Shown: piece after piece, positions 1 to 32,865 of the stretch | Layout of the letters: each line of letters starts with the position of its first letter | Numbering within the stretch: the first letter of the stretch is position 1 | NCBI GenBank assembly: GCA_902761975.1 | Contig: CACWMG010000014.1 | Span: 1 to 32,865, forward strand | Length of the DNA: 32,865 nucleotides | Source of the DNA: Candidatus Avelusimicrobium pecoris | Lineage (GTDB): Bacteria; Elusimicrobiota; Elusimicrobia; Elusimicrobiales; Elusimicrobiaceae | Direction of reading: 5' to 3' | Position numbers and translations under genes: made by a program | The notes under the pieces: model-generated | The model's input: the letters and a program-made list of their open reading frames with translations, nothing else | The model's database searches: none | What the model was told of the DNA's origin: nothing

Positions 1-2244
1 TTCGCTTACGTCCTTTTGGTTGGTGTGCGGATACAAAATAGTTTTCACGCCCTCGCGGTAGGCGGCTAAAAATTTCTCTTTTATTCCCCCCACCGGCAAA
101 ATGCGCCCCGTAATGGTAACCTCGCCGGTCATAGCCAGTTTCTTCTTCACGGGCAGGCCCGTCAATAAACTAGTTAGTGCGGTCGTAATCACCCCACCCG
201 CCGACGGACCGTCTTTGGGGATGGCCCCTTCGGGGAAGTGGATGTGAAAATCGGTCTTATCAAATTCCACATCTTTGCCGTAGCCGCGGCTTTGCGCGTA
301 CGTCAGTGCGGCGCGCACAGACTCTTTCATCACGTTGCCCAGCATCCCCGTCAAAATCAGCGCCCCTTTGCCGGGTAGTTTGGTGGCTTCAATGGTTAGC
401 GTTTCGCCGCCCACACTCGTCCAGGCAAGGCCCGTGGCAATCCCAACGCCGTTATCTTCAGTCGCAAAATTGGAATACTTGGGCACACCCAAAAACTCGT
501 GCAGATTGGCCTTAGTAACGTGCACTTTTTTGGCCCCTTCCACTACCTTGCGCGCGGCTTTGCGGCACAGAGAGCCGATTTCACGCTCCAAATTACGCAC
601 TCCGGCTTCGCGCACATAATCGCGCATCAACAGGGCCACCGCGTCTTTATCAATTTCCAGCTGTCCTTTTTTAAGCCCGTGTATTTTGAGTTGTTTGGGC
701 AGCAGATAATTATTTACAATATCGTGCTTTTCATACTCGGTATATCCGTCAAAATCAATAATTTCCAAACGGTCGCGCAAGGTAACCGGGATGGACGAGA
801 GCGAGTTTGCCGTCGTAATAAACATCACTTTAGAAACGTCAAACGGCACATCTAAAAAGTGGTCGGTAAACTCTTTGTTTTGTTCCGGGTCCAACAGCTC
901 CAACAGCGCCGCGGCCGGGTCGCCACGCCAATCGGACCCCATTTTGTCAATTTCGTCCAACAAAAACACGGGGTTGGCGCTTTTGGCTTTGCTAATACCT
1001 TGGATAATGCGCCCGGGCATAGAGCCGATATACGTGCGGCGGTGGCCGCGGATTTCGCTTTCATCCCGCACGCCGCCTAAACTCATACGCACAAATTTGC
1101 GCCCAATGGCGCGCGCAATAGACTTAGCAAGCGAGGTTTTCCCCACCCCCGGGGCCCCGGCAAAGCACAGCACCGGGCCGCGCAAAGCGCCGGTTAGTTT
1201 ATTTACAGCCAAATACTCCAAAATGCGCTCTTTGGGTTTTTCTAGACCAAAGTGGTCCTCGTCCAAAATCTGGCGCGCTTTTTTAAGGTCCAATACGTCC
1301 GTGGTGGTTTTGTTCCACGGCATATTAAGCAGCCAATCCAAATACGTGCGCGCAACCGTAGCCTCAGGCGAGAACGGTTGCATTTTAGACAGCCGGTCCA
1401 GCTCTTTATTGGCTTCTTCGGCCGCGTGGGGCGGCAGACCGTTTTTCTTAATTTTGGCGCGCATGGCGTCTAATTCTTTTTGGAAATCGTCCTTTTGGCT
1501 CAGTTCTTTTTGAATGGCCTTCATTTGCTCATTTAAATAGTATTCTTTTTGGTTTTTATCCATTTGCGCGCGGACTTTATTATGGATTTTGTTTTCAATA
1601 TCCATAATTTGAATTTCCGACGTGATGAGCTTTAAAATTTTCTCCAAACGCTCCGTAATTTTAACCGCTTCCAAAATTTCCTGGCGTTGCGCGGTTTTAA
1701 CCAGCATATTGGACGCAATTGTGTCGGCCAGTTTGGACGGGTCGGTAATTTGGCGCAGGAAAGACACCCCCTCCACCGCCACCCGGTGCGACGTGCGGGC
1801 ATATTGGTCAAACTCGTCTAACACTTGGCGCATGAGGGCCTGGACCACCGGGGAATTATCGTCCTCTTCCTCAATATATTCCACCTGGGCAAACCAAGCG
1901 TTTTCGCCGGGGTTTACGTCCAATTTATGCACGCGTGCGCGGGCCAACCCTTGCAAAAATACTTTTAAGGAGCCCGTCGGCAAGCGTAAATTTTGGGTAA
2001 TTTGACAAATCACCCCAAAGTGGTAGAGGTCTTTTTCTTTCGGGTTTTCGTTCTCGGCATCTTTTTGGGAAATAGCTAAAATGTAATTGCCGGGCGTGCG
2101 CAAGGCGTGCTCTACGGCGTTAATGGACCGTTCCCGGTCCACCGATAGCGGCAAACTCATCCCCGGGAACATCACCACATCCCGGATGGTTACCACCGGC
2201 ACTACAGTAGGCAAAGAAAGCGTTAATTTTTTAATTTCTTCCAT
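1..2244 (-). CDS. lon: ATP-dependent Lon protease (3' end cut by window edge)
   Basis: Cytoplasmic AAA+ serine protease that unfolds and degrades damaged and regulatory proteins. 748 codons are visible with no in-frame stop; roughly the last 30-60 residues of a typical Lon lie outside the window. Order: N-terminal substrate domain (about 1-200), coiled-coil linker (about 200-310), AAA+ module with Walker A GAPGVGKT (K369) and Walker B LLDEID (D430-E431), then the protease domain with PKDGPSAGG (catalytic S681) and GGIKEKF (catalytic K722). These fit the E. coli Ser-Lys dyad spacing closely. The ATG at 2244 is supported by an AGGGAG Shine-Dalgarno at 2253-2258. It is transcribed away from the PAS gene's 3' end, from its own promoter. 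Only one CtsR-like half-site is seen upstream, so heat-shock control cannot be claimed. Confidence 0.97.
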   Translation of the reverse strand, partial: MEEIKKLTLSLPTVVPVVTIRDVVMFPGMSLPLSVDRERSINAVEHALRTPGNYILAISQKDAENENPKEKDLYHFGVICQITQNLRLPTGSLKVFLQGLARARVHKLDVNPGENAWFAQVEYIEEEDDNSPVVQALMRQVLDEFDQYARTSHRVAVEGVSFLRQITDPSKLADTIASNMLVKTAQRQEILEAVKITERLEKILKLITSEIQIMDIENKIHNKVRAQMDKNQKEYYLNEQMKAIQKELSQKDDFQKELDAMRAKIKKNGLPPHAAEEANKELDRLSKMQPFSPEATVARTYLDWLLNMPWNKTTTDVLDLKKARQILDEDHFGLEKPKERILEYLAVNKLTGALRGPVLCFAGAPGVGKTSLAKSIARAIGRKFVRMSLGGVRDESEIRGHRRTYIGSMPGRIIQGISKAKSANPVFLLDEIDKMGSDWRGDPAAALLELLDPEQNKEFTDHFLDVPFDVSKVMFITTANSLSSIPVTLRDRLEIIDFDGYTEYEKHDIVNNYLLPKQLKIHGLKKGQLEIDKDAVALLMRDYVREAGVRNLEREIGSLCRKAARKVVEGAKKVHVTKANLHEFLGVPKYSNFATEDNGVGIATGLAWTSVGGETLTIEATKLPGKGALILTGMLGNVMKESVRAALTYAQSRGYGKDVEFDKTDFHIHFPEGAIPKDGPSAGGVITTALTSLLTGLPVKKKLAMTGEVTITGRILPVGGIKEKFLAAYREGVKTILYPHTNQKDVSE

Positions 2245-2324
2245 AAAATTTTCTCCCTTTTTTGTCATAAACCTTTAGGGTGCCAGTACCTATTTTTAGA
2301 CGGTACGTCCCCTGTACGGTAAAA

Positions 2325-2353
2325 ATTGTAGCAAATTCTTTCAAAATTAGCAA
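2325..2353 (-). promoter_or_regulatory. lon promoter
   Basis: On the minus strand TTGCTA (2348-2353), a 17-base spacer and TACAAT (2325-2330) form a good sigma-70 type promoter; the -10 is extended (TGCTACAAT). A 12-bp perfect palindrome TAATTATAATTA at 2371-2382 lies just upstream of the -35 and could be an UP-like or operator site. The rest of the 181-base gap to the PAS gene holds no gene; I see no clear terminator for the PAS transcript. Confidence 0.65.
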
Positions 2354-2425
2354 CTATTTTATTTGTTTGCTAATTATAATTAATAAAGCCCCACTTTTTG
2401 ACCGAAAAAATGAACCCGAAATGCG

Positions 2426-5400
2426 TTATTGCACCTCTATGAGTGCATAGCTGGCCACGCCCCCGGTATCATCTTGGCATGGCATTACCTCAAAGGTGTG
2501 TTCTTGATAAGTACCTTTGCGGGTGCGTAGTTCCAGCGTGACCGAGAACGCTTTTCCGTCGGCCCCGCGGGCCAAATCGTGGAACATGCGCTTGGAAATA
2601 TCGTCATTACGCACTACTTCACTAAAGAAATCGCGGCCCATTAAATTACTTTCCCGTTTATCCACTAAGTCCAACATGGGTTGGTTGACAAAAGAAACTT
2701 CATAGTCCAAATCCAACATCACAGCCGGCTTATCCACGTGCTCTAAGGTGCGCGCAAACGCGCGGGAGGCCTCGCTCAGCATTTTGCCGGTTTGGCGCAG
2801 TTCAATGCGCATACCTAACAGCCGCGCCAGTAAGCCCATTAACTCCTCTGCCCCGGTGTCAAAACTACGCCGTTTGGCTTTGGAAGCAAAGCACAACGCC
2901 CCCATGGCTTTTCCCCCCACCATCAGTGGGGCCGCCACCATAGAGCCCAACCCTTTTTGTTGGTGCAAGCAATTTTTGCAGGAAGTAACGGATAAATCCG
3001 GCCACAACAGCACATTTCCGTCGGTTACGTTATACAAACATTCCTCCGTAGGGAACGCGCTATGGCGCTGCAAATTTAATTCGTTAGGGGTCACGTACAT
3101 CAGGTGCGTTTCAAAGTTGTCTTCCGCCCCCGCAAAACGCAGTACAAAGCCCACGTCCGCACGGAACACTTTCAGGCCAAACTCCAAAATTTTATCCACT
3201 TGCTGGGTCATGGACAACCCCGGTTGGCTGGTAATGCGGTACAGTTCACGCACTTGCTCCTCGTGCGAGTGCCCTTGGGAAACGTCTTTAAGCCATACAA
3301 TTACTTCATCCCGCCCGGTAATGGGGGTGACGCTCGCCTCAAAATAGCGCATAGAATCGGCCAGTTTCCACTCCAACTCAAAGCCGGTAGCCACGTTCAT
3401 AGATAACGCTTCTTTAACGGTAAGTACCGCGCGTTGGGCCGTTTCTTTTGGCCAGTACTGTTTAGGGGTTTTGCCCAGGAAAATAGCTTGGGCGTCTTGC
3501 GCATTTAAATAAGGCAAGTTGGAATAAACTTCCAACCCCTTACCGTTACTATCCATTTTTACATAGATCCCCGGCAAAGAGGCCCGCACACTGCTTAGTT
3601 CCAACGCTTCGTTAGACGTGCGCGACCAGTCGGCCCGCTCGGTTTGTACGTCCCGCAGTACCACCAAGGCGGCCGGTTCGCCCGGCAAATCCAGGGCCGT
3701 CATGGATAACTGGGCCTCAAAGTCCGTACCGTCCTTGCAACGCACTTTTTCTACCAAGCTCACTTTACCTTGTTTGGCAAGCTCTTTTTGCGCTTTAGTG
3801 AGTACGGCAGCTTTTGTAGTGGGCAGTAAGTCCTTTAATTGCATATGCGCCAGTTCATCTTGGCTGTAGCCTACTTTTTCGGCCAAGTGTTGGCTGATGT
3901 TATCTAACGCCCCAAACCGCCCTTTATTAAGCAGCACAGAAAATACAATCCCGTTGGTAGATTCCAACAAGGCGTTAAGTTGCGCGGAGCGTTCTTCCAA
4001 CACTTTCATCAGTTGCAGATGCACCGTCCGGTTACGCAAAACAAAGAGATATTTTCCCCCGTCCTCTTTAATACCGGTTAGCCGCACCGCAATTTTTTCT
4101 AACCCGCTGGCCGGATTGATAAAATAATCCCGGTTGGACAGCGTGCCCGTATCGGCCAGCACACGCAAATCCGCCTCAAACTGGGCTTTGGACTCCTCGT
4201 CCATAATATATTGCACCGGGTGGCCCAACAGTTCTTCTTCACTGAGTTGGCACAGTTCACAAAATAGCTCATTACAAGAACTCATACTAAAATCAGCCGT
4301 GCACAGCACATACGGCTCGCTATTGGGCAAAATAAGCATTTCCTGCGCCGCTTTTACCGGCAGTACTGCCACCGGGGGCAACGGCTTACGTAGCAACCGG
4401 GTGGACGGAGCACTCACCGGGGCTTGCGGTTGGGCCCCGCGCACTTGCAACGTAACTACATAGTCACACAATTTCCCGCTGGAAGCGCCGTCTTTATGAA
4501 TCGGCGTAAAGACCAAATGGAGCGGCAATTTGGCGCGTGTGCCGTCTATACGGCCCGGGAATTTTTCGGCACTGCGGGCAAAGTCAAAATCGTAATCCAT
4601 TTCCGCTGTTTCCCCTGCCTGCATATGGCGGCGTACGGCCAAACTAAGGCCCGGGCGGATATAGACATTGCGGTAGAACGTTTTGTCTGTTTCTTTAAAT
4701 CCAAACAAATTGCGTGCGGCCGCGTTCATTAGGCTAATACGCCCATTGCTAAGCAGTACAAAGCTAGCTACGGACGAATTTTCAAACGCCTGGCGGTAGC
4801 CCTCGCGCTCCCGCACCAGTTCGCGCTGGGTGCGGTTCCACGCAGTAACATCTTGCACGAAGCACAATACAATGCGCCGCCCTAAATAGCGCGAAGCCAC
4901 CGCCGCAAAATCTACCTCAATGGTTTTCCCGTCTTTTTGGCGCAATTTGAGCGTGATAGCATCCCCGCTCCCTTCCGCACCTGCTAATACCGCATCATAT
5001 TTTTCCTCAAGTAAATTTTGGGTATCTGCGCTGGCAAGCTCAGCCAAAGGACGTCCGGTTAGTTCTTCCAATGTTTCGTAACCCAACATCCGGCACAAGG
5101 CCCGGTTGGCATACATAACTTTTTTGTCTTCTGCTAACAGGACCCCCTCGCGGGCATTTTCCACCAGTAGCGTATTTTTATCGCTGGCCTCGCGGATTTG
5201 TTTTTCCATTTTAGTTTTGGCGGTAATATCTTCGGACACTACAATCAAACAATCCGGGGTACCGTCTTCATGGAAAACAGGCGTCTTAACCGTGTGCATA
5301 ATTTTGACACCTTCGTTAGAAGTGGAAATCAGTTCCTGGGCAATGTTTTGTTCTTTTTTGCTATCAAAAACTTTCAAATCTCCCTCACGCACAAACTCTT

Positions 5401-7465
5401 GTTGTTCGTTATTCAGGTCCGTACGGTAAGAAGTTTGACCAATTACTTCACTGGCGGAAATACCAAAAAGTTCTTCACTCTTTTTATTCCATAAAATATA
5501 TTTCCCTTCGTACGATTTGACCGACAGCGAAACCGGCAAGTTATTAATAATGGCTTGCAGGAAGTTTTTAGCGTCTATAACAGCGCGTTCCTGCGCTTTT
5601 TTCTGCGTTACATCTTCCGCCACCGTCAGTACCATAAAGGGCTTGCCGTCTTTATCAAATACAGGGGCTTTGGTAAGATGCAGCAAAATTTTTTGCCCGG
5701 TAAGGGTCGTGTAATGTTCTTCGGGCAAGTCTAACACTTTACCGTTTTCAAAAATAGATTTTTCACGTTTGTCGTAAAAATCGGGGGCGTTACCCACGGA
5801 TTGGGAATCTTGATTTTCGCCGGGGAACAACTCGTGTGCCCGTTGATTGACAAACATAATGGTGTCGTCAGCCCCGCGGGCGTAAATAGCCACCGGTACA
5901 TTATCTAAGAGTGTTTGCAAGAAATTTTTGGTTTCCAACAAATCTTTTTCTTGCGCCTTACGCTGGGTAATATCTTCTACAAGCGTAATGACAAATTTTT
6001 CCTCCTCTTGGGTCCCCGTAACCGGCACTTTAATCATGCGTAGCAGTTTGGTAGTTCCGTCCCCCGTTACATAGGATTCTTCGGGGATATGCAGCGGCTT
6101 ACCCGTCTCAAGCACCTGGTGTTCCCGCTCCAAGAAACCACTTACCTGGGCCGGGGTTTCATGCGGAAGGGTAAAGCGGGGTTTATTCATATCTTGCAGG
6201 GGCATCGTACCAAACAAATCGGCGCATTGTTGGTTACGCAGTAGCATACGCCCGTCCGGGGTACGCGCATACAACCCAATGGGTGCATTTTGCACAATAG
6301 CAGTGAGCAAGTTGTTAACGCGTTTAATTTCTTTTTCTTTTGCCAATTTATCGGTAATATCTTCCACAATAGATAATACTAACGGCTTGGGCCCTGCGTC
6401 CATCAGTGGCACTTTGCGCAAATGTAAAATTTTCTTATTGCCCAAACTGTCCGTATATTCTTCTTCGGGATAATCTTTAATTTTACCTTCTTTTAAAATT
6501 TGTTGTTCGCGCGAGTGATGCCGCTCCGTATCTTTTTGCGTTTGGTACTCATGTGCTTTAGAAACGTGTTCTTCATTTTTCTCATTAAGCACTTTTAAAC
6601 TTTGCCGGTTATAAAACGTTACCTGGTTGTCGCAATCGCGCGTGTAAAGGCCCAGGGGTACGTTATCTAACACCGCGCGCAACAACGTACGGTTTTGAAG
6701 TAAATTTTGCTCGTACAAGTGCCGGGCCGTTACATCTTCAAACAGCGTTAAAATGCGCAAGTCTTTGCCTTGTTTAGCGGGTAAAAACAGTTTGCTCACC
6801 CGCAGTACCAACTCTTTGCCTTGGGCATTTTTGTAAGCAAGTTGTACCGGGTCTTGCGAAGCGCGCTGGGTAACAATTTTTTCGTCTAAATGTTGCAAGG
6901 AGGGGGTCATTTCCTTGGGCAAAAAGGGATATACTTCTTGCCCCAGTACATCTGCCTCTTTGTAGCCAAATAACGTTTCCGCTTTGTGGGACCACAATAC
7001 ACACTTGCCCGCTAAATTTTGTACCACTACGGCGCACGGGCTACCGTCCACCACACTACGCAAGAAAGAGTTATCCGCCGTTAACTGTGTAAAATGCGGG
7101 ATAGACTCCATGGTTAGCATAATAAACGGCGTTGAGGCCAAAAAACTGGCCGCCGCCCCTACAAACACAGAATCGGCCTGGTCATTAACCAGTTCAATAA
7201 TAATTTTTTTAGGCGGATTAGCTTGCGCCATGGTGCGTATTTTTTCCATGGTAAGCCCAAACCGGTCCACGTATGAGGACACGAGTACGGCCTCTTCCGT
7301 ATGCAGTAGCCGCACCGCACTGGGGTTGGCAAACGTAATATGCCCGGTAGCATCCACCAAGAGCAGTGCCAAAGGATATTGTTGCAAAAACGTCAACATA
7401 TCCGGCGAAAGAGCCGTTAAAGCCTTTTGTTTTTTAGCAGAAAGAAAAGAAAAGAAATTTGCCAT
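2426..7465 (-). CDS. Giant multi-PAS/GAF protein without an output domain
   Basis: 1679 residues, no signal peptide or membrane segment, so probably cytoplasmic. I read about twelve PAS units: roughly 25-125, 130-250, 255-375, 385-505, 510-625, 630-750, 762-878, 890-1010, 1045-1150, 1163-1275, 1290-1397 and 1570-1679. A GAF domain spans about 1405-1558. Units 3-6 are recent-looking tandem copies: [LI]xxNxPxxxYxR-type motifs recur near 265, 390, 519 and 639, and each of units 3-5 continues with PEExY and a closing EDIT/EDVT. The GAF domain has a CxxC pair (C1496, C1499). The protein ends inside the last PAS; I see no HisKA/HATPase, GGDEF, EAL, methyl-accepting or DNA-binding domain. PAS/GAF domains bind small ligands or cofactors and mediate protein contacts, so it may be a sensor scaffold for separate kinases, but the function is unknown. 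The ATG at 7465 has GAGG just upstream. Confidence 0.9.
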   Translation of the reverse strand: MANFFSFLSAKKQKALTALSPDMLTFLQQYPLALLLVDATGHITFANPSAVRLLHTEEAVLVSSYVDRFGLTMEKIRTMAQANPPKKIIIELVNDQADSVFVGAAASFLASTPFIMLTMESIPHFTQLTADNSFLRSVVDGSPCAVVVQNLAGKCVLWSHKAETLFGYKEADVLGQEVYPFLPKEMTPSLQHLDEKIVTQRASQDPVQLAYKNAQGKELVLRVSKLFLPAKQGKDLRILTLFEDVTARHLYEQNLLQNRTLLRAVLDNVPLGLYTRDCDNQVTFYNRQSLKVLNEKNEEHVSKAHEYQTQKDTERHHSREQQILKEGKIKDYPEEEYTDSLGNKKILHLRKVPLMDAGPKPLVLSIVEDITDKLAKEKEIKRVNNLLTAIVQNAPIGLYARTPDGRMLLRNQQCADLFGTMPLQDMNKPRFTLPHETPAQVSGFLEREHQVLETGKPLHIPEESYVTGDGTTKLLRMIKVPVTGTQEEEKFVITLVEDITQRKAQEKDLLETKNFLQTLLDNVPVAIYARGADDTIMFVNQRAHELFPGENQDSQSVGNAPDFYDKREKSIFENGKVLDLPEEHYTTLTGQKILLHLTKAPVFDKDGKPFMVLTVAEDVTQKKAQERAVIDAKNFLQAIINNLPVSLSVKSYEGKYILWNKKSEELFGISASEVIGQTSYRTDLNNEQQEFVREGDLKVFDSKKEQNIAQELISTSNEGVKIMHTVKTPVFHEDGTPDCLIVVSEDITAKTKMEKQIREASDKNTLLVENAREGVLLAEDKKVMYANRALCRMLGYETLEELTGRPLAELASADTQNLLEEKYDAVLAGAEGSGDAITLKLRQKDGKTIEVDFAAVASRYLGRRIVLCFVQDVTAWNRTQRELVREREGYRQAFENSSVASFVLLSNGRISLMNAAARNLFGFKETDKTFYRNVYIRPGLSLAVRRHMQAGETAEMDYDFDFARSAEKFPGRIDGTRAKLPLHLVFTPIHKDGASSGKLCDYVVTLQVRGAQPQAPVSAPSTRLLRKPLPPVAVLPVKAAQEMLILPNSEPYVLCTADFSMSSCNELFCELCQLSEEELLGHPVQYIMDEESKAQFEADLRVLADTGTLSNRDYFINPASGLEKIAVRLTGIKEDGGKYLFVLRNRTVHLQLMKVLEERSAQLNALLESTNGIVFSVLLNKGRFGALDNISQHLAEKVGYSQDELAHMQLKDLLPTTKAAVLTKAQKELAKQGKVSLVEKVRCKDGTDFEAQLSMTALDLPGEPAALVVLRDVQTERADWSRTSNEALELSSVRASLPGIYVKMDSNGKGLEVYSNLPYLNAQDAQAIFLGKTPKQYWPKETAQRAVLTVKEALSMNVATGFELEWKLADSMRYFEASVTPITGRDEVIVWLKDVSQGHSHEEQVRELYRITSQPGLSMTQQVDKILEFGLKVFRADVGFVLRFAGAEDNFETHLMYVTPNELNLQRHSAFPTEECLYNVTDGNVLLWPDLSVTSCKNCLHQQKGLGSMVAAPLMVGGKAMGALCFASKAKRRSFDTGAEELMGLLARLLGMRIELRQTGKMLSEASRAFARTLEHVDKPAVMLDLDYEVSFVNQPMLDLVDKRESNLMGRDFFSEVVRNDDISKRMFHDLARGADGKAFSVTLELRTRKGTYQEHTFEVMPCQDDTGGVASYALIEVQ

Positions 7466-7608
7466 ATATCCTCGAAAATACCGTACGCGCAGGTTACACG
7501 CGCGAAACGCGAAATAAAATCATACGGATATATCTTAATAAATTCTAGGCACGCGTGCAAACCGCATTTGCAAAAAGCGTGTGGGGCCTATTTCTTTTAT
7601 GATTAACT

Positions 7609-7637
7609 ATACTAACAAATCTTTCTAAATTTGTCAA
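7609..7637 (-). promoter_or_regulatory. Strong sigma-70 type promoter of the multi-PAS gene
   Basis: On the minus strand a perfect -35 TTGACA (7632-7637), a 17-base spacer and TAGTAT (7609-7614). Expected start near 7602, giving an mRNA leader of about 135 bases before the ATG at 7465. This is the best -35 in the window. The leader contains the 10-bp palindrome GCACGCGTGC (7549-7558) and the arms CGCG-AAA-CGCG (7501-7511), so it may be structured or protein-bound. Confidence 0.75.
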
Positions 7638-7676
7638 GTATTTTTTAGGCCTAATTTTGGGGGTAGGCCCTTTTAT

Positions 7677-7705
7677 TTGTAGCCCTGCTTTTAAAAAAGT
7701 AAAAT
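7677..7705 (+). promoter_or_regulatory. Probable promoter of the OmpA-type lipoprotein gene
   Basis: TTGTAG (7677-7682), a 17-base spacer and TAAAAT (7700-7705). The expected start near 7712 leaves a short leader containing AAGGAG before the ATG at 7739. The same TTGTAG -35 with a 17-base spacer is used before rpsB. It diverges from the PAS-gene promoter; an imperfect inverted repeat (GGCCTA/TAGGCC, about 7649-7670) lies between the two. Confidence 0.5.
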
Positions 7706-7738
7706 ATAGACATCTTAATAAAAAGGAGACTGTGCAGT

Positions 7739-8374
7739 ATGAAAAAAATTGTTTTACTAAGCACGTTAGGTGTTTTTTTACTGGGCGCTTGCACTACGCC
7801 GGGTAAACGTACCGCCATTGGCGCGGGTGCCGGGGCCGCGGTAGGCGCGGGCGCGGGGGCGTTAATTTCGCACGCGACGGGTGGCAAAGCCGGTACGGGT
7901 GCCTTAATTGGTGGGTTAGCCGGGTTAGCCGCCGGCGGTGCCTTGGGTAATTACTACGACAAACAAGCCAAAGAGCTAGCCGCCATTGCCGACGTTGTAA
8001 AAGGCGAAAACGGCATTCAAGTGTATTTAAAAAACGACATTTTGTTTGACGTCAACAGCGCCGTGCTTTCCACGGACGCCATGCAAACGCTTAAAGACCT
8101 TAACCGCGTGCTAAAAAAATACCCCAAAAACCGCATTGTGGTGCAAGGATTTACCGATTCTACCGGCTCGGATGCGTACAACAAAACGCTCTCCACGCAA
8201 CGCGCGCAAGCCGTGTATAATTATTTAATTGCCAATGGACTCAAAACCTTAAGCATTACTTACATTGGTTACGGCGAGTCCAACCCGATTGCTTCTAACG
8301 ATACCGAAGCGGGCCGCGCCCAAAACCGCCGCGTAGTGTTGGCCATTACCGCCAACGAAAAAGACATTCAGTAA
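7739..8374 (+). CDS. OmpA-family outer-membrane lipoprotein with glycine zipper
   Basis: 211 residues. Residues 1-18 are a lipoprotein signal with lipobox LGAC (C18 lipidated). A glycine-zipper stretch (about 25-75, GAGAGAAVGAGAGA-type, ending GGALGNYYD) follows, resembling the membrane-inserting segment of YiaD/YMGG-type proteins. Residues about 90-205 are an OmpA C-terminal peptidoglycan-binding domain: FDVNSAVL, QGFTDSTGSDAYN, LSTQRAQAVYNYL, GYGESNPIASN and the closing AQNRRV. It probably tethers the outer membrane to peptidoglycan. AAGGAG lies 11 bases before the ATG, a promoter is visible upstream and a strong terminator follows, so it is a single-gene unit. It resembles YiaD, but I would not assign the symbol. 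Confidence 0.93.
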   Translation: MKKIVLLSTLGVFLLGACTTPGKRTAIGAGAGAAVGAGAGALISHATGGKAGTGALIGGLAGLAAGGALGNYYDKQAKELAAIADVVKGENGIQVYLKNDILFDVNSAVLSTDAMQTLKDLNRVLKKYPKNRIVVQGFTDSTGSDAYNKTLSTQRAQAVYNYLIANGLKTLSITYIGYGESNPIASNDTEAGRAQNRRVVLAITANEKDIQ

Positions 8375-8393
8375 AACTTACAATTCGCTGAAT

Positions 8394-8425
8394 AAAAGCC
8401 CCGCTCCAAAAGCGGGGCTTTTTTA
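8394..8425. terminator. Bidirectional rho-independent terminator
   Basis: GCCCCGCT (8398-8405), a 5-base loop, AGCGGGGC (8411-8418), with A-run before and T-run after. It ends the OmpA lipoprotein gene on the plus strand and the convergent pilin-like gene on the minus strand. Confidence 0.9.
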
Positions 8426-8436
8426 CGACATATATA

Positions 8437-8955
8437 CTAAAATTTTATTTTATACAAACCGGCACCAGAAGGCCTAGTAGAAAATTTTTCCCCATAAGAA
8501 GCGCAAATATCTTCTCCTAAGTTTGTGTCTAAATTCTCAGTATAACAATACATATCATCAGGAGAATAAACATCAAGGGTTACATATTTACCAATCCAAA
8601 CAGTGCTACGTGACCCACTATAAATAACCAATTTTCCTTCTCCAACATCTTCGTACACATTTAGCCTTTCATCTTCAATATAATCTGCCACTTTATTGCC
8701 GTGTCTTATGGAAAGGTCCAGATCATCCAATTCGGCAGAATATTTCCCTGTAGCCAAATAATGGACATCTTGGGCCATAACAACCGAACGAAGCAAAGGA
8801 AATACCCTTGCAATACGTGCTTTTTCTACTGCTTTTTGATACTGCGGCACCGCCACCGCCGCTAATATACCAATAATCAAGACTACAACCAACAATTCTA
8901 TTAGAGCAAAGCCTCCATTCAAACAAAATACCATCTTATTTACTTCTTTTTTCAT
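8437..8955 (-). CDS. Type IV pilin-like protein (class III signal peptide)
   Basis: 172 residues from the ATG at 8955; a GTG one codon earlier (8958) is possible, but GGAGG suits either. A short basic leader precedes the prepilin site G15|F16 with FALIELLVVVLIIGILAAVAVPQYQKAVEKA. E20 is the conserved +5 glutamate; alanine replaces the usual threonine at +2. The hydrophobic helix (16-38) packs in the fibre core or membrane. The C-terminal region has C137 and C151, a likely disulfide loop. It could be a major pilin, minor pilin or type II secretion pseudopilin; no assembly genes are nearby. A single-gene unit convergent to the OmpA lipoprotein gene. Its possible promoter contains a 12-base homopolymer. 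Confidence 0.9.
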   Translation of the reverse strand: MKKEVNKMVFCLNGGFALIELLVVVLIIGILAAVAVPQYQKAVEKARIARVFPLLRSVVMAQDVHYLATGKYSAELDDLDLSIRHGNKVADYIEDERLNVYEDVGEGKLVIYSGSRSTVWIGKYVTLDVYSPDDMYCYTENLDTNLGEDICASYGEKFSTRPSGAGLYKIKF

Positions 8956-9002
8956 CACACATACCCCTCCATTTATATAAGTTTATCTTTCGTTATACCT
9001 CA

Positions 9003-9030
9003 AATTTACCAAAAAAAAAAAACAATGCAA
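9003..9030 (-). promoter_or_regulatory. Candidate pilin promoter with a T12 spacer
   Basis: On the minus strand TTGCAT (9025-9030), a 16-base spacer dominated by 12 T (9011-9022 on the plus strand as A12), then TAAATT (9003-9008). Both boxes are weak, so this is a candidate only. The homopolymer in the spacer would make promoter strength sensitive to tract length. A possible second -10 (TATAAC) lies just downstream. Confidence 0.3.
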
Positions 9031-9057
9031 GCTTTTTTAAATTCAGCAAAATTCATA

Positions 9058-9087
9058 TAGACAACCAACTGTTAAATTTGGTATTTT
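9058..9087 (+). promoter_or_regulatory. Promoter of the SirB1-like gene, probably leaderless
   Basis: TAGACA (9058-9063), 18-base spacer, TATTTT (9082-9087). Only 6 bases separate the -10 from the ATG at 9094 and no Shine-Dalgarno is present, so transcription should begin at or next to the start codon. Confidence 0.5.
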
Positions 9088-9093
9088 CTAAAT

Positions 9094-9939
9094 ATGAAAG
9101 AAACTTCTAATGCCCGTCTAAAGGCACTCTTTAAACTCATGGAAACGGAAACGGACGAGTACGGCCCCCTGTTAAAGCAGGCCCTCGCCAGTGCCATTAA
9201 GGCCAACCCCGACGAAGTTCAACGCACCCTGGCGGAGGAATTTGCCACCACAGCCCCGCGCAACGTCATGCGCATGCTGGAGGAAATTTGTTGGGACGAC
9301 CTGGCACAAGCGCTCAGTGCGTTTAACGCCAAAATCAATCCGGATTTAGAAGACGGGCTCATGCTACTTGCCAAATTTACCTCCCCCACCACCGCGCGCG
9401 GGGATATTAACGAGCCCTTGGATGCTATGGCGCGCGAACTGCGCCCCGCCTTACTAAACGCAACCGATTACCCGGAAATTATTGGGTTACTGGGTCATTT
9501 TATTTTTACCTTGCGCGGTTTTCACACGCTGCCCGCCGTTACCGATATTAAAGACCTTTCTTTTACACGGTTTTTGGCTACCAAAAACGGCTCGGTGCTA
9601 GAAATGATTTGTTTGTATCTTTGCTTAGGGCAACGCTTTGGGCTGGAAATGGACGCAGTGGATATGGCGGGCCGTCTGTTAGTCCACGTGCGCGATACCC
9701 AAAACCAAACCTCTTTTTTAATTGATCCGTTAGATAACGGAAAACTTCTTAGCGAAGAAGATTGCCGCCAATATGTGCTTGCTCGGGGATTAGAGGACGA
9801 GCAGGACTTATTTATCCCCCTCTCTTCGCGCTTACTGGTGCGGCGGTTTATTGCCAATATGATTTATATTTTAAATAAACTGCACGACGAACGCCGCTTA
9901 AAATACTTGCGCAATTATTTAGAAATTATCAAAGCCTAG
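9094..9939 (+). CDS. SirB1/transglutaminase-like family protein
   Basis: 281 residues, no signal peptide, probably cytoplasmic. The first 100 residues are helical and acidic. From about 165 it follows the SirB1 (transglutaminase-like core 2) pattern: FLATKNGSVLEMICLYLCLGQRFGLEMDAVDMAGRLLVHV, then FLIDPLDNGKLLSEEDCRQY, as in SirB1 RxGxPxSLxxxYLxxxRRxGL...FIDPxxxGxLLxxxxC. A C-terminal helical tail ends in HDERRLKYLRNYLEIIKA. The biochemical role of the family is not settled; the catalytic residues of true transglutaminases are not evident. Eight bases separate it from the NfeD-like gene and the SPFH gene follows, so these three form an operon. The ATG at 9094 has no Shine-Dalgarno but sits 6 bases after a -10. 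Confidence 0.75.
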   Translation: MKETSNARLKALFKLMETETDEYGPLLKQALASAIKANPDEVQRTLAEEFATTAPRNVMRMLEEICWDDLAQALSAFNAKINPDLEDGLMLLAKFTSPTTARGDINEPLDAMARELRPALLNATDYPEIIGLLGHFIFTLRGFHTLPAVTDIKDLSFTRFLATKNGSVLEMICLYLCLGQRFGLEMDAVDMAGRLLVHVRDTQNQTSFLIDPLDNGKLLSEEDCRQYVLARGLEDEQDLFIPLSSRLLVRRFIANMIYILNKLHDERRLKYLRNYLEIIKA

Positions 9940-9947
9940 GAGGAGTC

Positions 9948-10373
9948 ATGAACGCCTATATTTATTTACTGGTAGCACTGGGTTGTTTTGTGGGGGAATT
10001 ATTCACTATGGAATTTTCGCTCACGTGTGTAGGACTAGGATTGTTGGGGGCGGCCCTGGTGTCTTGGTTAGGTGGGGCCCTGTGGTTGCAACTGGTTGTT
10101 TTTATAACGGTAGTGCTACTAAGTTGGTTAGGGGTGCGTCCGCTTGCTTTAAAACATTTGTACGGCAAAACCAAAGATATTAAAACCCCGGCGGATGATG
10201 TACTTGGCAAACCCGCCGTGGTAGAAGTGGCTATTGACCCGGTACAAGGCACCGGCCGCGTACTGGTCAACGGGGAAAGTTGGAAAGCCACTGCCGCTAA
10301 ACCCCTAGCCAAAAACACCCCTTGCGTAGTGGAAAAACTAAATGGGGTTACCCTTTTTGTAAAAGAAAAATAA
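9948..10373 (+). CDS. NfeD-like membrane protein
   Basis: 141 residues: hydrophobic segments at about 3-20, 24-42 and 45-64, then a soluble C-terminal beta-rich OB-fold (about 85-141; DVLGKPAVVEV, GTGRVLVNGESWKA, GVTLFVKEK). This is the short NfeD form without the ClpP-like serine protease domain. NfeD proteins are commonly encoded next to an SPFH (stomatin) partner and are thought to work with it in membrane microdomains; the SPFH gene starts 12 bases downstream. GGAGGAG precedes the ATG. Since the partner is frameshifted, the pair may be non-functional or recently decayed. Confidence 0.88.
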   Translation: MNAYIYLLVALGCFVGELFTMEFSLTCVGLGLLGAALVSWLGGALWLQLVVFITVVLLSWLGVRPLALKHLYGKTKDIKTPADDVLGKPAVVEVAIDPVQGTGRVLVNGESWKATAAKPLAKNTPCVVEKLNGVTLFVKEK

Positions 10374-10385
10374 TAGGAGGAAACT

Positions 10386-11331
10386 ATGGAAGAAACCGCC
10401 GGAATAGGACTGATGTTTTTAGGAGTATTTGCCTTTTTTATCATTGTGATGATTTTTAAAGGCATTTTAATTGTAAAACAGGGGCAGTGCGTGATTATTG
10501 AACGCTTTGGTAAATTGCACCAAATTTTAACCCCCTATTGACGGCACTGGTCATAGCCGCTCTATTCCCTTTACCGAATACCGAGACGTGGTAGATATGC
10601 GTGAAACGGTGTACGATTTCCCTCGCCAAAACGTAATCACGCGCGATAACGTAGGCATCCAAATCAATGCACTGCTTTATTTTCAAATCACTAATCCGCA
10701 AGATGCCGCTTATAAAGTGGAATCGTTGCCGACTGCTATTGAAAAATTAACCCAAACTACGCTGCGTAACTTGATTGGTGAAATGGACCTGGACCAAACC
10801 TTAACTTCACGCGAGACGATTAACACGCGCCTGCGCGACATTTTGGACAGTGCCACCGATAAATGGGGCGTGAAAGTAACCCGTGTGGAACTACAGGACA
10901 TTACTCCCCCCGCCGCTATTCAAGAAGCCATGGAAAAACAAATGAAGGCCGAGCGCGACCGCCGCGCCATGGTCACCGAGGCAGAAGGTACCAAAAAAGC
11001 CCAAATTTTAAAAGCGGAAGCCATCCGTGAATCGGAAATCAAAAAAGCCGAAGGTATGAAACAAGCCGCCATTTTGGAAGCCGAAGGGCAAGCCGAGGCC
11101 AAAATTAAAGTAGCCCAAGCCGAGGCCGAGGCCGTGAAAATTGTAGCCACCACCGTGGCCCAATCTTCCAACCCGGCCAGCTATATGATTTCTATGAAGT
11201 ATATTGAGGCCTTGGAAAAAATGACCGAAGGCAAAGATAATAAAATTATCTATATGCCTTACGAAGCCTCTAACGTACTAGGTGCCGTGGCCGCCCTGAA
11301 GGATTTAACCGGCGGCGCCCCGGCCAAATAA
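10386..11331 (+). pseudogene. SPFH/band 7 (stomatin/QmcA-like) gene with frameshift
   Basis: The ATG at 10386 (AGGAGG upstream) opens a 51-codon frame: membrane anchor (about 8-30) then VKQGQCVIIERFGKLHQILTPY, stopping at TGA 10539-10541. The protein resumes in the next frame as PIDGTGHSRSIPFTEYRDVVDMRETVYDFP, running intact to TAA at 11329-11331. The 3' part has the SPFH domain (NVITRDNVGIQINALLYFQI, ITPPAAIQEAM) and a long EAEG/KAEG coiled coil. The loop usually following LTPG in the family (GLxFxxPFxD) is missing, so a short deletion plus frameshift is the simplest reading; a sequencing or assembly error near the C5 run (10531-10535) is the alternative. A GTG at 10588 could restart translation but would give a protein lacking its anchor. 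The rest of the frame is undamaged, so any decay is recent. Confidence 0.8.
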
Positions 11332-11346
11332 GTTGAACTGCTTATC

Positions 11347-11378
11347 AAAAAACCCCGCTCTAACAGGCGGGGTTTTTT
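11347..11378. terminator. Bidirectional rho-independent terminator
   Basis: A6 then CCCCGC (11353-11358), an 8-base loop, GCGGGG (11367-11372) and T6. It serves the SPFH operon on the plus strand and the convergent pilin-like gene on the minus strand. Confidence 0.9.
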
Positions 11379-11394
11379 AGGCTAAGTTTTAAAA

Positions 11395-11868
11395 TTAAGA
11401 CGCAGGCGCCTCATACCAACCGAGCGACTCACAAATAGCAATATCTTTATCGCTCGTGCCATCACATTTAAGCGATAAAGCCTTCCCGCCCACCGTTTGA
11501 TAGGGGTTCCAAATGGTGTAGGCATAGCCGCCGCTGTTACGCGTAGCCAACACGCCGTGGCACTCCGTGCCGGGCACAAGCGCCGTGGAACTGGGCATGG
11601 TGAACGTAAAATTTTTCGTTGTAATTTTGGTTCCTAGGGCGTCCGAGCCCGGCACCACAACTACTAATTTTTTAAAAGTAGGGCACTCTTCCTTATCCGC
11701 ATAATACGCATAAATGGAGTCATTCATGGCCTTAATATCTGCCATTGCCTCCGTAGCGCGGGAGCGCTCAACCGCCCGTGTGTACATAGGCAAAGCCATA
11801 GATGTTAAAATCCCAATAATAATAACCACTGTTAACACTTCTATTAACGTAAAACCATTTTTAGTCAT
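11395..11868 (-). CDS. Type IV pilin-like protein (second copy)
   Basis: 157 residues from the ATG at 11868. A frame-open ATG at 11886 lies upstream, but GGAGG is 6 bases before 11868, and the -10 box at 11887-11892 puts the transcription start downstream of 11886, which decides the start. The prepilin site is canonical: MTKNG|FTLIEVLTVVIIIGILTSMALPMYTRAVERSRA, with the +5 glutamate at residue 10. Cysteines at 62, 103, 135 and 146 suggest two disulfides, including a C-terminal loop. Like the pilin-like gene at 8437 it stands alone, away from assembly genes, and may be a minor pilin or pseudopilin. The two differ strongly beyond the N-terminal helix. Confidence 0.9.
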   Translation of the reverse strand: MTKNGFTLIEVLTVVIIIGILTSMALPMYTRAVERSRATEAMADIKAMNDSIYAYYADKEECPTFKKLVVVVPGSDALGTKITTKNFTFTMPSSTALVPGTECHGVLATRNSGGYAYTIWNPYQTVGGKALSLKCDGTSDKDIAICESLGWYEAPAS

Positions 11869-11886
11869 AATTTCCTCCGTGTTCAT

Positions 11887-11895
11887 ATTGTAGCA
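11887..11895 (-). promoter_or_regulatory. Extended -10 promoter of the second pilin-like gene
   Basis: Minus-strand TGCTACAAT (TACAAT at 11887-11892, TGC at 11893-11895) lies just beyond the dapL stop codon (11898-11900). No good -35 is visible. The pilin gene is therefore probably transcribed separately from dapL. Confidence 0.55.
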
Positions 11896-11897
11896 AA

Positions 11898-13127
11898 TTA
11901 AATAACTAACCGCGTAAGGCGTTGGGCCGCCTCTTGCGTGAGGGTGGGTGTGTTAAACGCCGTCAAGCGGAAAAACCCTTCCCCACATAGGCCAAACCCG
12001 ACCCCCGGTGTTCCTACTACTTGCGCTTGGTTAAGTAACTGTTCAAAGAAATCCCAAGAGGCCATCCCTTGCGGCGTTTTGAGCCAAATATAGGGGGCAT
12101 TTTGCCCGCCAAAGGCCACCAGGCCGGCCTGGGTAAGTGCGCGTAAAATGAGTTGTGCATTTTGCTGATACAGCGCAATTACCGCCTTAATTTGCGCTTG
12201 GCCTTGCGGCGAATAAACGGCCTGTGCGGCGCGCTGAATCACGTAAGGCACCCCGTTAAATTTGGTAGTTTGCCTGCGTAGCCACAACGCGTTTAAGGCG
12301 TGCGGGTGGCCCGTTTCGTCATACACTTGCAACCCTTTGGGAACCACCGTATAAGCGCAACGCGTACCGGTAAATCCGGCCGTTTTAGAAAACGAGCGGA
12401 ACTCCACCGCCACTTCGTTAGCACCGGGGATTTCGTAAATAGAGTGCGGCAATGTGGGGTCGGTAATATAGGCCTCGTAGGCAGAGTCAAACAAAATCAC
12501 GCTTTTGTGTGCACGCGCGTAGTCCACCCACTCTTGCAGTTGCGCTTTGGTAAGCGCGGCCCCCGTGGGGTTGTTTGGCGAGCACAAATAAATAATATCC
12601 GCATGCCCAGCCGGCAGTTGCGGGGCAAAATTCGTTTGCTCGGTGCACGGCAAATAAATAATTTTACCGTAGCGTCCGTTTGCAAATACGTCCGTGCGCC
12701 CGGCCATCACGTTGGTGTCTAAATACACCGGGTACACCGGGTCCTGCAACGCCACCACGCTCACTTGCGCAAATAATTCCTGGAAATTAGCCACATCACT
12801 TTTGGCCCCGTCACTCACAAAAATCTCGTCGGCTGCAATATCTATATTACGGGCTTGATAATCGTGCGTTGCAATGGATTCACGCAAAAACGCGTATCCT
12901 TGCTCCGGGCCGTAGCCGTGGAACGTTTCCGCTTGCCCCATTTCAAGCGCGGCTTGCTTCATAGCGTCCACCACGGCGGGCACTAGCGGTTGGCTAACGT
13001 CCCCAATGCCTAAGCTAATGACGTTTGCTTGCGGGTGCGCCTCTTTATAGGCACGCACGCGTTTGGCAATGGTGGAAAATAAATAACTGCCTTGTAATTT
13101 TAAATAGTGTGCGTTTAACTGTGTCAT
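11898..13127 (-). CDS. dapL: LL-diaminopimelate aminotransferase
   Basis: 409 residues, typical length. A PLP-dependent fold-type I aminotransferase that converts L-tetrahydrodipicolinate plus glutamate directly to LL-diaminopimelate, bypassing the acylated branches of lysine synthesis. Visible signatures: VISLGIGDVSQPL near the N-terminus, FHGYGPEQGYAFLRESIA, the SPNNPTGA loop (183-190), FDSAYEAYI, and the PLP lysine in SFSKTAGFTGTRCAYT (K248). Its ATG overlaps the stop of dapF by four bases (ATGA), so the two are translationally coupled. The product LL-DAP is the substrate of DapF next door, which strongly supports the call over a generic aminotransferase. Confidence 0.95.
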   Translation of the reverse strand: MTQLNAHYLKLQGSYLFSTIAKRVRAYKEAHPQANVISLGIGDVSQPLVPAVVDAMKQAALEMGQAETFHGYGPEQGYAFLRESIATHDYQARNIDIAADEIFVSDGAKSDVANFQELFAQVSVVALQDPVYPVYLDTNVMAGRTDVFANGRYGKIIYLPCTEQTNFAPQLPAGHADIIYLCSPNNPTGAALTKAQLQEWVDYARAHKSVILFDSAYEAYITDPTLPHSIYEIPGANEVAVEFRSFSKTAGFTGTRCAYTVVPKGLQVYDETGHPHALNALWLRRQTTKFNGVPYVIQRAAQAVYSPQGQAQIKAVIALYQQNAQLILRALTQAGLVAFGGQNAPYIWLKTPQGMASWDFFEQLLNQAQVVGTPGVGFGLCGEGFFRLTAFNTPTLTQEAAQRLTRLVI

Positions 13128-13915
13128 GCGTCCATTTCCCCCTCAAACACGGCCGTTGCCGGGCCCGTCATAAAAATTTCTTGTTGTTCCGGCCACTCAA
13201 TGGTCAGCGTACCGCCGTCCAGCTCTACCGCTACCGGGGTGCTGGCTAGGCCATTTGCTAGGCACGCTACCGCCGTAGCACACGCACCCGTACCACAGGC
13301 TTGCGTAATGCCTACGCCGCGTTCCCACACGCGCATACGCACATGGTTTTTATCCAAAATTTGCACAAACTCCACGTTGGTTTTGTGCGGAAACAGTGGG
13401 TGTGTTTCCAACAGCGGCCCTAACTCTGCCACCGGGAACTGCTCCGCGTTATCCACCACCACTACGTAGTGCGGGTTGCCCATAGAAACTTTCGTGCCCG
13501 TCCACGTGTGGGCGGCTAGCGGCACGTTAAAATGTTGAACCAGTTCGCGCGGGCGGCCCATATTCACGCGCACAAGCCCTTTTTGCGCGTCCAATACTTC
13601 GGTTTGAATAGGCCCGGCTAAGGTTTCTAGCTTGATTTTAGGTTGGGTGGTCAGCCCTTTACGTAGCATATGCAGTGGCACACAGCGCGACGCGTTGCCG
13701 CACATCTCCGCTTCACTGCCATCACTATTGATAATACGCATACGCACGTCGGCCGTACGAGAGGGCAACAGCAAAATCAGTCCGTCCGCGCCAATGCCCG
13801 TGCGGCGGTTACATAAACGGCGTGCCAGGCCGCTAGGGTCGGTTACCGCTTGTGCGGTGGCCCCGTCTAAAAAAACAAAATCGTTTCCCAATCCTTGGTA
13901 TTTAGTAAAGTGCAT
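13124..13915 (-). CDS. dapF: Diaminopimelate epimerase
   Basis: 263 residues. Interconverts LL- and meso-diaminopimelate using two active-site cysteines, without cofactor. Both catalytic motifs are present: MCGNASRC (C72) and ACGTGACATAV (C207); the start MHFTKYQGLGNDFVF is also typical. First gene of the dapF-dapL pair, which supplies meso-DAP for peptidoglycan and lysine. The ATG at 13915 has no Shine-Dalgarno; a -10-like TATAAA ends 8 bases upstream, so the mRNA may be leaderless. It diverges from the nitroreductase gene across only 59 bases, where the two promoters overlap. Confidence 0.97.
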   Translation of the reverse strand: MHFTKYQGLGNDFVFLDGATAQAVTDPSGLARRLCNRRTGIGADGLILLLPSRTADVRMRIINSDGSEAEMCGNASRCVPLHMLRKGLTTQPKIKLETLAGPIQTEVLDAQKGLVRVNMGRPRELVQHFNVPLAAHTWTGTKVSMGNPHYVVVVDNAEQFPVAELGPLLETHPLFPHKTNVEFVQILDKNHVRMRVWERGVGITQACGTGACATAVACLANGLASTPVAVELDGGTLTIEWPEQQEIFMTGPATAVFEGEMDA

Positions 13916-13923
13916 ATCATTAT

Positions 13924-13952
13924 TTTATAATAATTTGCTACACTATTTTTAA
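13924..13952 (-). promoter_or_regulatory. dapF promoter (leaderless candidate)
   Basis: Minus-strand TTAAAA (13947-13952), 17-base spacer, TATAAA (13924-13929), 8 bases before the ATG. The boxes are AT-rich and weak, and they overlap the oppositely directed nitroreductase promoter, so the two may compete. Confidence 0.35.
13936..13944 (+). promoter_or_regulatory. Extended -10 promoter of the nitroreductase gene
   Basis: AATTTGCTACACT: TGC at 13936-13938 and TACACT at 13939-13944. The same AATTTGCTA core occurs before lon, acpP and the second pilin gene. No clear -35. AAGGAG follows before the ATG. Confidence 0.45.
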
Positions 13953-13974
13953 CTTAACTTTTAAGGAGTTTTTT

Positions 13975-14526
13975 ATGGACGTAAAAACCGCTATTGAAAC
14001 ACGCTACAGCGTGCGCCGCTTTGCGCAAAAACCCGTAGCGCGCGAAAAAATTAACGAATGTTTAGAGGCCGCCCGCCTGGCCCCGTCGGCCTGTAATTCC
14101 CAACCGTGGCATTACATTGTGATGGACGACCCGCACGTAAAGGAACAGTTTTGTAAAGCCGCCTTTAGTGGGGTGTATAATATGAGCGCCTGGGCGGCTA
14201 ACGCGCCGGTGTTGGTGGCGGTAGTATCGGACCGGGGTAACTTTACCGCGCGCATTGGAAATTTCTTTCGCCGCACGGAATTTTACTTAGTGGACCAAGG
14301 GATTTCCGGCGAGCATTTTGTACTGCGCGCGTGGGATTTGGGGCTTGGTACGTGTTGGATTGGGTGGCTAAACTCCAACAAAGCGGAAAAGTTTTTTAAT
14401 TTACCCTCCGGCAAAAAAATTGAACACTTATTTGCGGTAGGTTACCCGGCGGACGAGGCCACGCCCTCGCGCTTACACGGGCGCAAAAAGTTGGAAGAAA
14501 TCGTCAGTTATAACGAGTATAAATAA
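13975..14526 (+). CDS. Nitroreductase-family FMN oxidoreductase
   Basis: 183 residues, typical for the small nitroreductase family: FMN-binding flavoenzymes that reduce nitro compounds, quinones or other acceptors with NAD(P)H. Signatures: N-terminal IETRYSVRRFAQKPV (FMN phosphate contacts), LAPSACNSQPWHYIV, the hydrophobic central helix, then HFVLRAWDLGLGTCWIGWLN and the C-terminal VGYPADEATPSRLHGRKKLEEIV, the usual end of the group. AAGGAG precedes the ATG. A monocistronic unit between the divergent dapF promoter and a terminator. The substrate cannot be told from sequence. Confidence 0.93.
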   Translation: MDVKTAIETRYSVRRFAQKPVAREKINECLEAARLAPSACNSQPWHYIVMDDPHVKEQFCKAAFSGVYNMSAWAANAPVLVAVVSDRGNFTARIGNFFRRTEFYLVDQGISGEHFVLRAWDLGLGTCWIGWLNSNKAEKFFNLPSGKKIEHLFAVGYPADEATPSRLHGRKKLEEIVSYNEYK

Positions 14527-14530
14527 AACG

Positions 14531-14558
14531 CCCCGGGTTCACACCCGGGGAGTTTTTT
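14531..14558. terminator. Bidirectional rho-independent terminator
   Basis: CCCCGGG (14531-14537), 6-base loop, CCCGGGG (14544-14550), then AG and T6. An A-run before it makes it usable on the minus strand for the ankyrin gene ending at 14574. Confidence 0.85.
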
Positions 14559-14573
14559 GCGTTCCCAAAACAA

Positions 14574-16226
14574 TTATTTTTTACACTTGCCCAGTAGTGC
14601 GGCGGGGCTGTAGGTCTGGCTCGCTAGGCCTTGTTTGGCCCCAATGGATACTAAGTAATTATACATATCCCGGTTGCAGTTGCGTGCCGCCCACCCTAGC
14701 GGGGTAAGCGCGGGTACGCCTTGGGCCGGGCTGACCTTATATTCCAACATCAAGGCCAGTTGTCCATTTTTGCGGGCCTTTTCTACCAGGTATTTTAGTA
14801 AAGACAAATTCTTTTTGCTGACCGCAATATGTAGCGCATTCCCCGCACCCGAAGCCTCAAACAACGCCGCCCCTTGCGTAAGCAGGTAGTCAATCATAGC
14901 GGTTTGTCCGTTTTCCACAGCCACTAACAAGGGCGTAAGGCCTTTATTATTTTTTGTTTTAAGCACGTAGCGGTCCTGCAGTAAAAGTTCTTCCACGCGG
15001 GCTTGGTCGCCTTTAGCGGCGGCCCCAAAGATGTCGTCCTTTTTATTTTTTTCCGCGTCTTCTTTTTGTTTGGCTAAAATTTCGGCATTGTCTTGTTCAA
15101 TAATGGCGTTTTCCACTTCGCGGATGTCTTTATTAAACCACTCCAACACCTGCGTGCGTCCGTTTTTTTGCGCCACCGCCGCCGGCACCAAGCCGTTTTT
15201 GGCAGCAATCGTCGGGTCCGCCCCGGCCGCCAGTAAACGCTTTACCACTTCCACATTCCCCTTAGCGGCCCCCCAATAAAGGGCCGTTTCTCCGGCTTTA
15301 TTTTGGGCGTTCACGTCTAACGGGGTTTGCATGGTTTGCGGCAAGAGCATCATTTTAATTACTTGCGGATGATTATAGCGCGCCGCATAAATAAGCGCGG
15401 TATTACCGTCCTTATTATAGGCGTTTAAATCGGCCCGGTAGGCCAGTAAATCGTGCACGCTGGCAAGGTCGCCTAGCGAGGCCGAAATGATGAGCGGCGT
15501 GTTGCCTTTTTCGTTGGCTACATTGGGGTTCACCCCCCCTTTAAGCATTGCAATAACGCCCGTTTCATTCTTAGTAGCGGCCGAGCGCAATAAATAAGAC
15601 GGCGTAAGCCCTTCTTTAACCCCGTTGGTTAAAAACAAGTCAACTAGCGCAATGTTTTGTTTTTCCAACGCCACATAAAGCGGCGAGTGTTTATAATTGT
15701 TGACCGCGTTAATGTTGGCCCCGGAGTAGACTAACCGTTGGGCAATGTCCGTATGCCCGTTATACAAACTGCGCAGTAGGGCCGTATCTTTGGTAAAAGA
15801 ATTGGTTTGATTGACATCTACCCCCGCCAAAATCAGCTCTTCCACCGCCGTATAATTGCCTAACGTGGCCGCCATTACAATGAGCGGATCGCCTTTGGTA
15901 TTGACGATATTCGGGTCTTTGATTTGGTTGGTAAGTAGTTCCAAAAACCCTTTGGTATCTTTTTTTTGTAACAGTTCGGTGGCTTCGTCGGCCAGTTGGG
16001 TGGGCGTTTTGCTTGTTAAAATTTTACCGGGATTTTTTTTGAGCGGTTTAAAAGGTACCCAATTGCTTTGCACCGTAAAAATCAGTAACAACACAACCGG
16101 GATGGCCGCAAAAATAGCAAGCCACCGTAGCGGACGCTTTTTGACGGTTTGCACGGTTTTGGCTACTTTGCTATCCGCCGGGACACTAGGTAACGTATGA
16201 TGTTTTTTAGGTCTGGGAGCTGACAT
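14574..16226 (-). CDS. Membrane-anchored ankyrin-repeat protein
   Basis: 550 residues. A basic N-terminus (1-33, KKHH, KKRPLR) precedes one membrane helix (about 34-52), then a Pro/Lys linker; the positive-inside rule puts the C-terminal body in the periplasm. Ankyrin repeats run about 110-365 (GDPLIVMAATLGNYTAVEELILAGVDVN, GNTPLIISASLGDLASVHDLL, GNTALIYAARYNHPQVIKMML, GETALYWGAAKGNVEVVKRLLAAGADP) and again about 395-535. They are split by a charged helix (about 366-398, rich in E, K, Q). C517 and C548 could form a disulfide. It starts one base after the rnc stop with no Shine-Dalgarno, so it is the last gene of the rnc operon and may be translationally coupled. Ankyrins bind proteins; the partner is unknown. 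Confidence 0.88.
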   Translation of the reverse strand: MSAPRPKKHHTLPSVPADSKVAKTVQTVKKRPLRWLAIFAAIPVVLLLIFTVQSNWVPFKPLKKNPGKILTSKTPTQLADEATELLQKKDTKGFLELLTNQIKDPNIVNTKGDPLIVMAATLGNYTAVEELILAGVDVNQTNSFTKDTALLRSLYNGHTDIAQRLVYSGANINAVNNYKHSPLYVALEKQNIALVDLFLTNGVKEGLTPSYLLRSAATKNETGVIAMLKGGVNPNVANEKGNTPLIISASLGDLASVHDLLAYRADLNAYNKDGNTALIYAARYNHPQVIKMMLLPQTMQTPLDVNAQNKAGETALYWGAAKGNVEVVKRLLAAGADPTIAAKNGLVPAAVAQKNGRTQVLEWFNKDIREVENAIIEQDNAEILAKQKEDAEKNKKDDIFGAAAKGDQARVEELLLQDRYVLKTKNNKGLTPLLVAVENGQTAMIDYLLTQGAALFEASGAGNALHIAVSKKNLSLLKYLVEKARKNGQLALMLEYKVSPAQGVPALTPLGWAARNCNRDMYNYLVSIGAKQGLASQTYSPAALLGKCKK

Positions 16227-16227
16227 A

Positions 16228-16896
16228 TTAACTATTTTTTAACCGGGTTAATGCACAGTGGGCGGCGGCTTGTTCGGCTTGTTTGCGGTTATGGCCTTTG
16301 CCAACGCCTAATTCTTTACCGTGCAAACTAACGCGCACGGTGAAGGTTTTATCGTGCTCGGGCCCGACGGTTTGGATAATTTCATATTCCGGCACCGCGG
16401 GGCCTTTTTGTTGTAAAAATTCTTGCAAGGCGCTTTTATAATCTTGCGCATCTTGCGTAAGTTGTTGGGTTTTAGCCCAGGGCAAAATAACACTACGGGC
16501 CGCCTCGTACCCCCCGTCTAAATAGACGGCACCCAGTACGGCCTCCACGGCGTTTGAGATAATGCTATCGCGCTCTCTGCCGCCGGTGGCAAGTTCCCCC
16601 CGGCCTAACGCCATAAATTGGCCCAGGCCCAGTGCTTTGCCCCAAAGATATAAGTTACGCCGCGAAACTAAGTTGGCCTTAATCTTAGAAAGCACCCCCT
16701 CTTCATCATGCGGGCATTGACTATAAATATAGTCTGCGACGATGGCACCTAAGATGCTGTCCCCCAGGAACTCCAAGCGTTCATTATGTTTTACGCCCCG
16801 GTGTTCCCCGGCAAAGGACTTATGAGTGAGTGCTTCCTTTAAAACGGCCTTATTCTTGAAGCTATATCCTAAGATACGTTCAATGTCGGTCGGCAC
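16228..16896 (-). CDS. rnc: Ribonuclease III
   Basis: 222 residues, usual length. Cleaves double-stranded RNA in rRNA precursors and mRNA leaders. The catalytic signature NERLEFLGDS is at 38-47 (E42, D46), with the second metal cluster SIISNAVEAVLGAVYLDGG (N115, E118); the first of these is Asp in E. coli, and Asn occurs in other homologues. A double-stranded RNA-binding domain spans about 150-220 (DYKSALQEFLQQKG, HNRKQAEQAAAHCAL). The start is GTG at 16896, three bases after the acpP stop; no ATG fits, and MPTDIERILGYSFKNKAVLKEALTHKS matches the family start. acpP-rnc adjacency is common in bacteria. Confidence 0.97.
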   Translation of the reverse strand: MPTDIERILGYSFKNKAVLKEALTHKSFAGEHRGVKHNERLEFLGDSILGAIVADYIYSQCPHDEEGVLSKIKANLVSRRNLYLWGKALGLGQFMALGRGELATGGRERDSIISNAVEAVLGAVYLDGGYEAARSVILPWAKTQQLTQDAQDYKSALQEFLQQKGPAVPEYEIIQTVGPEHDKTFTVRVSLHGKELGVGKGHNRKQAEQAAAHCALTRLKNS

Positions 16897-16899
16897 GGT

Positions 16900-17145
16900 T
16901 TATTTTTTAGCGTTTTCTTGAATATAAGCTACAGCTTCGCCGACGGTTTTGATTTTTTCGGCTTTTTCATCCGGAATTTCAATATCAAATTCTTCTTCCA
17001 AAGCCATGATGAGTTCCACCGTGTCCAAGGAATCGGCACCCAAATCGTTCACAAATTGGGCTTCGGGCTTTACTTGGTCAGCTTCTACGCCTAATTGTTC
17101 CACGATGATATTTTTTACTCTTTCTTGTACGTTTTCTACAGACAT
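16900..17145 (-). CDS. acpP: Acyl carrier protein
   Basis: 81 residues, acidic, four-helix type. Carries growing acyl chains on a phosphopantetheine attached to the serine of [18 protein letters not shown] (S39). The ATG at 17145 has a GGAGG Shine-Dalgarno. It has its own extended -10 promoter between fabG and acpP, so it can be expressed above the rest of the cluster, as expected for an abundant protein. rnc follows after three bases. Confidence 0.98.
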
Positions 17146-17186
17146 GTTAGTCCTCCAATTTTAAAAGGGTATTCCCTTATACTTCT

Positions 17187-17195
17187 ATTATAGCA
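17187..17195 (-). promoter_or_regulatory. acpP internal promoter (extended -10)
   Basis: Minus-strand TGCTATAAT: a consensus TATAAT (17187-17192) with the TGC extension, immediately downstream of the fabG stop (17198-17200). No good -35. A small hairpin (AAGGG-AATA-CCCTT, about 17165-17178) lies in the leader. Confidence 0.6.
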
Positions 17196-17197
17196 AA

Positions 17198-17941
17198 TTA
17201 TATATATAAGCCGCCATTTACCGCCAGTACGTGCCCGGTAATATAAGAGGCGTCTTCACTGGCCAAAAACAAAACTGCTTTGGCGATATCCTGCGCGGTG
17301 GCAAAGCGTTTAAGCGGAATATTTTCCTGCGCTTTGGCTTTGACCTCGTCAGGTAAAGCATCCGTCATAGCCGTTTGTACAAACCCCGGCGTAACGGCGT
17401 TCACGCGGACCCCGCGCGAACCAAATTCTTTGGCAAACGTTTTAGTTAGCCCAATTACCCCGGCTTTGCTAGCCACATAATTGGCTTGGCCCGGGTTGCC
17501 CATTTCCCCCACCACGGAGGAAATATTTACAAGGTTGCCGCTACGTTTTTTAAACATCACTTTTAAAGCGGCTTTACTCATTAAAAAAGTGCCTTTTAAA
17601 TTTACGTTAATGACCGCGTCAAAATCGGCCTCGCTCATACGCACGGTTAAATTATCTTTCGTGATGCCGGCGTTATTAACAAGCACGTCTAGTTGACCAA
17701 ATTCTTTAAGCGTATTGGCTACAAAACTTTCACAATTTTCGCTGTTGGCAATATTTACTACTTGCGTATATACCTTACCGCCAAAAGCCGCTAATTTTGC
17801 GGCCGCTTCCGGCAGGCCGGCTTCGTGGCTGGCACAAATAGCCAGGTTGGCCCCGGCCTTAGCAAACTCCTCTGCAATGGCAAAGCCAATCCCGCGGGTA
17901 GCCCCGGTAATCATTACGGTTTTTCCGGTAAAATTAGCCAT
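17198..17941 (-). CDS. fabG: 3-oxoacyl-[acyl-carrier-protein] reductase
   Basis: 247 residues. Short-chain dehydrogenase that reduces 3-ketoacyl-ACP with NADPH in fatty-acid elongation. The Rossmann motif TGATRGIG is at 13-20, NNAG at 89-92 and the catalytic Ser-Tyr-Lys set at S142, Y155 and K159 (NISSVVGEMGNPGQANYVASKAG). The C-terminus SYITGHVLAVNGGLYI is typical. The start codon shares one base with the plsX stop (TAATG), so the pair is coupled. fabH and fabD, often between plsX and fabG, are not here. Confidence 0.97.
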   Translation of the reverse strand: MANFTGKTVMITGATRGIGFAIAEEFAKAGANLAICASHEAGLPEAAAKLAAFGGKVYTQVVNIANSENCESFVANTLKEFGQLDVLVNNAGITKDNLTVRMSEADFDAVINVNLKGTFLMSKAALKVMFKKRSGNLVNISSVVGEMGNPGQANYVASKAGVIGLTKTFAKEFGSRGVRVNAVTPGFVQTAMTDALPDEVKAKAQENIPLKRFATAQDIAKAVLFLASEDASYITGHVLAVNGGLYI

Positions 17942-18984
17942 TAGTGATTCTCCTGGTGGATTTCTTGTTCCAGTTGGTCAAAGGTGGGTTTTAAGCTGGC
18001 CATTTTGGCGGCAATATCGCCAATAAAGTTTTTATCTACTAAGCGCGCCGCCGTTTTAAGCGCATTAAAAATAGCAAAATCGTTTGATTTCCCGTGTGAG
18101 ATAATCACTACCCCGTTCACTCCCACCAAGGGAGCCCCACCGTAACAATCCGGGTTGGTGTGGTTTTTAACCGCCTTAAAAGCACCTTTAGACAAGAGCG
18201 CCCCCAAAATAGCCAGCGGGCGTTTTTTTACTTCACGCTTAATCATTTGGATGATAGTTTTGGAAAGCCCTTCGGCCATTTTTAAAACGATATTTCCCAC
18301 AAAGCCGTCGCACACAATCACATCTGTGTCGCCGGTATTTACGTCGCGCCCTTCCACCGTACCTTTAAAGTTAATGCCAATCTCACGCATATGCGGCACG
18401 GTGTGTTTGACAAGCATATTGCCTTTGGTTTCTTCTTCGCCAATGGACAAAATCCCCACACTGGGCGCCGGAATATCAAACACTTTTTGCATATACGCAG
18501 AGCCCATTACCGCAAACTGTAGCAGATGAATGGGCTTACAATCGGCATTGGCCCCCCCGTCTAATAAAAGGCTCACCCCTTTATAAGTGGGCATGGGGGT
18601 AGCAATAGCGGGGCGTTGGACCCCTTTAATGCGGCCCAGGCCAAACAAGGCGGCCACCATTGCCGCGCCGGAATGACCCGCCGAAACAAAAGCGTCGGCC
18701 TCTTTTTTGCGCACTAATTCGGCGCAAACCACAATGCTGGCGTTTTTCTTTTGGCGGCATTCTTTGGCCGGTTCAGCACCCATATCAATCGTTTCGGGTG
18801 CGTGGACGATAGACACATGCGCGGGCACGTCGGCATGGCCGAGTTCCCGCAGTTCCTGACGTAGCACGTTCTCATCCCCCACCAGGATTACATCCAGGTT
18901 GAGTTTTTTAACGGCCTCAAGCGCCCCAAGTACATTGGGGCGCGCGCCAAAATCTCCGCCTAAAGCGTCCAAAGCTATTTTCAT
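17941..18984 (-). CDS. plsX: Phosphate acyltransferase PlsX
   Basis: 347 residues. Converts acyl-ACP plus phosphate to acyl-phosphate, the first step of phospholipid synthesis in the PlsX/PlsY pathway; a peripheral membrane enzyme. Family features: MKIALDALGGDFGARPNVLGALEA, PETIDMGAEPAKECRQKKNASI, VSAGHSGAAMVAALFGLGRIKGVQRPAIA, LLDGGANADCKPIHLLQFAVMGSAYM, GIEEETKG-type segment and CDGFVGNIVLKMAEGLSKT. rpmF ends 8 bases upstream; the rpmF-plsX-fabG order is classical. No clear Shine-Dalgarno. Confidence 0.97.
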   Translation of the reverse strand: MKIALDALGGDFGARPNVLGALEAVKKLNLDVILVGDENVLRQELRELGHADVPAHVSIVHAPETIDMGAEPAKECRQKKNASIVVCAELVRKKEADAFVSAGHSGAAMVAALFGLGRIKGVQRPAIATPMPTYKGVSLLLDGGANADCKPIHLLQFAVMGSAYMQKVFDIPAPSVGILSIGEEETKGNMLVKHTVPHMREIGINFKGTVEGRDVNTGDTDVIVCDGFVGNIVLKMAEGLSKTIIQMIKREVKKRPLAILGALLSKGAFKAVKNHTNPDCYGGAPLVGVNGVVIISHGKSNDFAIFNALKTAARLVDKNFIGDIAAKMASLKPTFDQLEQEIHQENH

Positions 18985-18992
18985 AGCGTTAC

Positions 18993-19196
18993 TTATTTAG
19001 CGGCCGGTTCTTCTTTGGTTTTTTGGGCCACTACCACACGGTCTTTGTAATACCCGCAAGAAGGGCACACGTTATGCGGCAAGCGTTTCGCGTGGCAGTT
19101 GGGGCATTCTACGAGCTGCGGAAGTTCCACGCCCGAGTTGTGCGATCTTCTCATATCCCGGCGGGAACGAGTGTGTTTTTTCTTCGGATTCGGCAT
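18993..19196 (-). CDS. rpmF: 50S ribosomal protein L32 (zinc form)
   Basis: 67 residues. The basic N-terminus MPNPKKKHTRSRRDMRRSHN is diagnostic. Four cysteines in two CxxC pairs (C31/C34 and C44/C47) form a zinc ribbon, so this is the zinc-binding paralogue. AGGAG lies about 8 bases before the ATG. Between DUF177 and plsX, a widely conserved arrangement. Confidence 0.98.
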   Translation of the reverse strand: MPNPKKKHTRSRRDMRRSHNSGVELPQLVECPNCHAKRLPHNVCPSCGYYKDRVVVAQKTKEEPAAK

Positions 19197-19240
19197 TCTT
19201 GATACTCCTATATTTCGTAAAAATTCGGTACGAACTTTAC

Positions 19241-19732
19241 TTATTTAAATTTACCTTTTAATACAGCAAAAGGCGACAAATTTTCCGGCTTACACCCACA
19301 GGGCCCGTCGTTAAGGTCGTGGCCACACTGGGGGCAAAGCCCTTTACAAGTTTCGCTACACAGAAAACGGATGTCTTCCGTAAGCGCGAGGGTTTGTCTT
19401 ACCACATACATTATATCAATTATTTCTGTTTTGGTGCTATAAGTTTCAGTAAAATCTTCACTAAATGGTTGCGTAACGTGTTTTAAACAGCGGGCACACT
19501 CCACTTCGCGCTCGCCGGAGATTTTACCCACCACAATAATTTCTTTGGGCGTAACGGAAAAAGAAAGTTCCACGGCGGCCTTGGTAATTTGATTGGGGGC
19601 TTGCAACACGCCGGCAAAGTTTTCGGCTTGCAGTTGGGCCGAGCAATTAAAATTGCCCAGGCGGATTAAATCGTGCGTTTTAAATTTTAAATCTTGCGGA
19701 ACATCAAAGTCCGCATAGTTTGAAGATGTCAT
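19241..19732 (-). CDS. DUF177 (YceD) family protein
   Basis: 163 residues from the ATG at 19732. A GTG at 19768 extends the frame by 12 residues, but it would lie upstream of the predicted transcription start and overlap a terminator hairpin, so I prefer the ATG. Family signatures: VECARCLKHVTQPFSEDFTETYS, the zinc-like cluster CSETCKGLCPQCGHDLNDGPCGC, and the C-terminal SPFAVLKGKFK. YceD proteins are found next to rpmF across bacteria and plants and are linked to 23S rRNA accumulation or processing, in line with rpmF here. First gene of the cluster; the start has no Shine-Dalgarno and looks leaderless. Confidence 0.92.
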   Translation of the reverse strand: MTSSNYADFDVPQDLKFKTHDLIRLGNFNCSAQLQAENFAGVLQAPNQITKAAVELSFSVTPKEIIVVGKISGEREVECARCLKHVTQPFSEDFTETYSTKTEIIDIMYVVRQTLALTEDIRFLCSETCKGLCPQCGHDLNDGPCGCKPENLSPFAVLKGKFK

Positions 19733-19739
19733 ATAAGTT

Positions 19740-19748
19740 ATTTTAGCA
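19740..19748 (-). promoter_or_regulatory. Promoter of the DUF177-rpmF-plsX cluster (leaderless)
   Basis: Minus-strand TTTGCTAAAAT: TAAAAT at 19740-19745 with a TGC extension at 19746-19748. It ends 7 bases before the ATG at 19732, with no room for a Shine-Dalgarno. -35 is weak. Confidence 0.5.
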
Positions 19749-19757
19749 AATTTAGAA

Positions 19758-19781
19758 GGGCCGGACACAACGGCCCGGCCC
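19758..19781 (-). terminator. Hairpin, probable terminator of the secreted-protein gene
   Basis: GGGCCGG (19758-19764) pairs with CCGGCCC (19775-19781), 10-base loop. On the minus strand it follows the gene ending at 19803 and is trailed by TTCTAAATTT, a poor T-tract. It directly precedes the DUF177 promoter. Confidence 0.55.
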
Positions 19782-19802
19782 TAAACACGGTATTTTGTCA
19801 AT

Positions 19803-20834
19803 CTATTGAATGGAACCTGTTCCCATTGGGTCCAGTTTATTGTAAAACTGGAGCAACTGGTTAATATAATCATCCGTGATGGTCTGCGGAGTTGTCAGCT
19901 GCTGTTCTACCAATGTAGCGGCCTTTTCAGCATTTTCGGCCGGGTCTATGATTTCTTCCGGCTGTGCTTTCCAGGCTTTGTCTTGCAACAGTACTTGATG
20001 CCACGCACGTTCCTGCGCCGCTTCGTCTTCGTCAAGAATAACTCTTTCCTCTGTCGTTCGGGCGTCAGTAGTAACGGCGTTCTTTGTTATTTTTTGAGCT
20101 TTTTGTTGCTTATCATTTCCAAACAATTGTTCATAGCGTCGGAATAGAGAAATTTTTTCTCTTACCTGGGGCATGAACTTATAATAATTTCTTAAAGTTC
20201 TTATATCATTAGACGCAGCCAGTCTTAGATTTCTAGCTTCTATATCATCATTTACAGTTGGAAGTTTGTTGTTATGCGTACGGACATATTCTTCCAATTT
20301 GGTTAAATGAGTTTCTGCCGATTCAATGCGGTTTTGTAATACCTCTACGAGATCTATCTGCCGATCCATTTCTCTTATACGTTTCCGATTACCAATAAAC
20401 TCTGCATAACGATGATAAAAATCTTCATAAAAAGCTTCACAAAAAGCTCTATAATCCTCCGGATTTCCCCAACATCTTCCTCTTTTTAAATAAGCCAAAT
20501 CATCAATTATTTGTTCTCGAACGTTACCCAACGGTTTATTATGTGTACGGGCATATTCTTCCAATTTATTCAAGTTGATTCTCAATCTTGCAATGCGTTC
20601 TTCCACAATTAATTTTTTCGCTACTTGGCGTTCTACCGCAACAGCTACATTCGGGCGTACCACAGGCATGGCAAAACCCGTCCGTACCGTCGTTGGCAGT
20701 TCCGGTTTTACTACATAAGGAACGGCTTTAGCGCCCTTTATAGCTTGTGGCACATATCTTAATTTTTGGGCGTGCGTACTAACCGCGCAAGCCCCGGTGA
20801 TTAAAACGGCAATGAGTAATTTAAGTATTTTCAT
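19803..20834 (-). CDS. Secreted helical protein with THN repeats, unknown function
   Basis: 343 residues from the ATG at 20834; a TTG start upstream (20858) would add eight non-hydrophobic residues before the signal. A Sec signal (1-22, MKILKLLIAVLITGACAVSTHA|Q) is likely; the cysteine at 16 is not in a good lipobox. The body is charged and helical with coiled-coil character. Two copies of KLEEYxRTHN(N)KxLP occur 89 residues apart (about 90-103 and 179-192), each following a helix, so it contains an internal duplication. C121 and C132 lie in one tyrosine-rich segment. The tail is Gln/acidic-rich. I recognise no domain. A -10-like TATACT sits 8 bases before the ATG with no Shine-Dalgarno, and a terminator hairpin follows, so it is probably monocistronic. 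Confidence 0.7.
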   Translation of the reverse strand: MKILKLLIAVLITGACAVSTHAQKLRYVPQAIKGAKAVPYVVKPELPTTVRTGFAMPVVRPNVAVAVERQVAKKLIVEERIARLRINLNKLEEYARTHNKPLGNVREQIIDDLAYLKRGRCWGNPEDYRAFCEAFYEDFYHRYAEFIGNRKRIREMDRQIDLVEVLQNRIESAETHLTKLEEYVRTHNNKLPTVNDDIEARNLRLAASNDIRTLRNYYKFMPQVREKISLFRRYEQLFGNDKQQKAQKITKNAVTTDARTTEERVILDEDEAAQERAWHQVLLQDKAWKAQPEEIIDPAENAEKAATLVEQQLTTPQTITDDYINQLLQFYNKLDPMGTGSIQ

Positions 20835-20869
20835 ACACTTATAGTATAAAGTGTACAACTCAAACCGCC

Positions 20870-20909
20870 AGGGCCCTTGGACCCAATTTGAAATAGGTCC
20901 TTAGGCCCT
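20870..20909. repeat. Imperfect inverted repeat upstream of the secreted-protein gene
   Basis: AGGGCC (20870-20875) pairs with GGCCCT (20904-20909), and GGACC (20879-20883) with GGTCC (20896-20900), separated by small mismatches. No T-tract follows on either strand. It could be an operator, an RNA hairpin after the MATE gene, or a repeat remnant. Confidence 0.5.
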
Positions 20910-20921
20910 ATTTATAAAAAG

Positions 20922-21023
20922 GGTGTCATGCTGATGAAAATCAGCATCTTCAACGCTTGTTGTTTCATAAACAGCAACGGCAACATCCAGCGTGGAAGAT
21001 CCTAAATCAAGTTCAGGATGACC
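20922..21023. repeat. REP/MITE-like element folding into nested stems
   Basis: About 100 bases with matching ends: GTCAT-x-CTGA (20925-20934) against TCAG-x-ATGAC (21013-21022). Inside, ATCTTC-x-ACGC (from 20946) pairs with GCGT-x-GAAGAT (to 21000), and TTGTTG with CAGCAA. An alternative 8-bp hairpin ATGCTGAT-GAAA-ATCAGCAT lies at the left end. Arms of this GTCATxCTGA/TCAGGATGAC kind are known from small interspersed repeats in several bacterial phyla. It touches the MATE stop codon (21024-21026). Confidence 0.65.
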
Positions 21024-22379
21024 TTAATGAGTAAATGCTTTGTTTTGCCATTTGCGGCTACGCCAACGGCGTTCAAATACGGCGGCGCGGATAAGTTCAT
21101 CTAGCGTCATGGCTAGCCAAATACCCACCAGTCCCCAACCAAGCCCAATACCTAGCACATAGGAAAGCAACGTCGCCACGCCCCACATCACAATGACTCC
21201 CGTCCAAAACGGAAAGAAAACATCCCCGGACGCAATTAAAGAATTCACTGCCGTAATGTTCACGGCACGTCCAATTTCCAAAATTACATCCACCCATAGC
21301 ACCAAGCACCCCAGGCGCACCACCTCGGGGTTTTGGGATAAAAACCCAAAAATCTGCCGCCCGAAAAGAGCCGTCAAAAGTGAAATACACATACTTATAA
21401 TCAGTGCCCAACGGATAGAATATTTTTCAATGGAAAACGCCGCCCGGTTGCGTGCGCGCCCCACTAAGTGTCCAATGGTAATGGATGCCCCGTGCCCAAT
21501 GGCAATGGCAAACACGTAGGAAAACATCACAATATGCATGGTATATGTGCGGGCTGTCAGGGCCGCTGTGCCAAGTAGTACGGTAAAATACGTAATCACT
21601 ACTTGCGATAAATCGTACGACAAGTTTTCCCCCGCCCCCGGCAAGCCGACAACAAGCAAATTTTTAAGTTTATCCCACGGGAACGGTTTAAAGTATTTTA
21701 AGGGCGGCACCGGCGACACCTTGGCAAACAAAATCCACGTCAGTAGCACCACCGCCACCAACCGGCACAGCAGGGTGGAAATCCCCGCCCCCACAATGCC
21801 CAAGCGCGGCAATCCCGCGTGCCCAAAAATTAAAAAGTAGTTCCCTATTACATTGATGATGTTAATAAGTAGAGCCACCCACATGGGGTAATAGGCTTTG
21901 TTATGGCTACGCAAAATAGCGCCCAGCGTTAAAATTACCGCCAAGAAAACCGAACTTCCCCCTACTAGCCCCATATACGGCAACCCGTACGTAAATAGGT
22001 GCTCTTTAAGGCCCATCACATGGAGTAATTGCGGTGCAAAGCAATACAACCCCGCACTCACTATCACTCCCAAAAGCAGGTTCACTAACAAAGACACGCC
22101 AATGACTTGTTGCACATTTTTTTCCTGTCGTGCCCCTAAGTATTGCGCACACAATACCGACGTGCCTATCGTAGTAATCACATATACCAAACAAATTAAA
22201 AATACCACTTGATTCACCACCCCGCTAGCCGCTACAGCGTCGTCAGAAAACCGGCTCAGCATAAACACGTCCGTCGCGCCGGTAAGCATGAGGAGAAGCG
22301 TTTCAAAAAAAATCGGGTTAGTTAAATGGAAAAGTTGCCCGCGCAATAATTTAGTTTGGGGGGTTGTAACAAGTTTCAT
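21024..22379 (-). CDS. MATE-family multidrug/cation efflux transporter
   Basis: 451 residues, twelve hydrophobic segments, normal length for MATE/DinF-like antiporters, which export cationic drugs or metabolites using Na+ or H+ gradients. Typical start region FFETLLLMLTGATDVFMLSRFSDDAVAASGVVNQV and repeated half-domain ALTARTYTMHIVMFSYVFAIAIGHGASITIGHLVGRARN. The substrate cannot be inferred. The ATG at 22379 has no Shine-Dalgarno; a perfect TATAAT ends 6 bases upstream. It diverges from the secreted repeat-protein genes. Confidence 0.93.
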   Translation of the reverse strand: MKLVTTPQTKLLRGQLFHLTNPIFFETLLLMLTGATDVFMLSRFSDDAVAASGVVNQVVFLICLVYVITTIGTSVLCAQYLGARQEKNVQQVIGVSLLVNLLLGVIVSAGLYCFAPQLLHVMGLKEHLFTYGLPYMGLVGGSSVFLAVILTLGAILRSHNKAYYPMWVALLINIINVIGNYFLIFGHAGLPRLGIVGAGISTLLCRLVAVVLLTWILFAKVSPVPPLKYFKPFPWDKLKNLLVVGLPGAGENLSYDLSQVVITYFTVLLGTAALTARTYTMHIVMFSYVFAIAIGHGASITIGHLVGRARNRAAFSIEKYSIRWALIISMCISLLTALFGRQIFGFLSQNPEVVRLGCLVLWVDVILEIGRAVNITAVNSLIASGDVFFPFWTGVIVMWGVATLLSYVLGIGLGWGLVGIWLAMTLDELIRAAVFERRWRSRKWQNKAFTH

Positions 22380-22385
22380 AGATAT

Positions 22386-22391
22386 ATTATA
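22386..22391 (-). promoter_or_regulatory. -10 box of the MATE gene, leaderless
   Basis: Minus-strand TATAAT exactly 6 bases before the ATG at 22379; the -35 region is poor. Transcription should start at or next to the start codon. Confidence 0.5.
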
Positions 22392-22451
22392 TAAAAGGTG
22401 GGTGCCGCCAAACTATGCCCACATAAAATTACACACCATTTTCACAAAAAG

Positions 22452-22460
22452 TGCTACAAT
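22452..22460 (+). promoter_or_regulatory. Extended -10 promoter of the secreted repeat-protein pair
   Basis: TGCTACAAT (TACAAT at 22455-22460, TGC at 22452-22454), weak -35. AAAGGAG follows at about 22474-22480 before the ATG at 22489. Confidence 0.6.
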
Positions 22461-22488
22461 AAAGAAAACTTTTAAAGGAGCAACGTAT

Positions 22489-23055
22489 ATGAAAAAACTA
22501 CTTCTACTCATGGTGTTGGTATTAGGTTTTGTAGTTCCGGCTAGCGCCTATCCGCAGGTGGGTAATTTCAAGTTATCCCTCTGGGATAATACAGCAGTAG
22601 CCATTCCTCACAACTATATTCAAAACATTGAAGGGGTAGATTTGGGTATCGGTTCACACTCCTACAATGTTACCGGTTTTCAATGGGATTTAATTTGGGC
22701 CGAGACCCAGTATTTAACGGGTGTAAGCTGGGCCTTTGGGATTAGCAAAACGACCCAAGCCAAAGGGGTACAATGGGCCTTTGTCACCATGGCCGAAGAT
22801 ATGACCGGCGTACAACTGGGCGGCGTCAATATGGCCACTAACACAACCGGGGTACAATTTGGCGGGGTCAATATGTCCCACCGCTCTATCGTTGGGGCGC
22901 AAGTAGGTTTTTACAACCAAGCCGAATATATTAACGGCGTGCAATTTGGGTTTGTCAACTATGCCAAATATATTTACGGTTTGCAATTAGGTATTTTCAA
23001 CATTGCCGAAAACGGCTACTTACCCGCCATGGTATTTATTAACGGACGTTTTTAA
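22489..23055 (+). CDS. Secreted VQxGxVN-repeat protein (LA_2272-like), copy 1
   Basis: 188 residues from the ATG at 22489, chosen for its AAAGGAG and signal peptide; the frame is open further upstream but that part lies before the promoter. Signal peptide MKKLLLLMVLVLGFVVPASA|Y. Mature part: a conserved head FKLSLWDNTAVAIPHNYIQNIEGVDLGIGS, then about six 18-20 residue repeats of type GVQ(W/L/F)GxVNxAxxxxG, ending in GYLPAMVFINGRF. The pattern resembles the LA_2272 family of surface repeat proteins and suggests a repetitive beta structure on the cell surface or in the outer membrane. Function unknown. A paralogue follows 31 bases downstream in the same operon. Confidence 0.8.
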   Translation: MKKLLLLMVLVLGFVVPASAYPQVGNFKLSLWDNTAVAIPHNYIQNIEGVDLGIGSHSYNVTGFQWDLIWAETQYLTGVSWAFGISKTTQAKGVQWAFVTMAEDMTGVQLGGVNMATNTTGVQFGGVNMSHRSIVGAQVGFYNQAEYINGVQFGFVNYAKYIYGLQLGIFNIAENGYLPAMVFINGRF

Positions 23056-23086
23056 GAAGTTATATAATTAAGGAGAAACAAACTAA

Positions 23087-23605
23087 ATGAAAAAAATCGT
23101 AGTCTTGTTGGCTGCTTTACTCGTGGCCGCGCCTGTATTTGCAGGCAATACCGGATACGTCAAATTGTCCCTCTGGGATAATATTGCCGTAGCCGTACCG
23201 AACAACATCCACAACATTACCGGGTTGGATTTAGGTATTGGTTCTAAAGCCGACACCGTGGACGGCGTTCAGTTTGACTTCATCTATGGCGATGCCCATA
23301 AAGTGCGCGGTGTAAAGTTTGGCCTGGTAGATACGGCTGATATCGTATATGGTATCCAAGGTGGTTTAGTATCCATCAACAACGGCAAAATGCAAGGGTT
23401 GCAAGATGGCTACATCAACTGGTCCGACGGCCAAGTAATCGGTGTACAATGGGGTTTAGTCAACGTAGCTAACCGCATGACCGGTGTACAATTTGGTTTA
23501 GTCAACTATGCCAAACAATTGGAAAACGGCTTACAACTGGGTTTAGTGAACATTGCTAAAAACGGTTGGTTGCCGGTAATGATCATTGTGAACGGCCGCT
23601 TCTAA
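23087..23605 (+). CDS. Secreted VQxGxVN-repeat protein (LA_2272-like), copy 2
   Basis: 172 residues. Signal peptide MKKIVVLLAALLVAAPVFA|G. Shares the head YVKLSLWDNIAVAVPNNIHNITGLDLGIGS and the tail GLQLGLVNIAKNGWLPVMIIVNGRF with the upstream gene; the middle repeats (GVQFDFIY, GVKFGLVDTAD, GIQGGLVSI, GLQDGYINW, GVQWGLVNVA, GVQFGLVNYA) differ more. A tandem duplication with divergence in the exposed repeats is the likely origin. AAGGAG lies about 11 bases before the ATG. Ends at a strong terminator. Confidence 0.8.
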   Translation: MKKIVVLLAALLVAAPVFAGNTGYVKLSLWDNIAVAVPNNIHNITGLDLGIGSKADTVDGVQFDFIYGDAHKVRGVKFGLVDTADIVYGIQGGLVSINNGKMQGLQDGYINWSDGQVIGVQWGLVNVANRMTGVQFGLVNYAKQLENGLQLGLVNIAKNGWLPVMIIVNGRF

Positions 23606-23625
23606 TTTAGTATCAGTTAGATGCA

Positions 23626-23656
23626 AAACCGTCCCTCTTGTAGGGGCGGTTTTTTT
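23626..23656 (+). terminator. Rho-independent terminator overlapping the rpsB promoter
   Basis: AAACCGTCCCT (23626-23636), 5-base loop, AGGGGCGGTTT (23642-23652), then more T. The rpsB -35 box lies in its loop and right arm. Confidence 0.88.
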
Positions 23657-23666
23657 ATGCTATAAT
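23638..23666 (+). promoter_or_regulatory. rpsB promoter
   Basis: TTGTAG (23638-23643), 17-base spacer, perfect TATAAT (23661-23666) with TGC extension. The spacer is the T-tract and right arm of the preceding terminator. Expected start about 23673, leaving a leader of about 122 bases. Confidence 0.75.
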
Positions 23667-23672
23667 TTCTAT

Positions 23673-23794
23673 AGGTGAAACTGAGCGGCAGGGCGCAACC
23701 TGTTCGTAAATTCAAGCCCATGCCGACGTCACCCAGGCAACTGCCACCAAGGTATCCTCTACCTTAATTTAGGCACGCGCCACAGGAGAAAAAC
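23673..23794 (+). promoter_or_regulatory. Structured 5' leader of rpsB
   Basis: The leader can fold into nested stems: GGTGA (23674-23678) with TCACC (23729-23733) enclosing CGGCAGGGC (23686-23694) with GCCC-A-TGCCG (23716-23725). A second hairpin, AAGGTA (23749-23754) with TACCTT (23760-23765), follows. An alternative pairing exists (GGCAG 23687-23691 with CTGCC 23741-23745; CCTG 23699-23702 with CAGG 23734-23737). The TCCT in the second loop could pair with AGGA of the Shine-Dalgarno (23784-23787). This suits a ribosomal-protein autoregulatory leader, possibly bound by S2. I do not recognise a known riboswitch. Confidence 0.5.
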
Positions 23795-24835
23795 ATGAGT
23801 AACGTATCTATGAAATCCATGCTGGAAGCCGGTGTACACTTTGGTCACCAAACCTCCCGCTGGAACCCCAAAATGGGCCGCTTTATCTTTGGTGAAAGAA
23901 ACGGCGTGCACATTTTAGACTTACAAAAAACCGCTAAAGAACTTAAAAAAGCCTGTGCTTTTGTAAAAGAAGAAAGCAAAAAAGGTTCCAAATTTTTGTT
24001 CGTCGGTACTAAAAAACAAGCCCAAGAAGCCATCAAGGCCGAAGCGGCCCGCGCCGGTGCGTATTGCATTAGCGAAAAATGGCTGGGCGGCACTTTAACC
24101 AACTTCCAAACGGTTAAAAAATCCATTGAACGCATGAACGAGCTGGAAAAATGGGAATCCTCCGGCGTATTTAAAGCCATTTCCAAAAAAGAAGCCAGCC
24201 GCTTGTCTAAGGAACTGGCCCGCTTGCAAAAATTACTGGGCGGCATCCGCGATATGAAAGTACTGCCGGATGTGGTCTTTGTAATTGACCCCGTGGACAC
24301 CATGGGCGCGGTGCGCGAATCGCACGTGCTCGGGATCCCGGTGGTAGCCGTGTGCGACACCAATGCCGACCCGGATTTGATTTCCTTGCCTATCCCCGGT
24401 AACGACGACGCCGCCCGCTCTATTAAACTATTCTGCGGTGCGATTGCCGATTCTATCTTAGAAGGCAAAGCCGAATTGGAAGCCGTCAAAGAAGTCAACG
24501 CCGGCAACACCGTAGCCGCCGCCGAAAACCCGGCTATGGCCCAAGCGTTTGAAAGCGCCATGTTAGCTGCTGAAAAAGCCGAAGAAGAAAAACCGGCTGA
24601 AGTAGTTGTGGAAGAAGTAGTGGTAGAAGAAGCCCCCGCTAAAGAAGAAGTAAAAGCCGAAGAAAAACCGGCCAAAAAAGCGGCTGCTAAAAAGACCACT
24701 GCCAAAAAAACCACCGCTAAAAAAGCGACCGAAGGCGAAGAAGAAAAACCGGCTAAAAAAGTAGCGGCCAAAAAACCGGCTGCTAAAAAAACAACTGCCA
24801 AAACTAAAAAAGCAGCTGAAGAAGAAGCCAAATAA
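23795..24835 (+). CDS. rpsB: 30S ribosomal protein S2 with long charged C-terminal tail
   Basis: 346 residues. Residues 1-240 are standard S2 ([100 protein letters not shown]). S2 is needed for late 30S assembly and docking of S1. From about 262 an acidic segment (262-290) and then a basic, histone H1-like tail of AKK(T/P)-type repeats (291-340) add about 85 residues beyond the usual length. AGGAG precedes the ATG. First gene of a cluster with tsf and pyrH, the usual order. Confidence 0.97.
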
Positions 24836-24843
24836 ATTCTGAC

Positions 24844-24872
24844 GGAAAATCCCGCCCTGCGCGGGGTTTTCC
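24844..24872 (+). terminator. Hairpin between rpsB and tsf (attenuator or processing site)
   Basis: GGAAAA-x-CCCGC (24844-24855) pairs with GCGGG-x-TTTTCC (24861-24872), 5-base loop. Only four T follow the stem core, so it may be a partial terminator that lowers tsf relative to rpsB, an mRNA-stabilising hairpin or an RNase III site. Confidence 0.5.
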
Positions 24873-24896
24873 CCCATAAGCTAATAGGAGATTTAC

Positions 24897-25718
24897 ATGT
24901 CTTTAATGGACGATATTAAAACCTTGCGCGACAAAACCGGCGCAGGGATGATGGATTGCAAAAAAGCCCTTTTGGAATGCAAAAACGACATGGAACAAGC
25001 CATTGTTTACTTGCGCAAAAAAGGGTTAGCCGCTATGGCTAAACGCGCCGACCGCGAAACCAAAGAAGGAAGAGTCGCCGTCAAAACCGACGGTAAAAAC
25101 TTTGCCATGGTCTATTTAGGTTGCGAAACCGACTTTGTAGCCAAGACCGACGGTTTTATTAACCTAGCCAACCAACTGGCCGACTACGTTTTGGCGCACC
25201 CCGGCGTAAACTACGACACGGACGAAACGATTAAAGCCAAAATTGCCGAAGAAGCCCCCAAATTTGGGGAAAACACCACCTTCAAAGGGGCCTATAACTG
25301 GACCCCGGCCGACGGCGCGGTAATGGCCTATTACGTACACTCGGACAACAAAAAAGCCTCCCTGTTGGAGCTTGCTGTTGCCGGCAACGTAGATAAAGCC
25401 AAAGCCACCGAAATTGCCCGCGGGCTTGCCATGCACACCGTGGGGATGCAAACCGGGTGGATTAAGGCCGAAGATATCCCGCAAGACGTGATTGACAAAG
25501 AATTGGATATCTACAAAACCCAAGCCTTAAACGAAGGTAAATCCGAAATGGCCATTGAAAAAATGTTGCCCGGCAAAGTGAAAAAATTTGCCAAAGAAAA
25601 CTGCCTCTTAGAACAAGGCACTATTAAGGACAACAAAAAAACCGTGGCCGATTACTTAAAAGAAGAGTCCCAAGCGTTAGGCGGCGAACTGACCGTTACG
25701 CGCTTTGTACGGTTTTAA
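24897..25718 (+). CDS. tsf: Translation elongation factor Ts
   Basis: 273 residues. Nucleotide exchange factor of EF-Tu. N-terminal UBA-like module with the signature TLRDKTGAGMMDCKKALLECKNDMEQAIVYLRKKG, then the core with KEGRVAVKTDGKNFAMVYLGCETDFVAKTDGF and the second half (VAGNVDKAKATEIARGLAMHTV). AGGAG lies about 8 bases before the ATG. Follows rpsB, with its own strong terminator, so rpsB-tsf form one transcription unit and pyrH starts a new one. Confidence 0.98.
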   Translation: MSLMDDIKTLRDKTGAGMMDCKKALLECKNDMEQAIVYLRKKGLAAMAKRADRETKEGRVAVKTDGKNFAMVYLGCETDFVAKTDGFINLANQLADYVLAHPGVNYDTDETIKAKIAEEAPKFGENTTFKGAYNWTPADGAVMAYYVHSDNKKASLLELAVAGNVDKAKATEIARGLAMHTVGMQTGWIKAEDIPQDVIDKELDIYKTQALNEGKSEMAIEKMLPGKVKKFAKENCLLEQGTIKDNKKTVADYLKEESQALGGELTVTRFVRF

Positions 25719-25723
25719 AAAAG

Positions 25724-25749
25724 TCCCCGCTTCGGCGGGGCTTTTTTTT
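25724..25749 (+). terminator. Rho-independent terminator after tsf
   Basis: CCCCGC (25725-25730), TTCG tetraloop, GCGGGG (25735-25740), then C and T8. A textbook UUCG-capped terminator. Confidence 0.95.
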
Positions 25750-25791
25750 GTGCGTATGTGTGCAAATACGTGCGCAGAAGAAAAAGATTTA

Positions 25792-25800
25792 TGCTACAAT
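25792..25800 (+). promoter_or_regulatory. pyrH promoter (extended -10)
   Basis: TGCTACAAT, with TACAAT at 25795-25800. The -35 is poor. GGAGG follows at 25817-25821 before the ATG at 25831. Confidence 0.55.
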
Positions 25801-25830
25801 ACTAAAAACACCCATGGAGGAACACCCATT

Positions 25831-26544
25831 ATGACCGCTCCTAAAAAACGTATTTTGTTAAAGCTCTCCGGCGAGGCCCTCAGTACCGAAGGCCACCGCG
25901 GCATTAACCCGCAATCCTTAAAAGAAATTGCCACCGAAATTGCCGACGCTTACCAAAAAGCCCATTGTGAACTGGCTATTGTGATTGGCGGGGGCAACGT
26001 CTGGCGGGGTCTTCGCGACGGGGGCGGCGTAATTGACCGCGTCAATTCGGACAGTATGGGTATGTTAGCCACCGTCATTAACGCGATTGCCTTGCAGTCG
26101 GCCATTGAAGAGGCCGGCGTGCCTACCCGCGTTTTAACCTCTATTAACATTTACCAACTGGCCGAGCCGTTTGTGCGCCGCAAAGCAATCCGCCACCTGG
26201 AAAAGGGCCGCATTGTAATTTTTGCGGGCGGTACCGGCAACCCCTATTTTACGACGGACAGCGCGGCCGCCCTACGCGCGAGCGAAATTAACGCCCACGT
26301 GTTATTAAAAGCCACGCAAGTGGACGGCGTATATGACGCCGACCCACGCAAAAACCCCAACGCCAAACTGATTGATAAAATCACTTACGCCGCCGCCATA
26401 GAAAAGCGTTTGCAATTTATGGACACCGCCGCCCTGGCCATTGCTATGGAGAACAAACTGCCTATCCAAGTATTTAACTTGCACAAAAAGGGCAATATAG
26501 AGTTGGCCCTCTGCGGCAAAGACATTGGCACCGTAATTTACTAA
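25831..26544 (+). CDS. pyrH: UMP kinase
   Basis: 237 residues from the ATG at 25831. The frame stays open upstream to 25705, but that would start before the promoter and inside the tsf terminator; GGAGG and the family start (KKRILLKLSGEAL) fix it here. Amino-acid-kinase fold enzyme that phosphorylates UMP to UDP for RNA and sugar-nucleotide synthesis. Motifs: LKLSGEAL (ATP phosphates), VIGGGNVWRG, SDSMGMLATVINAIALQSAIE, FAGGTGNPYFTTDSAAALRASEI and DGVYDADPRKNPNAK. Follows tsf, the common order; ends at a terminator. Confidence 0.98.
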   Translation: MTAPKKRILLKLSGEALSTEGHRGINPQSLKEIATEIADAYQKAHCELAIVIGGGNVWRGLRDGGGVIDRVNSDSMGMLATVINAIALQSAIEEAGVPTRVLTSINIYQLAEPFVRRKAIRHLEKGRIVIFAGGTGNPYFTTDSAAALRASEINAHVLLKATQVDGVYDADPRKNPNAKLIDKITYAAAIEKRLQFMDTAALAIAMENKLPIQVFNLHKKGNIELALCGKDIGTVIY

Positions 26545-26548
26545 GCTA

Positions 26549-26573
26549 AAACCCACCGCAAGGTGGGTTTTTT
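26549..26573 (+). terminator. Rho-independent terminator after pyrH
   Basis: AAACCCACC (26549-26557), GCAA tetraloop, GGTGGGTTT (26562-26570) plus more T. It separates pyrH from the cdsA unit. Confidence 0.93.
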
Positions 26574-26612
26574 ATTTCCAATTTTTCCCCTTCTTTATCC
26601 GCCTAAAAAAGG

Positions 26613-26618
26613 TATAAT
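26613..26618 (+). promoter_or_regulatory. -10 box of the cdsA unit, leaderless
   Basis: Perfect TATAAT ending 6 bases before the cdsA ATG (26625), no Shine-Dalgarno in between and a weak -35 (TTCTTT, 26591-26596). The first transcript base should be at or near the start codon. Confidence 0.55.
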
Positions 26619-26624
26619 ATACGT

Positions 26625-27455
26625 ATGCTATTACCTAGAATTTTAACTGCCCTGGTGGGCATTCCGTTAATTGTCGCCGCTATCCATTTTGGCGGTATTG
26701 CTTATATGGCGTTTGTAGGCTGTGTGATTATGCTGTGCTTGTATGAATACAGCCTGGTGTTAACTGCCGGGCGCAAGCCTGTGCACACGCTGTCCCTGAT
26801 GATTTGGGGCATTTTAATGGGTGCTGTGGCCCTGTTAGGGCGCGCCCACCCGGAAAATCTTACCCTGCCCGATAACCTTTATCCCCTCGCTATTAGCGTG
26901 GTATTGGTAGGCGTGTTACTGTTTGAAATTTTAACCCCCAAACACAGTTGGGAACGCGTTACCAATACCTTTACAGGTGTATTTTTAATCCCGTGGTCGT
27001 TAGCGCACCTGATTAACTTGCGCGACATTCCCACCTACGGTGAGTATTTAACCCTCTTTATGATTATCACCGTGTGGGTGAGCGACACCGGGGCCTATTT
27101 CTCCGGCCGTTTCTTGGGGCGGCACAAACTCAATCAGGAAGTTTCCCCCAAGAAAACGTGGGAAGGGGCCATTGGCGGCACGTTACTGGCCGTAGGCGCG
27201 GCCGTGGTGATGCGCAACTTGTTTTTAAGCTCGTTATTTACGGTGCAAACTGCCCTTTGGTTGGGACTGTTGGTAGCGGTAGTCGGTCAACTTTCCGACC
27301 TGGCCGAATCGGTCATCAAACGCTCTACGGGTGTGAAAGATTCATCTAATTTACTGCCCGGCCACGGCGGATTTTTGGACCGGTTTGACTCGTATTTATT
27401 ACTAGCCCCCATTTTCTATTACGTGGTATTATTTGCCTTGCCGGTATCGTTATGA
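26625..27455 (+). CDS. cdsA: Phosphatidate cytidylyltransferase (CDP-diglyceride synthase)
   Basis: 276 residues, integral membrane with about eight hydrophobic segments. Makes CDP-diacylglycerol from phosphatidate and CTP, the branch point of phospholipid synthesis. Diagnostic: VSDTGAYFSGRFLGRHKLNQEVSPKKTWEGAIGG and the CdsA signature SVIKRSTGVKDSSNLLPGHGGFLDRFDS near the C-terminus. Its TGA overlaps the dxr ATG by four bases (ATGA). Starts a cdsA-dxr-rseP-ispG-proS operon. frr and uppS, frequent neighbours here, are absent. Confidence 0.96.
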   Translation: MLLPRILTALVGIPLIVAAIHFGGIAYMAFVGCVIMLCLYEYSLVLTAGRKPVHTLSLMIWGILMGAVALLGRAHPENLTLPDNLYPLAISVVLVGVLLFEILTPKHSWERVTNTFTGVFLIPWSLAHLINLRDIPTYGEYLTLFMIITVWVSDTGAYFSGRFLGRHKLNQEVSPKKTWEGAIGGTLLAVGAAVVMRNLFLSSLFTVQTALWLGLLVAVVGQLSDLAESVIKRSTGVKDSSNLLPGHGGFLDRFDSYLLLAPIFYYVVLFALPVSL

Positions 27456-28651
27456 AAAACATTGTGATTCTAGGTTCCACCGGCTCTATTGGTACGTCCT
27501 CGTTGGACGTAATTGCCCGCCTGGGCGAAGAGTACCGCGTACTTGGCTTATCCGCCAACAATAACACAGACCTATTTTTAAAACAAATTCACGCTTTTAA
27601 ACCCCGCTTTGCGGCCGTCTTAAACCCGGCCTCTTACGAAAAAATCAAAGACCAAATCCCAGAGGGAACCCGCCTGCTGCCACCGGAAATTGACAGCTTA
27701 ATGTTTATGGCGTCTTTACCGTCGGCTGATTTAGTCATTAGCGGCGTAGTGGGCGCGGTAGGTTTTAAACCTTTAATTAGTGCCATTAAAGCCGGGCGCA
27801 CCATTGCACTGGCCAACAAAGAGCCCATGGTCATGGCCGGCAAAACCATTATGCAAGAGTGCGAGCGTTGGCAAGCCGCTATTATCCCGGTGGATAGCGA
27901 GCCGTCGGCCATTTTTCAGTGTCTGTGCGGCATGAGCGACGAGCACAGCTACGGCAAAATTTCGCCGGTTATTTCCCGCATTTTTTTAACGGCCTCCGGC
28001 GGCCCTTTTGCCAAATATAACGGCAATTTGGACGACGTTACCCCCGCCCAAGCCCTCAATCATCCGCGCTGGAAAATGGGCAAAAAAATCACGGTGGACT
28101 CGGCTACACTGATGAACAAAGGATTTGAAGCCATTGAAATTATGAATTTGTTTAATTTGCCCGAAGAAAAAGTGCAAATTGTCATTCATCCGCAGTCTAT
28201 TGTCCACTCCGCAGTGGAATTTAACGACGGGGCCATTTTGGCCCAACTGGGCGAGCCGGATATGCGCGTGCCCATTCAATATGCCATTACCTACCCGCAA
28301 CGCGCGCCCAGCCCGGTTAAAAAATTAGATTTGTTTGAAACGGCTAAACTAGAGTTTTTCAAACCCGATTTAGGCCGCTTTGTCTGCCTGGATTTGGCTC
28401 TGGCCGCCGCCCGCACAGGGGGTGTAACCCCGGCAGTACTTAGCGCAGCAGATGAAATAGCCGTGGACGCATTTTTAAACGGGAAAATCAAATTTACGGA
28501 TATTTCCAAATTAGTGTACAGCGTACTTCGCAAAACGCCCTCCACCGGTGGTGTAGCCACCATTAACCAGGCCTTAGAGGCCGACGCGTGGGCGCGCGAA
28601 ACGGCGCAAGCTATTTTACAGGACGGCTCTTACCAAAAAGCCGTCATTTAG
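27452..28651 (+). CDS. dxr: 1-deoxy-D-xylulose 5-phosphate reductoisomerase
   Basis: 399 residues. Second step of the MEP isoprenoid pathway: DXP to MEP with NADPH and a divalent metal. Rossmann motif GSTGSIGTSSL (8-18), metal ligands D148, E150 and E226, the phosphate/substrate pocket ASGGPF (181-186), H204, S217, N222 and K223. Two positions are unusual: LANKEPMV where LANKES/A is common, and DSEPSAIFQ where most have DSEH(N/S)AIFQ; the latter replaces an active-site histidine next to the metal ligands by proline (P151). The remaining motifs are intact, so the enzyme is probably active. Overlaps cdsA by four bases; the rseP Shine-Dalgarno overlaps its stop (TAGGAG). Confidence 0.95.
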   Translation: MKNIVILGSTGSIGTSSLDVIARLGEEYRVLGLSANNNTDLFLKQIHAFKPRFAAVLNPASYEKIKDQIPEGTRLLPPEIDSLMFMASLPSADLVISGVVGAVGFKPLISAIKAGRTIALANKEPMVMAGKTIMQECERWQAAIIPVDSEPSAIFQCLCGMSDEHSYGKISPVISRIFLTASGGPFAKYNGNLDDVTPAQALNHPRWKMGKKITVDSATLMNKGFEAIEIMNLFNLPEEKVQIVIHPQSIVHSAVEFNDGAILAQLGEPDMRVPIQYAITYPQRAPSPVKKLDLFETAKLEFFKPDLGRFVCLDLALAAARTGGVTPAVLSAADEIAVDAFLNGKIKFTDISKLVYSVLRKTPSTGGVATINQALEADAWARETAQAILQDGSYQKAVI

Positions 28652-28658
28652 GAGCATT

Positions 28659-29759
28659 ATGTTACTATCTATTTTGGCTGTACTGGTTGTGTTAAGCCCC
28701 ATTGTAATTATTCACGAATTTGGGCACTATTTGGCCTGCCGCTTAACGGGAATTCGCGTCAATGAATTTTCGTTTGGGTTTGGCAAAATTTTGTGGCACA
28801 AGAAAAAAGGCGATACCGACTACCAAATCCGCGCCATTCCTTTTGGCGGCTTTGTAGAGCCCGCCGGCCCCATGTTCCACCCCGAGGGTGCCAAAGAGCC
28901 CCCTAAACCTTACGAATTTGCCGCCAAACCGTGGTACTCTAAATTTTTTATGGTAGTAAATGGGGCGTTATTTAACTACCTTTTAGCCGCGTTTATTTTT
29001 GCGGTGCTTGTTTTTATCCAAGGGATGCCGGAAACGGACCCTGTTAAATTACCCGCTGTAGTGGGCAGTGTAGCCAAAGGCTATCCCGCCGCCAACGTGG
29101 ACCTCAAAGAGGGCGACGTGATTACCGCCGTCAACGGTACCCCGGTTGCTAACTGGCAAGATTTAACCACCGCTATTCAAAAACGCGAGGGCGATTTAAC
29201 CCTCAATTACACGCGCGCGGGTAGCGCACAGGCACTAACCGTGCCGGATAGTGCCTTTAACCCCGCCGCGCCCAAAACCTTAGGCATAGCCGTGCAACCC
29301 ACCTACGTAAAAGTGGCGTGGTACAAAGCCATTGGTTATGGATTTTACGAGTGCTATTACTGGACGAAATTTTCCTTACAATCTATCGGCAAAAGTTTTG
29401 CCAAGAAAAAAGCACCCGAACTGGCCGGCCCCATTGGCATTGTCAACATCATCCACCAGGCCGCCCACCGCAGTTTATTGGACTTTGTGTTTTTAATCGC
29501 TATGCTCTGCGTGGCGGTAGGGATGTTTAACTTGTTCCCGATTCCAATTTTGGACGGCGGATACGCACTTGTGTATTTATGGGAAGGGATTACCCACAAA
29601 CTGCCGACGGAAAAAACATTAACCCGCGCCGTAAACGTAGGGATGTATATATTGATTTTACTGGTGGTGTATGCGTCGTACTCGGACATTAAACGCATTT
29701 TCTTTAAACCCAAAACCGCAGTAACCACCCCACAAGAGGCAAACCATGTACAAAAGTAG
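28659..29759 (+). CDS. rseP: RIP metalloprotease RseP (site-2 protease)
   Basis: 366 residues. Intramembrane zinc protease that cleaves membrane-anchored regulators such as anti-sigma factors, or clears signal peptides. The HEFGH zinc motif is at 19-23 in the first membrane helix; one PDZ domain lies about 130-200 (EGDVITAVNGTPVANWQDL); the third zinc ligand is in NLFPIPILDGG (D299); further helices follow. With one PDZ it is shorter than E. coli RseP (two) and closer to the RasP type. No sigma-E/anti-sigma pair is nearby. GGAG just before the ATG; its end overlaps ispG by 14 bases. Confidence 0.95.
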   Translation: MLLSILAVLVVLSPIVIIHEFGHYLACRLTGIRVNEFSFGFGKILWHKKKGDTDYQIRAIPFGGFVEPAGPMFHPEGAKEPPKPYEFAAKPWYSKFFMVVNGALFNYLLAAFIFAVLVFIQGMPETDPVKLPAVVGSVAKGYPAANVDLKEGDVITAVNGTPVANWQDLTTAIQKREGDLTLNYTRAGSAQALTVPDSAFNPAAPKTLGIAVQPTYVKVAWYKAIGYGFYECYYWTKFSLQSIGKSFAKKKAPELAGPIGIVNIIHQAAHRSLLDFVFLIAMLCVAVGMFNLFPIPILDGGYALVYLWEGITHKLPTEKTLTRAVNVGMYILILLVVYASYSDIKRIFFKPKTAVTTPQEANHVQK

Positions 29760-30831
29760 AGAAGTAAAAGTAGGCAATTTTATCCTGGGTACCGGCCACC
29801 CGGTGCGCGTGCAAAGCATGTGCAATACCGACACGCGCGACGCCGAAAAAACCGCCACACAAATTTGCGCGCTGGAAGAGGCCGGGTGCGAAATCAACCG
29901 CGTTGCCGTGCCCGATATGGAGGCCGCACAAGCCATTGGCGAAATAAAAAAACGGATTCACTCCCCCCTGGTGGCGGATATTCATTTTGATTATAAACTA
30001 GCACTGGAAGCCATTAAACAAGGCGTAGATAAAGTACGCATCAACCCCGGCAACATTGGCGCGGTGGAAAACACCAAAGAAGTGGTAAAAGCCGCTTTAG
30101 ACCACGGAGTGGCGCTACGCATTGGGGTCAACGCGGGTAGCGTAAAATACCTCAAAAGCGTGCAAGGGCGCATGGAACTTACCGACGAAAAATGGGCCGA
30201 AGTAATGGTAAGTGAAGCGTTGGAACAAGCTAACATTTTAGAGCAATTAAATTTTAAAAATGTAGTCGTGTCCTTAAAGTCGGACAATTTCCGCCGCACC
30301 GTACTAGCCAATGAACTTTTTGCCAAACAAAGTGATATTCCCTTGCATATTGGGCTGACCGAGGCGGGTAGCTTTTTAAGCGGCACTGTTAAAAGTGCCG
30401 TTGCTCTGGGGACGCTCCTTCAAAAAGGCATTGGGGCCACGATCCGCGTGTCTTTGACCGAAGACCCGCGCCTACAGGTGCGCACGGCGTACGAAATTTT
30501 AAAGGCGTTGGGGTTGCGGGAATATGGGCCGAATTTAATTTCCTGCCCGACGTGTGGGCGCACGCAAGTGGACGTAACCGGAACCGTGCACGCCCTGGAA
30601 GAAAAAATTTATAACGACCGCGCCTTGCGCGAAAAAGCCACCGGCCTAAAAATTGCCGTTATGGGGTGCATTGTGAACGGCCCCGGCGAAGCGCGGGATG
30701 CCGACTTTGGCATTGCCGGCGGACGCGGAGAAGGCCTATACTTTGAACACGGCCAAACCATGTTTAAACTACCGCAGGAACAATGGGTCACATTTTTATT
30801 AGATAAAATTAAAAACTGGAAGAAGGACTAA
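29746..30831 (+). CDS. ispG: 4-hydroxy-3-methylbut-2-enyl diphosphate synthase
   Basis: 361 residues. Iron-sulfur enzyme of the MEP pathway converting MEcPP to HMBPP. N-terminal TIM barrel (VRVQSMCNTDTRDAEKTATQI, VADIHFDYKLALEAI, KVRINPGN, LRIGVNAGS) and C-terminal cluster domain with the 4Fe-4S cysteines C267, C270 (SCPTCGRTQVD) and C308 with E315 (GCIVNGPGEA). Short bacterial form without the insert seen in plants. Starts inside the rseP end (14-base overlap), so probably coupled. With dxr in the same operon, two MEP steps are co-expressed. Confidence 0.97.
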   Translation: MYKSREVKVGNFILGTGHPVRVQSMCNTDTRDAEKTATQICALEEAGCEINRVAVPDMEAAQAIGEIKKRIHSPLVADIHFDYKLALEAIKQGVDKVRINPGNIGAVENTKEVVKAALDHGVALRIGVNAGSVKYLKSVQGRMELTDEKWAEVMVSEALEQANILEQLNFKNVVVSLKSDNFRRTVLANELFAKQSDIPLHIGLTEAGSFLSGTVKSAVALGTLLQKGIGATIRVSLTEDPRLQVRTAYEILKALGLREYGPNLISCPTCGRTQVDVTGTVHALEEKIYNDRALREKATGLKIAVMGCIVNGPGEARDADFGIAGGRGEGLYFEHGQTMFKLPQEQWVTFLLDKIKNWKKD

Positions 30832-30834
30832 CTT

Positions 30835-32559
30835 ATGAAATTATCACAATACTATATCCCCACCTTAAAAGAAGCTCCCAAAGATGCCGATACGCTTTCG
30901 GCTAAACTCATGATTCGCGCCGGACTGGTGCGCAAAGTAGCCAGCGGGCTGTATGAATGGTTGCCACTTGGGCTTAAAGTGCTTAAAAAAGTTGAAGCTA
31001 TCGTGCGCGAAGAAATGGACCTCGCCGGTGCGTGCGAAGTGTGGCTCCCAATCGTGCAACCCAAAGAACTGTGGGAACAAAGCGGCCGCTGGACGTTTTA
31101 CGGCAAAGAGCTACTACGCTTTGAGGACCGCAAAAAAGCCGGTTTTTGTATGGCTCCCACCGCCGAAGAAGTAATGACCGACCTCGTTAAAAAAGACACC
31201 ACTTCTTACAAGCAACTACCGTTTTGTTTGTACCAATTTGGGACGAAATTTAGAGATGAAATCCGCCCCCGTTTTGGTGTGATGCGCGCGCGCGAATTTT
31301 ACATGAAAGATGCTTATTCTTTTGCCGCTAACGACGAACAAGCCAATGAGTGGTACCAAAAAATGTACAACGCCTATGAGCGGATTTTTACGCGCTGTGG
31401 TTTTGAATTTAAGGCCGTAGAGGCAGACACAGGGTCTATCGGCGGGAACTTCTCGCACGAGTTTATGGTACTAGCCGCCACCGGCGAAGACGCCATTGCC
31501 AACTGCCCTTCCTGCGGCTATGCGGCCAACACGGAAAAAGCCGAAATTAAGGCCCCGGCGGACGTGCAAATCAACCCGGCCGAATTAAAGCCCATGGAAA
31601 ATAAACCCACCCCCAAGGTCTATACGGTGGAAGACGTAGCCAAGCTCTTAAACGTGCCGACGGACAAAATCATTAAACTCTTTGTCTTTACTGCCGACGG
31701 AAAACCCGTGGTAGCGCTCGTACGTGGGGACCATGAACTCAACGAATTTAAGTTTAAAGCCCTCTTAAAATGCAACGAACTGGAAAAAGCCAGCGAAGAG
31801 GTATATACCCAGGTAACCGGCAGTTTTGTGGGCTTTGCCGGGGCGCAGGGTCTTAAAGAGAAAAACCCGTCTGTCATGATTTACGCCGATAACTACGTTA
31901 AAAACATTGTAAACGGGGTTTCCGGCGGCAACGAAAAAGACGTACACACCCTTAACGTTACCCCTCAGCGTGATATTAAAGTGGACGTATATGCCGACTT
32001 AAAAATGGCCACCGAGGGCGACTTGTGTGCGCGCTGTGGCGCTAAGTTTAACTTTACGCGCGGCATTGAAGCGGGGCACGTGTTTAAGCTAGGCACCAAA
32101 TACTCGGCTAGTATGGGAGCCAATTTCCTTAACGAAAAACAAACCAGCGAGCCCATGATTATGGGTTGCTACGGCATTGGCATTAGCCGGGTGGTGGCAG
32201 CCGCTATTGAACAAAGCCACGACGATTTTGGCATTATCTGGCCCGAGCCGCTAGCGCCGTTTACGGTGGCCTTGGTAGCCATTGATTATGACTCCAATGC
32301 CGAAGTAAAAAAACATGCCGACGCAATTTGCGCCGCCTTGGAAGAAAATGGTATTTCCGTGCTTTTAGATGACCGCAACGAACGCCCCGGCATTAAGTTT
32401 AAGGATATGGACCTCATTGGTCTGCCGCACCGCTTGGTCATTAGTTCGCGCACAGTAGCGGACGGCCAGTGTGAGTACAAAAACCGCCGCGAAAAAGACA
32501 GCGTACGGTGGCAGTTAGACGAGGCCGTAAGTAAATTAACAGAAATTGTGAAGAAGTAA
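30835..32559 (+). CDS. proS: Prolyl-tRNA synthetase (bacterial type)
   Basis: 574 residues, full-length bacterial type. Class II synthetase. Motif 1 region LASGLYEWLPLGLKVLKKVEAIVREEMDLAGACEVWLP; motif 2 FRDEIRPRFGVMRAREFYMKDAYSF; an inserted YbaK-like editing domain (about 240-390, PKVYTVEDVAKLLNVPTDKIIKLFVF, VVALVRGDHELNEFK) that removes mischarged alanine; motif 3 GCYGIGISRVVAAAIEQSHDDFGIIWP; C-terminal anticodon-binding domain about 475-574. A cysteine pair near 224-227 and another near 397-400 may bind zinc. AGGA before the ATG at 30835, three bases after ispG. Last gene of the operon, ending at a terminator. Confidence 0.98.
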   Translation: MKLSQYYIPTLKEAPKDADTLSAKLMIRAGLVRKVASGLYEWLPLGLKVLKKVEAIVREEMDLAGACEVWLPIVQPKELWEQSGRWTFYGKELLRFEDRKKAGFCMAPTAEEVMTDLVKKDTTSYKQLPFCLYQFGTKFRDEIRPRFGVMRAREFYMKDAYSFAANDEQANEWYQKMYNAYERIFTRCGFEFKAVEADTGSIGGNFSHEFMVLAATGEDAIANCPSCGYAANTEKAEIKAPADVQINPAELKPMENKPTPKVYTVEDVAKLLNVPTDKIIKLFVFTADGKPVVALVRGDHELNEFKFKALLKCNELEKASEEVYTQVTGSFVGFAGAQGLKEKNPSVMIYADNYVKNIVNGVSGGNEKDVHTLNVTPQRDIKVDVYADLKMATEGDLCARCGAKFNFTRGIEAGHVFKLGTKYSASMGANFLNEKQTSEPMIMGCYGIGISRVVAAAIEQSHDDFGIIWPEPLAPFTVALVAIDYDSNAEVKKHADAICAALEENGISVLLDDRNERPGIKFKDMDLIGLPHRLVISSRTVADGQCEYKNRREKDSVRWQLDEAVSKLTEIVKK

Positions 32560-32563
32560 CCCA

Positions 32564-32599
32564 CTTAAACCCCCGTCAATAACAAGCGGGGGTTTTAAG
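32564..32599. terminator. Bidirectional terminator between proS and trxB
   Basis: CTTAAACCCCCG (32564-32575), 11-base loop, CGGGGGTTTTAAG (32587-32599), one bulged base. It serves the two convergent genes. The 73 bases to the trxB stop hold no separate gene. Confidence 0.85.
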
Positions 32600-32672
32600 T
32601 TTTATCCCTACGGTAACAAATAACGCGTAAAATCCCGGGCCTGATCCCCTTCCAAACGGGAGGGGTAAACCT

Positions 32673-32865
32673 TTATTTCCGGTGTAAATTGACAAAGGCG
32701 GCGGCCTCTATGCCCGCTTTGGCCCCGCTACCCGCCGCAATAATGGCTTGGCGGTAGTATTTGTCCGCGCAATCCCCGGCGGCAAAAATGCCGTCAATGG
32801 TGGTATGGGTGCGCTCGTCCGCCAGCACAAGGCCACGGTCCGATAAGGCCACTAACGAGTCCTTC
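32673..32865 (-). CDS. trxB: Thioredoxin reductase, C-terminal part (cut by window edge)
   Basis: About 64 codons visible, ending at TAA 32673-32675. The sequence [40 protein letters not shown] is the C-terminal FAD-binding motif of thioredoxin reductase (FAAGDxxDKxxRQ...AAGxGxxAAxxA). The rest of the gene, with the redox CxxC and NADPH domain, is outside the window. A cysteine stands where valine is usual (GDC). Related flavoproteins share this motif, so the exact substrate is less certain. Convergent to proS. Confidence 0.85.

What the first reader, a model, noticed from the sequence alone, without database searches (positions are those of the whole stretch)
2426..7465. Twelve-PAS/one-GAF giant cytoplasmic protein with no output domain
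About 1680 residues are almost entirely sensory domains, with no kinase, cyclase, phosphodiesterase or DNA-binding part visible to the last residue. Units 3-6 look like recent tandem copies at about 125-residue spacing. It has its own near-consensus promoter with a long leader. It could be a cytoplasmic sensing scaffold or ruler docking several kinases or pilus/chemotaxis components; this is inference.
Basis: partly seen in the sequence, partly recalled or inferred. Interest (0 to 1): 0.6.

Follow-up and report, generated by a model that had tools for sequence, protein, structure and literature searches.

The report
Giant sensor protein without a transmitter
A bacterium of the animal gut carries one huge protein made only of sensing domains (twelve PAS and one GAF) with nothing to pass the signal on, and it occurs in just those relatives whose old sensor kinase has lost its own sensing half, which suggests that one signalling machine has been split into two proteins.

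Summary
The ORF (minus strand, 7465->2426, 1679 aa) has twelve PAS domains and one GAF by Pfam and two AlphaFold2 models, and it ends with the last strand of PAS12. No output domain is present, and none is in any orthologue examined that has an intact C-terminus.

It is a conserved gene, not a truncated kinase. It is found in all 37 same-genus genomes and in three further genera of the family, ending at the same point. Units 1-5 vary in number. Units 6-12 plus the GAF are fixed, apart from two exceptions; unit 6 is by far the most conserved.

New result: an orthologous histidine kinase is GAF-PAS-HisKA-HATPase in the outgroups, but in the array-bearing genera it has lost GAF-PAS in place. Gene order and a tree support one loss. 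What remains is a 246-257 aa transmitter without a sensor. Array and sensorless kinase co-occur, with one exception (g16). The array's last PAS tracks this kinase in evolutionary distance more than any control gene (partial r about 0.65; suggestive only).

Best reading: a sensor kinase whose sensor acts in trans (confidence 0.45). Shown: anatomy, conservation, co-occurrence. Inferred: contact and direction of signalling. Main rivals: another kinase as partner, or the kinase's operon neighbours as its regulators.

The parts
2426..7465 (-). output-less PAS-array gene, 1679 aa plus stop
   Evidence: orthologues
7609..7637 (-). extended sigma-70-like promoter TTGACA-17-TAGTAT, leader of roughly 135 nt
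   Evidence: consensus match only
7430..7465 (-). N-terminal motif M(A/S)xxxFSFFS, conserved in the genus and in g12; disordered in the model
7091..7414 (-). PAS1 (residues 18-125), weak by HMM, PAS fold in model
6716..7090 (-). PAS2 (126-250)
6320..6715 (-). PAS3 (251-382)
5948..6319 (-). PAS4 (383-506)
5573..5947 (-). PAS5 (507-631), missing in part of the genus
5198..5572 (-). PAS6 (632-756), most conserved unit: 54 of 125 columns at 90% or more
4811..5197 (-). PAS7 (757-885)
   Evidence: HMM only; outside both models
4421..4810 (-). PAS8 (886-1015), followed by a disordered linker to residue about 1046
3956..4288 (-). PAS9 (1060-1170)
3596..3955 (-). PAS10 (1171-1290)
3251..3595 (-). PAS11 (1291-1405), below Pfam cut-off, PAS fold in model
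2789..3250 (-). GAF (1406-1559) with conserved C1476, C1496, C1499, H1501
2429..2788 (-). PAS12 (1560-1679), reached by one long helix from the GAF; the protein ends with its last strand

Best explanation
The gene encodes a stand-alone sensor array: the input half of a sensor histidine kinase without its transmitter. Signals are bound by the PAS and GAF domains, with PAS6 and the Cys/His GAF the likeliest sensors. They travel through the chain of helices to the C-terminal GAF-PAS12, which docks in trans on a separately encoded transmitter-only kinase (HisKA-HATPase_c, 246 aa, same genome, G000:C18:12788-13525 minus) and switches it, as the GAF-PAS of the ancestral kinase did in cis. Shown: the anatomy, its conservation, the in-place loss of GAF-PAS from the kinase, and the co-occurrence. 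Inferred: contact, direction of control, ligands, and which response regulator follows.
For: Array without output, same end in all intact orthologues examined. In the own genome the sensory-box model finds PAS only in this protein. The kinase core has one orthologue in 37 of 37 same-genus genomes, frames of 241-281 aa; the outgroup orthologue is GAF-PAS-HisKA-HATPase of 507-539 aa. Orthology: the same beta-barrel-like gene lies directly upstream in 46 loci of both kinds, and the cores form one clade (100/100) next to g13/g14 full-length kinases (91/87) inside the GAF-PAS kinases (96/99). Array in g1, g12, g15, g16 and not in g13, g14 or f2; full-length kinase in g13, g14 and most f2 genomes. 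Kinase motifs (H, N, G1, F, G2 boxes) invariant. PAS12 tracks the kinase in distance beyond four control genes and the other units (partial r 0.65, highest of 60 combinations, 0.58-0.71 when any subclade is dropped; 0.69 with a slightly different control set, Mantel p 0.001).
Against: The co-occurrence is one evolutionary transition on each side, not many independent ones. The g16 genome (92% complete) has an array but no core kinase. The two genes were not neighbours in any locus examined. The kinase core is coupled to a helical protein and a permease that also appear beside it only in the array genera and could control it. Array GAF-PAS12 is not demonstrably derived from the kinase's lost GAF-PAS (GAF best 14 bits, PAS12 none). 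The distance test has an unexplained second-highest pair (PAS6-permease 0.59), so its noise is large. No interaction was tested.
Confidence: 0.45

Rival explanations
1. The array works in trans, but on the other kinase without a sensor domain: the one with a transmembrane helix and coiled coil (G000 contig 26, 330-aa frame).
For: In one g15 genome (G100) the array starts 118 bp downstream of this kinase on the same strand (L231); in two others they lie about 16 kb apart. The g16 genome has array and this kinase but no core kinase.
Against: Relatives of this kinase with the same length (319-342 aa frames, 40-45% identity) exist in f2 genomes that have no array, so its distribution does not follow the array. 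The adjacency is in one genome.
Confidence: 0.15
2. The core kinase is controlled by its own operon partners (the 165-174 aa helical protein whose gene overlaps it, and the permease), and the array is unrelated to it.
For: The helical protein and permease follow the kinase in all 35 core-type loci with enough flank and in none of the full-length loci; kinase and helical genes overlap by one base in G000, G112, G100 and G082.
Against: It leaves the array without a partner, and does not explain why loss of GAF-PAS and presence of the array coincide. After controls the helical protein shows no excess distance correlation with the array's PAS12 (0.06), whereas the kinase does (0.65).
Confidence: 0.2
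3. The array is a ligand-driven oligomerising scaffold for targets other than kinases (for example the GGDEF or GGDEF-EAL proteins, or the envelope).
For: Stand-alone PAS/GAF proteins can act by protein contact (general knowledge); the genome has three GGDEF hits, among them a GGDEF-EAL and a receiver-GGDEF protein without PAS. A conserved N-terminal FSFFS motif could anchor it. A Cys-rich secreted protein gene is its neighbour in most of the genus.
Against: No constant cytoplasmic neighbour; nothing ties it to these proteins more than to others.
Confidence: 0.17
4. It is a kinase decapitated by a stop codon or a mis-assembly, or a decaying remnant.
For: It ends exactly where a histidine kinase would begin; its PAS domains resemble those of multi-PAS kinases in outgroups.
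Against: The same end occurs in the intact orthologues of four genera, the frames are open at 41-84% identity within the genus, and no kinase frame follows: the next gene differs between clades.
Confidence: 0.03

Closest known systems
GAF-PAS-HisKA-HATPase_c kinase of related Elusimicrobiales (L147 1842-3401, about 520 aa)
   Same: GAF followed by PAS at the same end; its orthologue in the array genera is the transmitter-only kinase
   Different: sensor and transmitter in one chain; one PAS instead of twelve; no demonstrable specific descent of the array's GAF-PAS12 from it
Multi-PAS kinases of the same family (L203 1399-aa frame, L204 1470-aa frame)
   Same: tandem PAS units related to array units such as 2, 5, 6, 7 and 10
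   Different: carry a kinase (in L204 also receiver-like stretches, by eye)
NreA of Staphylococcus carnosus, a soluble GAF protein that regulates the NreB-NreC system (PMC8199190)
   Same: stand-alone cytoplasmic sensor fold acting on a kinase system in trans
   Different: single GAF domain; its kinase keeps its own oxygen sensor; the array is far larger and of PAS type
Chemoreceptor-CheW-CheA arrays (general knowledge)
   Same: sensor and kinase are separate proteins
   Different: no MCP signalling domain in the array; candidate kinase has HisKA, not the CheA layout
PpsR, multi-PAS protein oligomerising through PAS helices (PMC3949515; PDB 4hh2)
   Same: several PAS domains joined by helices
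   Different: ends in a DNA-binding HTH, absent here

Membership tests
PAS domain protein (Pfam PAS families) | PAS folds recognised by HMM and structure | tested here: met
Sensor histidine kinase | HisKA-type dimerisation and HATPase_c domains in the protein | tested here: not met
   no continuation into a kinase in intact orthologues
PAS-linked diguanylate cyclase / phosphodiesterase | GGDEF, EAL or HD-GYP domain | tested here: not met
Chemoreceptor (MCP) | MCP signalling domain | tested here: not met
PAS-type transcription factor | DNA-binding domain | tested here: not met
   SpoVT_C is a sub-threshold hit that overlaps the GAF
Split (trans) sensor-kinase pair | sensor protein without transmitter | tested here: met
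Split (trans) sensor-kinase pair | kinase with intact catalytic motifs but no sensor | tested here: met
Split (trans) sensor-kinase pair | the two co-occur | tested here: inconclusive
   both in g1, g12, g15; neither in g13, g14, f2; but g16 has array without core kinase, and it is a single transition
Split (trans) sensor-kinase pair | physical and functional interaction | not testable with these tools
   distance co-variation of PAS12 only

The most novel reading that the evidence does not exclude
In a whole clade of host-associated Elusimicrobiota a sensor kinase has been taken apart: its sensor half was deleted in place and sensing passed to one giant array with many PAS inputs, so that a single output-less protein integrates many signals and drives a naked kinase core in trans through its last PAS domain.
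Probability: 0.4. Interest if true: 0.8.

Novelty: new variant of a known kind. Interest (0 to 1): 0.62.

Why it matters
PAS domains are among the commonest sensor modules, and textbook signalling runs in cis from PAS through a helix into the transmitter. If this array drives a naked kinase core, it is a natural test of whether PAS-to-kinase coupling needs a covalent helix at all, and it shows how a reduced genome can pool its cytoplasmic sensing into one hub. It also names a concrete partner that can be tested with two purified proteins.

Tried and rejected
Truncated kinase or assembly artefact: rejected by the orthologues. Hidden C-terminal transmitter: rejected by HMM and model. Origin of array GAF-PAS12 from the kinase's lost GAF-PAS: not supported (best 14 bits for the GAF, none for PAS12; the best match of GAF-PAS12 together is a g13 multi-PAS kinase at 35 bits). 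Partner by gene neighbourhood: array neighbours differ between clades (lon only in the G000 subclade; Cys-rich secreted gene elsewhere in the genus). The TM coiled-coil kinase as the only partner: its distribution does not follow the array. Unit searches with a wrong frame failed once. PDB sequence searches of the whole protein and of PAS6 gave only weak PAS matches that name no ligand. Literature searches for output-less multi-PAS proteins or sensorless kinases found no description of this system; subscription journals are mostly not held.

Full report
WHAT IS THERE. The ORF runs on the minus strand from 7465 to 2426 (1679 aa). It lies in a 1.24-Mb, 59-contig genome whose close relatives are mostly gut Elusimicrobiota MAGs, one titled Candidatus Avelusimicrobium. 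Pfam and NCBIfam see only PAS and GAF. Taken one by one, units 1, 3, 9 and 11 are below curated cut-offs, but AlphaFold2 on orthologue alignments gives PAS or GAF folds through residues 1-760 (mean pLDDT 82.5) and 886-1679 (83.6). The count of twelve PAS and one GAF stands. A single helix of 37 residues leads from the GAF into PAS12, and the chain ends two residues after PAS12's last strand: the helix that would normally lead into a transmitter is missing. Foldseek against PDB lists PAS/GAF sensor proteins throughout its top 50. No membrane-like segment was seen.

CONSERVATION. A match is present in all 37 same-genus genomes, with no second copy in the own genome, and 46 loci were found in a separate species collection. 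With the family searched, it also occurs in g12 (3 of 3), g15 (17 of 18; the one without is 64% complete) and g16 (1 of 1), at 26-36% identity for the main matches. Intact orthologues end at the same place. In g13, g14 and the sister family f2 only generic PAS matches appear (best 80 bits, 30% over 236 residues), the best of them in an 868-aa frame that also holds an HATPase_c. Units 1-5 come and go between species, while PAS6-PAS12 with the GAF are present in nearly all. Exceptions: L046 lacks PAS11, and G036, cut by a contig end, joins PAS8 to PAS12 directly. PAS6 is extraordinary: 54 of 125 columns conserved at 90% or more against 0-20 in every other unit; identity to the window protein is 74% in the genus and 52-62% in other genera, where the other fixed units (PAS7-PAS12, GAF) show 15-37%. 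The GAF keeps C1476, C1496, C1499 and H1501 in at least 90% of rows, a possible metal or Fe-S site (inference).

THE MISSING TRANSMITTER. The own genome was searched for partners. The sensory-box model hits only this protein (eight hits, one gene). The kinases found are two with HAMP and weak Cache matches, a receiver-kinase, one with a membrane helix and coiled coil (by eye), one HisKA_3 kinase, and one of 246 aa that is nothing but HisKA and HATPase_c. This last one has a single orthologue in 37 of 37 same-genus genomes, in frames of 241-281 aa. In the sister family the best match is about 520 aa: GAF, PAS, HisKA, HATPase_c (the PAS is clear by Pfam in L149 and by eye in the others). Over 149 genomes of the order, the full-length form is found in most f2 genomes and in the family's own g13 and g14; the core form in g1, g12 and g15. 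The gene directly upstream, a barrel-like protein of about 290 aa, is homologous in both kinds (46 loci), so GAF-PAS was lost in place. The tree puts all cores in one clade (100/100), next to g13/g14 (91/87) and inside the full-length kinases (96/99). The catalytic motifs of the core are invariant.

CO-OCCURRENCE AND ITS LIMITS. Array and core kinase are together in g1, g12 and g15, and both absent from g13, g14 and f2. This is one transition per gene, so it has little statistical weight. The g16 genome (92% complete) has an array but no core kinase. As a further check, pairwise distances of each array unit were compared with those of the kinase and four genes of its neighbourhood in 22 genomes, each pair controlled for the other four genes and the remaining units. 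PAS12 with the kinase gave 0.65, the highest of 60 combinations, 0.58-0.71 when any subclade was dropped; PAS12 with the other genes gave -0.15 to 0.22. With a slightly different control set the value was 0.69, Mantel p 0.001. PAS12 is the unit that would touch the kinase in an ordinary PAS kinase. But the test was chosen after the fact, and an unexplained pair (PAS6-permease) reaches 0.59, so it is suggestive only.

HOW IT MOST LIKELY WORKS. By established knowledge of PAS kinases, signals pass from PAS through a helix into the dimerisation helices of the transmitter. Here that covalent path is cut on both sides. The simplest reading is that the array's GAF-PAS12 end takes the place of the lost GAF-PAS by docking on the kinase core, while the conserved PAS6 and GAF, and the variable N-terminal units, supply the input. 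Contact, direction, ligand and response regulator are inferred.

RIVALS. The membrane coiled-coil kinase is next to the array in one genome (118 bp) and present in g16, but is also found in f2 without arrays. The helical protein and permease that follow the core kinase appear beside it only in its core form and may be its regulators. A scaffold for other targets cannot be excluded. That the array's GAF-PAS12 is the very piece lost from the kinase is not supported.

NOVELTY. Separate sensor and kinase are known (chemoreceptors and CheA by general knowledge; NreA and the NreBC system, PMC8199190). A twelve-PAS, output-less array conserved across several genera together with a kinase that lost its sensor was not found in the literature held here. 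I file it as a new variant of a known kind. The single-contig genome G091 (g12, 1,643,562 bases) has both genes; its size fits my recollection of the cultured Elusimicrobium minutum Pei191, so the pair may be testable in a cultured laboratory organism (identity not confirmed by a tool).

Noticed in passing
L002-L047, gene next to the array (e.g. L005 7214-7813 minus, L020 7279-7851 plus): A secreted, Cys-rich protein of about 190 aa (CPGNDI motif) adjoins the array in most of the genus, in either orientation, but not in the window's subclade; function unknown.
   Followed up: partly
L150 2262-5416 (G000 contig 18) and L111-L140, L211-L214: Operon of the core kinase: barrel-like gene, kinase, helical 165-174 aa protein, permease; the last two follow only the sensorless form of the kinase. 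The helical protein has no Pfam match.
   Followed up: partly
L231 2-3625 (G100): Array directly downstream (118 bp) of the membrane coiled-coil kinase in one g15 genome.
   Followed up: partly
L207 4158-5066 (G036): Array shortened inside: PAS8 runs straight into PAS12, without PAS9-11 and GAF; the upstream part is cut by the contig end.
   Followed up: partly
L005 3317-6432; L219, L221: Folate/queuosine-type genes (folK-, folP-, folE-, QueD-like by eye) lie beside the array in much of the genus and beside the membrane coiled-coil kinase in g15.
   Followed up: no
window 8437-8958 (-) and 11395-11886 (-): Two type IV pilin-like genes (by eye); relatives have many such genes near the array, sometimes three in a row.
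   Followed up: no
window 1-2244 (-): lon protease gene downstream of the array on the same strand; this order is kept only in the window's subclade (G000, G026, and in G009 with one gene inserted).
   Followed up: partly

Follow-up and report, generated by a model that had tools for sequence, protein, structure and literature searches.

In Candidatus Avelusimicrobium pecoris, the RNA leader of rpsB most likely serves as a brake that lets ribosomal protein S2 limit its own production, and it is built unlike the S2 brake of Escherichia coli. The leader was found in a window of 32,865 nucleotides (the whole stretch of DNA that was analysed) on contig C14 of a 1.24-Mb draft genome, and we put the probability at about 0.68 that it is a new type of S2 leader, distinct in structure, that controls rpsB-tsf autogenously at the level of translation.

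The leader region sits between a terminator-like hairpin of the upstream gene (23625-23653, simple terminator scan) and the rpsB ATG at 23795. Directly after this terminator lies an extended -10 element, TGC-TATAAT (23658..23666, + strand). The TGN extension before TATAAT was present in 62 of 74 homologous leaders, and the distance from the end of TATAAT to the ATG was 125-139 nt in the 74 leaders; a consensus promoter scan, which requires a -35 box, listed no sigma-70 promoter at the leader. The gene that follows, rpsB (23795..24835, + strand), encodes ribosomal protein S2 (PF00318, E = 3.1e-90, residues 9-224 of 346), and the next genes are tsf (24897..25718, + strand), encoding elongation factor Ts (PF00889, E = 1.6e-44), and an amino acid kinase family gene which, from its position, we take to be pyrH. 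Beyond the Pfam domain, S2 carries a C-terminal tail of ~120 residues rich in Lys, Ala and Thr (window 24470-24835), and the rpsB open frames across the genus mostly have 343-413 codons; the long Lys/Ala-rich tail could aid RNA binding. By eye, the two adjacent proteins encoded upstream (22288-23055 and 23087-23605) share similar repeats such as GVQFGLVN. Neither of them had a Pfam match, and the leader promoter lies immediately behind the terminator of the second repeat-protein gene.

The whole conserved leader RNA (23672..23788, + strand) is made up of two consecutive unbranched stems, D1 and D2, and the Shine-Dalgarno (SD) sequence. It scored 135.3 bits with covariance model R1 and 122.7 bits with R2, the source leader itself being among the training sequences of both models. 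The MFE and centroid structures of 23673-23797 agreed on an outer stem, a bulged 9-bp stem, a 6-bp hairpin and two further helices, P4 and P5. In D1, the outer stem P1 (23674-23678/23729-23733, + strand), whose fifth pair (23678/23729) was left out of the model, encloses P2/P3 (23686-23690/23721-23725 and 23691-23694/23716-23719, + strand), a 9-bp stem (23686-23694/23716-23725) with a single bulged A at 23720. D2 is built from P4 (23736-23738/23779-23781, + strand), P5 (23742-23745/23772-23775, + strand) and the P6 hairpin with the loop UCCUC (23749-23754/23760-23765, + strand). The original prediction, made from the window alone, had described a 5-bp outer stem, a 9-bp stem with one bulge and a 6-bp second hairpin, all of which are borne out by the MFE and centroid structures and by the covariation described here; P4 and P5, the short helices closing the second hairpin, were absent from that description. 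The folding energy was unremarkable (z = -1.41, with 21 of 200 shuffles equally stable). Since the energy alone was ordinary, comparison with homologues was needed.

The homologues were rpsB upstream regions from the genus and from other members of the family. In a first-stage test, a hand-written structure of 26 pairs was applied to alignment A2, which held 29 of the 36 leaders L009-L044. In these 29 leaders, 97.6% of the cells were paired, 14 pairs were changed on both sides, and the score was 0.392 compared to 0.134 for shuffled and at most 0.097 for slid controls, with further pair types at the shuffle level (29 compared to 27.5). RNAalifold applied to A1, the first MAFFT alignment (52 leaders, without L061 and L062), gave 20 pairs, 15 of them double-changed, and missed P1 because MAFFT had misaligned P1 between clades; the larger alignment, A3, was therefore aligned with a model. 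This model, R1, was built from the hand-written structure and recovered 75 leaders among 84 sources, the nine sources without a match being L100, L120, L121, L065, L066, L069, L128, L132 and L134. Across the 75 homologues of A3, 95.1% of the pair cells were standard, 24 of the 26 pairs had changed on both sides (386 such cells), and the covariation score was 0.577 compared to 0.188 for shuffled and at most 0.137 for slid controls, with pair counts that lean toward the structure because A3 was fitted to the model. The double changes were spread over P1 (4 of the 4 modelled pairs, 95.3% of cells paired), P2/P3 (8 of 9, 89.4%), P4 (3 of 3, 98.6%), P5 (3 of 4, 98.3%) and P6 (6 of 6, 99.1%).

When all 6441 column pairs of the same model-fitted alignment were ranked, the 13 strongest were pairs of the structure and 23 of the 26 structure pairs fell within the first 77, the other three ranking 233rd, 2201st and 2934th. 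Furthermore, parsimony on a tree of rpsB coding sequences counted 169 double changes that preserved the pair, 50 single changes that did so, 44 breaks and 21 repairs, compared to 1-12 double events and 171-233 breaks in controls in which the 3' partner was slid by 1-3 columns; these event numbers are rough, since 21 of the 74 tips had < 150 nt of coding sequence. Throughout, L062 (12 nt of leader) was excluded, and L001-L008, which duplicate other loci, were unused. L063, at a contig end, was excluded from the tree, alternative-pairing, P4-SD and accessibility tests, leaving 74 leaders, and was kept for the loop-length and pair counts (75 rows). Compensatory changes are thus abundant among related rpsB leaders, clearly the opposite of the lack of such changes in the stems that the original prediction had named as its refutation. 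On this comparative evidence, we conclude that the leader structure is real and conserved.

Weak spots were seen at pair 24/52 (window 23692/23718), non-standard in 24 of 75 leaders (23 A-C and 1 U-C), at pair 16/59 (18 of 70) and at pair 20/56 (16 of 67; A3 columns). The A-C combination at pair 24/52 in 23 of the 75 leaders is possibly a protonated wobble. Strong covariation (14th of 6441) was also found between A3 columns 94 and 122 (window 23746/23771), which flank P5 in the D2 internal loop. These columns are not Watson-Crick (A/A in 32, G/U in 26, G/A in 6, A/C in 5 and G/G in 5), and their covariation could reflect either a tertiary pair or shared ancestry.

Two unpaired segments are strongly conserved. 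The apical loop of D1 (23695..23715, + strand) follows the pattern GNAA...NGUAAAU.CAAA, and is 20-22 nt long in 75 rows; GUAAA, GCAAA or GAAAA is in register in all but one of the 75 rows, and that row is shifted. In the D2 internal loop, the conserved segment is on the 3' side: AAUUUA (23766..23771, + strand), with AAUU in 74 of the 74 rows that reach there. A mini-hairpin inside the D1 loop (GCAAC/GUUGC), present in one clade, was rejected because, by eye, the other clades do not keep it. The UAAAU in the D1 loop could pair with the AAUUU in D2 over ~4 bp (AAAU:AUUU). This contact is so nearly invariant that covariation cannot support a D1-D2 pairing, and the positions flanking it do not vary as pairs (A3 rows by eye and the column-pair scan). 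The large conserved apical loop of D1 is the probable recognition site. A large, highly conserved unpaired loop on a covarying scaffold would also suit a small-molecule riboswitch, in which the D1 loop would be a ligand pocket tying ribosome production to a metabolite, and the distribution of the leader bears on this reading.

In this analysis, g1 and g8-g12 are labels of genera and f2 is the label of a sister family. A DNA search within the genus gave matches in 56 of 66 genomes. With R2 (E <= 0.1), the leader was found in 75 of 340 genomes of the phylum Elusimicrobiota, all of one family (56 in g1, 18 in g11 and 1 in g8), and with R1 (E <= 1) in 75 of 231 genomes of the class; one of these, an f2 match at E = 0.57, is probably a chance hit. 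Of the 66 g1 genomes, 57 yielded an rpsB, and 56 of these have the leader; in the lone exception, G047, the contig begins 12 nt before rpsB. All 18 of the 18 g11 genomes carry it. The leader lies directly before rpsB in 74 of the 75 R2-positive genomes; in G050, the leader and rpsB are at the ends of two separate contigs. The source genome has a single strong match (E = 1.4e-24), the next being at E 0.79. G003 has a further, truncated copy at the end of a contig (C18:1-70, minus strand, E 3.1e-8, R1), perhaps a strain variant within the genome bin. R2 did not find the leader in G086 (g8) or G108 (g12), and in G086 its sole matches, at E 3.5 and 8, lie at other sites. The rpsB leaders of both genomes nevertheless fold, by energy alone and as judged by eye, into two consecutive stems arranged in the same way: UAAAU lies in the first loop, and AAUUU lies in the internal loop of the second stem. 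No such leader was seen by eye upstream of rpsB in G089 (g10), and rpsB was not found in G085 (g8) or G088 (g9). In GTDB r220, the exact D1-loop pattern occurred in 11 stretches that appear to correspond to g1 contigs already known to carry the leader, 7 labelled Elusimicrobia or Elusimicrobiales and 4 labelled 'uncultured bacterium'.

Riboswitches usually also occur before metabolic genes. Instead of several genes of one metabolic theme, this leader precedes rpsB only, except in one copy at a contig end, where the downstream gene is lacking, and a small-molecule riboswitch is therefore unlikely. With essentially one copy per genome, placed before rpsB of rpsB-tsf, S2 is a plausible ligand, as judged from gene order. 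The ligand might instead be another protein such as EF-Ts, S1 or another r-protein, since tsf directly follows rpsB; however, rpsB is the first gene of the operon, and we know of no precedent for EF-Ts as a leader ligand. S1 assists S2 in E. coli, according to passages of PMC10931766. On balance, we consider a ligand other than S2 among the proteins improbable.

The original prediction had not recognised a known family, and the Rfam scan agrees: at gathering scores, Rfam 15 had no match in the window, nor in 20 related loci. At E <= 10, the leader region gave 14 matches, all sub-gathering, mostly over the upstream terminator and none of them t44. Rfam does hold an S2-leader model, since t44 (RF00127) matched the E. 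coli rpsB leader, our positive control, at 83.5 bits. In the source genome, t44 had no match at E <= 10, and 0 of 231 class genomes had a match over its cut-off (44 bits); one class match at E = 0.09 was in G004, on a different contig from the rpsB leader of that genome. t44 appears to be the same thing as the published rpsB motif, which passages of PMC2704228 describe as a three-stem junction with a pseudoknot that leads rpsB-tsf in Proteobacteria and is reported also in Cyanobacteria and some Firmicutes.

The leader studied here is like t44 in its site upstream of rpsB-tsf, in being a structured 5' UTR and in its conserved unpaired segments; its SD likewise lies outside the conserved stems, as passages of PMC10931766 place the RBS outside the E. 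coli operator. It might thus be a divergent member of the t44/rpsB motif, which has a long P1, a three-way junction and a J2-3 pseudoknot with a 3' extension of P1. The gene and the operon are the same, and UAAAU in the D1 loop with AAUUU in D2, over ~4 bp, would be a comparable long-range contact. However, whereas t44 has a three-way junction, the covariation-supported fold of this leader has two stems in a row and no junction, the leader has no covariance-model match to t44 and belongs to another phylum, and the 4-bp contact is nearly invariant and so beyond covariation support. Membership in t44 was rejected because no match of at least 44 bits was obtained and the fold differs, and we regard a divergent t44 as very unlikely.

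The 20 candidate ribosomal leaders of Eckert et al. (2020; PMC7247131) are, according to passages of that paper, likewise lineage-restricted, found by comparison and assigned a ligand by a guess from the operon. The part of its table that was examined contains no S2 leader; in the text of the paper, rpsB appears once, within an L13 entry, and 'Elusimicrobi' does not appear. We found no description of the present leader in Rfam 15 or in literature searches at title and listing level. Taken together, the compensatory changes and the lack of an Rfam family agree well with the structured, feedback-type rpsB leader that had been proposed: that the leader is a regulatory RNA is well supported.

How the leader would act on translation depends on the SD sequence AGGAG (23784..23788, + strand), which lies outside the conserved stems and faces the organism's own 16S 3' end, ...GGATCACCTCCTTT. 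Given this position, translation could be blocked only sterically. In the source leader, D2 ends 3 nt before the SD core GGAG. Among the 73 leaders with GGAG there, the gap between the end of P4 and GGAG was always 3-7 nt and in 39 of them exactly 3 nt; a protein bound at this distance would hinder the 30S subunit. The probability that GGAG is unpaired averaged 0.63 over 73 leaders (L101 was left out of this mean, its counted GGAG lying in D2 and not in the SD). In the source sequence GGAG is only 39% unpaired by energy (0.39), so other pairings may partly mask it there.

The original prediction had gone further and proposed that the leader switches between folds that exclude each other, the loop of the second hairpin masking the SD and both arms of the first stem being able to pair with a downstream segment. 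In the source sequence itself, the required pairings exist: the loop can pair with the SD over 4 bp (UCCU:AGGA), and the arms have alternative pairings of 5 bp and 4 bp. In addition, the D2 hairpin loop is kept as NCCYC in 67 of 74 leaders. Over the 74 leaders, however, the loop-SD complementarity reached 4 bp in 28, stopped at 3 bp in 43 and was shorter in 3, so that 46 of 74 had a match of at most 3 bp; the 4-bp matches were somewhat commoner than with shuffled loops (38% compared to 22%) and so stand little above chance. The alternative fold fared no better than shuffled segments, the 5' arm pairing over at least 5 bp in 13.5% compared to 12.8% of shuffled segments and the 3' arm in 8.2% compared to 23.7%. 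The arm and loop matches being near or below shuffled levels, neither pairing is supported as a mechanism, and both were rejected as conserved features. Of the readings weighed here, such a switch is the least likely by our estimate, with hardly any weight.

Transcription attenuation was also considered. A simple scan of 23560-23860 listed only the terminator of the upstream gene (23625-23653) and no intrinsic terminator in the leader, so the terminator by which an attenuator would be recognised was not found. Of the features expected of r-protein leaders, this leader has one, a conserved and structured 5' UTR ahead of an r-protein operon, and lacks another, a resemblance in letters to the site that the protein binds on rRNA. 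Compared by letters with its own 16S, the leader shares 3 8-mers and no 9-mers, while mononucleotide shuffles share 2.6 8-mers on average and 87 of 200 shuffles share as many; sequence mimicry of 16S was rejected because the shared 8-mers are at chance. An apparent string likeness of the D1 loop to E. coli 16S around h35-36 does not change this, as the pairing scheme assumed for it was wrong. Passages of PMC10931766 likewise indicate an E. coli S2 operator without visible rRNA likeness. They further describe translational repression of rpsB-tsf by S2 in E. coli, assisted by S1, with the RBS outside the operator. A leader that is confined to rpsB, shows no terminator in the scan and ends its P4 3-7 nt before GGAG fits this E. 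coli-type mode.

Autoregulation by S2 could then proceed as follows. The transcript would start just downstream of the extended -10 element, within a few bases, and the leader would thus begin at P1; D1 and D2 would fold without rearrangement. Free S2, possibly together with S1 as in E. coli, would bind the D1 apical loop and the D2 internal loop and clamp both stems together beside the SD, which would block 30S loading. Output of rpsB would fall, and that of tsf would fall too, by coupling. In this scheme, we infer the transcription start, S2 as the ligand, repression as the sign and steric block as the means.

A second rpsB leader was found in the sister family f2. The motif GAAAUCCUGCYCC...GCGGGAAAAGAAMCG lies close before the SD in 12 of 19 f2 rpsB upstream regions and is absent in 7. 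This leader is nearly invariant, with the pattern GAAATCCTGCYCC(n)GCGGGAAAAGAAMCG (L065, L066, L068, L069, L128, L129, L132-L136 and L151), and L068 and L135 have an insertion of ~80 nt in its loop. Among the 231 class genomes, 32 had the exact pattern, once each, and all 32 belong to the 56 listed f2 genomes; backward controls gave zero matches. It was located just upstream of rpsB in 29 of the 29 genomes with known rpsB coordinates, which excludes G132, G133 and G156. Rfam had no match in ten scanned loci with this leader. The f2 leader is too invariant for covariation to be tested on it. Like the D1/D2 leader, it belongs to the same gene in the same order, with one exact match per genome where present; unlike the D1/D2 leader, it is one short, nearly invariant hairpin-like segment and, by eye, has no likeness to it in sequence or layout.

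The existence of this separate leader supports lineage specificity of the rpsB leaders within the order. Tentatively, and at somewhat less than even odds, S2 feedback leaders may have arisen several times for the same operon (t44, the D1/D2 leader and the short f2 hairpin), and the D1 and D2 loops may join in three dimensions, UAAAU with AAUUU, as a split site that mimics the two distant 16S regions contacted by S2, h26 and h35-37, without sequence likeness. These results collectively suggest that one r-protein operon has leaders of unrelated RNA shape even in sister families, and such leaders would allow a direct test of the way in which a single conserved protein might recognise several RNAs that are unrelated to one another.
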